A stretch of 64,000 nucleotides of DNA, from assembly GCA_024743175.1 (NCBI GenBank), contig JANSXA010000002.1, positions 248,001 to 312,000 on the forward strand, read 5' to 3'. Positions 1 through 64,000 of the stretch are shown one piece after another. This DNA comes from Pseudomonadaceae bacterium. Lineage in GTDB: Bacteria; Pseudomonadota; Gammaproteobacteria; Pseudomonadales; Azotimanducaceae. The notes below the pieces were generated by a model that searched no databases, had not been told where the DNA came from, and saw only the letters and a list, made by a program, of their open reading frames with translations. How positions within the stretch are numbered: the stretch's first letter is position 1; each line of letters begins with the position of its first letter. Position numbers and translations under genes: made by a program.

Positions 1-208
1 CGAGCAGGTCGTCGACACTGATAAAATCACCAAACTTCTCGCGATACTCAACAATTGCCTGAGCCCGCGCGACACCGATACCGTCTAACATCTCTGCCAG
101 AACTTCAGCTGATGCGGTGTTGACGTTAATGCTGCCTTGCGGCAAAGCAAATGAAACCTGGCTGATGATCAACAAGCTGATCGCCAGTAACTGCTGCAGA
201 TAAGTCAT
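1..208 (-). CDS. ComEA-like helix-hairpin-helix protein (3' end cut off by window edge)
   Basis: The reverse strand from position 208 encodes a short hydrophobic N-terminus (MTYLQQLLAISLLIIS, then VSFA) that reads as a Sec signal peptide. It is followed by a helix-hairpin-helix core with INVNTASAEVL and GIGVARAQAIVEYR. This is the ComEA/YbaV pattern of small periplasmic DNA-binding proteins used in DNA uptake. Such proteins are usually about 90-110 residues, so roughly 35 residues are missing beyond the edge. It lies downstream of lapB in the same direction with a gap of about 90 bp. A role in competence is inferred from the family only. Confidence 0.8.
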   Translation of the reverse strand, partial: MTYLQQLLAISLLIISQVSFALPQGSINVNTASAEVLAEMLDGIGVARAQAIVEYREKFGDFISVDDLL

Positions 209-281
209 GTGTGCTTCCTTTTCGAATTGGGAGCAACAGCATGCTTAAGAAAATAGGGAGAGGCTGCCGGAAAACAGCACA

Positions 282-308
282 AACCCCTGTAAGTATCAGT
301 TAGGGGTT
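282..308 (-). terminator. Possible weak terminator hairpin at the end of lapB
   Basis: A perfect inverted repeat, AACCCCT/AGGGGTT with a 13-nt loop, overlaps the lapB stop codon. Reading leftward it is followed by TGTGCTGTTTTCC rather than a clean T run, so intrinsic termination would be weak. It could instead be an mRNA-stabilising stem between lapB and the ComEA-like gene. Confidence 0.25.
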
Positions 309-1460
309 ACTGTTGGTATTAAACCTGCCAGCGGCACCAAAAGAGCCCCATGCGCGGCAGCCCGGACAGTGCCATAGAACCTGTGCGCTGGTAAATCCGC
401 AATTGCCACACTGGTATCCTGCCTGGCTGTTAACAATCTTCGCGACAGTTTGACGAATTTCTTCTGCTTCCGGTTTACGCTGTCCGAGCTCCATCAACAA
501 CGGCAGATGACCAAAACTGGGGGCGCGGGCGATTTCTGCAATCAGTTCATCAGCGCCCAGTTCCCGACCATTTTTGCGACGGAAGCTGATCAATTCCTGC
601 AGCAGATCGGGGTCCGGGTACAGCCGCAGACTCTGCCGGATAAAACGCTCAAACTCGTCGTCTCGATCCATGCTTTCGCAGGCTGCGCGATACACGTCAA
701 CGTACTGGCCAACTAACTCCGGCGCGAGTTCCACAGCCCTGGTGATATGACGCAACACAGGTTTATAGTGTTTCTGCGCATACTCAACTTTTGCCAGTAA
801 CCAGTGGCTACGGGCCTCAGAAGGCGCCAGGGACTCTGCTTTTCTCGCCAGCGCCAGGGCTTTACGTGTGTCTCCCTCCTGCAGACTGATCTCCGCCAGC
901 TCACAATAGAAGTGGGCCACCCGCGTGCGCAGTTCTGGCTTGGTTTTGAGCAGCTTTGTGCTGACGTCTATGCCCTGCTGCCATTCACGTTCCTGTTCAA
1001 ACAGGTCTAACAGGAGTTCCAACGCAGGTAACTCCTGGGATCCTTTACGCCTGGCAATCTGTTGCAGGAGGCTTTCCGCGCGATCAAACAGGCCTGCAGT
1101 GTGGTAGTCGCGTGCCAGCTCCATTTCCACAAGCTGTTTGTTGATTTGATTCAGAACCGGCGAGGCCAGCAGGTTCTGATGAATACGTATGGCTTTATCC
1201 ACTTCACCACGACGACGCACAACCCCTGCCATCGCCAGATGTACATCAATGGTCTGATCCGACACCTCCATGGCGTCTATAAATCGATCCACGCCAAGTT
1301 CCGGGCGATCACCCAGAAGGAAATTCAGACCCTGATAGTAATCTTTAATCACTGCCTGCTGCGGCCGCGGCGCTTTACGCTCACGCCGCCCCAGCAGGAA
1401 ACCGGCGCCTACCGCTACCAGTAACAGAATGTACAAGAGAATATTGTGGGGAAGGTCCAC
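300..1460 (-). CDS. lapB: LPS assembly protein B (LapB/YciM)
   Basis: This 386-residue protein has one N-terminal membrane helix (about residues 8-23, ILLYILLLVAVGAGFLLG), then tandem tetratricopeptide repeats, then a C-terminal rubredoxin-type metal site with two CxxC pairs (CGNC and CPGC, about residues 349-370). That architecture and length are diagnostic of LapB. In E. coli LapB sits in the inner membrane facing the cytoplasm and works with FtsH to degrade LpxC, limiting lipid A synthesis. It follows lapA by 42 bp, the usual pairing. No key element appears missing. Confidence 0.95.
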   Translation of the reverse strand: MDLPHNILLYILLLVAVGAGFLLGRRERKAPRPQQAVIKDYYQGLNFLLGDRPELGVDRFIDAMEVSDQTIDVHLAMAGVVRRRGEVDKAIRIHQNLLASPVLNQINKQLVEMELARDYHTAGLFDRAESLLQQIARRKGSQELPALELLLDLFEQEREWQQGIDVSTKLLKTKPELRTRVAHFYCELAEISLQEGDTRKALALARKAESLAPSEARSHWLLAKVEYAQKHYKPVLRHITRAVELAPELVGQYVDVYRAACESMDRDDEFERFIRQSLRLYPDPDLLQELISFRRKNGRELGADELIAEIARAPSFGHLPLLMELGQRKPEAEEIRQTVAKIVNSQAGYQCGNCGFTSAQVLWHCPGCRAWGSFGAAGRFNTNSNP

Positions 1461-1502
1461 GATTAAGCCTGATTAGTAGTGTGCAGTGACTGCTGTAGTG
1501 TT

Positions 1503-1799
1503 CTAGCTCTGCACAGTAAGCGAGCGCAGTCGCTCGAGTTCAGACTCCGCCTGGGCCAGGGAACGTTTAAGTTTGCGCGCCTGCATGCGGGCTTTGACAT
1601 TCATCCACAGGGCATTAGACAAACCGAAGGTCAGGCCAATCAGGAAAGCTGCCAGCAGCCACCAGAACATTGACAGCGTAAAAGGCGTTTCCCAGACCGC
1701 AAAGGTCAGCGCCATTTCCTCTTGATTAACCGCCAGGGTGGCGAGCAGGAATGCAATGATCATTGCAAAGATCAATACGATGGTTTTCAACCATTTCAT
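1503..1799 (-). CDS. lapA: LPS assembly protein A (LapA/YciS)
   Basis: A small protein of 98 residues with two hydrophobic segments (about residues 5-23 and 41-62) and a charged C-terminal helix rich in Arg, Lys and Glu (KLKRSLAQAESELERLRSL). This matches LapA, the DUF1049 inner-membrane partner encoded just upstream of LapB. It sits between ihfB and lapB in one transcriptional direction, as in Pseudomonas and enterobacteria. The assignment rests on size, topology and context because the family has few invariant residues. Confidence 0.88.
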   Translation of the reverse strand: MKWLKTIVLIFAMIIAFLLATLAVNQEEMALTFAVWETPFTLSMFWWLLAAFLIGLTFGLSNALWMNVKARMQARKLKRSLAQAESELERLRSLTVQS

Positions 1800-1855
1800 C
1801 AGTGAGTATCCCTAACCAGTAAAGCGTTCAGCTAGCATCTTAATGCAGCAGGGGA

Positions 1856-2215
1856 CTATATGTTTGACTCTTCGTCAAGCACACCATCGTGCGCTTTGCG
1901 CTGTTCAAGTTCCACATGCAGGGCGGCATTCACCCGATCACGCAGCTCTTTGCCAGGCTTGAAATGGGGGACATGTTTACCCGCCAGACCGACAGATTCG
2001 CCGGTCTTCGGGTTACGGCCGATTCGCGGTGCTCGATAATGCAGCGAAAAGCTGCCAAACCCGCGAATCTCTATACGTTCTCCACTGGCCAGAGTGAGGG
2101 ACATCTGCTCGATCATGGTCTTCACTGCCAGCTCTACATCTTTGCTGGACAGCAGCGAGCCGGATTGCTGCACCTGTGCTGCCACAATGCGCTCAATCAG
2201 CTCGGACTTGGTCAT
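1856..2215 (-). CDS. ihfB: Integration host factor subunit beta
   Basis: The protein has the HU/IHF fold signature: [10 protein letters not shown] at the start, and [18 protein letters not shown] followed by KTGE as the DNA-intercalating beta arm. The reading frame is open to an ATG at 2230. The ATG at 2215 is preferred because it gives the family start MTKSEL and has GGAAG 6 bases upstream. At about 119 residues it is some 20-25 longer than E. coli IHF-beta because of a charged C-terminal tail ending in DEESNI. Location right after rpsA is classical. It bends DNA as a heterodimer with IhfA, which is not in this window. Confidence 0.95.
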
Positions 2216-2278
2216 GCTTTCTTCCGTCATAAGCGCAGAGAACCTTTTAACCGTTTAGTCTGAAAAGACGTGTTCAGA

Positions 2279-3961
2279 TCAGTCGTCTTTCTGTTCCATC
2301 TGCGCCTTGATCAGATCACCCAGGGTTGCAGCCCCAGGACGCTCCGTTTCAGAACGCTGATGTTCTCGAACAGCTGTTCGCTCCTCTTCAATGTCTTTCG
2401 CTTTGATCGACAACCCGATGGTGCGATTTTTGCGGTCAACACTGATGATCTTCACTTCAATCGGATCACCAACATTCAGCACGTTGCGGGCATCTTCAAC
2501 CCGATCAATGCTGATCTCAGAAGCTTTCAGAACACCGGTGACTTCTTCAGCCAGCTCGATCACAGCTTCCTTGGGTTCCACTTCAACAATGGTGCCGTTC
2601 ACAATGGAACCGCGATCGTTAACAGCGGTGTAATCCGAGAAGGGGTCCTGATCAAGTTGCTTGATACCCAGCGAAATGCGTTCACGCTCAGGATCAACAG
2701 ACAGAATCAGAGTTTCAATCTCTTCACCTTTGGAATAACGACGTACTGCGGTTTCGCCGGTTTCGTTCCAGGAGATATCAGACAGGTGTACCAGGCCGTC
2801 GATGCCGCCATCCAGACCAATGAAAATACCAAAGTCGGTAATTGACTTGATGTTGCCACTGATACGATCACCTTTCGCATGGCTGAGGCTGAATTCTTCC
2901 CATGGATTGGGACGACACTGCTTCACACCAAGCGATATGCGGCGACGATCTTCATCGATATCCAACACCATCACTTCACACTGATCACCCACCGATACAA
3001 CTTTCGACGGGTGAATGTTCTTGTTGGTCCAGTCCATTTCAGAAACGTGTACCAGACCTTCAACACCCTCTTCAATCTCAGCAAAACAGCCGTAATCGGT
3101 GAGGTTAGTGACGGTAGCCAGAACACGTGATCCTTCAGGATAACGACGAATGATGTTGATCCATGGATCATCACCCAGTTGCTTCATACCCAGGCTGACG
3201 CGGTTCTTTTCGCGGTCAAACTTGAGGATACGTACGTCAACTTCATCACCCACGTTGACCATTTCAGAGGGGTGACGAATACGCTTCCACGCCATATCAG
3301 TGATGTGCAGCAGCCCGTCGACACCGCCGAGATCAACAAACGCACCGTAATCGGTGAGGTTCTTAACAATACCTTTAACGTCCTGACCTTCCTGCAGCGA
3401 GCCGAGCAATGCTTCACGCTCATGGCTGTTCTCTTCTTCCAGAACCGCACGACGTGACACAACAACGTTGTTACGCTTCTGATCTAATTTGATGACTTTA
3501 AACTCGAGCGGCTTGCCTTCCAGATGCGCGGTTTCACGCAGCGGACGGATATCCACTAAAGATCCGGGCAGGAACGCGCGGATGTCATTGATATCAACTG
3601 TAAAGCCACCTTTGACTTTGCCGTTGATGATGCCGGTGACCACTTCGTGGCCTTCGTGGGCAGATTCAAGCTGCATCCAGGATTCAGCGCGGCGCGCTTT
3701 CTCGCGGGACAGGCGGGTCTCACCCCAGCCGTCGTCGACCACTTCCATGGCCACTTTAACTTGATCACCTATAGCCAGGGTGCATTCACCCTGCTCATTT
3801 AAAAACTGGCTTTTCGGAATGACGCCTTCAGACTTCAGACCAGCGTGGACAACCACCCAGTCAGCGTCAATATCAACCACCGTGCCGGTAACGATGGACC
3901 CTGGGGCCATCTCGATGGACTGTAGACTTTCTTCAAATAGGTCGGCAAAAGATTCGCTCAT
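2279..3961 (-). CDS. rpsA: 30S ribosomal protein S1
   Basis: The 560-residue product contains six successive S1/OB-fold RNA-binding repeats, recognisable from repeated units such as [20 protein letters not shown] and [20 protein letters not shown], each followed by LHITDM, LVHLSDI or similar and an R(I/V)SLG element. S1 binds the 30S subunit and helps mRNA unfold and dock; it is essential in E. coli. Length equals the gammaproteobacterial norm. It lies between cmk (90 bp upstream) and ihfB (48 bp downstream), the standard cmk-rpsA-ihfB order. Confidence 0.98.
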
Positions 3962-4050
3962 AAATGTCGCGCTACCCGGTCACCTGCCGAACGGCGGGTG
4001 TGCACAAGTAGTGCTCTCCGTTGGTTAGTTAATGAAACGCGCGAATTGCC

Positions 4051-4725
4051 TTATTCTGGCTGCCACAAACCCAGATTTTGAGCATGAGACAGAACCTGCT
4101 CTACCACCATTTCGATAGTCATATTTGTACTATCTAAGACGATGGCGTCTTCAGCTGGTTTCAGCGGGGCAATCGCACGACCTCGATCCCGGGCATCACG
4201 TTCTTGGATCTGCTCGAGAAGGCCGCGCAAACTAACACTTAAGCCTTTGTTTTTCAACTGTTTATAGCGTCGCTCGGCGCGTACTTCCGCACTCGCATCA
4301 AGGAATATTTTCAGTGCCGCTTGCGTGAAAACCACCGTGCCCATATCTCGCCCATCAGCCACCAGGCCTGGCGCTTTACGAAAGCTGCGCTGCAGGTCTA
4401 ATACCGCAGCACGTACTGCGGGCAGATGGGCAACCTTTGAGGCGTTTTCACCGGCATCTTCGGTGCGGATTTCGTCCGTGAGATCCAGGCCTGACACAGT
4501 CACCCGATCATCTGCAAAACTGATCGGCAGGGAGGCAGCTAACTCGGCCACCGCAGCTTCATCTTCGAGCTGGATGCCGCGACGCACACTCATCGCGCCA
4601 ACAATGCGGTACAGCGCACCAGAATCCAGCAGATGCCAGCCGAGGGTGTCGGCAATCACTTTGGCCAGCGTGCCTTTACCCGATCCAGACGGGCCATCAA
4701 TTGTGATTACGGGAATGTCTGTCAT
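4051..4725 (-). CDS. cmk: Cytidylate kinase
   Basis: This 224-residue P-loop kinase carries GPSGSGKGTL (Walker A, residues 10-19) close to the N-terminus, the CMP-binding DGRDMGTVVF segment, and a lid region rich in Arg (ERRYKQL, RDARDRGRAIAPL). It phosphorylates CMP and dCMP with ATP in the cytoplasm. The start lies only 18 bp after the end of tyrA. In Pseudomonas an aroA domain fused to tyrA occupies that place, and here no trace of it remains. Confidence 0.97.
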   Translation of the reverse strand: MTDIPVITIDGPSGSGKGTLAKVIADTLGWHLLDSGALYRIVGAMSVRRGIQLEDEAAVAELAASLPISFADDRVTVSGLDLTDEIRTEDAGENASKVAHLPAVRAAVLDLQRSFRKAPGLVADGRDMGTVVFTQAALKIFLDASAEVRAERRYKQLKNKGLSVSLRGLLEQIQERDARDRGRAIAPLKPAEDAIVLDSTNMTIEMVVEQVLSHAQNLGLWQPE

Positions 4726-4743
4726 AGCCGATACATCCTGCAG

Positions 4744-5583
4744 CTAGTCGTCCAACTGGTTGCGCCGCGACGCTGCAGCACGCAGGGCAGCCAATCCAGT
4801 GACTTCGTCATTGTTTTCCAATGCTGAGGTAAAGCTCTGCAGGTGAGCTGCAAACTGCTCGGCTGCGTCTAACACCTGTTCCCGATTCATGCACAGAATA
4901 CGCCACCACAGTTCCGGGTTGGCGGCTGCAATACGGGTGAAATCACGAAAGCCGCCACCACTGTATTTAAGGTGCTCCGGGTCTACCTGCTGCATGAACA
5001 CATAAGCCAGAAGATGCGGTAGATGACTGGTTACCGCTAACATTTCATCATGTGCCTTCGGGGCCAGACGGGTGACCTCGCTGCCACATGCCCGCCAGGC
5101 TGACTCAACCTGCTGCAATGCTTTATTGTCGGTTGAAACAAGCGGCGTCAGAACCGTTGTGGCGCCGGCAAATAAGTCGGCGTCAGCCGCATCGGGACCA
5201 CTACGATCCGAACCTGCAATCGGGTGACTGGGTACAAAAAAAGGTGATACACCGCCACCGGCAAGCAGTGTTTCAATGATCGGTGCTTTCACGCTACCCA
5301 CATCAAACATCGGTATTTGTAAAGACGCCAGCGCTTCAACCTGTTCAGCAACAAGGTGACTTGGCGTACAGATAGCGATCAGTTCGGCATCTGCGGGCAC
5401 CGTAGTACTGATTTCATCTACCAGCCCGAGCTGCAGAGCCTGCTCTGCGGCAGCCGGGTTGGTTTCAATCCCGATGATATGGGCGGCAAACGACGCCGCG
5501 CGCCACGCCGCACCCAGCGAACCGCCAATCAGGCCTACGCCGACAATCACAACTTTATTCAGAGGTGGTGTTTTATTCGGCAC
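4744..5583 (-). CDS. tyrA: Prephenate dehydrogenase (TyrA), without a fused AroA domain
   Basis: The N-terminus has a Rossmann nucleotide-binding loop (VGVGLIGGSLGAA), and the prephenate dehydrogenase active-site histidine is present in PSHPIAGSDRSG. The enzyme makes 4-hydroxyphenylpyruvate from prephenate with NAD+. It is 279 residues, a stand-alone TyrA with no ACT domain. In Pseudomonas the same locus encodes a TyrA-AroA fusion of more than 700 residues; here the protein ends after the TyrA helical domain and cmk follows after 18 bp. The start codon is GTG. It belongs to the serC-pheA-hisC-tyrA aromatic/serine block. Confidence 0.93.
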   Translation of the reverse strand: MPNKTPPLNKVVIVGVGLIGGSLGAAWRAASFAAHIIGIETNPAAAEQALQLGLVDEISTTVPADAELIAICTPSHLVAEQVEALASLQIPMFDVGSVKAPIIETLLAGGGVSPFFVPSHPIAGSDRSGPDAADADLFAGATTVLTPLVSTDNKALQQVESAWRACGSEVTRLAPKAHDEMLAVTSHLPHLLAYVFMQQVDPEHLKYSGGGFRDFTRIAAANPELWWRILCMNREQVLDAAEQFAAHLQSFTSALENNDEVTGLAALRAAASRRNQLDD

Positions 5584-5624
5584 GCGAACACACTGGCTGG
5601 CTTACGGGTAGACCGGCGTTCGTT

Positions 5625-6716
5625 TCAGACAACTGAGGGCAGCACATCTAAAAACCGCTGGTTCTCTTCGGGCAGGCCAATACTGACCCGCACATGGTTC
5701 GGCAACCCATATTCTGCAATGGGTCTGACAATAACCCCCTGCTGCAGCAGAGACTGGAAAACCTCGCTACCGCTACGCCCGGCGTCGAAGCTGACAAAAT
5801 TGCCCATAGATGGGATGTACTGCAGACCCAGCGCGGTCAATCCCTGGGTTATCTGCGCCATACCGGCTTTGTTCATCGCCACACTGACGCTGACAAACTC
5901 CTGATCTTCCAGCGCGGCGGCTGCTGCCGCCAGCCCTATGCTACCCACATTAAAAGGTTGTCTGGCTCTGTTCAGCAGATCTGCAAACGCCTGTGACGAC
6001 AAGCCGTAGCCTACCCGCAAGGCTGCTAGCCCATGAATTTTTGAGAACGTCCGGGTAACAATCAGGTTCGGATAAGCCCGCAATAAGGCAAGTGCATCGG
6101 GGTATTCCGGATCATCCGCATACTCCAGGTAAGCTTCATCGAGAACAACCCAGACATGTTCGGGCACGCTTTCCAGGAAAGCTTTGAACACGTTATGGGT
6201 AACCCAGGTGCCGGTTGGGTTGTTGGGGTTAGCCACAAAGACTACAGTTGTCTGCGGAGTAATGGCTGCCGCCATCGCCTCAAGGTCGGTGCCAAATTCT
6301 TTTGCCGGCACTTCGATCAGACTGCCTCCAGCAATGGTCACAGCGAGCCGATAGACGACAAAACTGTGTTCGGATATCACTGCCTGACAACCTGGCTCTA
6401 CGGTTACACGGGCGATCAGATCCAACACGTCATTGGAGCCGTTACCGAGGGTGATCTGGCCGGGTTTCACACCGACATGCTTCACCAAGGCCTGCTTTAA
6501 GACGTAACCATTACCATCGGGGTAGCGTGACAGTGCTGCCGTTTCTCGCAGGATAGCTTTTTGAACCAGGTCACCGGGACCCCTGGGGTTTTCATTACTT
6601 GCCAGCTTGATAATGCTGTCCAGACCAAGCTCTCGCGCCAGCTCATCGATAGGCTTGCCGGGCTGGTACGGTTGCAGACCAGCAATGCCCTGATGAATAT
6701 GAGGTGTTTGCGTCAT
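5625..6716 (-). CDS. hisC: Histidinol-phosphate / aromatic aminotransferase (HisC type)
   Basis: A class I/II PLP aminotransferase of 363 residues. Visible landmarks are LASNENPRGPG, NPNNPTGTW, the Asp and Tyr of LDEAYLEYAD, and the PLP lysine in TFSKIHGLAALRVGYG. The family motifs are those of HisC. Its location between pheA and tyrA, away from other his genes, suggests it transaminates phenylpyruvate, hydroxyphenylpyruvate or arogenate precursors, as the hisC2 copy does in Pseudomonas. Whether another hisC exists in the genome cannot be seen from here. Confidence 0.93.
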   Translation of the reverse strand: MTQTPHIHQGIAGLQPYQPGKPIDELARELGLDSIIKLASNENPRGPGDLVQKAILRETAALSRYPDGNGYVLKQALVKHVGVKPGQITLGNGSNDVLDLIARVTVEPGCQAVISEHSFVVYRLAVTIAGGSLIEVPAKEFGTDLEAMAAAITPQTTVVFVANPNNPTGTWVTHNVFKAFLESVPEHVWVVLDEAYLEYADDPEYPDALALLRAYPNLIVTRTFSKIHGLAALRVGYGLSSQAFADLLNRARQPFNVGSIGLAAAAAALEDQEFVSVSVAMNKAGMAQITQGLTALGLQYIPSMGNFVSFDAGRSGSEVFQSLLQQGVIVRPIAEYGLPNHVRVSIGLPEENQRFLDVLPSVV

Positions 6717-6735
6717 GGCTTGATACTTCTCGTCA

Positions 6736-7830
6736 CTAGATCACTGATTGAGGGTAGGAACCCAGAGAGCGAACTTCAAACGCCACGGCTTTAATCGCTT
6801 CGATCACCTGTTTTGCCTGCGGATCGCTCTGATGCCCATCAAAATCTATGAAAAACACATAGGACCAGTCGCCGGAGCGCGCCGGTCGGGTTTCGATCCG
6901 GGTAAGACTGATGCCAAAGCGTTCAAAGGGCTCCAGCACGCGTAACAGCGCACCAGGTTCATTGCGCACCGAAACCAGCAGCGATGATTTGTCTTTACCG
7001 CTGGGTCCTACATCCTGCTGACCCAGCACAATAAATCGGGTTTTGTTATCGGGTTGATCTTCGATACGTGCACTCAGCACACGCAAACCATAGCGATCTG
7101 CCGCGATTTCACCTGCAATGGCCGCAATGCCGGGGTCCGCAAGGGCCTGTTTCGCCGCTTCCGCGTTGCTGGCCACAGCTATTCGTGGAATACCCGGATA
7201 GTTTCGGTCCAGCCAGCCCCGGCACTGCGCCAGGCTCTGAGCATGAGAGCGAATTTCAGTGATGTCACCGTCTGCGTCTTCAGCACGCAGCAGCGCATGA
7301 TGAATGGCAAGCTCCACCTCAGCGCAGATTTTAACTTTTGAGCCCATGAAACAGTCAAGCGTATGGTTCACCATCCCTTCGGTACTGTTTTCAACCGGCA
7401 CAACGCCATAGTGAGCCGCCTGGGACTCAACTTCGCGAAAAACCTCGTCGATCGAGGTCAACGGTTTAGTGGTGGCAAAATGTCCAAACTGCTTGATGGT
7501 CGCCGCTTCCGTATAAGTGCCCTCGGGCCCGAAATAGGCCACGGTAAGGGGCAGCTCGAGATTCAAACAACAGGAGATGACTTCACGGAACAATCCGGCA
7601 ACGTCTGTATCGTTCAGAGGTCCGGGGTTTTTCTGCATCAGCGAGGTCAGTATCTGCGCTTCACGCTCCGGGCGATAAAAAACCGGCGGTTCCGCGGAGG
7701 TCTGACCCTGTTTGATTTCCCCGACTTCCAGCGCACACTGAGCGCGCTCGTTCAGCAGACGCAACAGCTCGGCATCTATACCATCAATGCGCTCGCGTAG
7801 CGGTTTAAGCTTGTCGTCATCCGTGTTCAT
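6736..7830 (-). CDS. pheA: P-protein: chorismate mutase / prephenate dehydratase
   Basis: Three domains are visible. An N-terminal AroQ chorismate mutase helix bundle (about residues 1-90) has LRERIDGIDAELLRLLNERA. A prephenate dehydratase domain starts with GPEGTYTEAA and contains the catalytic TRF triad in NKTRFIVLG. A C-terminal ACT domain (about 270-355) has GALLRVLEPF and ETRP, the Phe-binding elements, so feedback inhibition by phenylalanine is expected. The ATG at 7830 is preferred over a TTG at 7836. The start overlaps the end of serC by 14 bp, which implies translational coupling. The product has 364 residues. Confidence 0.96.
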   Translation of the reverse strand: MNTDDDKLKPLRERIDGIDAELLRLLNERAQCALEVGEIKQGQTSAEPPVFYRPEREAQILTSLMQKNPGPLNDTDVAGLFREVISCCLNLELPLTVAYFGPEGTYTEAATIKQFGHFATTKPLTSIDEVFREVESQAAHYGVVPVENSTEGMVNHTLDCFMGSKVKICAEVELAIHHALLRAEDADGDITEIRSHAQSLAQCRGWLDRNYPGIPRIAVASNAEAAKQALADPGIAAIAGEIAADRYGLRVLSARIEDQPDNKTRFIVLGQQDVGPSGKDKSSLLVSVRNEPGALLRVLEPFERFGISLTRIETRPARSGDWSYVFFIDFDGHQSDPQAKQVIEAIKAVAFEVRSLGSYPQSVI

Positions 7831-8896
7831 TCTCAAACTCGTGCATGTAGGTAATCAGGGCGTCCACCGCTTCTTCAGGCACTGCATTATAAATACTGGC
7901 CCGCATACCACCGACGCTGCGATGGCCTTTCAATCCAGACATACCCCGCTCAAGCGCACCGCTGACAAACTCAGCATCTAAAGAATCATCCGGCATGGTG
8001 AACGGCACATTCATGTTTGAACGCACATCCGGCTGCACAGGAGACTGATAAAAATTGCTGTTATCCACCACCGCGTAAAGCTTGTCAGCTTTGCGCTGAT
8101 TTGTTGCGGCCATGGCATCCAGACCACCCTGCTGCTGCAACCATTCAAACACCAGACCTGCGAGATACCAGGCGTAGGTGGGAGGCGTATTCGACATGGA
8201 GTCGGCATCAGCCTGTAAAGCGTAATCCAGCGTTCCAGGGGTTTCATGACGCGCCTGGCCACACAGATCTTTTCGCACAACAACCATCGTCAAACCCGCA
8301 GGGCCGAGGTTTTTCTGCGCGCCGCCGTAGATCAACGCAAACTGATCAACATTCACCGGGCGCGAGAGGAAATCGGATGACATGTCTGCAACCAGAGGCG
8401 CTGCCAGCTCGGGAAATTCCTTAAACTGAACGCCACCTATCGTTTCGTTGGAACAGATGTGCAGGTAGCGGGCGTTGTCACTTGTGCGCCAGGTGTCTAC
8501 GGCCGGAATATAGCTGTAATTACTGCTTTTGCTGCTCGCTGCGACGTTTACCTGGCAATACTTACCTGCTTCTTTTATCGCTTTGGCAGACCACGAACCG
8601 GTGTCGATATAGTCGACCACGTCACCTGGGGCGGTTAAATTCATCGGGATGGCCGCAAACTGGGTGGTTGCGCCACCCTGCAGAAACAGCACATGATAAT
8701 CGTCAGAGACACCCAGCAGCGAGCGAAAGTCGCTTTCAGCTTTTGCTGCAACAGCGACAAATTCTTTGCTTCGATGGCTCATTTCCATCACCGACATGCC
8801 GCTGCCTTGAAAGTCCAGCATCTCCGACTGAGCTTGCTCCAGCACCGACAATGGCAGCGCGGCAGGCCCGGCGGAAAAGTTAAATATCCTCGCCAA
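7817..8896 (-). CDS. serC: Phosphoserine aminotransferase
   Basis: The 359-residue sequence begins RIFNFSAGPAALP, the SerC signature, and has the PLP lysine in YGGAQKNLGPAGL. It converts 3-phosphohydroxypyruvate to phosphoserine and also serves pyridoxal phosphate synthesis. The start codon is TTG, because no in-frame ATG lies near the conserved N-terminus; GGAG sits about 9 bases upstream. It follows gyrA by 29 bp and overlaps pheA, the common gyrA-serC-pheA order. SerA, the previous step of serine synthesis, lies separately at 29.4-30.6 kb. Confidence 0.96.
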   Translation of the reverse strand: MARIFNFSAGPAALPLSVLEQAQSEMLDFQGSGMSVMEMSHRSKEFVAVAAKAESDFRSLLGVSDDYHVLFLQGGATTQFAAIPMNLTAPGDVVDYIDTGSWSAKAIKEAGKYCQVNVAASSKSSNYSYIPAVDTWRTSDNARYLHICSNETIGGVQFKEFPELAAPLVADMSSDFLSRPVNVDQFALIYGGAQKNLGPAGLTMVVVRKDLCGQARHETPGTLDYALQADADSMSNTPPTYAWYLAGLVFEWLQQQGGLDAMAATNQRKADKLYAVVDNSNFYQSPVQPDVRSNMNVPFTMPDDSLDAEFVSGALERGMSGLKGHRSVGGMRASIYNAVPEEAVDALITYMHEFENEHG

Positions 8897-8925
8897 CTTG
8901 GGGTTCTCCGTTTGAGTTTTACAGT

Positions 8926-11556
8926 TTAGGTTTGCGGGTCAGCGTCTGTATCAGGTTCAGCATCAGCTGAAGATTCAGCCTCTGAGGCTGCCTGCGCCGC
9001 AGCGCCTGCCTCATGAACAACGGCCTCTGCGATACGCTCCACACTATTTAAGAGCTCACCGTTTCTGACATTAATAAGACGCACACCCTGGGTATTACGA
9101 CCCAGCTCAGATACCTGATCCGCAGCCGTGCGCACCAGCGTACCCATATTACTGATCAGCATCAGCTCATCACCCGGGAAAACCTGCACTGCCCCCACCA
9201 TGGCGCCATTACGATCGCTGGTCTGCATGGCAATAACCCCCTGGCCACCACGCCCTTTGACAGGATATTCGTCTATGGGTGTGCGTTTGCCATAACCATT
9301 TTCACTGGCGGTCAGCATCGTGCCGCCTGCCGCAGGAATAATCAGAGAAATCACGCGCTGCCCGGATTGCAGGCGGATACCGCGAACGCCTTTAGCAGTA
9401 CGACCCATTGCGCGCACGTCAGATTCTTTGAACCGCACTGCTTTACCTGCACTGCTGCACAACATCACGTCGCTGGAACCACTGGTGATAGCCACACCAA
9501 CCAGGGTGTTGCCCTCTTCCAGGTCCAATGCAATCAGGCCACTGGGACGGGGCCGGGAAAACTGTTCCAGCGGGGTTTTCTTCACCGTGCCGTTGGCTGT
9601 AGCCATGAACACAAAGTGATCCGAAGCGTATTCGCTCACCGGCATGATGGCTGTGATGCGCTCCTGGGCGGCCAGCGGCAGAATATTAATCATAGGACGG
9701 CCTTTTGCACCTCGACTGCCCTGGGGAATCTGGAAAGCTTTCAGCCAGTAGACTTTGCCCACATCAGAGAAACACAGCAGCTGGTCGTGTGAATTCGCAA
9801 TAACCAGGTGTTCAACAAAATCTTCATCTTTCACCGAGGTGGCCGCTTTACCTACGCCACCGCGGCGCTGTGCCTGATAGATATCCAACGGTTGGGTTTT
9901 GCCATATCCCTGATGGGAAATGGTGACTACAAGCTCTTCTTCATTGATCAGGTCTTCTACGGACAGGTCCTGCTGAGTTGCGACAATCTCAGTACGTCGC
10001 TCATCGCCGTAGTTCTTTTTAATTTCATTCAGCTCGTCGCGAATGACCGACAGCAGACGCTCGTGAGAACCAAGAATGTCCAGCAGGTCCGCGATTTCAT
10101 CCAACACACCTTTATAGTCCGCCATGAGCTTATCCTGCTCCATCGCGGTTAACCGGTGCAGTCGGATTTCCAATATCGCCTGCGCCTGTTCTTCGGTCAG
10201 ACGATACAGATTATCGGTAAACCCGAAGTCTTCGCTGAGACCATCAGGGCGGCAGGCATCAGAGCCCACTTCACTGAGCAGATCAAACAGCGCTTCAGCC
10301 ACCCAGCGCCGCTCCATCAATGCAGTGCGCGCATCCACAGCAGAGGCTGAGTTTTTGATCAGTTCAATAACGTCATCAATATTGGCCAGCGCGACAGCCT
10401 GACCTTCAAGAATGTGGCCGCGTTGACGTGCGCGACGCAACAGATACAACGTTCTGCGCGTGACTACTTCTTTGCGGTGCTGCAGGAATGCTTCGAGCAT
10501 TTCCTTCAGGTTCAGCAGCTTTGGCTGACCATCTACCAGTGCCACACAGTTAATACCAAACACCTGCTGCAACTGCGTCTGGCTGTAAAGGTTATTCAAC
10601 ACCACGTCGCCGGAATCGCCGCGACGAATTTCAATAACCACGCGTAAGCCGTCTTTATCCGACTCGTCGCGCAGTTCGGTAATGCCGTCGATCTTCTTCT
10701 CTTTGACCAACTCGGCAATTTTCTCAATCAGCTTGGATTTGTTCAGCTGATAGGGAATTTCGTGAATGATAATGCGATCGCGGCCATTCTTGAGCTCAAC
10801 CACCTCGGCTCGGGCGCGGACATAAATACGGCCGCGACCCGTGCGATATGCCTGCACGATACCGGCACGACCATTAATGATGCCCGCAGTGGGGAAATCC
10901 GGCCCGCTGATGTGCTGCATCAGACCATCGATACTGATGCCGCCGTCGTCCAGCAATGCCAGCGTGGCGTCTATGACTTCCGTCAGGTTATGCGGCGGAA
11001 TATTTGTCGCCATACCTACCGCAATACCGGAACTACCATTGATCAGAAGATTGGGTACCCGCGTTGGCAGGACTTCCGGCATGCTCAGGGTTTCGTCGTA
11101 GTTCGGTACAAAGTCGACGGTGTCTTTATCCAGGTCCGCGAGCAGTTCCGCCGCCATTTTCGACATGCGGATCTCGGTATACCGCATGGCCGCCGGCGGA
11201 TCGCCGTCTATCGATCCAAAGTTACCCTGGCCGTCGACCAGCAGATAACGCATGGAAAAGTCCTGCGCCATGCGCACCGCGGTTTCATAAACCGCGCTGT
11301 CGCCGTGGGGGTGATACTTACCAATAACCTCACCTACCACACGTGCAGACTTCACGTAGGGACGGTTGTAGGTGTTATTGAGCTCACTCATGGCAAACAG
11401 CACACGTTTGTGAACCGGCTTCAAACCATCGCGAACGTCTGGTAGAGCACGGCCCACAATGACGCTCATTGCGTAGGCCAGATAGGACTGACGCAACTCG
11501 TCTTCGATGTTTACCGGGTGGATATCTTTATTGTTTTCTGAACCGATTTCGGACAT
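8926..11556 (-). CDS. gyrA: DNA gyrase subunit A
   Basis: This 876-residue type II topoisomerase subunit has the winged-helix/tower region with the catalytic tyrosine in AAMRYTEIR, and a C-terminal beta-pinwheel of repeated blades containing the GyrA-box-type motif RRGGVGKA. It ends in an acidic tail ([12 protein letters not shown]). In the quinolone-determining region the serine equivalent to E. coli Ser83 is present (Ser87 here). The position equivalent to E. coli Asp87 is Glu91, which may be natural in this lineage. It is the first gene of the long leftward block and is divergent from mtaD. Confidence 0.98.
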
Positions 11557-11584
11557 GCAAAACTAGCGTGAATAAAAGGCGCAA

Positions 11585-11593
11585 ATTTTATCA
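11585..11593 (-). promoter_or_regulatory. Candidate extended -10 promoter for gyrA
   Basis: On the reverse strand the sequence TGATAAAAT matches the extended -10 form TGnTATAAT in five of six hexamer bases. No good -35 hexamer is visible 17 bp upstream, which fits an extended -10 promoter. Transcription would begin about 20 bases before the gyrA ATG at 11556. Confidence 0.45.
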
Positions 11594-11628
11594 CGATTCA
11601 CCGGAATGGGCTGTTTTTTATGAGATTT

Positions 11629-11656
11629 TTGGTTGTCTGGAAAGTACCGCTATACT
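11629..11656 (+). promoter_or_regulatory. Candidate mtaD promoter giving a leaderless mRNA
   Basis: TTGGTT at 11629-11634 and TATACT at 11651-11656 are separated by 16 bp. The usual start point 7 bases after the -10 falls on the A of the mtaD ATG at 11663. There is no Shine-Dalgarno sequence between the -10 box and the ATG. The promoter lies back to back with that of gyrA. Confidence 0.5.
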
Positions 11657-11662
11657 CCGCCG

Positions 11663-12979
11663 ATGAAATCATGCGACTTAATCATCAGCGCCCCCTGGGT
11701 GCTGCCGGTTGCACCGGAAAATGCAGCTTTATCTGAGCATAGTGTGGCCATCAGCGGTGAGACGATCATCGCTATCGGCCTGACCGACGACATCCTGCAG
11801 AATTATTCAGCCGCAGACCACCTTAAGTTGACTCATCACATCGTTCTCCCGGGCCTGATCAACACACACTGCCACAGCGCCATGACGCTGCTGCGCGGCG
11901 CTGGCGAAGACCAACCGCTGAAAGCCTGGCTGGAAGAGACCATCTGGCCACTGGAAGCTGCGGTGATGAATGACGAATACGTCACCCTGGGTACGCAACT
12001 GGCGGTTGCCGAAATGCTGCTTTGTGGCACCACCACATTCTCGGATATGTATTTTCTGCCCGAAAAAGTTGCCGAAGTCTGTCTGGACATCGGCATTCGC
12101 GCACAACTTTCCTTCCCGATCATTGAGTTTGCCAATGCCTGGAGCAGCAGTGCTGATGACGCACTGGACAAAGGGCTGGCGTTGCACGATCAGCTTAAAG
12201 ACAACAAGCTGGTTCACGTCGCGCTTGGACCACATTCCGGATACAGCCTGAGCGCGGCAGAGCTTGAACACATTGCCGAAGTGGGTTTGCGGCAGAACCT
12301 GCCGATACAGATACACCTGCACGAAACCGCACAGGAAGTTGCCGATGCGCATCAATCCATGGGACAAAGCTGGATCGAGCGTTGTGCGGAGATAGGCATG
12401 CTGGGATCTCATGTGCAGGCTGTGCACATGACCCAGGTCAGTGAGGCAGAACTCAAGCTGATTGCAGATACCGACACCCGGGTTGTGCACTGTCCGACCT
12501 CAAATCTTAAACTGGCATCTGGTTATTGCCCCACCACCGCGCTGCGGGAAGCAGGTGTTACGGTCGCCCTGGGCACTGATGGTGCAGCTTCAAACAACCG
12601 CCTCAATCTGTTTGCCGAGGCGCGTATGGCAAGCCTGCTGGCCAAACATGCCGGTCAGAATGCGGCGGCGGCCACCGCGCAGGAGATGTTGTACATGGCC
12701 ACGATGGGTGGTGCACGCGCGCTGGGTATGGAGAGCGTGACCGGTTCACTGGAAGCTGGCAAAGCGGCAGACCTGATTGCCGTCGACATCAACAGTCTCG
12801 GCATGCTGCCGATGTATAATCCGTTTGCCGCGTTGATCCACGGCGACGCCGGCAACGCGGTCAGCCATACATATGTGGCCGGTAGAGCTCTGGTCGCCGA
12901 TGGCCAGCTGACCCCTGACTCTATAACCAATTTGGCGCAACGGGTGCAGAGCTGGCACGCTGTACGCCGCCCGATTTGA
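11663..12979 (+). CDS. mtaD: 5-methylthioadenosine / S-adenosylhomocysteine deaminase (TRZ/ATZ family)
   Basis: An amidohydrolase of 438 residues with the expected metal ligands: NTHCHSAMTLL, IHLHETAQEV and LGTDGAASNN. Members deaminate the adenine ring of 5'-methylthioadenosine or S-adenosylhomocysteine in purine and methionine salvage. The mtaD-ubiG pairing is the Pseudomonas arrangement. The frame extends upstream to a TTG at 11633, but the ATG at 11663 gives the family N-terminus and lies at the predicted transcription start. Substrate choice among related deaminases (guanine, MTA, SAH) is inferred from context. Confidence 0.88.
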   Translation: MKSCDLIISAPWVLPVAPENAALSEHSVAISGETIIAIGLTDDILQNYSAADHLKLTHHIVLPGLINTHCHSAMTLLRGAGEDQPLKAWLEETIWPLEAAVMNDEYVTLGTQLAVAEMLLCGTTTFSDMYFLPEKVAEVCLDIGIRAQLSFPIIEFANAWSSSADDALDKGLALHDQLKDNKLVHVALGPHSGYSLSAAELEHIAEVGLRQNLPIQIHLHETAQEVADAHQSMGQSWIERCAEIGMLGSHVQAVHMTQVSEAELKLIADTDTRVVHCPTSNLKLASGYCPTTALREAGVTVALGTDGAASNNRLNLFAEARMASLLAKHAGQNAAAATAQEMLYMATMGGARALGMESVTGSLEAGKAADLIAVDINSLGMLPMYNPFAALIHGDAGNAVSHTYVAGRALVADGQLTPDSITNLAQRVQSWHAVRRPI

Positions 12980-13023
12980 GCCGCTCCGATTTAACAAACG
13001 CCGACTGAAAGAACAGAGACCTC

Positions 13024-13743
13024 ATGAGTGAAAGTGAAAACGTCGATCGTGACGAGATAGAGAAGTTTGATGCCCTCGCGCATCGCTGGTGGGACCCTAA
13101 CGGCGACTTTAAGCCGCTACATGATATCAATCCGAAGCGTGTGCAATATATCGCCGAACGCAGCGACCTCAACAGCGGTCCTGTTGTAGATATCGGCTGC
13201 GGCGGCGGCATCCTGACCGAAGCACTTGCCAGTCTCGGCGCTGACGTCACCGGGGTGGATATGGCCGGCAAAGCCCTCAGCGTAGCGCGTCTGCACGCTC
13301 TGGAGAGCGGCGTTGATGTGACTTATCTGGAGGGTACCGCAGAGGCACTGGCGCAGAGTCATGCGGAACACTTTCACACGGTCACCTGCCTGGAGATGCT
13401 GGAACACGTGACCAGCTACGCCTCCACGATTGCCGCCTGCGCAGCAGTGACCGCACCCGGTGGGAATCTGTTTTTCTCCACCATCAACCGCAATCCCAAG
13501 GCTTACGCACTTCTGATTCTGGGCGCTGAATATGTGCTCAACCTGCTGCCCCGAGGTACTCATGACTATGCCAAATTCATCAAGCCGTCAGAACTGTCAG
13601 CTGCGATCCGGGCAGCTGGCCTCGACGTAGTAGATATCAGCGGCATGACCTACAACCCGTTTACCCGGACCAGCGCTGTTGGTCGCGATGTTGATGCCAA
13701 TTACATTGTGCATGCGACCAAGCCGTTGAATGACAACCTGTAG
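13024..13743 (+). CDS. ubiG: Ubiquinone biosynthesis O-methyltransferase UbiG
   Basis: This 239-residue SAM-dependent methyltransferase contains RWWDPNGDFKPLHDINP, typical of UbiG, motif I VDIGCGGGILTEAL, and CLEMLEHV. It performs both O-methylations in ubiquinone synthesis, associating with the membrane-bound Ubi complex. It starts 44 bp after mtaD. In Pseudomonas the next gene is mupP (a MurNAc-6-phosphate phosphatase); here yciK follows after 12 bp and mupP is absent. Confidence 0.96.
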   Translation: MSESENVDRDEIEKFDALAHRWWDPNGDFKPLHDINPKRVQYIAERSDLNSGPVVDIGCGGGILTEALASLGADVTGVDMAGKALSVARLHALESGVDVTYLEGTAEALAQSHAEHFHTVTCLEMLEHVTSYASTIAACAAVTAPGGNLFFSTINRNPKAYALLILGAEYVLNLLPRGTHDYAKFIKPSELSAAIRAAGLDVVDISGMTYNPFTRTSAVGRDVDANYIVHATKPLNDNL

Positions 13744-13755
13744 CGACGAAACAGC

Positions 13756-14583
13756 ATGAATGAATTGTTAGATAAAATCGAGACAAGCTACCCGGCATTA
13801 GCTTCGGCAGCAGCCGACTGGCGTTACCAGCCGGAGCCAGGCCTGTTAGCAGGCCGCAACATTCTGGTAACCGGCGCCGGCGCAGGTATCGGCGCAGCGG
13901 CTGCAAAAAGTTTTGCCTGTTATGGCGCAAACGTGATTCTGCTGGGTCGCAGCCGCAAACCCCTGGAAGACGTCTTCGACTGGATCGAGCAACATACCAA
14001 CACACAAGCGGTGATAGTGCCTTGTGATCTTGAGCTGCTGGATGCCGGCGCAACTCACGCGCTGCACGCTGCTATTTCTGAAAACTACGGCATTCTGCAC
14101 GGTCTGCTGCACAATGCATCAAGACTGGGCCCCAAGGTTCCACTGGAGCATTACCCCATTGAGGAATGGCTGCGCGTCATGCAAACCAATGTGAATGCGC
14201 CTTTTATCCTCACCCATACCCTGTTCGATCTGCTGGATGCTGCTGACGAAGCGTGTGTGATCAACACATCTTCTTCCGTCGGGCGGCAAGGTCGTGCCTA
14301 CTGGGGCGCATATGCAGTGAGTAAGTTTGCCACTGAAGGTTTCAGCCAGGTGCTGGCAGATGAAACTGAATCTGCAGGGCGGATTCGTGTCTACAGCGTA
14401 AATCCCGGCGGCACCCGCACAGCCATGCGCAAAGCGGCTTATCCACTGGAGGACCCGGCAACGCTGCCCAGTCCGGAGCAGCATATGGATTTATATCTCT
14501 ATCTGATGGCCGGCAGTCGCAGCGGCAAAACCTTGCCGGCAACCGGTGCACAACTGGACGCACGAACCTGGGAGTGCCAATAA
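13756..14583 (+). CDS. yciK: YciK-family short-chain dehydrogenase
   Basis: A 275-residue SDR enzyme. The NAD(P)-binding loop is VTGAGAGIGAAAA, the structural NA is in LLHNASRLGP, the catalytic Ser lies in INTSSSVGRQG and the YxxxK pair in WGAYAVSKFATEG. The N-terminal extension of about 30 residues (LDKIETSYPALASA) before the Rossmann fold is characteristic of the YciK group. The physiological substrate of YciK is not established. It is cotranscribed with ubiG (12-bp gap), which is conserved but of unknown meaning. Confidence 0.85.
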   Translation: MNELLDKIETSYPALASAAADWRYQPEPGLLAGRNILVTGAGAGIGAAAAKSFACYGANVILLGRSRKPLEDVFDWIEQHTNTQAVIVPCDLELLDAGATHALHAAISENYGILHGLLHNASRLGPKVPLEHYPIEEWLRVMQTNVNAPFILTHTLFDLLDAADEACVINTSSSVGRQGRAYWGAYAVSKFATEGFSQVLADETESAGRIRVYSVNPGGTRTAMRKAAYPLEDPATLPSPEQHMDLYLYLMAGSRSGKTLPATGAQLDARTWECQ

Positions 14584-14648
14584 ACCGACTGGAAAACGTC
14601 AAAGTGTTGACAGTTTTCATGCCGTGGAAAGCTAACTCCTTGATTTTA

Positions 14649-14676
14649 TTGACCCCAAAAGCTGGCACAGTATTTG
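14649..14676 (+). promoter_or_regulatory. Candidate promoter for the degenerate GGDEF gene
   Basis: TTGACC at 14649-14654 and TATTTG at 14671-14676 are 16 bp apart within the 164-bp gap between yciK and the next gene. A perfect TTGACA occurs at 14607-14612 but has only a weak GCTAAC downstream. Either implies that the GGDEF-like gene is transcribed separately from yciK. Confidence 0.35.
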
Positions 14677-14747
14677 TAAAGCACTGTGTATATCGCGTTT
14701 AACAAAAACGTCTACACAACCAGCAGTATGAGTTTAAAGAAGCGGAC

Positions 14748-15686
14748 ATGAGTAAAAATACGTCATCCAGATCGACCCGACTGAACGCCCCCGGCAAACA
14801 ACCGGAATTTTTCGACGATCGCACTGCATTGCAGCTGGTGCAGGCGTTTGGCCAGGAGGCTGAACTTGAACCGTTGCTGTCGCTGCTGTTTGCGCAACAG
14901 CGGGCAACTGCTGAGGTTCGCGGGCTACGATATGTTTACCGGCCCCTGGGCATTGACCTGAACTACGGAGAACGCGCCGAAGTCGAGGGTGAATACAATC
15001 TGACCTTCCGCGACATGCCACTGGGTACACTGACGCTGTATTTCCCCACCGGCCAGAATGAACAGAGTGTGCAGACCTGTGAAGACCTTGTATCACTGGC
15101 TTTTTCTTCGATCCGCAACGCGGTCACCACATTGGAGCTTCGTCAGAAACCCCAGGGCATTAACGCAATGGAGCGTGCGGCGCTGACTGCGGTCAACACG
15201 CCCCGAAACAAACAGGACAAGGCGCCGGGCGCAAAGCAAACCGGAGAGGCCAAACACGATGCGCTGATCCTGCTGGGATTGGATCACTTTCCAACAATTC
15301 AGAGTCGAGACGGCGAAGAGTGGGCACAGGTGCTGATGTCCAGCGTGCATGAACAGATCCGCGAAGGTCTGCGCAACGCTGACGGCGTCTACCATATAGG
15401 TGATGATCTGATAGCTGTACTGTTACCAAACACCAGTTCAGAACAGGCAGAGCAGGTTGCGAAAAAGATACGTACGCTGGTTGCCAGCCTGCATCTGCGC
15501 GGCGACCCGAAGACAGAGCAGCTGACCGCCTGTATGGGACTGGCTGACGCCACCCACGCAAAAACGGCAGAAGATGTGATGAGTAACGCACAGTGCGCCC
15601 TGGCAGCGGCTCGCGCACAGGGCAATAATCAGATTCTGTATTACCAGCCTGAGCTGGCAGAGACTCAGCCCTTTAAATCCGGATAA
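14748..15686 (+). CDS. GGDEF-like protein with degenerate active site
   Basis: This 312-residue soluble protein has an N-terminal alpha/beta region (about 25-140) resembling a sensory domain, a linker rich in Lys, Gln and Ala (about 140-165), and a C-terminal domain (about 170-305) shaped like GGDEF. Within that fold LGLDHFPTIQSRDGEEWAQ replaces the usual DxDxFKxxND, and HIGDDLI stands where RxGGDEF should be. Catalytic cyclase activity is therefore unlikely. A diguanylate cyclase gene occupies the equivalent place between yciK and rluB in Pseudomonas. The last 22 bp overlap the convergent rluB gene. It may be a c-di-GMP or nucleotide sensor; no function is established. Confidence 0.7.
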   Translation: MSKNTSSRSTRLNAPGKQPEFFDDRTALQLVQAFGQEAELEPLLSLLFAQQRATAEVRGLRYVYRPLGIDLNYGERAEVEGEYNLTFRDMPLGTLTLYFPTGQNEQSVQTCEDLVSLAFSSIRNAVTTLELRQKPQGINAMERAALTAVNTPRNKQDKAPGAKQTGEAKHDALILLGLDHFPTIQSRDGEEWAQVLMSSVHEQIREGLRNADGVYHIGDDLIAVLLPNTSSEQAEQVAKKIRTLVASLHLRGDPKTEQLTACMGLADATHAKTAEDVMSNAQCALAAARAQGNNQILYYQPELAETQPFKSG

Positions 15687-16525
15687 GGCAGCAGGCAGGT
15701 GGTTTTTGCGACGCGGGCGCGTCGCGTCTGAGCCTGACTTTTCTGCGGGGCACGGTAGTTCAGACCCAGCATTTTATATAAGCTGCGTAGATCTTCGGTC
15801 TGCAACAAAGCCCACTGGCGGTTACGCAGCCAGGACGGCAGAACCACAGGCCCATAGCGCACTCTTTTCAACCTGCTGACCACACACCCTACGCTTTCAA
15901 ACAAGCGCCGCACTTCCCGGTTTTTGCCCTCCATCAACACCACGTGATACCAATGGTTGCGGTTACCGCCATTGAAGTAGCGTATATCACTGAAGCGCAT
16001 CAACTCGCCATCGACTTCAACGCCGGCGCGCAAACGGGCCAGAACGTCATCTTCAAGTTCAGCATTGATGCGTACCGCGTACTCCCGATCCAGACCTGTA
16101 GAGGGATGCATGAGCTTGTGCGCCAGAGACCCATCGTTAGTCAACAGCAGTAAACCCGTGGTTTGCATATCCAGGCGACCTATACTGATCCAGCGACTGC
16201 CGCGCAGATTAGGCAGGCTGTCGAAAACTGTTGGCCGGCCTTCTTCATCACGTCTGGAACACACCACACCTGAAGCCTTGTTCATGATGATGACTTCCGG
16301 ATTGGTCTGCGCGTTCAAGCTGACCAGAGCACCATCAAACTTGATGCGATCTGCCGTTGTTACACGCTGACCGACGTGGGCTATCTCGTCGTTAACAGAT
16401 ACACGTCCAGCTTCAATCCATCCTTCAATCTGACGTCTGGAGCCAATGCCGGCGGTTGCCAGAATTTTATGGATTTTTTCCGGGACCAGTGGCGCTTGTT
16501 CGGGTTGTGGCGGTTTGCGGGACAC
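15665..16525 (-). CDS. rluB: 23S rRNA pseudouridine synthase B (RluB type)
   Basis: An N-terminal S4 RNA-binding domain (KILATAGIGSRRQIEGWIEA) is followed by an RsuA/RluB-type catalytic domain with the active-site aspartate in ISIGRLDMQTTGLLLLTNDG. In E. coli RluB converts U2605 of 23S rRNA. The 286-residue length and the scpA-scpB-rluB order fit RluB rather than RluE or RluF. The start is GTG, 14 bp after the end of scpB. The 3' end overlaps the convergent GGDEF-like gene by 22 bp. Confidence 0.93.
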   Translation of the reverse strand: MSRKPPQPEQAPLVPEKIHKILATAGIGSRRQIEGWIEAGRVSVNDEIAHVGQRVTTADRIKFDGALVSLNAQTNPEVIIMNKASGVVCSRRDEEGRPTVFDSLPNLRGSRWISIGRLDMQTTGLLLLTNDGSLAHKLMHPSTGLDREYAVRINAELEDDVLARLRAGVEVDGELMRFSDIRYFNGGNRNHWYHVVLMEGKNREVRRLFESVGCVVSRLKRVRYGPVVLPSWLRNRQWALLQTEDLRSLYKMLGLNYRAPQKSQAQTRRARVAKTTCLLPYPDLKG

Positions 16526-16539
16526 CTGTGCAGCCTCAA

Positions 16540-17202
16540 TTAGTTGGAAGGACTCGCACCGGAGTGCAACTGCACCACATCTGCAGATTCGGGATCAGTT
16601 TCGGGATCGTCTGTTGTCTGCACCGCAACAGTAATGCTTTCGTCAGGCTCGACCAGCGCAGGCTCAATCAGGGCGCGGATTTCTGCCAAGGGTGGCAGCT
16701 CAGTGAGCGCCTGCAGATTAAAATAGTCGAGAAACGTTTTTGTTGTGCCATACAGAGAAGGTCGGCCTGGCACTTCCCGCTGGCCAACCACACGAATCCA
16801 ATCTCTCTCAACCAGGGTGCGCATGATATTCTGACTGACGCTGACACCGCGCACCTGCTCAATATCGCCACGTGTGACCGGCTGTTTGTAAGCCACCAGC
16901 GCAAGGGTTTCCAGCAGTGCACGGGTGTATCTGGGGGGTTTCTCATCCCACAAACGGCTCACCCATTCGCTTAATTCCTGGCGCACCTGGTAACGATAGC
17001 CTGACGCTACACGTTTCAGTTCCACACCGCGATCAGCGCTGTCTTCCTGCAGGGCTTTAAGCGCCTCGCGCACCTGCCTGGTGGCATTCTCCTCGTCCAG
17101 CTCACCAGGCCCGAACAGCTTGGTTAAGTTGGCGACGGTCAACGGACCATCTGAGGCCAGTAAGGCTGCCTCTATAATGCGTTGTATCTGCGCCTCATCC
17201 AT
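16540..17202 (-). CDS. scpB: Segregation and condensation protein B
   Basis: A 220-residue protein with two winged-helix regions typical of ScpB (IIEAALLASDGPLTVANL; ALVAYKQPVTRGDIEQVRGV; GRPSLYGTTKTFLDYF). ScpB dimers bind ScpA and bridge SMC in chromosome condensation. Its ATG begins directly after the scpA stop codon with no gap, so the two are translationally coupled. An smc gene is not in the window. Confidence 0.95.
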   Translation of the reverse strand: MDEAQIQRIIEAALLASDGPLTVANLTKLFGPGELDEENATRQVREALKALQEDSADRGVELKRVASGYRYQVRQELSEWVSRLWDEKPPRYTRALLETLALVAYKQPVTRGDIEQVRGVSVSQNIMRTLVERDWIRVVGQREVPGRPSLYGTTKTFLDYFNLQALTELPPLAEIRALIEPALVEPDESITVAVQTTDDPETDPESADVVQLHSGASPSN

Positions 17203-18132
17203 TTATCTGTCCTCGTCGCTGTCTGCGTCTGCATCGGCATCAACGGCCGCTTCCATATCTGAATCTGCTTCACCACCATAGTTGGTATTGAATACGGGGG
17301 CATGATCAACCACCCCGGATGCACCCCGCACGTGAATAGGTGCAAATGCTTCTGCCTGCACAAATTCAACCAGCGCCTCACGCACCAGTTCCATGATGGC
17401 CAGGAAGGTCACGATCACGCCCATCCGACCTTCTGAAGGCTGAAACAAATCGCCGAAGTCGACAAAGCCGTCCTGAGAATTAACCAGCGCCAGCACATCA
17501 CCCATCCGCTCGCGCACAGACAGCGGTTCAAACTTCACCTCGTGCTTCTGGAACATCTCCGCCCGGCGCAGTACAGCAGCCAGCGCGGTCAACACTTCTT
17601 TCAGATCAACTTCCGGATCCGCATGCTGCTTAACCAGGTCCGGTTTGCTGGCCGCCACATCAAACAGGTCACGTTCCATGCGCGGCAGCTCATCAATGCC
17701 TTCGGCAGCGGTTTTTATCTGCTCATATTCCTGCAGCCGACGTATCAGTTCCGCGCGCGGATCACCCTCTTCTTCTTCCAGAGACTCCGGGCGGGGTAAT
17801 AACATGCGCGATTTGATCTCAGCCAGCATCGCGGCCATTAACAGGTATTCGCCGGCAAGTTCGAGCTGCAACGCCTGCATGAGATCGATGTAACCCATGT
17901 ACTGACGGGTGATCTCGGCAACTTTGATATTCAGAATATCCAGATTCTGTCGCCGAATCAGATATAACAGAAGGTCCAGCGGCCCTTCGAAGGTTTCCAG
18001 GAAAACCTCCAGCGCTTCAGGCGGTATATACAGGTCGGTAGGCAGCTGGGTAACCGCTTCACCCCGAACAACAGCGATGGTGGCGCTGTCTGCGGTGCGT
18101 GCCTGTTGCAACTGGCCAACGGATTCGTTCAT
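17203..18132 (-). CDS. scpA: Segregation and condensation protein A (kleisin)
   Basis: The 309-residue kleisin has the N-terminal signature FEGPLDLLLYLIRRQNLDI with AEITRQYMGYI, a central acidic linker, and a C-terminal winged helix (GVIVTFLAIMELVREALVEF). An extra N-terminal stretch of about 38 residues precedes the core, and the C-terminus is acidic (DADADADSDEDR). It abuts scpB downstream and starts 34 bp after trpS, so trpS-scpA-scpB-rluB is probably one operon. Confidence 0.95.
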   Translation of the reverse strand: MNESVGQLQQARTADSATIAVVRGEAVTQLPTDLYIPPEALEVFLETFEGPLDLLLYLIRRQNLDILNIKVAEITRQYMGYIDLMQALQLELAGEYLLMAAMLAEIKSRMLLPRPESLEEEEGDPRAELIRRLQEYEQIKTAAEGIDELPRMERDLFDVAASKPDLVKQHADPEVDLKEVLTALAAVLRRAEMFQKHEVKFEPLSVRERMGDVLALVNSQDGFVDFGDLFQPSEGRMGVIVTFLAIMELVREALVEFVQAEAFAPIHVRGASGVVDHAPVFNTNYGGEADSDMEAAVDADADADSDEDR

Positions 18133-18166
18133 ATGATTCTCACTGTCGCCAACATTGTCTGTTGGA

Positions 18167-19381
18167 TTAACGATGGCTGATACCTATTGCTTCTTTCACA
18201 TCTTCCAGGGTTTCCCGCGCAAGGTTACGTGCTTTCTCAGACCCTTCCGCCAGAATGGCGTGTACCAGATCCGGCTCTTCTTCAAACTGCTGAGCCCGTT
18301 GTCGGTATATGAGCTGCTCTTCGTTGATGGCATCAATCAGCGGCTTTTTGCAATCCACGCAACCAATGCCTGCGCTGCGGCAACCTTCTGTAGCCCACTG
18401 GCAAACTTCTTCCGTTGAGTACACCTCGTGCAGCGCAAACACGGGACAGTTTGCAGGCTCTCCAGGATCCGAGCGGCGCACCCGCGCGGGGTCGGTCTGC
18501 ATGGTGCGAATTTTTGCTTCCACCGAATCAGGCTCTTCCCGCAGCGAAATATAATTGTTGTAGGATTTGGACATCTTTTCACCATCCAGGCCTGGCATCT
18601 TTGCAGTCTTCGTCAGTAACGACTGTGGTTCCGGCAGAATGATACGCCCACCACCTTCCAGGTAACCAAACAAACGTTCGCGGTCACCAATCGACAGATT
18701 CTGTTGCTCCGCAAGCAGCGCACGTGCGCGCTCCAGCGCTTCGCCATTACCTTTCTCCAGGTACTCTTTGCGCAAATTGCCATACATGCGAGCGGCTTTT
18801 TTGCTCATCTTTTTCACCGCCGCTTCCGCTGCATCTTCAAAGCCGGGTTCACGACCGTAAATATGGTTAAAGCGCCGCGCCACTTCCCGAGTGAGCTCGA
18901 CATGAGCGACCTGATCTGCGCCAACGGGCACCCAACCCGCTCGATACACCAGGATATCTGCAGCCTGCAGCAGCGGATAACCCAGGAAACCGTAGGTCGC
19001 CAGATCGCGGTCGGAGAGTTTCTGCTGCTGGTCTTTGAAGCTTGGCACACGCTCAAGCCAGGAGATCGGCGTGATCATGGATAACAGCAGATGCAGTTCT
19101 GCATGTTCCGGTACCCGACTCTGCACAAAAATTGTTGCTGTGCCGGGGTTCACGCCCGCAGCTAACCAGTCGACAACCGTGTCGAATGTGTACTGCTCGA
19201 TGTTCTGCGACTCTTCGTAATCTGTGGTCAACGCATGAAAGTCAGCCACAAAAAAGAAGCACTCGTATTCATGCTGCAGTTGAACCCAGTTTTTTAATAC
19301 ACCGTGCAGGTGCCCTAAATGGAGGCGTCCGGTAGGACGCATGCCAGAGAGCACTCTCTGGTTAGAATCATTGCTGCTCAA
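18167..19381 (-). CDS. trpS: Tryptophanyl-tRNA synthetase (long form)
   Basis: The class I signatures are present: GMRPTGRLHLGHLHG (HIGH region) near the N-terminus and GEKMSKSYNN (KMSKS) in the middle. At 404 residues it is the longer TrpS form, with an inserted helical region (about residues 175-240) and a Cys pair in IGCVDCKKPL, known from Pseudomonas. The start is TTG, supported by AAGGG 6 bases upstream; no in-frame ATG precedes the HIGH region. Confidence 0.95.
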   Translation of the reverse strand: MSSNDSNQRVLSGMRPTGRLHLGHLHGVLKNWVQLQHEYECFFFVADFHALTTDYEESQNIEQYTFDTVVDWLAAGVNPGTATIFVQSRVPEHAELHLLLSMITPISWLERVPSFKDQQQKLSDRDLATYGFLGYPLLQAADILVYRAGWVPVGADQVAHVELTREVARRFNHIYGREPGFEDAAEAAVKKMSKKAARMYGNLRKEYLEKGNGEALERARALLAEQQNLSIGDRERLFGYLEGGGRIILPEPQSLLTKTAKMPGLDGEKMSKSYNNYISLREEPDSVEAKIRTMQTDPARVRRSDPGEPANCPVFALHEVYSTEEVCQWATEGCRSAGIGCVDCKKPLIDAINEEQLIYRQRAQQFEEEPDLVHAILAEGSEKARNLARETLEDVKEAIGISHR

Positions 19382-19437
19382 GCGAGCCCTTTATTTTGAG
19401 TGGAAGTTACAGGTGACCATTATAGGCGTGTGGCGAG

Positions 19438-20067
19438 TTAGATTGCATCCAACTCTCCCTTTCCCTGACGGACTAATTGCGGCACATCTTCGGTGAGATC
19501 TATTACGGTACTTTCTTCCAGCCCACAGGCACCGGCATCAATGATGACATCCAGTTGTTTACCGATGCGATCAGCAATATCTTCACCGTCTATAAACAGA
19601 TCCTGTTCTTCTCCATCCACATCAGGCAATCGCAGGGTGGTGGTCATGATCGGCTCACCCATCAACTCCAGCAGCATCTGTGCAACCGGATGATCCGGCA
19701 CACGGATGCCGATAGTGCGCCGTTTCTCGTGCACCAGGCGCTTGGGCACTTCCTTTGAGGCACGCAGAATAAAGGTGAACGGCCCTGGTGTTGCCCGTTT
19801 CAGGAGCCGGTAGCTGGAATTGTCGACGCGGGCATATGTGCCCAGTTCGCTGAGATCGCGGCAGGCCAACGTGAACTGATGGTTTTTACGCAGTCGCCGG
19901 AGCGCAATAATACGATCCAACGCCCGTTTGTCGCCGATATGGCAGGCCAGCGCATACGACGTATCTGTGGGATACGCCACCAGACCGCCGTCAGCAAGGG
20001 TTTTGGCTGCAACTTGCAGCAAGCGACGTTGCGGGTTTTCAGGATGTACGTGCAGCAATTGGCTCAA
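19438..20067 (-). CDS. YciO-family protein (Sua5/YrdC/YciO superfamily)
   Basis: The YrdC-type fold is recognised from VAYPTDTSYALACHIGD, TPGPFTFILRA, IGIRVPDHP and a late TVIDL. The YPTDT.YALAC form and the 209-residue length match YciO rather than TsaC/Sua5, which make threonylcarbamoyl-AMP for tRNA t6A. YciO's own role is not settled. The start codon is TTG. It lies 56 bp upstream of trpS in the same direction, as in Pseudomonas and enterobacteria, and is divergent from yciB. Confidence 0.85.
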   Translation of the reverse strand: MSQLLHVHPENPQRRLLQVAAKTLADGGLVAYPTDTSYALACHIGDKRALDRIIALRRLRKNHQFTLACRDLSELGTYARVDNSSYRLLKRATPGPFTFILRASKEVPKRLVHEKRRTIGIRVPDHPVAQMLLELMGEPIMTTTLRLPDVDGEEQDLFIDGEDIADRIGKQLDVIIDAGACGLEESTVIDLTEDVPQLVRQGKGELDAI

Positions 20068-20161
20068 CGGTGTCTCTTCTTACGCTATTCTTTTATTATC
20101 CGCGCCAAACTCAGGATTCAACGCGCGGCTCGAACCGAGCCGCCAAGGATAAACTTTTTTT

Positions 20162-20743
20162 ATGCAACAGCTACTTGATTACGCCGCGATACTGGCCTTT
20201 GTGGTGGTTTATTTTATCACCCGGGACATTTTTCTCGCGACGGCGGTGTTGATGGGCGGCGTGACTCTGCAGGTTGTCGGCTATCTGCTGATGAAAAAGC
20301 CCATTGGCAATGAGCTGAAAGTCACCTTTGTGGCCAGCATGTTGCTGGGTGGGATGACCCTGATACTGCGGGATGAGACTTTTATTCAGTGGAAGCCCAG
20401 CATCGTCAACGCCATTCTGGCGCTGACCCTGGTGGGGGGCCATTTGATCGGCAGAACTTTTTTCATTAAGAAAATGCTTGGCCAGGTACTGCATCTGCCA
20501 GATAGTGCCTGGTTTACGCTGACTTACGGCTGGGCGCTGGGTTTTACCTTCGCCGGCGCGCTGAACCTCTGGGTCGCCTACAACTTCGACATGGACACCT
20601 GGGTGACGTTTCGCTTTGCCGGGCTGTTGATGATCAATATCACCATGTTGATCGCCACCTTTACCTATCTGTACGCTAAAGGTCTGCTCAATGAAGACAA
20701 CCTGCCCGACCCGAAAGCGCCAAAGCACGAAGACAAGCCTTGA
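20162..20743 (+). CDS. yciB: Intracellular septation protein A family (YciB/IspZ)
   Basis: A polytopic membrane protein of 193 residues with about five hydrophobic segments. Family motifs visible include YFITRDIFLATAV near the N-terminus, QWKPSIVN, and WFTLTYGWALGFTFAGALNLWVAY in two parts. YciB is linked to cell-envelope integrity and elongation/division complexes in E. coli and Shigella. It begins a rightward block, divergent from the YciO gene with a 94-bp gap. AAGGAT lies about 12 bases before the ATG. Confidence 0.92.
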   Translation: MQQLLDYAAILAFVVVYFITRDIFLATAVLMGGVTLQVVGYLLMKKPIGNELKVTFVASMLLGGMTLILRDETFIQWKPSIVNAILALTLVGGHLIGRTFFIKKMLGQVLHLPDSAWFTLTYGWALGFTFAGALNLWVAYNFDMDTWVTFRFAGLLMINITMLIATFTYLYAKGLLNEDNLPDPKAPKHEDKP

Positions 20744-20791
20744 CCAATCCAGCAGATACACCTTGCGTGTCACTTTCATAACGGACCTTTT

Positions 20792-21478
20792 ATGCAAGAC
20801 TCACAGAATCTAATCACCACCCTGTTCCTTGTGGCAATCAGCACACTGATGCTGTTGAGTGCGTCCGCAGCTCAGGCACAAACCGTCTATATCTCTGACG
20901 AGTTGACCGTACCCCTGCGCAGCGGGCCCTCCAGCGGGCACCGAATCCTGCACCGTGGCTTGCCCAGCGGCACCCAGATGGAAGTGTTGGAAACAGATGA
21001 AGAGGCGGGCTTCAGTCGCATCAGAACCAGCCGCGGTACTGAGGGTTGGATCCGCAGTCAGTACCTGGTCAGGGAACCCATCGCAAAACTGAAACTGGCC
21101 GCAGCGCAACGCGCCATGGCTAACGCTCAGGCTGCTCTGGCGGTTGAACAGGACAAAGTAAAAGAACTGACAGCCAGCAACCGCGAACGGGGTAACACCA
21201 ATTCAACTTACGAAAAGCGTATTGCTGAACTGGAAAGTGAACTGGCGGAAATCACCCGCATATCAGCAGGCGCCATAGAAACCAACGCAGAGAACATCAA
21301 ACTCAAGGAAGTGAACGCGCGCCTGCAGGATGAACTTGATGACATCGCGCAGAGTCGCGCACAGCTGGAAGACAACACCTTCAATGAAGCCCTGATGATT
21401 GGTGGAGGCCTTTTATTCCTCGGCCTGATTGCCGGCGTTCTGATCAAAGCGCGGCCACAACGCAGCGCCTGGAGTTAA
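20792..21478 (+). CDS. SH3 domain protein, membrane-anchored (TIGR04211 type)
   Basis: This 228-residue protein has an N-terminal signal peptide (cleavage near ASAAQAQ). A bacterial SH3 domain follows (about 30-95; LTVPLRSGPSSGHRIL, GTQMEVLE, GTEGWIRSQYL), then a long coiled coil (about 100-200), then a C-terminal membrane helix (ALMIGGGLLFLGLIAGVLI) and a short basic tail. This is the layout of the TIGR04211 family, relatives of E. coli YgiM. A periplasmic envelope role is likely but unproven. It follows yciB by 48 bp. Confidence 0.88.
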   Translation: MQDSQNLITTLFLVAISTLMLLSASAAQAQTVYISDELTVPLRSGPSSGHRILHRGLPSGTQMEVLETDEEAGFSRIRTSRGTEGWIRSQYLVREPIAKLKLAAAQRAMANAQAALAVEQDKVKELTASNRERGNTNSTYEKRIAELESELAEITRISAGAIETNAENIKLKEVNARLQDELDDIAQSRAQLEDNTFNEALMIGGGLLFLGLIAGVLIKARPQRSAWS

Positions 21479-21488
21479 GGTTGTCTCG

Positions 21489-22256
21489 ATGACAGTACTC
21501 AGCGTCAATCTGAATAAAATCGCGCTGTTGCGCAACGCTCGCGAGGGCGCACGCCCCAGTGTGGTTGATGCGGCGAGAGTGGCCCTGGCAGCGGGTGCTC
21601 AAGGGATTACCGTACACCCGCGGCCAGACCAGCGGCATATTCGCACCTCCGATGTGTTTGCTCTGGCTGACCTGCTCGCCAGCGAGTACCCGGATATTGA
21701 ATTCAATATTGAAGGTAATCCCATGGCTGGCCCCAATGCCGGTGGGTACCCTGGCCTTGATGCGCTGATTGAAAAAACCCGGCCAGCGCAGGCTACCCTG
21801 GTGCCGGATAGTGATAATCAGCTCACGTCCGACCATGGCTGGAATCTGACAACGTTTAATCAGGATCTCGCTGACAAAATTGCCCTGTACCAGTCTTACG
21901 GCGCGCGGGTGAGTCTGTTCATGGATCCGGATATCCCGCAGATTCAACAGGCACAGTTACACGGGGCTGAACGCGTGGAGCTCTATACCGGACCCTTTGC
22001 CGACCTGTACAGCGAGTATGGTGCAGAAAACCAGAGTGTGCAGAGCAGCTTTCAGAATTACCTGGCAGCCGCACGCTATGCCAATCAGATTGGGCTTGGC
22101 GTCAATGCCGGCCATGACCTGGACTTACACAATCTGACTCTGTTCAGCCAGATCACTGAGGTGGCAGAAGTATCGATTGGTCACGCTCTGATCTGCGATG
22201 CGCTGGAAATGGGCCTGTCTGCCAGTGTAAGTGCTTATGTCAAAGCACTCGCCTAA
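21489..22256 (+). CDS. pdxJ: Pyridoxine 5'-phosphate synthase (PdxJ), Bacteroidetes-like sequence
   Basis: PdxJ joins 1-deoxyxylulose 5-phosphate to 3-amino-2-oxopropyl phosphate to make pyridoxine 5'-phosphate. The 255-residue TIM barrel carries LSVNLNKIALLRNARE, GITVHPRPDQRHIR, EFNIEG, TLVPDSDNQLTSDHGW, ELYTGPFA and LGVNAGHDLDL. The NKIA, HPRPD.RHIR and VPDS..QLTSDHGW forms are the ones I associate with Bacteroidetes PdxJ, whereas E. coli has NIDHIATLR, HLREDRRHI and VPEKRQE. It is also away from the usual recO-pdxJ locus. Functional residues look complete. A transfer origin is inferred. Confidence 0.92.
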   Translation: MTVLSVNLNKIALLRNAREGARPSVVDAARVALAAGAQGITVHPRPDQRHIRTSDVFALADLLASEYPDIEFNIEGNPMAGPNAGGYPGLDALIEKTRPAQATLVPDSDNQLTSDHGWNLTTFNQDLADKIALYQSYGARVSLFMDPDIPQIQQAQLHGAERVELYTGPFADLYSEYGAENQSVQSSFQNYLAAARYANQIGLGVNAGHDLDLHNLTLFSQITEVAEVSIGHALICDALEMGLSASVSAYVKALA

Positions 22257-22284
22257 CCTCAAAGGCTCCGCTAACATTCGCGCC

Positions 22285-22854
22285 ATGAATATTTATACCA
22301 CCTGCAGAACTTTACTCATTGCCCTGGTTGCGAGCGTTATTTCGCTGAGCGCCTATGCAGAAAACCCACGCGTCGCCATCGACACCAACTTCGGTGTCAT
22401 CGAAATTGAACTCACACCAAAGCTTGCACCACGCACCGTAGAAAACTTTCTTTCCCTGGTGGACGATGAATTTTACAACGGCCTGGTGTTTCATCGGGTC
22501 ATTGCCAACTTCATGATTCAGGCGGGTGGCTACAATGCTGACCTGCAATATAAGCAGGCCGCTAAAACCGTCCCTAACGAGTCTTTCAACGGCGTCAAAA
22601 ATACCCGTGGCACCATTGCCATGGCACGCTTGAACGATCCGGATTCTGCAAACTCCCAGTTTTTCATCAACGTGGCCGATAATCCAAATCTCAACGCCGA
22701 CGGCAGCAAGGCGGGTTATACCGTATTCGGCAAGGTGTCAGCCGGCATGGATGTGGTTGATGCTATTGAACTGGTGAATACACACCTGCGACGGGGTATG
22801 GCTGCTGTACCGGAAGAACCCGTGATCATCAACAGCATCACCCGCGTCGAGTAA
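22285..22854 (+). CDS. ppiA: Periplasmic peptidyl-prolyl cis-trans isomerase (cyclophilin)
   Basis: From the ATG at 22285 the protein has a signal peptide ([17 protein letters not shown], then ENPRV). The cyclophilin core follows: [54 protein letters not shown] and GYTVFGKV. Catalytic Arg and Gln of the cyclophilin pocket are present. Total length is 189 residues, the PpiA size, and export to the periplasm is expected. An upstream in-frame ATG at 22231 lies inside pdxJ and would hide the signal peptide. Confidence 0.92.
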
Positions 22855-22888
22855 CGCCTGCGGAACCAAGCCGCACAGTCAAACCCCA

Positions 22889-22926
22889 CGCCGCATCTTT
22901 TATAAGGTAGAATGCGGCGCTTTTTC
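22889..22926 (+). terminator. Terminator-like hairpin after ppiA, overlapping a -10-like box
   Basis: CGCCGCAT and ATGCGGCG form a perfect 8-bp stem around a 15-nt loop and are followed by CTTTTTC. The loop and right arm also contain TAGAAT, a good -10 hexamer that could start transcription of the cold-shock gene 36 bp downstream. The element may therefore end ppiA mRNA and start the next transcript at the same place. Confidence 0.5.
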
Positions 22927-22942
22927 ATCTATAAGAACTAAC

Positions 22943-23545
22943 ATGCCTACACTACTTATCGCCGCAGCCAGCGCGGCTCTGCTGGCTGCTCTCGTTACAG
23001 AATTATCGCAGCGCTTCTGGTCCGACAGCTACATTGCGCTACTTGTCATCACCTTCATCGCTTTACTGGTCAATGGTTTGTTTAATGCACGCCTGCGCCA
23101 GGGCGCAGCTCAAAATGCAGCCACGCAGGCACAACCCGAGCGCCAGAATACGCGGAAGACAGGCAACAGTGACAGAAGCCAGCGCAATGCAGGTGATCGT
23201 CAGTCCGGCGAACGCAAAAAACCCGCACGCGACAACAAACCACCACGCAAAGACAATAACCGCCAGTCGGAGCGTACAGATCGTGATAGCGGTGGCCCCG
23301 CCAGAGAAGTCAGCGAGGCTACCGGTCCAGTAGAGAATGGCACGGTGAAATGGTTCAACCGTTCTAAAGGTTACGGATTTATCGTGCGTGAAAATGGTGA
23401 AGAAATATTTGTACACCAGCGCTCAATTGCCAGCGCGGGTGACCGCAATCAACGTCCGGTGCTCAACGATGGCCAACAGGTCAGCTTTGTGGTTTCCCAT
23501 CAGGAAAAAGGCGCTCAGGCCGAACAGGTCAAGACCCTCGACTAG
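22943..23545 (+). CDS. Membrane-anchored cold-shock domain protein
   Basis: Residues 1-50 form two hydrophobic helices ([35 protein letters not shown]). Residues about 55-128 are a disordered, Arg/Asn/Gln/Asp/Lys-rich linker. Residues about 132-200 are a cold-shock domain with [20 protein letters not shown] (RNP1 region) and [10 protein letters not shown] (RNP2 region). Typical Csp proteins are about 70 residues and soluble; this protein would tether a nucleic-acid-binding domain to the inner membrane through a flexible arm rich in Arg, as in some RNA-binding tails. Function is unknown. Confidence 0.85.
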
Positions 23546-23590
23546 GGAGCCTCTGATTAAGTATCGAATGCTCCCCAGAGCCGCATCTTC

Positions 23591-25285
23591 ATGCAGATAA
23601 AAGCCCAGCTCAGTCATGCTATAGAAGCCGCCTTCAGCACCCTGGGGCTGGATGGCGCTGCGCTGGTACAGACATCCAGCCGACCCGAACATGGTGACTA
23701 CCAGGCTAACGGCGTCATGGCGGCTGCCAAACGCGCAAAAAGGAATCCACGTGAGGTTGCTGCCGAGGTCATTGAAGTACTGGACCTGACAGGTATCGCC
23801 AGCAAGGTCGACATTGCTGGACCCGGCTTCCTCAACATCACTCTGGCGGCAGACTTCCTTGCCGGCGTTGATGCAGGGCACGTCACCGCCAGCCCAACAC
23901 CACAACGCGTTGTTGTCGATTATTCTGCGCCAAACCTTGCCAAAGAAATGCATGTTGGCCATCTGCGCTCAACCATCATTGGCGATTGTATCGTCCGCGT
24001 GCTGGAGGCTCAGGGCCATACCGTGTTGCGGCAGAACCATGTCGGCGACTGGGGAACTCAGTTCGGCATGCTGTTGACCTACCTTTCGGACAATGCAGCC
24101 AATTCAGACTCTTTGGCTTACCTGGAAGATTTCTACCGCGCGGCGAAAAAGCGTTTTGACGAAGATGAAGATTTTCAGCAACGTGCACGCCGGGCGGTAG
24201 TGGAACTGCAGGCCGGCGATGACCATGCCCTGGACATGTGGCAACACTTCATCACCGTGTCCATGTCTCACTGCCAGGACATCTACAACAGGCTGGATGT
24301 AACGCTGGATGAAAGCCACATTCAGGGCGAGAGTGCGTATAACGATGCACTGCCCGGCGTTGTTGAACAACTGCAGGACAAAGGGCTGTTAACTGAGTCT
24401 GAAGGTGCTCAGTGTGTATTCCTGGACGAGTTTAAAACCAAAAAAGGTGAGATCCTGCCGGTGATTGTGCAGAAATCTGATGGTGGATACCTGTACGCCA
24501 CTACCGACCTGGCTGCAGTTGCTTATCGCAGCAACGAACTCAACGCTGACCGGGTTCTGTATTTTACCGATGCCCGCCAGGCACTGCATTTCAAGCAGAT
24601 CTTCGCCGTCGCCAGGGCCGCCGGGTTTACCGATTCAGCCACCAGCCTCGAGCACATGCCTTTTGGCGCAATGCTGGGTGACGATGGCAAACCGTTTAAA
24701 ACCCGCGCAGGCACTGTGGTCAAACTTGCCGACCTGCTGGATGAGGCGGAACTGCGGGCTACCCGGCTGGTACGCAGTAAAAACCCTGATCTTGATGAGG
24801 ACATCGCAACCGAACTGGGCCACGTCATTGGCATCGGCGCGGTGAAATATGCTGATCTTTCGAAAAACCGCACCAGTGATTATGTCTTCAACTGGGAACA
24901 GATGATCAGCTTTGACGGCAACACCTCACCTTATCTGCAATATGCCTACACGCGCATCGCGAGTATTTTTGCCAGGGGACAGATTGACCCGCAGACTCTA
25001 CCCGCGCACGCATCAGCTGTTGAAGAGCCAGAGCGGCGCCTGGCGGTGATGATTGCAGGTTTCAACGATACCCTCGAAGCGGTTGCCAGCGAAGGCATGC
25101 CTCATCTGTTGTGTGGTTATCTGTATGAACTGGCGACGCGTTTTACCAGCTTCTATGAGGCCTGCCCGATTCTTTCCAGCAGTGCAGACGTACGTGAGCG
25201 TCGCCTGGTTTTAGCCAGGCAGACTGCTGATACATTACGTCGTGGCCTTGATCTTTTAGGGATTGGTGTCGTCGAGCAAATGTGA
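23591..25285 (+). CDS. argS: Arginyl-tRNA synthetase
   Basis: A 564-residue class I synthetase with an N-terminal Add-1 domain (HGDYQANGVMAAAK), the HIGH region PNLAKEMHVGHLRSTIIGD, GDWGTQFGML and GAVKYADLSKNRTSDY. As in most ArgRS proteins the KMSKS motif is not canonical (GKPFKTRAGTVV occupies the region). The anticodon-binding helical domain completes the C-terminus. It ends a rightward block and faces the desaturase gene convergently. Confidence 0.97.
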   Translation: MQIKAQLSHAIEAAFSTLGLDGAALVQTSSRPEHGDYQANGVMAAAKRAKRNPREVAAEVIEVLDLTGIASKVDIAGPGFLNITLAADFLAGVDAGHVTASPTPQRVVVDYSAPNLAKEMHVGHLRSTIIGDCIVRVLEAQGHTVLRQNHVGDWGTQFGMLLTYLSDNAANSDSLAYLEDFYRAAKKRFDEDEDFQQRARRAVVELQAGDDHALDMWQHFITVSMSHCQDIYNRLDVTLDESHIQGESAYNDALPGVVEQLQDKGLLTESEGAQCVFLDEFKTKKGEILPVIVQKSDGGYLYATTDLAAVAYRSNELNADRVLYFTDARQALHFKQIFAVARAAGFTDSATSLEHMPFGAMLGDDGKPFKTRAGTVVKLADLLDEAELRATRLVRSKNPDLDEDIATELGHVIGIGAVKYADLSKNRTSDYVFNWEQMISFDGNTSPYLQYAYTRIASIFARGQIDPQTLPAHASAVEEPERRLAVMIAGFNDTLEAVASEGMPHLLCGYLYELATRFTSFYEACPILSSSADVRERRLVLARQTADTLRRGLDLLGIGVVEQM

Positions 25286-25299
25286 GGGCCGCACACTTT

Positions 25300-25325
25300 A
25301 GCGACCACCCCTGACATTGGTCGCT
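25300..25325. repeat. Perfect inverted repeat between argS and desaturase (1)
   Basis: AGCGACCA and TGGTCGCT form a perfect 8-bp stem with a 10-nt loop just after argS. No T tract follows on either strand, so it is not a standard intrinsic terminator. It sits 17 bp before a second, longer inverted repeat. Confidence 0.6.
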
Positions 25326-25342
25326 GGATCAACAGTTCCTCT

Positions 25343-25386
25343 CAAAGCGTCGCAGAAACCACCGAAGTAATTCTGGCGACGCTTTG
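25343..25386. repeat. Perfect inverted repeat between argS and desaturase (2)
   Basis: CAAAGCGTCGC and GCGACGCTTTG are perfect 11-bp arms. AGAA and TTCT extend the stem inside with one bulged G, leaving a 13-nt loop. An alternative outer pairing uses TGGATCAA at 25325 and TTGATCCA ending at 25391. It lies between convergent genes and could act as a bidirectional transcript end or a mobile palindrome. No poly-T follows. Confidence 0.6.
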
Positions 25387-25409
25387 ATCCAGGTTCAGTA
25401 AGCGGGACC

Positions 25410-26612
25410 TTAGGCTGTTGCAGCCTGAGGTGTTGCGTAAGATTTCAGGGTCGCAGCAAAATTCTCCAGGCTCTGCAGACCGGACGCTTCCGCCTCTTTA
25501 CACCACTCGCTGAGCGCGTGTATCACTTCATCCATATTGCCACCGCGTTTTGCCCAGATTTCCTGCAGACGTTGATGCAGGTCATGGATGACACGGATTT
25601 CCGGGCTGGTTTCAACAACCGCAGATATGCGATCGCGGCCGCTGTCATTCACGAGCAGCGGCTGACGCACGAGGAGTCTGCGTGCGCGCTTGATCAGCTT
25701 GCGCGAAGCTGCATCCGCTTTGAGATATTCCTGCGCCATAACAGGTTTAACCACTTCTTTGGAATAGCGTGCCATAACGCGGAAACGGTCGTTCAGCAAA
25801 GCCAGCACCGCGTCTTTATCCAGTACGTTTTTGTCCGGTACACGCGCAACAACAGGACCGGTGCTGATCACCTTGGCCAGGCCCAACATTGAAAATAAGC
25901 GAATCCACATCCAACCGATATCAAACTCATACCACTTAGCTGACAGCTTGGCTGAGTTCGGGTAGGTATGGTGATTGTTATGCAGCTCTTCGCCACCGAT
26001 CAGAATACCCCAGGGGGAGATGTTGCGTGCCGCATCGGGACATTCAAAGTTCCGATAGCCCCACCAGTGGCCGATGCCATTGATGACCCCAGCGGCAAAC
26101 AGCGGAATCCACACCATCTGTATCGCCCAGATGGTCAGACCCAATGCACCAAACAGTGAGATATTAATGATCGCCAGCGCGGTGATACCACCGGTTGTAT
26201 ACTTCTCGTAGACATTGCGCTCAAGCCAGTCGTCGGGGCAACCGCGACCATACTTGGCCAGCGTTTCTTCGTTTGTTGCCTCAATCCGGTAGTTTTCGAC
26301 CCCGCGCCAGAAAATCTCGCCGATACCTTTCACAACCGGACTGTGTGGATCTTCTTCTGTCTCACATTTGGCATGGTGTTTACGATGCACGGCTGTCCAC
26401 TGACGCGTGCCCATGCCTGTGGTAAACCAGAGCCAGGCTCGAAAGAAGTGCTTCAGCACAGGATGCAGCTCCAACGCGCGGTGAGCGGAGTGGCGATGCA
26501 GAAACACAGTGACCGCTACAATAGTGATATGCGTCACAACCAGAGTATAGATAACCAACTCGGTGACAGACAGGTTGAGTAAGCCATGACTCAAAAAATC
26601 CAGAATGCTCAA
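25410..26612 (-). CDS. Membrane fatty acid desaturase (delta-9 type)
   Basis: Three histidine clusters for the di-iron site are visible: HRHSAH (about residue 39), HRKHH (about 76) and HNNHH (about 214). Four hydrophobic stretches surround them, as in acyl-CoA or acyl-lipid delta-9 desaturases. The product is 400 residues because of a soluble C-terminal region of about 120 residues (YSKEVVKPVMAQEYLKADAA onward) that is absent from the shortest family members. The TTG start has AAGGAG 8 bases upstream. It would introduce double bonds aerobically to adjust membrane fluidity. The exact acyl carrier cannot be told. Confidence 0.9.
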   Translation of the reverse strand: MSILDFLSHGLLNLSVTELVIYTLVVTHITIVAVTVFLHRHSAHRALELHPVLKHFFRAWLWFTTGMGTRQWTAVHRKHHAKCETEEDPHSPVVKGIGEIFWRGVENYRIEATNEETLAKYGRGCPDDWLERNVYEKYTTGGITALAIINISLFGALGLTIWAIQMVWIPLFAAGVINGIGHWWGYRNFECPDAARNISPWGILIGGEELHNNHHTYPNSAKLSAKWYEFDIGWMWIRLFSMLGLAKVISTGPVVARVPDKNVLDKDAVLALLNDRFRVMARYSKEVVKPVMAQEYLKADAASRKLIKRARRLLVRQPLLVNDSGRDRISAVVETSPEIRVIHDLHQRLQEIWAKRGGNMDEVIHALSEWCKEAEASGLQSLENFAATLKSYATPQAATA

Positions 26613-26737
26613 AGCAAATGCTCCTTTCAGGTACGCAGATGGGTTTCGGGAGCCGCATTGTAGGCATTGCGCAACCGATAAACCACCTTGAGAAAACAGT
26701 CATCAATAGTGTAGACGCCATCGCCAGGCGACATTGT

Positions 26738-26747
26738 GTACTAGTAC
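26738..26747. promoter_or_regulatory. 10-bp palindrome in the desaturase/sulfurtransferase divergent gap
   Basis: GTACTAGTAC is a perfect palindrome about 125 bp upstream of the desaturase start and 35 bp upstream of the sulfurtransferase start. It overlaps TACTAT at 26745-26750, a possible -10 for the rightward operon. It could be an operator. The evidence is symmetry alone. Confidence 0.25.
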
Positions 26748-26782
26748 TATGTTGTGAACTCTGGCCAGGCTTCAAAAACAAC

Positions 26783-27607
26783 ATGCCTTCGTTCACAACC
26801 CTTATAAAAGCAGCAGACCTGACCGAAGTCGAAGATAAATGCCTGCTGTTCGATTGTCGGGCTCAACTTGGGGATAGTAATTGGGGCAGACAGGCTTATT
26901 TGCAAGGTCATCTTGCGGGCGCGTTTTTCCTGGATCTGGACAAGGATCTTGCGGATCCGCCAAACTCAGCGGGCCGGCATCCGCTCCCGGATATTCAGCG
27001 CTGGCGCGCTCGTGCAGGTGAACTGGGTGTGCACCCTGAACAACAGGTAGTGCTCTACGATGATGCCAGCGGCGCTTACGCAGCCCGCGCCTGGTGGATG
27101 TTTCGCTGGCTTGGGCATCTGCACGTCGCGGTGCTGGATGGCGGTCTGACAAACTGGCCATATGCACTTGAAAAAAACCTCCCAAATCCACCTGAGCCGA
27201 CGGTTTATCCTACCCTCGCCCCGCTGACGCGCCTTATTGCAACTGAAGAGTTGCATCAAAGGCTGGATACGCTCAACCCGGGACAATTGATTGATGCGCG
27301 AACAGAAGCCCGTTGGGCGGGCCGGGAGGAGCCTATTGACCCCATTGCCGGTCACATTCCCGGCGCCATCTGCCTGCCGTTCCAGGGCAACCTCGATACT
27401 GATGGCTGCTTCAAATCTTCCGCTGATCTGGCCAGCCGTTTTGCGGATATCGATGATCATCCAATTCTCTACTGCGGCTCTGGCGTGACTGCAGCGCATA
27501 ACCTGCTGGCGATGCGGGTTGCAGGTCTCGCGGAACCAACTTTGTATGCAGATTCCTGGAGCGGCTGGATCACCGATAAGACCCGCCCTGTAGTCACAGA
27601 GCCGTAG
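26783..27607 (+). CDS. Sulfurtransferase (rhodanese / 3-mercaptopyruvate type)
   Basis: The 274-residue protein has two rhodanese domains. The C-terminal one holds the active loop YCGSGVTAAHN, whose CGSGVT form is that of 3-mercaptopyruvate sulfurtransferases (SseA). The N-terminal inactive domain has LYDDASGAYAARAWWMFRWLG. The ATG at 26783 is chosen because upstream residues in the open frame are unlike the family. Its stop codon is followed immediately by the GTG of mnmC, so it may supply or handle sulfur for a thiolated-tRNA pathway, an inference from coupling. Confidence 0.88.
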   Translation: MPSFTTLIKAADLTEVEDKCLLFDCRAQLGDSNWGRQAYLQGHLAGAFFLDLDKDLADPPNSAGRHPLPDIQRWRARAGELGVHPEQQVVLYDDASGAYAARAWWMFRWLGHLHVAVLDGGLTNWPYALEKNLPNPPEPTVYPTLAPLTRLIATEELHQRLDTLNPGQLIDARTEARWAGREEPIDPIAGHIPGAICLPFQGNLDTDGCFKSSADLASRFADIDDHPILYCGSGVTAAHNLLAMRVAGLAEPTLYADSWSGWITDKTRPVVTEP

Positions 27608-29383
27608 GTGATCATTCCCGCTGCACAGATCCGCTGGCAAGGCGACCAGGCGGAGGCCATCAACTACGACGACATCTATTTTCGCGACGATGCGCTGGCA
27701 GAGTCTGAGCGGATTTTCATCACTGCCGGTCAGATTGTAGCCAAGGCGCAGGCTACCGATACCCTCTGCATCGGCGAGCTTGGCTTTGGCATGGGCACAA
27801 ACTTCATTGCCGCAGCTGCCGCAGTGCTGCAACACAGCAATGCGCGTCTGCGCTACGTGGCGATTGAAAAACATCCCTTGAGTCCCGCGGACTGGCAGCG
27901 GGTCAAGCGCCGCGCGCAACAGCACAAATCACTTTATCAGGCTCTGACTGAGCCGGTGTTACCCCTCCTGGCGGGCTGGCACGAGCGGGTTTTTGCAGCA
28001 GGCCGAATTACGCTGACAGTTTTTTACGGCGACGTTGCTGAGGGGTTGGAAGCGCTTGCTCAGCAACAGCACAATCCGGTAGATGCCTGGTTTCTTGATG
28101 GCTTTACACCGGCCAAGAACCCACAGATGTGGACGCCGCAGATCTACACGGCGCTTGCAGAGTTATCCACGCGCAACACCAGCATCGCCTCATTTACCGC
28201 CGCCGGCCACGTTCGCCGGGGCTTGCAGGCAGCTGGCTTTGCCATCGAACGACTCGATCAGGCACCACACAAACACCACAGCCTGGCCGGCTACTATGCG
28301 CAATCGGGTCGTACACGTCGGGTCATGCCGAGCCAGGTGACGGTACACGGCAGAGGCATCGGTGGCGCGAGCGTTGCACGCAGGCTGGCAGAATCCGGAG
28401 TCAGCGTGCAGGTTCTCGACCCCGCAGGTGAAACTGGCGCTTCCGCGCGGATCAACACTGCGGTGATGCACGCCCGCCTGCTGGGTGATGGCAGTCCCAG
28501 CGCTGTGTTTCGACACGCCAGTTTCCACTACACCAGCGCCTACCTGCAGGGGCTGCGCGGGTTTGCACGCACCGGTGTGCTGCAGCTGCAGGGTCCCAAC
28601 ATGAATGCCAAGAAACTGCAGCGGATCTGCACCGCCTACGGCAATAACCATGAGCATCAACAACATTGGCTGCAGCAGCTGTCCGCAGCACAAGCGGCGC
28701 AGTTAAGTGGTGCAAATATTCAAGCAGATGCACTGTTTTTCCCGACCGCCGGTGTCGTTGATCTGCCGGAACTCTGTGCGGCGCTGCTGGACCACCCCAG
28801 CATCAGCCAGCAGCACTCAGATGGGTCAGCCAGCTCGACCATGTTCGACACGCAGGGTCCCCATGTTCTGTGCAGCGCTGGCGGCACCCGCGGGTTTCCC
28901 GGTTGTGATCATCTTGAAATCAGTGAAGTGTACGGACAGCTTGATCGATACGAGAGCACAGCACCACTCAGCACCTTACCGATTGTCGGCAATGGTTATC
29001 TGGTGCCCGATGACACAGGTGCAGTGCTGGGTGCTTCTTATGAGTACAGCCCCTGGTCACAAGACAAGGCACGGGCTCACAACCTGCAGGCCAATCAACA
29101 CCTTATTGCTGGTGCGCAGCTGAGCTGGCAGCACAGCCAACGGGCGGCACGCGCGACCAGCAGTGACAGGATGCCGGTCATAGGTCGATTACAGACAGAG
29201 GCAGAGCTCTGGTTAGCCACTGCTTTCGGCTCCATGGGGACAACCGCTGCGCCACTGGCAGCAGCGATGGTCAGCAATCAGATTTTAGGGTGGAGCAGCG
29301 GCGTGAGTTGCGCTGTTGAAGACCTGACAGATCCCAATCGTTTTGCCCGACGCCAGGCGCGACGTGGCATCAGACACCGCTGA
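27608..29383 (+). CDS. mnmC: Bifunctional tRNA modification enzyme MnmC
   Basis: The N-terminal half (about 1-235) is the MnmD-like SAM methyltransferase with ELGFGMGTNFIAAA and DAWFLDGFTPAKNPQMW. The C-terminal half is the FAD-dependent oxidoreductase with VHGRGIGGASVARRLAESG. Together they convert cmnm5(s2)U34 to mnm5(s2)U34 in tRNA. At 591 residues it is slightly shorter than the E. coli enzyme (668). The GTG start abuts the sulfurtransferase stop codon with no gap. Confidence 0.95.
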   Translation: MIIPAAQIRWQGDQAEAINYDDIYFRDDALAESERIFITAGQIVAKAQATDTLCIGELGFGMGTNFIAAAAAVLQHSNARLRYVAIEKHPLSPADWQRVKRRAQQHKSLYQALTEPVLPLLAGWHERVFAAGRITLTVFYGDVAEGLEALAQQQHNPVDAWFLDGFTPAKNPQMWTPQIYTALAELSTRNTSIASFTAAGHVRRGLQAAGFAIERLDQAPHKHHSLAGYYAQSGRTRRVMPSQVTVHGRGIGGASVARRLAESGVSVQVLDPAGETGASARINTAVMHARLLGDGSPSAVFRHASFHYTSAYLQGLRGFARTGVLQLQGPNMNAKKLQRICTAYGNNHEHQQHWLQQLSAAQAAQLSGANIQADALFFPTAGVVDLPELCAALLDHPSISQQHSDGSASSTMFDTQGPHVLCSAGGTRGFPGCDHLEISEVYGQLDRYESTAPLSTLPIVGNGYLVPDDTGAVLGASYEYSPWSQDKARAHNLQANQHLIAGAQLSWQHSQRAARATSSDRMPVIGRLQTEAELWLATAFGSMGTTAAPLAAAMVSNQILGWSSGVSCAVEDLTDPNRFARRQARRGIRHR

Positions 29384-29403
29384 TTGTCCGCTTAAAAAAA
29401 CGC

Positions 29404-30585
29404 TTAGCTGTCTGCCGTTAGTACCCGTACATTAATCACGGAATCGATGGCACAAATCGCATCAATCAAACCCTGATCAGGTTGCGCGGCCAGATCGATC
29501 AGGTTGTAAGCCACGTCGTCGCGGCTTTTGTTGATCAGATCGATCACATTGATGCCGCGTTCTGCAAGCAGTGACGTCATTTTACCCAGGGTGCCGGTAA
29601 CGTTGCGGTTGGTCACCGCGATGCGAAAGCCGGCTACCCGCTCAAGGCTGACCTGGGGAAAATTCACCGAGTTTGCAATGCTGCCGGTTTCCAGAAATCG
29701 CATCAGCTGATCGGCCGCCATGATGGCGCAGTTTTCTTCAGCTTCAGCGGTGCTGGCGCCCAGATGGGGGGTGAGCATCACACGATCATGATCAATCAGG
29801 CCCGGAACCGGGAAATCTGCCACATAGCGACCGATCTGCCCGTTATCCAGACCTTTTGCCAGAGCCTGGGTATCAACGATGGGTTGGCGTGCAAAGTTAA
29901 GCAGCACGCTGCCAGGCTTGAAGGCTTCCAGCGCCGCAGCATTGATCATGCCCTCGGTGGCTGGCAACAACGGCACATGCAGAGTGACGTAATCAGCCTG
30001 GGCAAACAGACTGGGCAGATTCTCCATGCGCTCAACTTCAGCCGGCACCCGCCAGGCAGCATCCACAGATAAGGCCGGGTCATAACCCAGTACCCGCATA
30101 CCCAGATCCAGAGCGGCGCGCGCCACCATGCTGCCAATCGCACCAAGACCAACCACGCCAAGGCTTTTGCCAATCAGTTCCCGGCCTTTGAAGCGTTTCT
30201 TTTCCGCCTCCACCAGTGTGTTGAGTTCCGCTTCGTCGGTCACTGACGCCAGCGAGCGAACATAGCTGATACCGCCATACACATCCCGGGAGGCCAGCAG
30301 CAAAGCGGTCAACACCAGTTCTTTCACCGAGTTAGCGTTCGCGCCCGGTGTGTTGAATACCACAATGCCGCGATCAGAACAGGCTTCTACCGGTACGTTG
30401 TTCACTCCGGCACCGGCACGGGCAATGGCCAGCAGACCCTCACTGAGTTCATCTACGGCCAGCTTATGACTGCGCAGCAGTAACGCATCAGGCGAAGTGA
30501 CATCAGCGCCAACGCTGTATTTCTCGGTGTTAAAGCGATCCAGGCCTGTGGCGGCAATGGCGTTATAGGTGCGAACGTTGTACAT
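29404..30585 (-). CDS. serA: D-3-phosphoglycerate dehydrogenase (SerA)
   Basis: A D-2-hydroxyacid dehydrogenase of 393 residues. GAGVNNVPVEAC (substrate region), VVGLGAIGSMVARAA (NAD+ loop), the catalytic Arg in NFARQPIVD and the His in MLTPHLGASTAEAEENC are present. A C-terminal ACT-like domain (about 320-393; RIAVTNRNVTGTLGKMTSLL) suggests serine feedback. It catalyses the first step of serine synthesis, two steps before phosphoserine phosphatase and one before SerC in this window. The gene stands alone, convergent with mnmC. Confidence 0.93.
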   Translation of the reverse strand: MYNVRTYNAIAATGLDRFNTEKYSVGADVTSPDALLLRSHKLAVDELSEGLLAIARAGAGVNNVPVEACSDRGIVVFNTPGANANSVKELVLTALLLASRDVYGGISYVRSLASVTDEAELNTLVEAEKKRFKGRELIGKSLGVVGLGAIGSMVARAALDLGMRVLGYDPALSVDAAWRVPAEVERMENLPSLFAQADYVTLHVPLLPATEGMINAAALEAFKPGSVLLNFARQPIVDTQALAKGLDNGQIGRYVADFPVPGLIDHDRVMLTPHLGASTAEAEENCAIMAADQLMRFLETGSIANSVNFPQVSLERVAGFRIAVTNRNVTGTLGKMTSLLAERGINVIDLINKSRDDVAYNLIDLAAQPDQGLIDAICAIDSVINVRVLTADS

Positions 30586-30639
30586 GATAAAGCGGGGTTG
30601 TGAGAGAGGCGCGCAAGGTAGGCATGCCGCCGAAGAAAG

Positions 30640-31752
30640 TCAAGAAGCGGACTGTAAGCCTATTGCAGAAGTGATCTCGCGGGCAATCGCCGGCGCTGCC
30701 TGGGGGTGTTCAAAGCCGGCCAGCGCTGCGGAAAACTGCTCGCGTTTGTCTTCTACCTCAGCCAGGGCTGCCAGCAGTGTTTCCGGTGTGAGATCAGCCT
30801 CAGCCAACACCACACTGTAGCCACTGTCAGCTGCAACACGAGCGTTGTCGATCTGATCTCCCCGCGATGCCTGCGCCGACAGGGGTACCAGAATATTCAA
30901 CTTGCTCAGAGACAGCAGTTCGAACAACGCGTTGGCCCCGGCTCTGGATAAGACAACGTCCGCAGCGGCCAGCAGATCACCCCAGCCCTGATCAATATAT
31001 TCACGCTGCACATAGCCTTGCATGTCCTGAGACTGTTGTTTGCCCGGACCACACACGTGTAACACCACATAACGCCGGGTCAATTCCGGCAATGCCGCGC
31101 GTACAGCAGCGTTGAGGGCATCAGCCCCAAGGCTGCCACCCGTCACCACCAGCAGCGGCTTATCCGCCGGGGTCAGCCCGAGCAGTGTCCGTCCGCGGCT
31201 GGCGTCCCCGGAAATAATCTCATCTCGCAGCGGCGTGCCGGTGACAACAACATGTGCACGGCCCAGCTGGGCATTACTGACCGAAGCGGTCTGAGCAAAA
31301 CTGAGACACAGGGTTTGCACAAAGGGCAGCACCAGGCGGTTTGCCAGACCCGGTGTCAGATCTGATTCATGGGCCACAACAGGTACCCGGCAGAGCCAGG
31401 CTGCCAGAGCGACCGGAAACGATACAAAGCCACCTTTGGAAAACACCACATCGGGTTTTAATCGAATCATCAGCCACAGTGCCTGGATAATACCCAGCGC
31501 AATGCGAAAGACGTCAGTCACATTCTGCCAGGACCAGTAGCGTCTCAGTTTGCCCGCTGAAACCGAATAAAAATCAACGCCACTGGCTGCCGTCAGCTGT
31601 TCTTCGAGGCCGGATTTGGTGCCCACAAAGGAGACTTTCAATCCCTGCTGTTGCAACAGTTCTATGACCGGGAGCGCAGGAATAACATGGCCTGCCGAAC
31701 CACCGCCAACCACAAGAACATGGCCAGGCCAGGCAGAATCCTGTTTGCCCAT
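30640..31752 (-). CDS. MurG-like N-acetylglucosaminyltransferase, Firmicute-type motifs
   Basis: This 370-residue GT28 family glycosyltransferase has VGGGSAGHVIPALPVIELL, AGKLRRYWSWQN, VFSKGGFVSFPVALAA, HESDLTPGLANRL, GGSLGADALN and SRAGANALFELL. These are MurG signatures, and the HESDLTPGLAN and AGKLRRY forms are those I know from Bacillus/Clostridium MurG; proteobacterial MurG has HEQN. It is the last gene of the DUF2066-transferase-hda operon and its ATG overlaps the hda stop by one base. It is not in the mur-fts cluster, so it is probably a second MurG or a transferase for another lipid-linked sugar. Confidence 0.82.
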   Translation of the reverse strand: MGKQDSAWPGHVLVVGGGSAGHVIPALPVIELLQQQGLKVSFVGTKSGLEEQLTAASGVDFYSVSAGKLRRYWSWQNVTDVFRIALGIIQALWLMIRLKPDVVFSKGGFVSFPVALAAWLCRVPVVAHESDLTPGLANRLVLPFVQTLCLSFAQTASVSNAQLGRAHVVVTGTPLRDEIISGDASRGRTLLGLTPADKPLLVVTGGSLGADALNAAVRAALPELTRRYVVLHVCGPGKQQSQDMQGYVQREYIDQGWGDLLAAADVVLSRAGANALFELLSLSKLNILVPLSAQASRGDQIDNARVAADSGYSVVLAEADLTPETLLAALAEVEDKREQFSAALAGFEHPQAAPAIAREITSAIGLQSAS

Positions 31753-32456
31753 CAGTACCCCAGTACCTGTTTCAACAGCGGAATCGTGACCGGCGATTTT
31801 TTCATCAGGCTGGCTTTATCCAGGGTTTCAAGGTCGGTTAACAAAGCGCCCAGGCTGCGCGGACCGCGCGCCAGCCAGTAGTCGAGCACCGGCTGTTGCA
31901 GTGTATAACCGCGCTGGTGAGCGCGCTGTTTTAACAGCCGCACCTTGGCGGCATCATCCAGGGGCACAATCTGATAGTGCTGCAGACTGCGCATCCGCGA
32001 TGTCAGGTCAGGGGTGAGAAAGTCGACCTGGGCTGAGCTTGAATGGTGCGTCACCAGCAGAACCCCGCGTTCGTTCAGTACCCGCTGATAAATTGCCATC
32101 ACCGCATCATGCATCTCCTGCTGACGCGGCAGGCATTGAAGATCATCCAGCGCTACCACCTGGCCGTGCGCACCCGCGTACTCCAGGGCGGCCAGCAGTC
32201 CGCCGGGGTTATGCTCATAATCCGCGCAGCTGACGTAACAGGCTGACTCACCCAGCTCTATTGCGCGCAGACAACGGCCGCGCAGCAAATGACTGCGCCC
32301 ACAGCTGACATCGCCATAGATCCACAAGCCGACAAAGTGTTGTGCCGGGGCACGCAATACCTGCAACAACTCATCATTGTTACCCGCAACAAAGTTATCC
32401 AGGCGCTGCTCAAGCGGGTGTTCTATGGCCAGCGTCAGCTGCTGCGGCACAGGCAT
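31752..32456 (-). CDS. hda: DnaA regulatory inactivator Hda
   Basis: A DnaA-like AAA+ ATPase of 234 residues. The N-terminal clamp-binding motif is QLTLAIEH, followed by GLWIYGDVSCGRSHLLRG (Walker A variant), VVALDDLQCLPRQ (Walker B) and SRMRS (arginine-finger region). Walker A has C-G-R-S instead of G-K-S/T. Hda with the DNA-loaded clamp promotes ATP hydrolysis by DnaA to prevent re-initiation. The ATG at 32456 is used because the frame upstream runs into the transferase gene. In gammaproteobacteria hda near purM is a standard placement. Note DnaA boxes before nrdA in this window. Confidence 0.92.
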   Translation of the reverse strand: MPVPQQLTLAIEHPLEQRLDNFVAGNNDELLQVLRAPAQHFVGLWIYGDVSCGRSHLLRGRCLRAIELGESACYVSCADYEHNPGGLLAALEYAGAHGQVVALDDLQCLPRQQEMHDAVMAIYQRVLNERGVLLVTHHSSSAQVDFLTPDLTSRMRSLQHYQIVPLDDAAKVRLLKQRAHQRGYTLQQPVLDYWLARGPRSLGALLTDLETLDKASLMKKSPVTIPLLKQVLGY

Positions 32457-32460
32457 AAAT

Positions 32461-33063
32461 CTAATCGACCCGTCGAAAGCCTGATGGACCGTGTTTATAC
32501 AGCTTGCGTTTCTTGCCTTCCCGATAGGCTTTGGAGCCCCAGGTAATGACGTAGTCGATACCGGAGCTGACGCCCAGCACCGCAAGCACATAAAAACAGG
32601 GCTGTACTGAGCTGGCAGCGATGTCTGCTACCACACCTAACGGCAGGAAGCTGGCCATCAACAGACAGACGGTGACGATCTGCATCGCGGTGTTGGCTTT
32701 ACTCAGGAAGGTGGGTGAAATATCCACTTCTTCGTAAAGCAGTTTATAAACGCCTGCTCCCGCCATGATGGTGAAATCGCGAATCAACACAATTAAGGCG
32801 ACCCACAGCGGTATGTGTCCCTGCAGGGTAAAAATAATAAACATCGCTGCTACCAGCAGCTTATCCGCCAACGGATCCAGGGTTGCACCGAGCTTGCTCA
32901 TCCAGTTGAAGCGCCGGGCCAGAAAGCCATCAAACGCATCAGATAAACCCGCAATCAACATCAGCACAAAGGCTTCCATAAACCGCTCATGCCAGAGCAT
33001 CCAACCGGTGGGTAACACCAGCAGGATACGCAGCACAGTAATGATATTGGGTATCTGCGACAT
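32461..33063 (-). CDS. CDP-alcohol phosphatidyltransferase (PgsA-like)
   Basis: A 200-residue integral membrane enzyme whose catalytic signature is complete: DAFDGFLARRFNWMSKLG and LDPLADK, matching D(x2)DG(x2)AR(x8)G(x3)D(x3)D with small spacing tolerance. About five hydrophobic helices are visible. Such enzymes transfer a phosphatidyl group from CDP-diacylglycerol to an alcohol, e.g. glycerol 3-phosphate, making phosphatidylglycerophosphate. Which alcohol is used cannot be read here. It is flanked by 2 bp and 4 bp gaps to DUF2066 and hda, so it is tightly operonic. Confidence 0.88.
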   Translation of the reverse strand: MSQIPNIITVLRILLVLPTGWMLWHERFMEAFVLMLIAGLSDAFDGFLARRFNWMSKLGATLDPLADKLLVAAMFIIFTLQGHIPLWVALIVLIRDFTIMAGAGVYKLLYEEVDISPTFLSKANTAMQIVTVCLLMASFLPLGVVADIAASSVQPCFYVLAVLGVSSGIDYVITWGSKAYREGKKRKLYKHGPSGFRRVD

Positions 33064-33065
33064 GT

Positions 33066-34145
33066 TCAGCCCTGCCAGATGAGCTGCATCTCAAAGCCGC
33101 GGGACAACAGATCTTCCCGCAGCCTGCCCTGGGCAGTCAGCAGTGCCAGCAACTGCTCAGGTTCAGCCCGACTCACCAGCGAGATACTCAAACGAGAATC
33201 ATCTATGGCTTCTACATCAAGGGCGTCAACAAACTCCAGGCTGCCCAGATAAGCCATCAGCTCGGCATACCCCAGTATGTCTGTTAATCCGCTGATATAA
33301 ATGCGCTGGGCACGTTGCGTGCGGGGCAACACCGCATACTTTTCCGCCAATCGATCTGCCAGCATGTCGATGCCACCACGCACAGCTTCGGCCAGATCCG
33401 GCGTGGTGAAATTTGCAGCCAGCGGTTGGCCATCCAGCCAGACTTCCCAGTCACCGCGATAGACATCCCCGGCAAAAGTCTGATCCTGACTGAGCCGACC
33501 CACCAGCACCAGATCAGCGTCATAGCGGGCAGCGGCCTGATCCAGCGATGCAGTGACCTTACCCCAGACATCTGCCGGGCTCACCGCCAGAGAGTCATCG
33601 AGGTCAAGCAGTGGCAGGGTGATTTTCACCCCACGATCAGCTGCGTAGCGGCGCAGTTCCCTGACCAGTGGATGTGAACTCGAACTGGCGAGAATTTCGC
33701 GGCTGTTGCCATCATCAACCACCAACCAGGCCAGGACTTCAGGACGCTTTGACCACCAGACCGGCAGCTTGGCTGCTTTCACCAGATGCAGCATGGCACT
33801 CGACTGGAAAGTGATTCGAATGTGCGTTTGCGCCTCGCCGCTTGCTTCCCGCGTGGTGAAGAATACAAACCGATTGTAGTAGTTCTGGGGTTGCTCAAGT
33901 GCAGCAGCAATTGTCGGCGTTCGCGGCACTGAGGCAAGCCCGGTCAAGCGTGACAGAACCACCAGCATACCTTCCTCGGCAACCCGGTCCCGCTCCGCAT
34001 TAGTCTGAGCTGTGACCGGCCGATCTACAGCGTAAAGCCAATCAGCGTCAGTTACCGCATGCGCAACAGGCGCCAACAGACCCAGTACGAAAAACAAAGT
34101 CACGACAAACACTGATCTGATTATTAGATTCACACGCAAACCCAT
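33066..34145 (-). CDS. DUF2066 domain protein, exported
   Basis: The 359-residue product begins with a clear Sec signal peptide (NLIIRSVFVVTLFFVLGLLA, cleavage near VAHA-VTDAD). The rest has the DUF2066 pattern: VDRPVTAQTNAERDRVAEEG, LSRLTGL, YNRFVFF and WLVVDDGNSREIL. Function of the family is unknown. The gene is divergent from purM, as in Pseudomonas, and leads the operon with the phosphatidyltransferase, hda and the murG-like gene. Confidence 0.85.
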   Translation of the reverse strand: MGLRVNLIIRSVFVVTLFFVLGLLAPVAHAVTDADWLYAVDRPVTAQTNAERDRVAEEGMLVVLSRLTGLASVPRTPTIAAALEQPQNYYNRFVFFTTREASGEAQTHIRITFQSSAMLHLVKAAKLPVWWSKRPEVLAWLVVDDGNSREILASSSSHPLVRELRRYAADRGVKITLPLLDLDDSLAVSPADVWGKVTASLDQAAARYDADLVLVGRLSQDQTFAGDVYRGDWEVWLDGQPLAANFTTPDLAEAVRGGIDMLADRLAEKYAVLPRTQRAQRIYISGLTDILGYAELMAYLGSLEFVDALDVEAIDDSRLSISLVSRAEPEQLLALLTAQGRLREDLLSRGFEMQLIWQG

Positions 34146-34241
34146 TCTCAGCGGAACGTTTCAAAGCACAATTCAAGCGCGACAGTTTAGCGAAAAACCG
34201 GCCGCCGCGAGAGACATTATCGCATGCGGTTAATTAGGCAG

Positions 34242-34269
34242 TTTGCTCAGCGAGCCGCTCTGCTAAACT
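34242..34269 (+). promoter_or_regulatory. Candidate purM promoter
   Basis: TTTGCT at 34242-34247 and TAAACT at 34264-34269 are 16 bp apart. The start point would be near 34276, inside the upstream extension of the purM reading frame. This supports the TTG at 34302 as the true start. Confidence 0.45.
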
Positions 34270-34301
34270 GCCCGGCTTTGGCCCGAACCGGAGAGAGACT
34301 T

Positions 34302-35351
34302 TTGTCAGATGCCAGCACACCCCCCACCGCAGCCGGGCTGAGTTACAAAGACGCCGGCGTCGACATTGAAGCAGGCGCTGAACTGATTCGACGCATTGCG
34401 CCGGCCTGCAAGGCCACCCATCGTCCGGAAATGCTTTCCACCCTGGGCGGATTTGCTGCAATGACGGAGATACCCGAAGGGTATAAACAACCAGTGCTGG
34501 TTTCCGGAACCGATGGTGTTGGCACCAAACTGAAGCTGGCCATTGATCATAACCGGCACGAAAGTGTTGGTCAGGATCTGGTTGCCATGTGCGCCAATGA
34601 TGTGCTGGTAACCGGCGCGGAACCTTTTCTGTTTCTCGATTATTACGCTACCGGCGGGTTGGACGTGGACACCGCCAGCACGGTTATCAAAGGCATTGCG
34701 CAGGGCTGTGAACTTGCCGGTTGCTCGCTGGCGGGCGGTGAAACAGCAGAGATGCCCGGCTTCTATGCTGCGGGTGAATATGACCTGGCGGGATTCTGCG
34801 TTGGCGTTGTGGAGAAGACAAAAATCGTCTCCGGCAACAAACTCGACATTGATGACGTGATTATCGGGCTCCCCAGTTCCGGCGCTCACAGCAACGGCTA
34901 TTCACTGATCCGCAAAGTGTTGTCCACCCTCAAGCTGGAACCTAATGTTGATCTGCTCGACGATCTGCTGGCGCCTACCCGCATTTATGTGAAACCGGTG
35001 CTGGCCACTCTGCAATTGATCGAACCCCACGCAATGGTGCACATCACCGGCGGTGGTTTTTATGAAAACGTGCCGCGGGTGTTGAACAACCCGCAACATG
35101 CCGCCCTGATTAACACTGATGCATGGCAGCGACCTGATGTGTTCGCCTGGCTGCAGCAGGCTGGCAATATCGATGAACGGGAAATGCTGACAACATTTAA
35201 CTGTGGCATTGGTTTCATGCTGGTGGTCGCCCGAGAGGATGCGATACGCTGCATGGAGGTATTGCGTGAACAGGGTGAAGCACCGATTGAAATAGGCTCG
35301 ATTGTCCAGGCTGATCACACGCCAGCGCAGGGGCAGATTCTGATTCGCTGA
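34302..35351 (+). CDS. purM: Phosphoribosylformylglycinamidine cyclo-ligase
   Basis: Family motifs are intact: LSYKDAGVDIEAG, GTDGVGTKLKLA, DLVAMCANDVLVTGAEPLF-like segment (VTGAEPFLFLDYYA), AGCSLAGGETAEMPG and GLPSSGAHSNGYSL. The enzyme closes the imidazole ring to give aminoimidazole ribotide in purine synthesis. The TTG at 34302 is preceded by GGAGAG and yields 349 residues, the usual length. The frame is open upstream to 34224, but that part contains the promoter. The usual partner purN does not follow; dcd lies convergently 26 bp downstream. Confidence 0.95.
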   Translation: MSDASTPPTAAGLSYKDAGVDIEAGAELIRRIAPACKATHRPEMLSTLGGFAAMTEIPEGYKQPVLVSGTDGVGTKLKLAIDHNRHESVGQDLVAMCANDVLVTGAEPFLFLDYYATGGLDVDTASTVIKGIAQGCELAGCSLAGGETAEMPGFYAAGEYDLAGFCVGVVEKTKIVSGNKLDIDDVIIGLPSSGAHSNGYSLIRKVLSTLKLEPNVDLLDDLLAPTRIYVKPVLATLQLIEPHAMVHITGGGFYENVPRVLNNPQHAALINTDAWQRPDVFAWLQQAGNIDEREMLTTFNCGIGFMLVVAREDAIRCMEVLREQGEAPIEIGSIVQADHTPAQGQILIR

Positions 35352-35377
35352 TTTTCAGGTTCGCGTTCAGGACCTTT

Positions 35378-35941
35378 TCAGGATCTGGGCAACGTCACCC
35401 CAGTCTGGCCCTGATACTTGCCGCCACGGTCTTTGTAAGTGACCTGGCATCGCTCATCAGATTGGAAAAACAGCATCTGCGCAACACCTTCATTGGCGTA
35501 AATTTTTGCCGGCAGCGTGGTGGTGTTGGAAAACTCCAGCGTCACATGCCCTTCCCACTCAGGTTCCAGCGGCGTGACATTGACAATAATTCCACAGCGC
35601 GCGTAGGTGGATTTACCCAGACAGATGGTCAGCACGTCCTCAGGAATGCGGAAGTACTCCACCGTGCTGGCCAGTGCAAATGAATTGGGTGGAATAATGC
35701 AGACATCACCTTCGATGTCGACAAAACTCTGCTCATCAAATGCCTTCGGATCTACCGTGGCAGAGTGAATATTGGTAAACACCTTGAACTGCGGTGCACA
35801 ACGTACGTCATAGCCGTAGCTGGAGGTGCCGTAAGAAATCAGCTTTTTACCACCTGACTCGCGTACCTGGCCCGGTTCAAACGGCTCAATCATACCGCGC
35901 TTTGCTTGTTCAATAATCCATCGGTCCGACTTGATTGTCAT
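35378..35941 (-). CDS. dcd: dCTP deaminase
   Basis: The 187-residue protein has [15 protein letters not shown], the catalytic segment [28 protein letters not shown] (in parts: [21 protein letters not shown]) and LFFQSDERC. This is the homotrimeric Dcd of proteobacteria, which makes dUTP for dTMP synthesis. It lies 47 bp after mrp in the same direction, the conserved mrp-dcd pair beside metG. Confidence 0.96.
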
Positions 35942-35988
35942 CGTTAATCTATTCCAGCTATCACAAAGGGGTTTAAAAAATGACCAGC

Positions 35989-37002
35989 TCAGTCGTCAAC
36001 CATATTGATGGTGGGCGTGGCCTGCTCACCCTGCCACAGCCGCGCCGCCATGTGCCTCGCGGCACGATGATAAGCAGCACTGATGGCTGAATCCGGCTCA
36101 GCTCTCACTGTCGGTTTGCCGCCATCTGCCTGTTCGCGAATGGATAACGCCAGTGGCAGTTCAGCCAGCAGTGGCACACCTAACTGAGACGCTACGCGTG
36201 CACCGCCACCTTCACCAAACAGATGGCTCACGTGACCACACTCCGGACATTGATGCACACTCATATTTTCAATAATGCCCAGCACCGGAATGTCGACCTT
36301 GGAAAACATTTCGATGCCTTTGGTCGCATCAAGTAACGCGATGTCCTGGGGCGTTGTGACTATGACCGCACCGGCAACCGGCACTTTCTGCGACAGGGTC
36401 AACTGGATATCGCCGGTGCCCGGCGGCATATCTACAATCAGGTAATCAAGATCTTCCCACAACGTCTGCAGCAGGATCTGCTGCAGCGCGCCGGAAGCCA
36501 TAGGACCACGCCAGACCATCGGCGTGTTATCCGTGACCATGAAGCTCATGGACATGGCTTTGATGCCGTGAGCGCGTATTGGCTCAAAATATTTGCCATC
36601 CTTTATCGTCGGACGACTGCCATCGGCAACACCCAGCATCATGCCCTGACTTGGACCGTAGATATCCGCATCCAGCAGCCCGACTTTTGCACCTTCTGCA
36701 TCCAGAGCCAGCGCCAGGTTAACAGCGGTAGTTGATTTACCCACACCGCCTTTACCAGAGGCCACCGCGATGATGTGTTTCACATGTTCAAATCCACGCC
36801 CTTTCGGGGCCTGAAAATGCAGTTCCAGCTCGATATCTTTGCTGCCCAGAAATTCGCTCAGCGCGGCGCTCAGCTCGTCCACCATGCCAGCAGCCGGGTA
36901 ACCCAATGTGACCGAAATGCGGTTACCACTGGTCAATATCCGCGCGCCCAGCTCGCCCCAGGTTTTCCCGAGGAAAGGATCTACAAATTCTTCGATTTTC
37001 AT
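35989..37002 (-). CDS. apbC: Iron-sulfur carrier Mrp/ApbC
   Basis: A 337-residue P-loop NTPase with the deviant Walker [30 protein letters not shown] and the cluster-binding CPEC motif ([13 protein letters not shown]). A short MIP18/DUF59-type domain occupies residues 1-65. Mrp binds and transfers [4Fe-4S] clusters to client proteins. It is divergent from metG and only 2 kb from the Fe-S-rich rnf operon and nth. That neighbourhood is shared with Pseudomonas, so functional coupling is only suggestive. Confidence 0.94.
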
Positions 37003-37094
37003 GGCGGCCAGACTACCAGGCTATTTTTTCGGGCGCCAAGTATATGCATGCACTGAGCGCGCTGAAACCTTGAATGCGCTTACCATCGACACCT

Positions 37095-37123
37095 TTGGCC
37101 TTTGCAGCCGGTACGGGTAGAAT
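37095..37123 (+). promoter_or_regulatory. Candidate metG promoter
   Basis: TTGGCC at 37095-37100 and TAGAAT at 37118-37123 are 17 bp apart in the 148-bp divergent gap with mrp. Transcription would start near 37130, about 20 bases before the metG ATG. Confidence 0.5.
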
Positions 37124-37150
37124 TAGCGCCCTTTTTTCAGCGGGAAACCC

Positions 37151-39175
37151 ATGTCACGTCGAATCCTGGTGACCAGCGCACTGCCTAATGCTAATGGCCC
37201 GATACATCTTGGCCACATGCTGGAGCATGTGCAGACAGATATCTGGGTGCGCTTTCAGCGCATGCGCGGTCATGAAGTCATTTATGTGTGTGCGGACGAT
37301 ACCCACGGTACCGCTACCATGATCCGTGCCGAGGAAGAAGGTGTAGATCCTGAAACGCTGATCGAAAAGATGCGCCTGGATCATCTGCAGGATTTCAACG
37401 GCTTCAACATCAGCTACGACAATTATTACAGCACCCATTCGGATGAAAACCGCTATTTCTCCGAGCTGATCTACAATCGCCTGAAAGACAAAGACCTGAT
37501 TTTTACGCGCAGCGTTGAACAGCTGTACGACCCGGAGAAAAATCTGTTCCTGGCGGATCGTTTTGTTGTGGGTGAATGTCCCAAGTGTGGCGAACCCGGC
37601 CAGTATGGTGACAACTGTGAAAAGTGCGCTGCCACCTACGACGCCACTGATTTGAAAAATCCTCGCTCAGTGTATTCGGGCGCAAAGCCAGAATTGCGTG
37701 CCAGCGACCACTACTTCTTCGATCTGCCGCAATACACCGACTTCCTGAAACAGTGGACCCGTTCAGGAGCTGTGCAACCGGAGGTCGCCAACAAACTGTC
37801 TGAGTGGCTGGACGCGGGCCTGAAAGCCTGGGACATATCACGTGATGCGCCCTACTTCGGCTTTGTCATTCCCGGCACTACAGACAAATACTTTTATGTC
37901 TGGATGGATGCCCCCATTGGGTACATGGCCAGCTTTAAGAACTACTGCGACAGCAGCAATGAAGTTGTGTTTGACGATTTCTGGTCACCGGACAGCAGCT
38001 GTGAGGTGCACCACTTCATTGGCAAGGACATCATCAATTTCCATGCGCTGTTCTGGCCTGCAGTCCTGGACGGCTCGGGTTTCCGGCCGCCCACGCGCAT
38101 TCACACGCACGGCTTCATTACCGTAAACGGCACAAAGATGTCGAAGTCACGCGGCACCTTCATTAACGCAGCTGATTACCTGAAATTTCTTGATCCGGAA
38201 TATCTGCGCTATTACTACGCGACTAAATTAAACGGTTCATCCGACGATCTGGACATCAACCTCGAGGACTTTGTGCAACGGGTGAATTCCGATCTGGTGG
38301 GCAAAGTCATCAATATCGCCAGCCGTTGCGCTGGCTTCATCAACAAACAGTTCGATGGCCTGTTATCCGATCGCCTTCACGATGAAGATTTATGGCAACA
38401 GTTTATTACTGCTGAAAAAACCATCGCTGATTTTTACGAGGTTGACGATACCAGTAAGGCCGTGCGGGAAATCACACGCCTTGCAGACCTTGCCAACCAG
38501 TACATCGCCCAGCATGAACCCTGGAAGCTGAACAAAGACGCTGAGCGACGCGAAGATCTGCAATTGATCTGCAGTCAGGCCATCAACATGTTCCGCAGCC
38601 TGGCCATTTATCTGAAACCCATTCTGCCGGAGATGGCAAAGAAATCTGAGGCATTCCTTAACGTGGCTGAACTCAAGTGGTCCGACCACAGCACGCCGCT
38701 GCTGGGCCACAACATCGGCGCTTTCAAATCCATGCTGACCCGAATGGAGATGAAGACCGTTGATCAGCTTGTTGCGGCATCTGCCGAGGATAGCCCAAGC
38801 GATGCCAAAGCAGACAGTGAAGTACCGGCTACTGAGGTTGAGGAAGACAAGCACATCACTATTGATGACTTCACCAAGGTACAACTGAAAGTAGCTAAAG
38901 TTATTGCCGCCACGCCAGTTGAGGGCGCGGACAAGCTGCTGCAGCTGACACTGGATGTTGGAGACCACCAGCGCCAGGTCTTCTCGGGCATCAAAGCCGC
39001 TTACAAAGCCGAAGATCTGGTGGGTCGGCTGACCGTTGTGGTCGCCAATCTGGCACCACGAAAAATGCGTTTTGGTGTCTCCGAGGGCATGGTGCTGGCA
39101 GCCGGACCCGGCGGTGAGGATATTTTTCTGCTCTCACCGGATAGTGGCGCCACACCCGGCATGGACGTCAGCTAA
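37151..39175 (+). CDS. metG: Methionyl-tRNA synthetase
   Basis: The 674-residue class I enzyme shows [19 protein letters not shown] (HIGH region), a zinc knuckle with two CxxC pairs ([17 protein letters not shown]), and [10 protein letters not shown] (KMSKS). A C-terminal tRNA-binding EMAP/Trbp111-like domain (about 570-674; [19 protein letters not shown]-like GIKAAY) allows dimerisation. An acidic linker rich in Ala, Ser and Glu separates the halves. It lies upstream of rnf with 21 bp between. Confidence 0.97.
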
Positions 39176-39196
39176 CAAAACGGGAGCACCTGCAAC

Positions 39197-39775
39197 GTGG
39201 CTGAGCTAGGACTTCTGCTGATAGGCGCGCTGTTGGTGAACAACTTCGTGCTGGCGCAATTCCTCGGTCTGTGCCCGTTTATGGGCATTACCCGGGGGTA
39301 CGACACCGCCCTGGCAACCGGCCTGGCCACGACCTTTGTCCTGACTCTGGCGGCGACACTGTCCTACCTGCTTTACCATGGCGTGCTGGTACCATTGGAC
39401 CTCACCTACCTGCGCATCATTCTGTTCATCGTAGTGATTGCCGGCGTGGTCCAGCTGGTGAAATATTATCTTCAAGCCACCTCACCGATTCTGCATCAGT
39501 TACTGGGTATCTACCTGCCCCTGATCACCAGCAACTGCGCAGTGCTGGGCGTTGCTCTCCTGGCAGTCAATCAATCTCTCACGCTTCTGCAAACCATGGT
39601 ATTCAGCATCGGTGCGGCCGGTGGCTTTACCCTGGTAATGGTACTGTTTGGTGCCATGCGCGAGCGCCTGCAGCACGACGGCATACCACAACCTTTTCAA
39701 GGTGTGCCGATTGCGCTGATCAGCGCAGGCATCATGAGCCTGGCGTTTATGGGTTTTCAGGGGCTGGCCGGATGA
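39197..39775 (+). CDS. rnfA: Electron transport complex subunit RnfA/RsxA
   Basis: A six-helix membrane protein of 192 residues with [19 protein letters not shown] at the N-terminus and [16 protein letters not shown] in the middle, both hallmarks of RnfA/NqrE. The conserved Cys of LGLCP and SNC are thought to hold the intramembrane [2Fe-2S] cluster shared with RnfE. The start is GTG with GGGAG upstream. It opens the rnf operon and its TGA overlaps the ATG of rnfB. Confidence 0.95.
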
Positions 39776-40680
39776 ACTGGTTCACACCGCTATTGCTGAT
39801 GGCTGCGCTGTTGTTGTTTGCCGCCGCTCATCTGCTGCTGCAGCGGCGCTACCCACGCAACCCGCAATCGCTGGTGGATCGTATTGATGCCATGCTACCG
39901 CAGACCCAATGTGCTCAGTGTGGCTATCCCGGCTGTCACCCGTATGCCCAGGCCATTGCAGAAGGGGCCAGTCTGAACCTATGCCCTCCGGGTGGACGCG
40001 CGGTGCATCGGCAGCTGATCGAACTGATGGGTGGCGAAACGGGTGGCGAAGCTGAACCAACGCCACAACCCAATGTACCCGCGGTTGCAGTCATCGACGA
40101 AAGCCGCTGTATCGGTTGTACCCTGTGTTTACCGCCGTGCCCGGTGGACGCCATAGTCGGTGCAGGCAATCTCATGCACACGGTTATCGAAGCAGAATGT
40201 ACCGGCTGTGAGCTCTGCATACCGGCCTGTCCTGTGGACTGCATCTCCCTGCAGCCCACAACAGCAAACCAGGCAGCCCAACCCAGGCCGCGCAAACGCC
40301 CGACACGGCAGGCTGCCGTTACAGCAGAGCCACGAGCCTGCATCAACTGTAGTCACTGCAACCCGGTATGCCCGGTGGCTTTGCCTGCCCAGGAATTGTT
40401 CCAGCTGGTGTCTCACCAGCAGATCGAGCGCGCCGTCGAGTCTGGCTTGAATGAGTGTATCGAATGCGGTCTATGCGACCGGGCCTGTCCCAGCGACATC
40501 CCTATGGCTGACCTGTTCACCAGCGCCAAACAGGAACTGTTGGCACACAGTGCAGATGAGGCCGCGAAAACCCACTACAGGAAACGCTTTGAGGCGCATC
40601 AACATCGCGAACAGCAGGCGCAGGAGGCAGCGGCCGAAAAGCGTGCACAGCGCCTGAAAAAAGCAGGGCGTTGGTCATGA
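39772..40680 (+). CDS. rnfB: RnfB fused to an RnfC-type C-terminal ferredoxin module
   Basis: The 302-residue protein starts with a membrane helix (residues 4-24) and the RnfB cluster motif (Cys47, 50, 55, 71 in [15 protein letters not shown]..., CPPGG). It continues with a two-cluster ferredoxin domain (Cys113/116/119/123 and 143/146/149/153). Normal RnfB ends soon after this at about 170-195 residues. Here a basic linker (170-185) leads to two further motifs, Cys190/193/196/200 ([12 protein letters not shown]) and Cys229/232/235/239 ([16 protein letters not shown]), then a charged helix. These match the C-terminal part of RnfC, including the charged tail. No separate rnfC exists in the operon. 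The ATG overlaps rnfA's stop. Confidence 0.88.
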
Positions 40681-41612
40681 AAACCCATCAGATCATGATC
40701 TGGGTAATGATCGCTTTTTTGCCTGGCCTGGCAGCCATGACTTACGTCCTGGGTTTCGGCGTGGTGTGGAACCTGGCTATCCTGAGCTTTGCCTGTGTTC
40801 TGTGCGAGGGCCTGATTGCGCTCGCAAAGGGTAAGTCTTTATCCACAGCGTTGTATCAGTTAAAAGATTGCACCGCCCTGCTCACCGCCTGGCTGATCGC
40901 TATCTGTCTGCCGCCTTTCTGCGAGATCAGCATGCTGCTCATTGCCGCGATCTCTGCCATCGGGCTGGCCAAGCAGGCTTACGGCGGTCTGGGACACAAC
41001 CTTTTCAACCCCGCCATGGTGGGCTATGCGGTTGTGCTGGTATCGTTTCCACAGGATCTGGCCAACTGGCCGGCACTTGCCCAGGCCAGCCCTGATGCAC
41101 TGAGTGGCGCAACACTGCTGACTGAGTTCCGGTATCGTCAGGGGCTGACCACCGAGGAATTTGTGATCACCTTTGGCCAGGCCATAGGTGATCAGAAGCT
41201 GATTGTGTTCAGCTTCCTGATTGGCGGACTTCTGCTCACTTATCGCCGCCTGCTGGCCTGGCGCGTTCCGGCAGGCATGTTTGCAGGATTGTTATTGGCC
41301 AGCTTGTTTGGCTATGACGCAGGCTCCTCTGCGAGCCTGGGTTCAGCCTGGTTCCACTTGACTACCGGTGGCTTCATGGCTGCAGCGTTTTTCATTGCGA
41401 CCGATCCCGTCACCCATCCTCGTGGCGCGAGGCAACAGATCATCTTCGGGTTAACGGTTGGTAGTCTGATCTATCTGATCAGGGGTTTCGGTGCCTATCC
41501 AGACGGCATCGCGTTTGCCATCCTGTTTGCCAACTGCCTGACGCCTTTACTCAATCGCCTGAACCTGGAAACACCGGGCCCAGCGCGTCAACGTCCTGCA
41601 TCCGATGTCTGA
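40677..41612 (+). CDS. rnfD: Electron transport complex subunit RnfD/RsxD
   Basis: A 311-residue polytopic membrane protein with [22 protein letters not shown] and the covalent-FMN motif SGAT (in DALSGATLL), plus [11 protein letters not shown]. These are RnfD/NqrB landmarks. It is about 40 residues shorter than E. coli RsxD, mainly between helices. The ATG at 40677 overlaps the rnfB stop codon; a TTG at 40671 is less likely. In other gammaproteobacteria rnfC lies between rnfB and rnfD; here there is no room for it. Confidence 0.92.
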
Positions 41613-42126
41613 CATCAGCCTGCTCAAAGTCTTCACGCCATTGCTGATCATAGGCGGCCTGTGTGGTGCTTTGCTGGTAATGACTGATCAACTGACGGCA
41701 CCCGATATACAAGCCAATCGTGAGGCGCGAACCCGGGCACTGCTCGAGGAAATGTTGCAGCAATCATTGCCGGCGCAGACAGAAATCGATGCTGACATTT
41801 TTGGTTCGTGCAGCGAATGGTTGTTCGTCCGTACACAAACCACAGGTTACGCCGGCCCGATTTACCTCACAGCGCTGTGGCGCGCTGGTCTGTCCTCTGA
41901 GGACACTGAAGGCCTCAGCTTGCGCGTGGTCGGCCATCAGGAAACACCAGGCATCGGGGACTTTATTGACCACGCGCGCAGCCCCTGGATAACCGACCTG
42001 GACAATTCAAGCGCCCGGGCCTACGCGCAACTGGATGCTGTCAGCGGCGCTACAATTACCAGCAATGCGATCAGGCGCGCCGCAGGTCAGATATTCAACC
42101 AGGTGGAGGTATTCTGTGAGCAGTAA
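41605..42126 (+). CDS. rnfG: Electron transport complex subunit RnfG/RsxG
   Basis: This 173-residue protein has one N-terminal membrane helix (LLKVFTPLLIIGGLCGALLV) and a periplasmic FMN-binding domain. In that domain HQETPGIGDFID is followed by the flavinylation motif SGATIT, whose Thr takes covalent FMN. E. coli RsxG has 206 residues, so this copy is compact. It overlaps rnfD by 8 bp and rnfE by 11 bp. Confidence 0.92.
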   Translation: MSDISLLKVFTPLLIIGGLCGALLVMTDQLTAPDIQANREARTRALLEEMLQQSLPAQTEIDADIFGSCSEWLFVRTQTTGYAGPIYLTALWRAGLSSEDTEGLSLRVVGHQETPGIGDFIDHARSPWITDLDNSSARAYAQLDAVSGATITSNAIRRAAGQIFNQVEVFCEQ

Positions 42127-42778
42127 TACGCAGGTGCTGCGTCGTGCAGTACTCACGCAAAACCCGGCATGGGCTCAGCTTCTGGGCCTGTGCCCGTTAA
42201 TGGCAGTGAGCACAACGGTGGTCAACGCCCTGGGACTGGCCGCGGCCAGCAGTTTTGTTGTGATCGGTAGCAACGTGATGATTTCAAGCCTGCGGCATCA
42301 CATTCCGGAGCAGGCCCGACTGCCGTGCTTTGTGTTGATCATAGCCACGTTCACGACGGTAACCACGCTGGTGCTGGAGGCTTTCAGCTACGAGCTTTAT
42401 CTCAAGATCGCTCTGTTTGTACAGATCATCGTCACCAACTGCATGATTCTCGGGAGGGCTGAGGCTTTTGCCAGCCGCCAACCTGTGATTCCAGCCTGTT
42501 TTGACGCAGTGGGCACAGCGGTAGGGTTTGCCATTGCGCTGATCACCCTCGGCAGCGTCAGAGAGCTGCTCGCATACGGCTCCCTGTTCAGAGATGCAGA
42601 CCTGCTGTTTGGCCAGAGGGCTGGGCAGTGGACTCTGCAGTTGGTGGAAACCGGGCCTGTGCCCCTGGCAGCCTATGCACCAGGCGCGTTTATTGTTGCT
42701 GGTCTGATGTTTGCGATGATCCAAGGGATTAGCCGGCGACACCCTGATGTTAAAAAGCCCGGCATTGAAGGAACTTAA
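42116..42778 (+). CDS. rnfE: Electron transport complex subunit RnfE/RsxE
   Basis: The protein has VLTQNPAWAQLLGLCPLMAVS at the N-terminus and VTNCMILGRAEAFAS in the middle, the RnfE/NqrD signature with the LGLCP and NC cysteines matching RnfA. The GTG at 42116 is chosen because AGGTGGAGG lies 6 bases upstream and it matches the family N-terminus. The product has 220 residues and about six helices. It is followed by nth after 2 bp, the standard rnf-nth junction. Confidence 0.94.
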   Translation: MSSNTQVLRRAVLTQNPAWAQLLGLCPLMAVSTTVVNALGLAAASSFVVIGSNVMISSLRHHIPEQARLPCFVLIIATFTTVTTLVLEAFSYELYLKIALFVQIIVTNCMILGRAEAFASRQPVIPACFDAVGTAVGFAIALITLGSVRELLAYGSLFRDADLLFGQRAGQWTLQLVETGPVPLAAYAPGAFIVAGLMFAMIQGISRRHPDVKKPGIEGT

Positions 42779-42780
42779 TC

Positions 42781-43419
42781 ATGAACGCAGACAAACGCGA
42801 ACAGATCTTTGCACGCCTGCAGGCGGAAAACCCGAACCCGACCACCGAGCTGAACTACAACAATGCTTTTGAGTTGTTGATTGCAGTGATTCTTTCCGCC
42901 CAGGCTACTGATGTCAGCGTGAATAAAGCCACCGGTCCGTTATTCAGCGTAGCCAATACCCCTGAAGCGATCTACAGGTTAGGCGTGGACAAACTGAAGG
43001 CCTACATCAAAACCATAGGCTTGTTTAATACCAAGGCAGCCAACGTCATCAAGACCTGCAAGATTCTGATGGAAGAGTACAATGGAGAAGTCCCCGAGGA
43101 TCGGGAAAGCCTGGAAAAACTACCCGGTGTCGGGCGCAAAACCGCCAACGTCATTTTGAACACAGCCTTTGGCCATCCAACCATAGCCGTAGACACCCAC
43201 ATTTTCCGTGTCGCCAACCGTACTAAAATTGCGATGGGCAGCAATGTGCTGCAAGTGGAAAAAAAACTCTTGAAGGTAGTGCCCGAGATGTACAAACGCG
43301 ATGCTCATCACTGGATGATCTTACACGGGCGCTATGTCTGTGTGGCTCGCAAACCACGCTGCGGAGCCTGTGGCATCGAAGACCTGTGCGAATTCAAAGA
43401 TAAAACTGACATTGAATGA
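42781..43419 (+). CDS. nth: Endonuclease III
   Basis: The 212-residue DNA glycosylase/AP lyase has the helix-hairpin-helix and catalytic Lys in LPGVGRKTANVIL, the catalytic Asp in VDTHIFRVANR, and a C-terminal [4Fe-4S] loop with Cys spacing x6-x2-x5 (CVARKPRCGACGIEDLC). It removes oxidised pyrimidines. It ends the rnf operon, an association kept across gammaproteobacteria, and converges with murI. Confidence 0.97.
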   Translation: MNADKREQIFARLQAENPNPTTELNYNNAFELLIAVILSAQATDVSVNKATGPLFSVANTPEAIYRLGVDKLKAYIKTIGLFNTKAANVIKTCKILMEEYNGEVPEDRESLEKLPGVGRKTANVILNTAFGHPTIAVDTHIFRVANRTKIAMGSNVLQVEKKLLKVVPEMYKRDAHHWMILHGRYVCVARKPRCGACGIEDLCEFKDKTDIE

Positions 43420-43445
43420 ATGCCAACCGGTTACAGGTTAACCGC

Positions 43446-44264
43446 TTAAAGATCAACCAGCTCCACGGCCTCAATCGCTGCCCCCAGAAAATGGCAGCCA
43501 ACAGATTTGAAACGTGGCGCGCCATCGGTGGCCAGATAGCGCACTTCCCCAGCGCCTTCCGCGGCTAACGCGAGACCCCGTTGACGCAACGCCGTCGCTA
43601 CCGATCTTGCTGTCGTGTCAGCAGAATCCACTATGTTCACTGCGCTATCGCGCGCGCCAGAAGCAAAAAGCTCATCAAACAGTGCCTTCAGGAGAGGCTG
43701 GAACACAGGAAAGTGGGTGCAACCCAGAAGCACAGTACTGGGTCCGGTGCTGGTAAAGCCGCGAAGGGAATGAGCCAGCACCGTCTGCACAAACTGCTCA
43801 TCTAAAGGCCCCTGCTCAGCCAGGGTGACCCACAGGGGACACGCTCTACCCCGTACGGGTTGTCCATTCAGCATTGTCATCAGCGCGCGCTGATAGGCGC
43901 CACCACTGATTGTGCTTTCGGTAGCGAGCACCAGCACGCCACTGTCATCTGCAGCCTGACTGGCGGCCAACGCCGCAGCTTCAGCACCAGGTTCAACAAC
44001 ACCAAAAACAGGTAACGGAGCAAACTGCTGCTGTAGAGCCTGCAGGGCAAATGCGGAGGCGGTGTTGCAAGCAACCACCAGGGCCTTAACCCCTCGCTCT
44101 ACCAGAGTCGCGGCCGCGGCACTTGCGTATCTGCTTACTGTCGCGGGAGATTTTGTGCCATAAGGCAGACGGGCAGTGTCACCCAGATAAATAAAGTTTT
44201 CCGACGGCAGGTGTTCACGTAACGCAGCAAGCACGGTGAGCCCACCCATGCCGGAATCAAACAC
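43446..44264 (-). CDS. murI: Glutamate racemase
   Basis: The enzyme supplies D-glutamate for peptidoglycan. Landmarks are FDSGMGGLTVLAAL, LGDTARLPYGTKS, VVACNTASAFAL (first catalytic Cys) and LLGCTHFPV (second catalytic Cys). The first standard start in frame is a GTG at 44264, which would begin the protein at VFDSG and drop the conserved PIG before it. The frame stays open upstream with PIG in place and only CTG codons (44276 and 44294) as candidate starts, so the true N-terminus is probably about 4-10 residues longer through a non-standard start. Confidence 0.92.
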   Translation of the reverse strand: MFDSGMGGLTVLAALREHLPSENFIYLGDTARLPYGTKSPATVSRYASAAAATLVERGVKALVVACNTASAFALQALQQQFAPLPVFGVVEPGAEAAALAASQAADDSGVLVLATESTISGGAYQRALMTMLNGQPVRGRACPLWVTLAEQGPLDEQFVQTVLAHSLRGFTSTGPSTVLLGCTHFPVFQPLLKALFDELFASGARDSAVNIVDSADTTARSVATALRQRGLALAAEGAGEVRYLATDGAPRFKSVGCHFLGAAIEAVELVDL

Positions 44265-44398
44265 GCCTATAGGCAGAACAGCAGAATCAGTCAGCGTAAA
44301 ACACTCATCTTGGTAACGTCGTCATGGTAGCCTGCGCGCCACAAGAAGTAACGGCCCTACCCACTCTGCAGGCGTAAATCGCTGGCGATTGCCGCGAG

Positions 44399-44980
44399 CT
44401 ATTTATTCAACCAGCGTAAAACGCCTTTTTTAACTTTACCGGCGGTTTTATCAGAATCTGATCGGGCTGATGCATAGTCAGACCTGGCGTTGGCTTGAGC
44501 TGCAGCGCGGGGTGTCTGGCCTGGTGCCTCCTGCCTTTTAGAACGGAGCTCGCGGAGTTTTTTCTCGATCAGTAAATCTTCTTTGCGTTTAAGCTTAAAC
44601 GCCTGCTCCAGGTCGACACCACACCGCGCGCAGTGGCTGGAATCCAGTTGCATGTGTCCACAGCGCGGACATTCAAGGTGCGCAGCCGTAATGTCGCGCA
44701 GGGTCTGCTCAGCATCTTTGCCTGCTTTATAACTGGCTGAATCGCCTTTAGGTGTAAGGTCCTTGATGCGACATATCGCGCCGAATTGAGCTAACTTCGC
44801 CTGCCAGGCTTCCGCCTGCTGGTGGTCCAGTTGACTTCGTATAACCACCGTTCTGCCACTAAACAGTTGCTTGGCTTTGCGTTCATCCAACCCGAGTTCA
44901 CGGGCAAGATTTTCACGCACAGCGTCAACACTTGCCTGCTTACTGACCTCTCCGTTAAACAAGATTTGATAGTTCGCCAT
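44399..44980 (-). CDS. Uncharacterised protein with N-terminal alpha/beta domain and zinc ribbon
   Basis: The 193-residue protein has an N-terminal domain (1-75) with YQILFNGEV, LFSGRTVVIRS and a late FGAIC. This resembles a module that precedes zinc ribbons or DUF805 membrane domains in other gammaproteobacteria. A zinc ribbon follows (CPRCGHMQLDSSHCARCG, about 101-118). The rest is a long charged helix (LKRKEDLLIEKKLRELRSKR) and a Lys-rich end. It lies between argG (39 bp upstream) and murI in the same direction. I do not know its function; nucleic-acid or ribosome contact is conceivable from the charge. Confidence 0.75.
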   Translation of the reverse strand: MANYQILFNGEVSKQASVDAVRENLARELGLDERKAKQLFSGRTVVIRSQLDHQQAEAWQAKLAQFGAICRIKDLTPKGDSASYKAGKDAEQTLRDITAAHLECPRCGHMQLDSSHCARCGVDLEQAFKLKRKEDLLIEKKLRELRSKRQEAPGQTPRAAAQANARSDYASARSDSDKTAGKVKKGVLRWLNK

Positions 44981-45019
44981 GCTGAGCTCTTCGTCAAAGT
45001 TTGCAAGGCTGTATCCCGG

Positions 45020-46231
45020 TCAGGAGTAGTCGCGACCACGCTTGGCACCAAGACGCAGACGCAGCGCATTCAACTTAATGAAACCGCCAGCATCTGCCTG
45101 GTCATATGCCCCCTGGTCATCTTCAAATGTGACCACGTCAGCATCATACAAGCTGTCACTTTGAGAACTACGTCCCACAACGGACACTGAGCCTTTGTAG
45201 AGTTTGAGGCTAACGCTTCCGTTTACCGGAATCTGTGACTCATCAATCAAAGCTTGCAAAACCTTTCGCTCGGGCGACCACCAGTAGCCGTTGTAAATCA
45301 TTTTGGCATAACGAGGCATCATCTCGTCTTTGAGGTGTGCAACTTCCCGATCCAGGGTGATGGACTCAATGGCGCGATGAGATTTGAGCAGAATAGTGCC
45401 GCCGGGCGTTTCGTAACAACCGCGGGACTTCATGCCAACGTAGCGGTTTTCAACCAGATCACTGCGTCCTACGCCGTGTTTACCACCCAGCTCGTTCAGG
45501 GTGCGTAACATTGCCCCAGGCGACAGCGGCTGTCCATTTAAAGCAACCGGGTCACCTCGCTCGTACTCAATCTCCAACCATTCAGGCTCGTCCGGGGCCT
45601 CTTCCGGCGAAACCGTCCAGCGCCACATGTCTTCGTCTGCAGGTGCCGCAGGATCTTCCAGGCCACCCCCCTCATAAGAGATGTGCAGCAGGTTGGCATC
45701 CATGGAGTAAGGTGACTTGTTTGCACCGCGCTGGTAATCCACGGGAATCTGATGCTTCTCGCAAAAATCCATCAACGCTTCGCGAGAGTTCAGGTCCCAA
45801 TCTCGCCAGGGTGCAATGACTTTGATATCCGGATCCAGAGCATACGCACCCATTTCGAAGCGCACCTGATCGTTACCTTTACCGGTGGCACCATGAGCAA
45901 CCGCCTGAGCACCGGTCTGGCGCGCGATTTCCACCAGTCGCCGCGTAATTAAAGGACGCGCGATACTGGTTCCCAGCAGATATTCGCCTTCATACACCGT
46001 ATTGGCACGGAACATCGGATAAACGTAGTTGGCGACAAAGTCTTCAGTCAGATCTTCAATGAAAATTTCTTTTACACCCATGGCCTGGGCTTTGGCTCGA
46101 GCAGGTTCAACCTCTTCACCCTGGCCGATGTCAGCCGTGAAAGTCACTACTTCAGCATTGTAGGTTTCCTGCAGCCAGCGACAGATCACTGACGTGTCCA
46201 GACCGCCGGAGTAAGCCAGTACTATTTTCAT
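45020..46231 (-). CDS. argG: Argininosuccinate synthase
   Basis: The PP-loop motif [17 protein letters not shown] opens the protein. [22 protein letters not shown] and [11 protein letters not shown] follow as in ArgG type 1. It ligates citrulline and aspartate with ATP. The ATG at 46231 (403 residues) is preferred to a GTG at 46249, because [10 protein letters not shown] is the family start. argD and argF, earlier steps of the pathway, lie 3.6-5.7 kb away on the opposite strand. Confidence 0.97.
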
Positions 46232-46273
46232 TTTATCCGCCACGTGCACATACCCGTTGAAAATGGGAGCGCA

Positions 46274-46301
46274 ATCTTAGTGCAGTAGAAAGAGTTTGCA
46301 A
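46274..46301 (-). promoter_or_regulatory. Candidate argG promoter
   Basis: Reading leftward, TTGCAA and TAAGAT are separated by 16 bp. Transcription would begin near 46267, about 35 bases before the argG ATG. No obvious ARG box palindrome overlaps it. Confidence 0.5.
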
Positions 46302-46355
46302 GGCCAGTTGTGCCCCGGGACCGAGGAGCAGCAGCCCCTCAAAGGCGCCTGCACG

Positions 46356-47327
46356 TCAGTTCAGGGCCAGCTGTTCCGAAGACTGTCGTTCAAGGCGCAC
46401 TGTGGTGCGACGATTCTGTGCGCGTCCCTCGGCGGTCTTGTTATCCGCCACAGGATACGCTGCACCATGGAATCGCACGACAATCTGTTCTGCCTGAAGT
46501 CCCTGTTTCTGCAGGTAGCTGGCCACTTCTGTAGCACGCGCTTTGGCAAGTTTGCGGTTGGCCAGATCTCCACCATTATCATCGGTATGACCATCTACGA
46601 ACACTTTATCCACTGCGGGATCCTGCAGGACATATTGAGCCAGCGCTCGCAGCTGCCGTCGCCCGTTGTCATCAAGCTGATGCTGGGCAACGTCATAAGT
46701 GATGCGGGTTCGTGACAGCGTCTGCCAGGCTACTTTGATCTGAGTCTGAGCACAGGCCAGAAATTCTGCAAATTCAGCACCCATATTTATTGCCCCAAGC
46801 TCAATGGCAACTTCAGAGCCAGGGTTGAACCAGGCCGTACCCGTGAGCTCAACATGCAGACCCTGCCGCAGGGCCAGCAGCATGTCAGCCGCCAGGGCGG
46901 CACGTGCCACCGCACCCCCGCCTTCAATATGCGTCATGCGACCCAACGCTTGCCGAGCCGGTGCAGCCGGGTGCCAGGAGGGTGCATAGCTGCCGACAGA
47001 TAACGCACCGGCTTTGTGCATGTCTTTGTTTGCCTGCAGTTCAAAGCCTGTGGGCTCAATACCATTTGCAACAAATCGAGCCTCACCATACGCCACAATC
47101 GGCAGTGTGAGCATACAGCTGCCTTCGCCTTTGCTGTATTGCCAGCCGTGCTCCCAGGCAGGTGCAAAACGAATCGCGTCTGCCTGAGCCAGATCGGGGC
47201 TCAATAAATCCGTGCTGAGAAAAATCAGCACCGCCGCAACCCAGCTATTTGACAGGCGAGCGACCCGCCCGGCAGACCCTGGGGCAGTGGCACCGGCATA
47301 AGTTCGATGTCGCAATTGAAAGTTCAC
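46356..47327 (-). CDS. motY: MotY-like sodium-type flagellar stator protein (OmpA family)
   Basis: After an N-terminal hydrophobic export segment (VAAVLIFLSTDLLS, then PDLAQA), the protein has a MotY-like N-domain (WQYSKGEGSCMLTLPIVAYGEARF). A C-terminal OmpA peptidoglycan-binding domain follows (VFVDGHTDDNGGDLANRKLAKARA). MotY anchors the Na+-driven stator in the flagellar T ring of Vibrio and Pseudomonas. Placement beside rnt matches Pseudomonas. The frame is open to a TTG at 47375; the GTG at 47327 gives a better signal peptide, though the n-region remains long. No flagellar genes are nearby. Confidence 0.82.
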   Translation of the reverse strand: MNFQLRHRTYAGATAPGSAGRVARLSNSWVAAVLIFLSTDLLSPDLAQADAIRFAPAWEHGWQYSKGEGSCMLTLPIVAYGEARFVANGIEPTGFELQANKDMHKAGALSVGSYAPSWHPAAPARQALGRMTHIEGGGAVARAALAADMLLALRQGLHVELTGTAWFNPGSEVAIELGAINMGAEFAEFLACAQTQIKVAWQTLSRTRITYDVAQHQLDDNGRRQLRALAQYVLQDPAVDKVFVDGHTDDNGGDLANRKLAKARATEVASYLQKQGLQAEQIVVRFHGAAYPVADNKTAEGRAQNRRTTVRLERQSSEQLALN

Positions 47328-47392
47328 ATTCGGATTTATCGGCCAGATGCGGAATAGCTTGAGCCCCGGTGGCAAGTTGCTAAGGTGGGGGG

Positions 47393-48022
47393 ATGAATCT
47401 AAACGAGCGTTTTCGTGGATACCTGCCGGTTGTGGTGGATCTTGAAACCGGTGGCTTCGATAACGCAGTCAATCCGCTGCTTGAGCTCGCCTGCACTTTT
47501 CTGCACTGGGAAGCAGACACCCTGCATGTTGCCAGCCAGACCCGCTGGCATGTTGAACCCTTCGCGGGTTCGGAAGTTAATCCAGCCAGCTTACGCATCA
47601 CCGGCATCAATCTGGAGGATCCCGAGCGGCAGGCACTGGAGGAAAGCACCGCGATTAAGGAGTTTTTCAAGCTGGTGCGTACAGCAATGAAAGCCCATGG
47701 CTGCCATCGCGCCATCATGGTTGCACACAACGCATCATTTGATCAGGGGTTCCTGAATGCGGCCTGCGAACGCAATAACCTGAAGCGAAACCCTTTTCAC
47801 CCGTTCACTGCTCTGGATACCGCCAGTTTAGCCGCGGTGGCGTACGGGCATACGGTTCTCAGTGAAGCCTGCCAGCGTGCTGGTATCAGCTTCGATCAAA
47901 GCCTCGCTCACGACGCGGCCTACGATGCTGACCGCACCGCGCAGTTATTCTGTCACATGGTCAATGGCTGGCCTTTCGATCCGCTGCTGATCAACGGTCA
48001 GTCGACTTCAACAGCTGACTGA
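47393..48022 (+). CDS. rnt: Ribonuclease T
   Basis: A DEDDh exonuclease of 209 residues: VVDLETGGFDNAVNP (first D and E), AHNASFDQGFL (D) and HDAAYDADRTAQL (H and D). RNase T trims the 3' ends of tRNA and other stable RNAs. AGGTGG precedes the ATG closely. It is divergent from motY (gap of 17-65 bp depending on the motY start) and convergent with grxD. Confidence 0.96.
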   Translation: MNLNERFRGYLPVVVDLETGGFDNAVNPLLELACTFLHWEADTLHVASQTRWHVEPFAGSEVNPASLRITGINLEDPERQALEESTAIKEFFKLVRTAMKAHGCHRAIMVAHNASFDQGFLNAACERNNLKRNPFHPFTALDTASLAAVAYGHTVLSEACQRAGISFDQSLAHDAAYDADRTAQLFCHMVNGWPFDPLLINGQSTSTAD

Positions 48023-48048
48023 AAAAGTCGGCGTTGCTGGACAAAAGC

Positions 48049-48387
48049 TTATTCAGCCGCAGGATCGGCGGCACCTACTTCTTCAAGCAGAGTCTGTAAC
48101 TCACCCGATTCGAACATTTCTGTAATGATGTCGCAGCCGCCGACCAGTTCACCGGCGACCCACAGCTGAGGGAAGGTTGGCCAGTTGGCGTAACCTGGCA
48201 GAGTTGCCCGGATTTCCGGGTTGCTCAAGATATCGACGTAAGCAAACCGCTGGCCGCAAGCAACCATACACTGCACCGTCTGCGCTGAAAAACCGCACTG
48301 CGGTGCCTGGGGAGACCCCTTCATGTATAAAAGGATCGGGTTATCTGCTATTTGCGCCTTGATTGCGCTGACAACTTCTTCAGACAT
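48049..48387 (-). CDS. grxD: Monothiol glutaredoxin
   Basis: The 112-residue protein has the monothiol active site CGFS (Cys31) after KGSPQAPQ, WPTFPQLWVAGELVGGCDI with the cis-Pro, and the GG-CD glutathione-binding end. Class II monothiol glutaredoxins carry and deliver [2Fe-2S] clusters. It is part of the rnt-grxD neighbourhood found in Pseudomonas. Confidence 0.96.
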   Translation of the reverse strand: MSEEVVSAIKAQIADNPILLYMKGSPQAPQCGFSAQTVQCMVACGQRFAYVDILSNPEIRATLPGYANWPTFPQLWVAGELVGGCDIITEMFESGELQTLLEEVGAADPAAE

Positions 48388-48497
48388 GGCTAGCTCTCAT
48401 TGAAAAAATTTGCGGCTATTGTAGCGATTTACGCCGAAATTGCTTATACCTTTGCTTCGGGCTACGGCCAACCTGGAAACAATTCGCTTAATCACTT

Positions 48498-49658
48498 ATG
48501 CCTTATTCTTTTGATCAGGTCATCGACCGACGTAATACGCAAAGTACCAAATGGGAAAAATTCGACGCAGATGTGTTGCCTTTCTGGGTTGCTGATATGG
48601 ACTTTGCCGCTCCGGAACTGATCCTCGACGCACTACGCCAGCGACTTGAACATCCAATCCTGGGGTACACCACACAGCCCGCCAGTTTGACCGAAGCGTT
48701 TCAGAACTGGCTCAGACATCACTACAGCTGGGATGTGCCTGCTGACTGGGTGTGCTGGGTGCCAGGGGTGGTACCGGCTCTGAACCTCAGCGCGCGTACG
48801 CTACCGAGCGACAGTGAAATCATGATTCCAACCCCGGTCTATCATCCGTTTCTGGATGTGGCAAAAAACGCGACCTTAAGCGATATTCAGGTGCCCATGC
48901 AGGTCACGCAGAATTCTTCCGGGAACAAGTGGCAGATGGACCTCGACGCCATGACCGATGCACTGACCCCAAAGACACGCATGCTGATGATCTGCAACCC
49001 ACAGAATCCGACCGGGCGCTGTTACAACACTGACGAATTGAATCTGCTCGCAGAGTTTATCGAGAAACACGACCTGTTGCTGGTCAGCGATGAAATTCAC
49101 TGCAATATCCTGCTCGACCCCGGCGTCTCACACCAGCCGTTAGGCAAGCTGCATCCGGCGCTGGCACCGCGAACCATTCATCTTTATGCGGCGACAAAGG
49201 TCTACAACATTCCAGGTATCAGCTGCGCCGCCGCCGTCATTCCCGACGACAAACTGCGCCGCGAATTCATGCGTGCGCGGGCAGGGCTGTTACCCGGCAT
49301 CGGGCCTCTGGGATTTCTCAGCTCAGAGGTGGCATTCAATGATCGTTCGTCCTGGGTTGCCGACCTGATGACCTACCTGCGGGGTAATCTGGCTGCCGTA
49401 AAAGCCTGCGTGGGTGACAGGCTGACACCTCTGGAAGCTACCTACCTGGCCTGGATAAATGTCGCAGACCTTGGCCTTAAAAATACAGAAACTTATTTTG
49501 CCCAGCACGGAATTGGTATTTCTCCAGGCGCGCAATTTGGCAATGCCGACTACATCCGTTTCAACTTTGCCTGCCCACGTACGACCTTGGATGAAGGTCT
49601 CAAGCGATTGAGCTACGCTATAAACCAGGCAGGCACAGACCAGATAGACAAATCCTAG
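48498..49658 (+). CDS. MalY/PatB-type cystathionine beta-lyase (C-S lyase)
   Basis: A PLP fold-type I enzyme of 386 residues. DRRNTQSTKWEKFD, LPFWVADMDFAAPE and NPQNPTGRCY are diagnostic of the MalY/PatB group, and the PLP lysine is in YAATKVYNIPGISCAA. These enzymes cleave cystathionine and cysteine conjugates to thiols, pyruvate and ammonia. It is a single-gene unit, divergent from grxD and closed by a strong terminator at 49715. Confidence 0.9.
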   Translation: MPYSFDQVIDRRNTQSTKWEKFDADVLPFWVADMDFAAPELILDALRQRLEHPILGYTTQPASLTEAFQNWLRHHYSWDVPADWVCWVPGVVPALNLSARTLPSDSEIMIPTPVYHPFLDVAKNATLSDIQVPMQVTQNSSGNKWQMDLDAMTDALTPKTRMLMICNPQNPTGRCYNTDELNLLAEFIEKHDLLLVSDEIHCNILLDPGVSHQPLGKLHPALAPRTIHLYAATKVYNIPGISCAAAVIPDDKLRREFMRARAGLLPGIGPLGFLSSEVAFNDRSSWVADLMTYLRGNLAAVKACVGDRLTPLEATYLAWINVADLGLKNTETYFAQHGIGISPGAQFGNADYIRFNFACPRTTLDEGLKRLSYAINQAGTDQIDKS

Positions 49659-49714
49659 CGTATTGTAACCCTTGAACCAGTCATGCGGCTGGAGTATCGT
49701 CGCTGGCTTGGATT

Positions 49715-49740
49715 AGGCGGCATGCGTGCCGCCTTTTGTA
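49715..49740 (+). terminator. Intrinsic terminator after the MalY-type gene
   Basis: AGGCGGCA and TGCCGCCT form a perfect 8-bp GC-rich stem with a TGCG tetraloop, followed by TTTGTATTT. This is a textbook intrinsic terminator and separates the lyase gene from argD. Confidence 0.88.
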
Positions 49741-49810
49741 TTTCTGACGTATGCGTTGCACATGTGTGGCGCGTGCAGATCACTTTAAACATGTCCAGGA
49801 CTGTGCTGTT

Positions 49811-50971
49811 GTGAATCATTTAATGAACACCTATGCCCGACTGCCGGTTGCTTTTGCCAGTGGCGAAGGCGCCTACCTGCAGGATACCCAGGGAAATCGT
49901 TATCTGGATGGTCTGTCAGGCATTGCTGTTGTCGGTGTCGGTCACGCTAACCCGCGTGTCGCTGATGCCATTGCAGAACAAGCGAAAACACTGACGCACA
50001 CTTCCAATCTCTACCAGATACCTCTGCAGGAAAAGCTGGCAGATCGCTTATGTGCACTGTCAGGTATGGAGAAAGTTTTCTTCTCCAACTCGGGTGCTGA
50101 AGCCAACGAAGCAGCCATCAAACTGGCGCGTATCAAAGGCAATCGGGAGGGCATAAAAAAACCCACTACGATCGTTATGGATGGCAGTTTCCATGGGCGC
50201 ACCATGGCCACCCTGACCGCAACGGGCAATCGCAAGGTGCATGCCGGTTTTGAGCCTCTGTTGTCCGGCTTTGTGCGGGCACCCTACGACGATATTGATG
50301 CGGTTGCCTTGATTGCGGCTAATAATCCGGATGTCGTCGCCGTATTTGTAGAACCCGTCCTTGGCGAAGGTGGTATTCATATTCCAGATGCCAACTATCT
50401 TTCTGAGCTGCGCAGAATATGCGATGACAATAACTGGCTGCTGATGCTGGACGAAGTGCAAACCGGCAACGGCCGCACCGGCAAATATTTTGCTTACCAG
50501 CACACCAGCTGCGTACCCGATGTGGTCACCACAGCCAAAGGTCTGGGCAACGGCATGCCTATCGGGGCCTGCCTTGCTCGGGGTGAAGCGGCACAATTGT
50601 TTGCTCCGGGCAACCACGGTTCCACCTTCGGCGGTAACCCTCTTGCCTGTGCTGCGGCCAACGCTGTGCTGGACGAAATTGAAGCCCACAATCTCTGCGC
50701 ACGTGCCGAATCACTGGGCAAACGCATCGTCAGCACTCTGCAGTCAGGCCTGAATGGCAACAATCGTGTCGCCGAAGTTCGTGGTCATGGTTTAATGATC
50801 GCTGTAGAACTGAATGAGGACGCGCCGGAACTGGTTAGTCAGGCTTTAACCCAGCGCATTCTGATCAACGTGACCCAGGGTAATATCATTCGCTTGCTAC
50901 CTCCGCTGACAATGTCAGACGCAGAGGCGGATGAGCTCACCGCAGGAATTGTCGCGCTGCTGCAAACTTAA
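49811..50971 (+). CDS. argD: Acetylornithine aminotransferase
   Basis: A class III PLP aminotransferase with MNTYARLPVAFASGEGAYL, GLSGIAVVGVGHANP, FSNSGAEANEAAIK, MLDEVQTGNGRTG and the PLP lysine in TTAKGLGNGMPIGA. It makes N-acetylornithine in arginine synthesis. The GTG at 49811 (386 residues) gives the common family start NHLMNTY and has AGGA 10 bases upstream. The ATG at 49823 is the alternative. It precedes argF by 54 bp in the same direction. Confidence 0.93.
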   Translation: MNHLMNTYARLPVAFASGEGAYLQDTQGNRYLDGLSGIAVVGVGHANPRVADAIAEQAKTLTHTSNLYQIPLQEKLADRLCALSGMEKVFFSNSGAEANEAAIKLARIKGNREGIKKPTTIVMDGSFHGRTMATLTATGNRKVHAGFEPLLSGFVRAPYDDIDAVALIAANNPDVVAVFVEPVLGEGGIHIPDANYLSELRRICDDNNWLLMLDEVQTGNGRTGKYFAYQHTSCVPDVVTTAKGLGNGMPIGACLARGEAAQLFAPGNHGSTFGGNPLACAAANAVLDEIEAHNLCARAESLGKRIVSTLQSGLNGNNRVAEVRGHGLMIAVELNEDAPELVSQALTQRILINVTQGNIIRLLPPLTMSDAEADELTAGIVALLQT

Positions 50972-51025
50972 TCGCGCAGCGCACATCCCTTTCCAGAATT
51001 TTCTCGCAGAACGAGGCTTGTCATC

Positions 51026-51940
51026 ATGGCTAAACAGGATTTTCTGTCGTTACTCGATTTATCCCCTGAAGATTTACAGTATCTGATACAACGTGGCCGC
51101 GAAATGCGTAAAATGCATGAAAACCAGGTGGTTTATCAGCCTCTGGTGGGTAAAACCGGCGCGTTGATTCTGGAAATGAGCAGTACACGGACTCGTGTTG
51201 GTTTCCAGGCCGGGTTTTCACAACTGGGTGGCAACGCATTGTTCCTGAATGCCGCTGATACCCAGATTGGCCGTGGTGAACCTGTTGAAGATCTTGCCCG
51301 GGTTTTATCAGAAATGGTCAACGTTCTGATGATCCGCACATTGGAACAGTCACATATTGAACAACTGGCAGAATTTGCAACTATCCCTGTGATAAACGCA
51401 ATGAGCAGTCTGTTACATCCGTGTCAGCTGTTAGCAGACATCCAGACGTTCGAAGAACTTCGCGGCCCCATCAGCGGTGCCACCGTCGCCTTCATTGGTG
51501 ACGGCTACAATATGTGCCACTCGTATATCAATGCTGCACGCCAATGGGGTTTTAATCTGAGAATTGCCTCCCCCGAGGGCTTCTTACCCAACCCGGAAAT
51601 TCTGGCCAGCACCAACAACGCCCAAATGGTGGATACACCGCAGGAGGCTGTTGCACAGGCTGATCTGGTGATCACCGATGTCTGGTCTTCCATGGGCCAC
51701 GAGGGTCAGGAATCCGACCGACGCAGTACTTTTGCAGACTATCAGGTTAATGAAACCCTGCTTGATCAGGCCAGTAAAGATGTGTTGTTCATGCACTGCC
51801 TGCCGGCCCACCGCGGTGAAGAAGTCAGTGACACGCTGCTCGACGACAAACGCTCGGTAGTTTTCCATGAAGCAGGAAACCGCCTGCACAGCCAGAAGGC
51901 TCTACTCGAGTTTCTCCTGATCGGGAAAGTCAACGCCTGA
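51026..51940 (+). CDS. argF: Ornithine carbamoyltransferase
   Basis: The 304-residue enzyme shows the carbamoyl-phosphate site SSTRTRVGFQAGF, HPCQLLAD, the ornithine-binding DVWSSMGHE and FMHCLPAHRGEEV. It makes citrulline, which ArgG then uses. ACGAGG upstream serves as ribosome-binding site. It is convergent with the large c-di-GMP gene. Confidence 0.97.
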   Translation: MAKQDFLSLLDLSPEDLQYLIQRGREMRKMHENQVVYQPLVGKTGALILEMSSTRTRVGFQAGFSQLGGNALFLNAADTQIGRGEPVEDLARVLSEMVNVLMIRTLEQSHIEQLAEFATIPVINAMSSLLHPCQLLADIQTFEELRGPISGATVAFIGDGYNMCHSYINAARQWGFNLRIASPEGFLPNPEILASTNNAQMVDTPQEAVAQADLVITDVWSSMGHEGQESDRRSTFADYQVNETLLDQASKDVLFMHCLPAHRGEEVSDTLLDDKRSVVFHEAGNRLHSQKALLEFLLIGKVNA

Positions 51941-51953
51941 GAAAACAGAAGCG

Positions 51954-54900
51954 TTAAGCGGTTATGCGTAGATCGCTTAACAAACCGGGTTTACTGATCT
52001 GATAACCCTGGGCGAAGTCCACGCCGATTTCTTTCAGGCTGTCGAGAATCTGCATATCTTCGACATATTCGGCAACCGTACGTTTGCCCATGTAATGACC
52101 AATCTCATTAATGGATCGCACTACCGCGTAGTCCGCGGGATTTTCTGCAATATCTTTCACAAATACGCCGTCAATTTTGACGTAGTCAACCGGCAGATTA
52201 CGCAGATAGCTGTATGAAGAAAGGCCGGTACCAAAGTCATCTAACGAGAAGCGACAGCCGATGATGCGCATACGGTTCATAAAATCTATTGCATTATCAA
52301 GGTTTGCGATGGCCGCCGTTTCAGTGATCTCAAAACACACTTTTGCGGTGGGCGCCTGAGTTTTTCCAAACTGCTCCAGAACAAAATCCGGGAAAGTGGA
52401 ATCGTTGACCGAATGGCCTGAGACGTTGATGGCAAAACCGCCAAAGTCATCCAGCAGGCTACGGTTATCAGACATCCACTGCAGCACATTACGGATGACC
52501 CAGCGATCAATGGTTGTCATCCGGTTATAGGTTTCTGCCGCATTGATCAGCTCTGTTGGTGCCACCACATCACCCAGTTCATCAAGCATGGTCAGCAGAA
52601 TTTCGTAATGAACATCGTTCATGTCGGTGGAGCCGTTAATCGGCTGAATTCGCTGGCAATTGAGAATGAGCCGGTCGTCTTCCAGTGCAGCATCCAGCTG
52701 TGTGACCCATTCCATGGCACCGTGTCGTTCCATCATCTGCTTGTCACCAAGCTCGTATTCCTGCACGCGGTTTCGTCCGGCATCTTTGGCAGAGAAGCAC
52801 GCCTCATCCGCGTGCTGCATGATGGAATCAACGCTGTCGGTGCTCTGGTCGAGGAACACAAGCCCCATGCTGGCGGTCAGGTTGTAGGTACGCCCTTCCC
52901 ATTCAAACGCCACATTACGAATGGTCTCAAGCACAGACTCCGCCACTTCACGGGCATCAATGCTTTCAACATCTTCTAACAGGAGGCCGAACTCATCACC
53001 ACCGAGGCGTGCAATACGCTGATCATCTTTACCATGCTCGGTTGACAAAGCCTCACCAATGGTTCTCAGCAGCTCATCTCCGGCCTTATGGCCGCTGGTA
53101 TTGTTCACAATCTTGAACTGATCCAGGTCCAGATACAGCAGCGCATGCTGATTACCTTTCGCTTTTGCCTGGGTCAGACTGGCGTCTATAACGCGTTCGA
53201 ATTCTTTACGATTCATGAGCTGGGTCAGATCGTCATGGCTGGCCTGGAAAGCCAGCTGATTGTGCATGTTTTCCAGCATTCGCTGGGAGGCACGCTCCAT
53301 GAGCGGTAAATCATAATCGTCCAGCAGCGTAATGCGACCCTGGTGCAGGTCATCGGCCATTTCTTTCAGGCTGCGCTCAAGGGTTTTCACACCTTTGCGA
53401 TTAACCAGCACAAAGGATGCTGCATCGTCACCAACAAAAGCTACTGAGAGAATCAACGGTCGACCATCTCGATCTGATGCGGCCAGCCATTCGCCAATCT
53501 GGATTCGTCGGGCCCGCTCCACCGCGTGGCTCCAACTGTCTCGCACACTTTCGTCTGCAGACTCAATCTGTGGATCAACTTCCGGCAGCAGACCATCCAG
53601 CCCGAGTGCCTGCTCTACTTCCTGTGCCTTCACGGCAACGTTCTTAACCGGTGCCTTTTTGCCGGTGGTGTCACCCACCAGTGCACTGGACATGTGCATG
53701 ATCAAAGGCGTGCATTTACTCGGATCAAAGCTGATGCTGTTCAGGCCTTCAACCACACGACGCAACAGTTTGTCCGGTTCGATGAAATCCGCATCGTTTT
53801 CTTTTATGCTGCCGTTCAGCTGGCCCATCAGTTGATCTACCATCGACAACTGATCACGCCATTCATTACTGTCCGGCCCATGACGCAGATGGGTGTGTAC
53901 CATCAGGTTACGCCAGCCCGGGTTGAGCAGTTCCAACATCAGCTCCGGCACATCTTTACCGCCGATGCGCTGCTCAACTTCATTTAATACCGCACGCCGT
54001 GCCCGGGCCAGTTTCTGCTGTCCTTCGCTGGCACGAACAGTGCGCTCAACGTTGCCGCGGTAAGTACGCGACTGACGATCAATCAGCGGATGAAGTTCAT
54101 CCACCGCATCGGAAAAAATTTCCGGATTTGTATCGTAATCTTTGACCACCCGTTGCAGGACTTCATCTACCTGACGACCAACTTCGCGCTCAATACCCTG
54201 ATTGACATCACTACTGTTACCCAGGCGTGCCAGCTGGTTGAGCATCTGCACCGCGCTGTGCGGGTTGGCTGGGTCGCTGGCAAGAAAGCCGGGGTCCCGT
54301 GCAGCCAGTTTGTTCAAAGTCACTTCCAGGCGCTGCACCCAGTCACGCACACCGTCTGTGATGAGCTTGTCATCGGTCAGCGAACCGACCAGACCTTCCA
54401 TGACCTGCAGGGTATCGAAAATATCTTCCGACAGACCTTTCTGATCACCGTGCTTATTGTGCAGAACTTCCATCAAACGCGGTTTCAGGCGCGTATCAGA
54501 CAGCGGCGCATCACCCAGCTCAGATTGAATAACCCCTAACGCCTCAATGATGTCGTCGGGATTGTAGGTTTCATCTGCACGAGCATTGGCAGGTGCCAGC
54601 GAGGGTTCCCGGGGACGCCCCAGCAGCTCTTCAGTACGACGCTTCAGATTCAGAATTGTGCGGGCGGTATCATAGGCGGGGCTGCCCGCACCTCCAGCCT
54701 GCACATAAGGATTGTCTGCAACTCTACCTGCACCGACCCCATCCGCAGCCATGGCAACCTCACGCATGGTCTGATCCATGTCCTGGTAGTCCTGGGGTGT
54801 GACATTAACTCCGGCGCGGTTACGCACGGTGTACTTGGGTTGCAGCGCTTCACGAAGCTCTTCCAGTGCAGGCAGCTGACCGCTGTCCGCGAACAGTTTT

Positions 54901-56045
54901 CCTAACGCTTCATATAAGTTGATGAGGTTTTTATGCAGTTCGACTTCGTACAGCTCATAAATCTCTTTGCGCAGATCAGCACGAAAGCCGAATTCCGCCT
55001 GTGCATCATCGAACGACCACCAGAAAGCTGCCGGCCCAACCGGAATAACGTCTTTGTGGCTCCAGGGTTTAGCAATGAGGCCAAACTGAGCGCGCATATC
55101 AAGCAGCGCATCTTTAAATCGATTTTCAGTTTTGGATATTTCTTCGGCAACAAGCAGCCACTGTTCAAACTGCTGAGTATCAACCAGCTCGAGCTCGCCG
55201 GATTGCTGATCGCCGGCATCGCGTTTACGCCGGCGCTCCAGCACCGCTTCAAGATCAGAGACCTGATCGAGCTGAGAGATCATGCCACCGACAAATTTGC
55301 CAACAAACACTTCCTGAAACTTCTCAACGGCATCCAGGGCTTCAAAATAGCGCGTCTGTACTGCGTTGGTGCCTGCATCCCGGGCTTTGACAAGGAGGTC
55401 TTGAGCCAGAGACTTACAGAATCCTGCCGCCAGGCGCGATGAAGCGCGCTTGGTAACTGCCTGTACACGCTGGGTCAGCTTAGCTGCAGCTGCTTCAGTC
55501 AAGCGCGGATCGCGCAAGCCGCCGTCTTTCTTTTTGCTGCCCGGTGTACTGGTTCCGCCGCTCTTCGACTGAGTCGACTTGCGCTGTTGAACCGCGGTGT
55601 CTGCAGTGCCCGCTGACGAATCTGCGGATGCATCTGAGACCTGTCCGACATCCGGCAGATCATCAACGCTGGCTTCGTCAATTTCCGGTGCGGCAGTGCC
55701 CGTTGCTACTGCAAAATCAACAAGGTTTTTGAACGCACGGCTTTCAAGCCCACTTTCAAAACAAACGCCCAGACCGTTACCCCCTTCCAGTACCCGGGCT
55801 ACTTTTGCCTGAGTACGAAAGTGTTCCTGACCGACCGGTGTTGCGACTGAGAAATGCAGTGCCACACTGTCGCCAGCGGCGATATCGGCGCCGGTAGCAT
55901 CTAAAGAGCGAGAGCCTGCACCGCCGGTTAACAACATGCCTTCTTCACAGAAGTCACGTATGGAACAAAGCCAGGAACGGCCTTGTGCCGGATGCACTAA
56001 CGCAGAGAGTTGAATAGGTTGTCTGGAGAATTTGCGGCGATTCAA
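51954..56045 (-). CDS. PilZ-DUF1631-GGDEF-EAL c-di-GMP signalling protein
   Basis: The 1363-residue protein begins with a PilZ domain (MNRRKFSRQPIQLSALVHP; about 1-115), then a Ser/Thr/Lys-rich linker, then a long mostly helical DUF1631 region (about 175-900). A GGDEF domain carries an intact RLGGDEFG (1015-1019), but the inhibitory RxxD site is replaced (K at -9, Q at -6). The EAL domain has EIL in place of EAL, with catalytic Asn (INVSG), FEITET, LDDFGTG, VKIDG, VAEYVED and QGYQISKP present. Both enzymatic activities look possible. Its output is unknown. It is a lone gene between argF and another cyclase. Confidence 0.85.
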   Translation of the reverse strand: MNRRKFSRQPIQLSALVHPAQGRSWLCSIRDFCEEGMLLTGGAGSRSLDATGADIAAGDSVALHFSVATPVGQEHFRTQAKVARVLEGGNGLGVCFESGLESRAFKNLVDFAVATGTAAPEIDEASVDDLPDVGQVSDASADSSAGTADTAVQQRKSTQSKSGGTSTPGSKKKDGGLRDPRLTEAAAAKLTQRVQAVTKRASSRLAAGFCKSLAQDLLVKARDAGTNAVQTRYFEALDAVEKFQEVFVGKFVGGMISQLDQVSDLEAVLERRRKRDAGDQQSGELELVDTQQFEQWLLVAEEISKTENRFKDALLDMRAQFGLIAKPWSHKDVIPVGPAAFWWSFDDAQAEFGFRADLRKEIYELYEVELHKNLINLYEALGKLFADSGQLPALEELREALQPKYTVRNRAGVNVTPQDYQDMDQTMREVAMAADGVGAGRVADNPYVQAGGAGSPAYDTARTILNLKRRTEELLGRPREPSLAPANARADETYNPDDIIEALGVIQSELGDAPLSDTRLKPRLMEVLHNKHGDQKGLSEDIFDTLQVMEGLVGSLTDDKLITDGVRDWVQRLEVTLNKLAARDPGFLASDPANPHSAVQMLNQLARLGNSSDVNQGIEREVGRQVDEVLQRVVKDYDTNPEIFSDAVDELHPLIDRQSRTYRGNVERTVRASEGQQKLARARRAVLNEVEQRIGGKDVPELMLELLNPGWRNLMVHTHLRHGPDSNEWRDQLSMVDQLMGQLNGSIKENDADFIEPDKLLRRVVEGLNSISFDPSKCTPLIMHMSSALVGDTTGKKAPVKNVAVKAQEVEQALGLDGLLPEVDPQIESADESVRDSWSHAVERARRIQIGEWLAASDRDGRPLILSVAFVGDDAASFVLVNRKGVKTLERSLKEMADDLHQGRITLLDDYDLPLMERASQRMLENMHNQLAFQASHDDLTQLMNRKEFERVIDASLTQAKAKGNQHALLYLDLDQFKIVNNTSGHKAGDELLRTIGEALSTEHGKDDQRIARLGGDEFGLLLEDVESIDAREVAESVLETIRNVAFEWEGRTYNLTASMGLVFLDQSTDSVDSIMQHADEACFSAKDAGRNRVQEYELGDKQMMERHGAMEWVTQLDAALEDDRLILNCQRIQPINGSTDMNDVHYEILLTMLDELGDVVAPTELINAAETYNRMTTIDRWVIRNVLQWMSDNRSLLDDFGGFAINVSGHSVNDSTFPDFVLEQFGKTQAPTAKVCFEITETAAIANLDNAIDFMNRMRIIGCRFSLDDFGTGLSSYSYLRNLPVDYVKIDGVFVKDIAENPADYAVVRSINEIGHYMGKRTVAEYVEDMQILDSLKEIGVDFAQGYQISKPGLLSDLRITA

Positions 56046-56247
56046 ACTTGTGTCATCCGTTTACACGTGCGTTTTAACGCTCGGAAGATAACCGATCTGG
56101 TGCTTAAGCGAAACAAAGAAGCCGCTGCGAAGCCCACAGCTGCTGGAGCAATTGGCGTTCACGGCGTGATTTTGCGCACGTTTTGGTACACGAACCTCAA
56201 CACGGCAGGGACTAAGGCCGGATTAAGAGAAACAGATGCCCGCGCGG

Positions 56248-57315
56248 CTAGGCCAGTACAACGCGATCGCGGCCGCTGCGTTTTGCCTGATAAAGGGCTT
56301 CATCCGCACGATTGATCAGGTCCTGCACACGTTCACCCACCTGATAGCTGGCAATCCCAACAGAAACTGTCATTTTGAAAGCGTTGTCGGTGCCGGGTAT
56401 CCACATCTGTCGAGTGTGATCGGCAAGGCGCTGCGCCACCCGATTTGCGGTGCCGGTATCCGCATCGACCAACACCAGCAAAAACTCCTCACCACCAAAA
56501 CGGGCCACATAGTCAACGTTGCGCACAACCGCGCTGGCCAGTTCAGCAAATTGTTTGAGTGCCACATCACCTACTGCGTGACCATAGCGGTCGTTTACCA
56601 CCTTGAAATGATCCAGGTCGCAATAACACAGCGTGAACGTCTGCGCGCCGCGATCCGCAAGCGCTTTCTGACGCGCCAACAGTTCAGTTATCGAGCGCCG
56701 GTTGTGCAGACCGGTGAGGTCGTCTTTGAGGGCCATGTCCTGCAACCGTTCCATCGCATCGCGCAGGCCACGATTGCGCTCCAGGAGACCGTCGCGCATC
56801 GCCTGGAACTCGGTCCCAATCAGCAGGACACCGGCGAGCAGAGCGGCGAAGGCGAGACCGGTGAACACCTCAATATTCAGATCAACTGCGTCTACCGCAG
56901 TCAGATAGACCACGCCTGAGAGATAGACACTCGCGGTGACCATCGATACCAGCATCACCTGACTGCGCGCCAGGTGAATGGCTGCATACATCACACCGTA
57001 CAGCGGTACCGCCAACAACAGCAGACGCAAGAGGCTCGGTACCAGAATGGCCAGACTCACCGCACCGATATTGCACCAGATCATCCTGGACATGATCACG
57101 GTGTCGGCGTCGAGGCGAGCGAGGCGTACCGGCCGTAACACCAGCGCCACAAATCCACACAGCCAGAGCGGCACCCACAGCCAGTAAAGCACCGGGTCCA
57201 TCTGCAGTTCGCCGGCCTGGAGTAAGGACCAGGTCAGCGAAACGAAGGCCGCAAGACCGGCAATGACCAGGGCAGGCCGCACCAGACGCGGGTAAGTTTG
57301 AGCATTGATATCCAC
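56248..57315 (-). CDS. Membrane-bound diguanylate cyclase
   Basis: The 355-residue protein has six or so N-terminal membrane helices (about 15-175) forming a MASE-like sensor, a short coiled linker (LLERNRGLRDAMERLQDMAL), and a GGDEF domain with LTGLHNRRSI, DLDHFKVVNDRYGH and RFGGEEFLLVL. The inhibitory site RNVD lies exactly where expected, so product feedback is likely. The start codon is GTG. It would synthesise c-di-GMP. The proximity to the PilZ-DUF1631-GGDEF-EAL gene (202 bp) suggests, but does not prove, a shared circuit. Confidence 0.92.
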   Translation of the reverse strand: MDINAQTYPRLVRPALVIAGLAAFVSLTWSLLQAGELQMDPVLYWLWVPLWLCGFVALVLRPVRLARLDADTVIMSRMIWCNIGAVSLAILVPSLLRLLLLAVPLYGVMYAAIHLARSQVMLVSMVTASVYLSGVVYLTAVDAVDLNIEVFTGLAFAALLAGVLLIGTEFQAMRDGLLERNRGLRDAMERLQDMALKDDLTGLHNRRSITELLARQKALADRGAQTFTLCYCDLDHFKVVNDRYGHAVGDVALKQFAELASAVVRNVDYVARFGGEEFLLVLVDADTGTANRVAQRLADHTRQMWIPGTDNAFKMTVSVGIASYQVGERVQDLINRADEALYQAKRSGRDRVVLA

Positions 57316-57430
57316 GGCGCCATTGTAGTTAAACGCTGTGGGACTCCCGTATGGAACTGTAATGACTGTGTAACTTACTTAACTAAAGATGCTCACAGGG
57401 CCTCTACGTAGTACACGTGTGCGGTGGATA

Positions 57431-58954
<1,524 letters not shown>

Positions 58955-59090
58955 GAAACTAAAAAAAGATGAAATACTGACGCTACCCTAATGCATTCAA
59001 TTGGTGGGAATAAAGTCCAAAAACGCTCTGTCGCGGCCTGCAGGGCCACCACCGCCTGCTGCACACAGTTCATACCGAACTACTCACAGG

Positions 59091-59099
59091 TTATCCACA
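59091..59099 (+). promoter_or_regulatory. DnaA box upstream of nrdA (1)
   Basis: TTATCCACA is the perfect high-affinity DnaA box. It lies about 27 bp upstream of the first NrdR-like box. DnaA control of nrdAB is known in E. coli, where DnaA boxes occur in the promoter. Confidence 0.65.
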
Positions 59100-59125
59100 G
59101 ACAAATCCTTGCAAACTGGGTTCTA

Positions 59126-59141
59126 TCCCATTATCTTGTGC
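59126..59141 (+). promoter_or_regulatory. NrdR-box-like site (1)
   Basis: The 16-mer TCCCATTATCTTGTGC agrees with the NrdR consensus acaCwAtATaTwGtgt at about 11 positions, including the central TAT core and the GTG end. Its start is 31 bp from the start of the second box. Confidence 0.6.
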
Positions 59142-59151
59142 TTCTTCGCGC

Positions 59152-59179
59152 TTGAACCCCTACATATGGGGTCTAAAAA
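59152..59179 (+). promoter_or_regulatory. Tentative nrdA promoter overlapping NrdR box 2
   Basis: TTGAAC at 59152-59157 and CTAAAA at 59174-59179 are 16 bp apart and enclose the second NrdR-like box, so NrdR binding would block polymerase. The -10 match is poor. TTGACC at 59182 is an alternative -35 but has no good partner. The leader would be about 380 nt. Confidence 0.3.
59157..59172 (+). promoter_or_regulatory. NrdR-box-like site (2)
   Basis: CCCCTACATATGGGGT agrees with the NrdR consensus at about 11 of 16 positions and is itself nearly palindromic. The 31-bp centre-to-centre distance to the first box is three helical turns, the spacing known for tandem NrdR sites upstream of ribonucleotide reductase genes. 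Confidence 0.65.
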
Positions 59180-59252
59180 ACTTGACCCAGTCAAATTTTT
59201 TTTAGCGTTACAGCCCCAAAACAGTGCATATTGGGCGGCCAACAGGGCCATT

Positions 59253-59261
59253 TTATGCACA
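59253..59261 (+). promoter_or_regulatory. DnaA box upstream of nrdA (2)
   Basis: TTATGCACA fits the DnaA consensus TTwTnCACA and has the same orientation as the box at 59091, 162 bp away. The two boxes flank the NrdR-like sites and the likely promoter. Confidence 0.55.
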
Positions 59262-59315
59262 ATAATAGGGCTAGAGGGGGCGGGTTCGTGTGTGATTGAA
59301 TCACCTGATAGCAGG

Positions 59316-59334
59316 CATCTACTTCCTGTAGATG
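59316..59334 (+). repeat. Leader hairpin: 7-bp perfect inverted repeat
   Basis: CATCTAC and GTAGATG pair perfectly around TTCCT in the presumed nrdA leader. No T run follows, so it is not an intrinsic terminator. Confidence 0.5.
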
Positions 59335-59397
59335 TTGGACAATTTGGGTGGTGAGCGTCTTATCGCAAACCCACAACAAAGTACCTTCATCGAATGT

Positions 59398-59415
59398 CAT
59401 AAGAACTGTCTTATG
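59398..59415 (+). repeat. Leader hairpin: 7-bp perfect inverted repeat
   Basis: CATAAGA and TCTTATG pair perfectly around an ACTG tetraloop in the presumed nrdA leader, about 150 bases before the start codon. Confidence 0.5.
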
Positions 59416-59560
59416 TCTGCCGCAATCGATGAATAGATAACAAACAGACCAATGCACCTTGTTCATGCAGGGTGCTTTCCTAACGAAAGGTGTAATGCAC
59501 TCGCTAGGATCGATGTACGTAAAAGTCGATACCACAAAATCAGGAGCACTAAACAAAGTC

Positions 59561-62557
<2,997 letters not shown>

Positions 62558-62585
62558 ACGGCATGACAAAAGGAGAATTAGGATA

Positions 62586-63959
62586 ATGTTAAGTTGGGAC
62601 GACTATAACGAAGATGACAGCACACGCGATGTTAAAAACGCGGCAGCTGCAAAGACAATCGATGAACCGCAGGCGGCGGTGGAAATACAGGTAGAAGTAC
62701 CTGTTGCACCTGCTGCACCTGCTGCTGTTATACCGGAGCCTCAAGTACAGGCTTCAGTTGCTGCACCGGCACCTGATGTGCCGCCAGCAACCCCGCCTGC
62801 ACAACCAATGCTTGAACAACCAAAAGCTGAACAACCAGCGGTTGCACCCACCATTCCCGAGGCGGCCGTTGCTGAACAGGCGCCAATGGCGCCGGTTGTA
62901 CCGCCAGCTTTACCTTCGGCACACATAGAACCGGAAACAACAGAACGTGTCACGGTTGACCAGAAGGCAATGATCAATTGTCGTGCAGACCTGAACCAGC
63001 TGGTACCGTTCAAGTACGACTGGGCCTGGCAGAAGTACCTCGACGGTTGTGCCAATCACTGGATGCCCCAGGAAGTAAACATGACCGCAGACATCGCGTT
63101 GTGGAAATCCGATAGCGGACTCAGCGACGATGAGCGCATCATCATCAAGCGTAACCTCGGGTTTTTCTCGACCGCTGACTCTCTGGTGGCCAACAACCTG
63201 GTTCTGGCGATTTATCGGCTCATTACCAATCCGGAATGTCGCCAGTATCTGCTGCGCCAGGCTTTTGAAGAGGCTATTCATACTCACGCGTATCAATACT
63301 GTATTGAATCGCTGGGAATGGATGAAGGCGAAATTTTCAACATGTACCACGAAATACCGTGTGTGGCGAAAAAAGCCAGCTGGGCCTTGCAGTACACGCG
63401 TGAAATCAACGACCCGACATTTAATACAGGCACCGTTGAGACCGACAAGGCGCTGTTGAAAAACCTGATCGCGTACTATTGTGTACTGGAAGGTATCTTT
63501 TTCTACTGCGGGTTCACCCAGATTCTGTCCATGGGCCGGCGCAACAAGATGACCGGCACCTCAGAACAGTTCCAGTACATCCTGCGGGATGAGTCCATGC
63601 ACGTGAACTTTGGCATCGATGTCATTAACCAGATCAAACTGGAAAACCCACATCTGTGGGATAGTGAGATGCAGGCACTTGCACGGCATATGATCCTGGA
63701 AGGCACTGACCTGGAAATTGCATACGCACGGGATACCATGCCCCGCGGTGTCCTGGGCATGAACGCCAACATAATGGAAGAGTATCTGCAGTTTATTGCC
63801 AACCGCCGCCTGGCCCAGATTGGCCTCGGAGAGCAATACGCCGGCGTTAAGAACCCCTTCCCATGGATGTCAGAAATCATGGATTTAAAGAAAGAGAAAA
63901 ACTTCTTTGAAACCAGGGTTACTGACTACCAGACCGGTGGTGCATTGAGCTGGGACTGA
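62586..63959 (+). CDS. nrdB: Class Ia ribonucleoside-diphosphate reductase, beta subunit
   Basis: The 457-residue radical subunit has iron ligands and tyrosyl radical residue in [10 protein letters not shown] (Asp), [12 protein letters not shown] (Glu, His, radical Tyr), [10 protein letters not shown] (Glu) and [10 protein letters not shown] (Glu, His). Interaction tail residues are at the C-terminus (GGALSWD). Between [11 protein letters not shown] and the core at [15 protein letters not shown] lies a linker of about 100 residues, unusually rich in Pro, Ala, Val and Gln. Pseudomonas NrdB has a shorter version. It starts 28 bp after nrdA, with AGGAG upstream. Confidence 0.96.
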
Positions 63960-63974
63960 TCGCGGTCTAACATA

Positions 63975-64000
63975 AAGCCCCCACCGTTTCGGCGCTGGGG
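63975..64000 (+). terminator. Probable terminator after nrdB, cut by the window edge
   Basis: AAAGCCCCCACCG, a TTTC loop and CGGCGCTGGGG make most of a GC-rich hairpin 15 bp after the nrdB stop codon. The expected rest of the right arm and the T tract fall beyond the window. It would close the nrdAB transcript. Confidence 0.7.

Follow-up and report, generated by a model that had tools for sequence, protein, structure and literature searches.

The window, by which we mean the whole 64,000-nucleotide stretch of DNA analysed here, encodes a protein in which a proteobacterial RnfB continues in frame, after a linker, into the two-[4Fe-4S] domain and the long helix of RnfC. The architecture is widespread and recurrent and is no accident of one genome. 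It suggests that an Rnf pump without its NADH part now trades electrons with different partners. The complex is a variant of the known Rnf complex, and our searches of open-access literature turned up no account of a protein built in this way.

Architecture of the fusion protein

The RnfB part consists of an N-terminal transmembrane helix, an FeS cluster domain and two ferredoxin clusters, in that order. Its score with the NCBIfam profile TIGR01944 was 204.7 bits over residues 10-171, against a cut-off of 68.7, and the fusion scored below the cut-offs of the narrower RsxB equivalog profiles of NCBIfam. The match to the RnfC/RsxC profiles was confined to the C-terminal end, and the NADH/FMN and SLBB domains are absent. 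The protein is not a full-length RnfC, as it reached 63.3 bits with TIGR01945 (cut-off 245.95) and 85.3 bits with PRK05035 (cut-off 345). An earlier note, made from the letters of this DNA, had proposed a deletion or fusion by which RnfC lost its NADH/FMN and SLBB parts and its ferredoxin end became attached to RnfB. The profiles, with borders at residues 10-171 for RnfB and 182-297 for RsxC, and the synteny of the locus support this proposal. The positions of the gene, its parts and its neighbours are given in Table 1.

The earlier note had also counted 20 cysteines in five motifs. There are indeed 20 in the motifs (Cys47/50/55/71, 113/116/119/123, 143/146/149/153, 190/193/196/200 and 229/232/235/239), but the total is 21, with Cys157 lying outside. 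All 21, of which 12 are the RnfB cysteines, are invariant in alignment A1 (22 rows, the window protein and 21 orthologues), and so are R272, H276, R279, R291 and R294 of the C-terminal helix. Describing the protein as a five-cluster RnfB is right as to the motifs, yet the number itself is not unusual, since the RnfB of C. tetanomorphum has six clusters according to a review (PMC12174285).

Profiles, alignment A1, the PDB search, motif spacing, the model and Foldseek all identify the tail as the two-cluster RnfC domain with its long helix. Residues 187-302 alone gave 87.9 bits with RsxC and 36.2 bits with GlpC, the best family outside RnfC/RsxC. The two tail motifs are spaced 39 residues apart, as in 47 of the 56 separate RnfC matches and 52 of the 89 fusions; together with the profiles, this bears out the reported match of the extra motifs, their spacing and the tail to the end of RnfC/RsxC. 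In the PDB sequence search, the best match of the tail was A. vinelandii RnfC (chain residues 365-477, E 1e-11), and the polyferredoxin FwdF was a close second (E 1.6e-9). The AlphaFold model was middling (mean pLDDT 71.1, pTM 0.38) and its domain arrangement is unreliable, while the 53-residue C-terminal helix was confidently predicted. The top five Foldseek matches were RnfC chains (best E 2e-3, probability 1.00, none reaching E 0.001). A chance likeness to generic ferredoxins, an outcome that by the earlier note would have refuted its proposal, was rejected, because RnfC came out on top in the profiles, the PDB search and Foldseek alike.

Table 1. Features of the rnf locus in the window
Feature	Position	Strand	Basis and remarks
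metG	37151..39175	+	ORF list; upstream neighbour, conserved in most loci reaching that far
rnfA	39197..39775	+	PRK05151 253.4 bits, cut-off 240; ATGA overlap with the fusion start
rnfB/C fusion gene	39772..40680	+	302 aa; translation and NCBIfam
RnfB part, residues 1-171	39772..40284	+	TIGR01944 at residues 10-171; transmembrane helix 4-26 in the model
RnfB/RnfC linker, residues 172-181	40285..40314	+	Gap between profile borders; pLDDT <50 at residues 173-199
RnfC-derived tail, residues 182-302	40315..40677	+	PRK05035 RsxC, residues 182-297 = profile 361-476
Tail cluster motif 1, Cys190-Cys200	40339..40371	+	Invariant in alignment A1
Tail cluster motif 2, Cys229-Cys239	40456..40488	+	Invariant in alignment A1
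Long C-terminal helix, residues 245-297	40504..40662	+	Model; comparable to A. vinelandii RnfC helix
rnfD	40677..41612	+	TIGR01946 261.1 bits, above cut-off; short N-terminus without SPH arm
rnfG	41605..42126	+	TIGR01947 68.7 bits, below cut-off 102; Pfam FMN_bind; SGATIT motif kept
rnfE	42116..42778	+	PRK12405 240.7, above cut-off; TIGR01948 208.6, just below; GTG start
nth	42781..43419	+	ORF list; downstream neighbour, conserved in most loci reaching that far

The locus and its genome

The order of the locus is metG-rnfA-rnfB/C-rnfD-rnfG-rnfE-nth, and the fusion occupies the usual position of rnfC. ATGA overlaps flank the fusion gene on both sides, with rnfA and with the rnfD start at 40677, and no frameshift was seen at the fusion locus. 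As expected of an Rnf complex, RnfA, RnfD, RnfG and RnfE are present with the [2Fe-2S] cysteines and the flavin-attachment threonines. Following the literature, we take these threonines of RnfD and RnfG to carry FMN. The operon is not a Na+-NQR, having neither NqrF nor a cofactor-free NqrA. An RNA family search across the window gave no match.

No full RnfC was found with the RnfC profile in the window's genome (98.17% complete, 18 contigs). At E 0.001, the profile matched only the fusion and one weak NqrA-like protein, and no NuoF-like protein was among these matches. The weak match is a 448-residue ORF on another contig that was read by eye as NqrA; it is followed by ORFs read by eye as nqrB, C, D and E, and the one read as NqrB also gives the expected weaker RnfD match. 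The second RnfC-profile match would thus be explained by an operon that reads as nqrABCDE.

Distribution among relatives

The first sample held 58 genomes, 37 of the same genus and 21 from other families of the order. Of the 37, 25 matched both halves of the fusion, and one more match, in G031, is cut by a contig end. An RnfC above the cut-off was present in 0 of the 37 genomes of the genus versus 20 of the 21 from other families. With G059 added to the 25, at least 26 genomes of the genus are fused.

In the family sample (n = 120), 100 genomes matched at E 1e-25 or better and 20 gave no match. The fused form was present in 63 of the 120: 58 by a both-half match, G393, G417 and G341 by a partial match with the ORF seen, and G376 and G359. 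The other 37 matching genomes have an RnfB without a detected fusion; one of these, G421, is cut by a contig end. The order sample (n = 293) gave eight genomes, the window's own included, in families f1, f15, f44 and f47, and the class sample (n = 369) gave seven, the window's own and six in f137, f139, f156 and f181, at a threshold of E 1e-52 that would miss weaker fusions. These two samples place the fusion in nine genomes of seven other families. The fused loci examined numbered 91, one per genome, and 82 of these belong to the family, where they are spread over 19 genera. L261 was counted as fused because it is one ORF whose two domain matches merely overlap slightly. The earlier note had left to a survey of related genomes whether the same architecture occurs elsewhere, and the survey answered with wide and repeated occurrence.

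Most fused loci keep rnfA, rnfD, rnfG and rnfE. At L276, L286, L287 and L289 no rnfD stands next to the fusion; a loss of the gene was rejected, as rnfD was found elsewhere in those four genomes. Among 64 other fused genomes tested, an RnfC above the cut-off was absent from 61 and present in three on another contig; the hidden full rnfC that the earlier note had allowed for was thus found neither in the window's genome nor in these 61. The three (G352, G411 and G365, at L290, L291 and L292) carry a second operon, with a full-length rnfC followed by rnfD, G, E and A, beside the fusion.

Intermediate forms and recurrent origin

The same locus in the family shows RnfC in graded states. It is near-canonical in g147 and G391, separate but worn in g23, g25, g134 and others, and without about its first 115 positions in most of g24, g144 and g124. 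The N-truncated forms keep the glycine-rich FMN/NADH loop for the most part, while other residues, for example the ECEPY tyrosine and the two methionines of GGPMMG, have mostly disappeared; for this reason, the N-terminal part of RnfC seems to go first. Genus g149 holds three forms, namely separate, long-fused and short-fused. The long fusion at L221 (G359, ORF 703-2994), in which RnfB is followed by an N-truncated RnfC with the glycine-rich loop still present, is an intermediate form.

A separate mini-RnfC was observed in g125 (L225, L245, L246 and L247). It is an ORF of 179-194 residues from stop to stop that holds the two-cluster RnfC end alone, between rnfB and rnfD. The HMMs gave no match for rnfA, rnfG or rnfE at these loci.

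The tree of RnfA, RnfB, RnfD and RnfE comprised 145 rows (90 fused, 53 separate and 2 not counted) and requires at least 10 state changes. When 30 uncertain or redundant rows were left out, the reduced tree gave 8, and a single clade for the 63 fused rows of the family was rejected on it by the AU test (p-AU 6e-38). The number of origins rests on these two trees, both quick LG+G4 searches with many open forks, and the counts do not separate gain from loss; we read the changes as fusions because regain of a lost NADH domain is unlikely. The fusion would then have arisen several times, probably by in-frame deletion between adjacent rnfB and rnfC.

Two genomes of one genus in family f15 give the clearest single case, with the states before and after fusion. 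G050 has separate RnfB and RnfC, G205 has the fusion, and the two are sisters with 100% SH-aLRT. The G205 tail is 75% identical to the RnfC of G050 over 109 aa, and the next best separate RnfC reaches 45%. In the G205/G050 alignment, RnfB leads at its end directly into the segment that immediately precedes the first RnfC cluster. This pair further backs the deletion proposed in the earlier note.

The state of RnfD bears on the order of events. In C. tetanomorphum, RnfC encloses the N-terminal arm of RnfD (PMC9588780). The SPH motif of this arm was kept in 18 of 19 rows from other families, in 1 of 33 separate rows of the family and in 2 of 82 fused rows. We considered the loss of the arm as a consequence of fusion and rejected this, because relatives with a separate RnfC have lost SPH too. 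Among the separate forms, GGxHP of RnfC and SPH of RnfD are both missing in 33 of 34 family rows and both present in 16 of 19 others. This joint loss suggests that the RnfC body had become loose before its deletion.

Signs of a working complex

Of the 91 fusions, 88 carry an intact set of the FeS motif and four CxxCxxCxxxC motifs. Two of the three incomplete ones lie at contig ends; L188, the remaining one, has three of the four motifs. In ungapped fused rows, the alignment counts gave the two RnfA cysteines in 82/84 and 85/86 and the first RnfE cysteine in 48/49; the second RnfE cysteine, by pattern count alone, was present in 43/49 fused, 25/25 family separate and 11/12 other-family rows. 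The threonine of RnfD was kept in 81/82 and that of RnfG in 75/75 ungapped fused rows. In 17 close pairs, dN/dS was 0.03-0.20 for the RnfB core; for the tail it was 0.05-0.19 in 16 of the 17, one value being saturated. Core and tail of the fusion are under purifying selection.

Some loci depart from this pattern. L284 (G523, f137, 1482-2399) holds an RnfB-RnfC-tail fusion without a transmembrane helix between metG and nth, with no rnfA, D, G or E beside it and no RnfD in the G523 genome. G291 has the fusion and RnfA, and its RnfD match is only below the cut-off. Because of the missing RnfD match in the one and the sub-cut-off match in the other, we conclude that the fusion persists without the pump in some lineages, where it must act independently of it.

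Two further loci were recorded. L043 (G044, f9), read by eye, has metG, an RnfB-like ORF, a 615-residue ORF that joins RnfD and RnfG, and nth; no rnfA, rnfC or rnfE was noticed by eye in its ORF list, and an RnfD match was found in G044. L226 (G349) has no rnf matches between metG and nth other than rnfB and a divergent rnfD.

Proposed mechanism and alternatives

In solved Rnf complexes, electrons pass from ferredoxin through RnfB, RnfA/E, RnfG and RnfD to the two RnfC clusters and then to FMN and NAD (PMC12174285, PMC9588780, PMC11889175). The RnfC clusters bridge the riboflavin of RnfD and the FMN of RnfC (PMC12174285). In C. tetanomorphum, the RnfC ferredoxin domain comprises residues 359-435, and the nearer cluster, RnfC-2, lies 11.7 A from the RnfD riboflavin (PMC9588780).

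From the computed architecture, recurrence, selection and ligand conservation, we infer docking, direction, partner and pumping as follows. With about an even chance of being right, the best reading is an Rnf whose NAD(H) port has been removed and whose electron path to the cytoplasmic surface is kept, probably to serve a soluble one-electron carrier. The relay from RnfB through the [2Fe-2S] cluster of RnfA/E and the FMN of RnfG to the FMN/riboflavin of RnfD would be intact and would still pass electrons to two RnfC-type clusters under RnfD, and the long helix kept in the fusion would hold these clusters in position. Loss of the NuoF-like domains would expose the cluster from which FMN usually receives its electrons, and NAD(H) may be replaced at this point by a soluble one-electron carrier (a reductase domain, a flavodoxin or a ferredoxin). 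In that case the pump would connect two soluble carriers, and the ion gradient might serve, for instance, to drive electrons uphill from a donor of milder potential to a low-potential ferredoxin.

More tentatively, the fused forms may make up a recurrent, convergent Rnf class without NAD(H) use, an ion-coupled carrier-to-carrier oxidoreductase between two soluble pools. Both ends of the relay would then be ferredoxin-type clusters on one polypeptide, which makes the machine a carrier-to-carrier oxidoreductase in that reading; as part of it, and just as tentatively, ferredoxin:ferredoxin and ferredoxin:flavodoxin variants are conceivable.

It is rather unlikely that the NAD(H) function is supplied in trans, by a separate diaphorase that docks on the RnfC-type clusters of a still NADH-linked Rnf. 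These two clusters normally exchange electrons with FMN, so the tail could serve another flavoprotein, and three fused genomes retain a second, complete RnfC. However, the other 61 of the 64 lack a full RnfC above the cut-off, and in the window's genome the RnfC profile at E 0.001 finds the fusion and the NqrA-like protein alone, a search outside which unrelated reductases such as ferredoxin-NADP reductase would fall.

Equally doubtful is a decaying Rnf, in which the fusion would be a step in the loss of the complex and the polyferredoxin would be kept as an electron buffer or for another partner. The graded loss of RnfC in relatives fits this, as do the G523 fusion without an RnfD match and the G291 fusion with RnfA and a sub-cut-off RnfD, and no Rnf was detected in some of the genus, e.g., G021 and G023, both >90% complete. 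Purifying selection on core and tail, the retention of cluster and flavin ligands in nearly all rows and the repeated arrival at the same end product argue against it. Among the genomes of the genus without a detected Rnf, most give only the weaker, NQR-type RnfD match and three give none. RnfH was tried as a marker of the fused form and was uninformative, being present in 34 of 40 genomes of the genus, including G021 without a detected Rnf.

An Rsx-type system that keeps SoxR reduced and for which the NADH module is dispensable is improbable. Rsx and RseC of E. coli are taken to reduce SoxR (PMC12174285), and the window's genome has SoxR. In the genus, however, SoxR was found in 9/40 genomes and RseC in 0/40, the window's own included and although many keep Rnf, against at least 26 fused genomes; SoxR reduction is therefore not the general role, and the system is not assigned to Rsx/SoxR. 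An assembly or sequencing artefact that hides rnfC can be dismissed for practical purposes, as we found nothing in its favour, the same architecture stands in the 91 genomes examined, including the single-contig genome G393, and the fusion gene in the window overlaps rnfA and rnfD in frame.

The coupling of ferredoxin to NAD is what Rnf is known for, and repeated loss of the NAD(H) port would, if true, come as a surprise to specialists. If a marine family has repeatedly removed exactly the NAD(H) module, the pumping core must use another terminal partner, and the pump would be separated from its best-known chemistry. The fusion tail would then be a natural minimal RnfC of two clusters and a long helix, and before/after pairs would be available for probing the role of the RnfC body.

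Comparison with known systems

Neither an RnfB-RnfC fusion nor an RnfC-less Rnf was named in the titles and abstract openings of the open-access papers that our searches listed. In excerpts of that literature, the term RnfBC denotes two genes or subunits, except in PMC11887813, where it goes with an Rnf2 variant. The Rnf2 of Desulfobacteraceae has altered RnfB/C domains and still serves the NADH pool (PMC11887813). It links the ferredoxin and NADH pools, unlike our reading of the fusion, in a comparison based on a brief description that leaves room for a closer likeness (PMC11887813). The Rnf of Methanosarcina is similar in its expected electron transfer to a non-NAD partner, with a multihaem cytochrome (PMC12174285), but it keeps RnfC and adds the cytochrome.

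Na+-NQR is likewise a relative of Rnf with changed electron entry and exit; its NqrA has lost the redox cofactors, and the part of electron entry has passed to NqrF (PMC4014512). Na+-NQR kept the RnfC-like body as the cofactor-free NqrA, whereas the fusion lost the body and kept the clusters, and the operon read as nqrABCDE is separate in the window's genome. The orphan RsxB of Betaproteobacteria is an RnfB kept without the whole complex and, to our knowledge, is not fused to an RnfC tail; in contrast, most fused loci keep the membrane genes.

A. vinelandii RNF1 and E. coli Rsx, which are Rnf/Rsx ferredoxin:NAD+ oxidoreductases of Proteobacteria, are also among the closest known systems. The long helix of A. 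vinelandii RnfC contacts RnfB and RnfH, and its exact function is not yet understood (PMC12174285). The likeness covers the locus order apart from rnfC, the membrane subunits, the cluster and flavin ligands, and the RnfC ferredoxin domain with its long C-terminal helix, which the fusion keeps. In contrast to those systems, the fusion is without the NADH/FMN, SLBB and barrel domains of RnfC, what remains of RnfC is covalently attached to RnfB, and RnfD has no SPH N-terminal arm.
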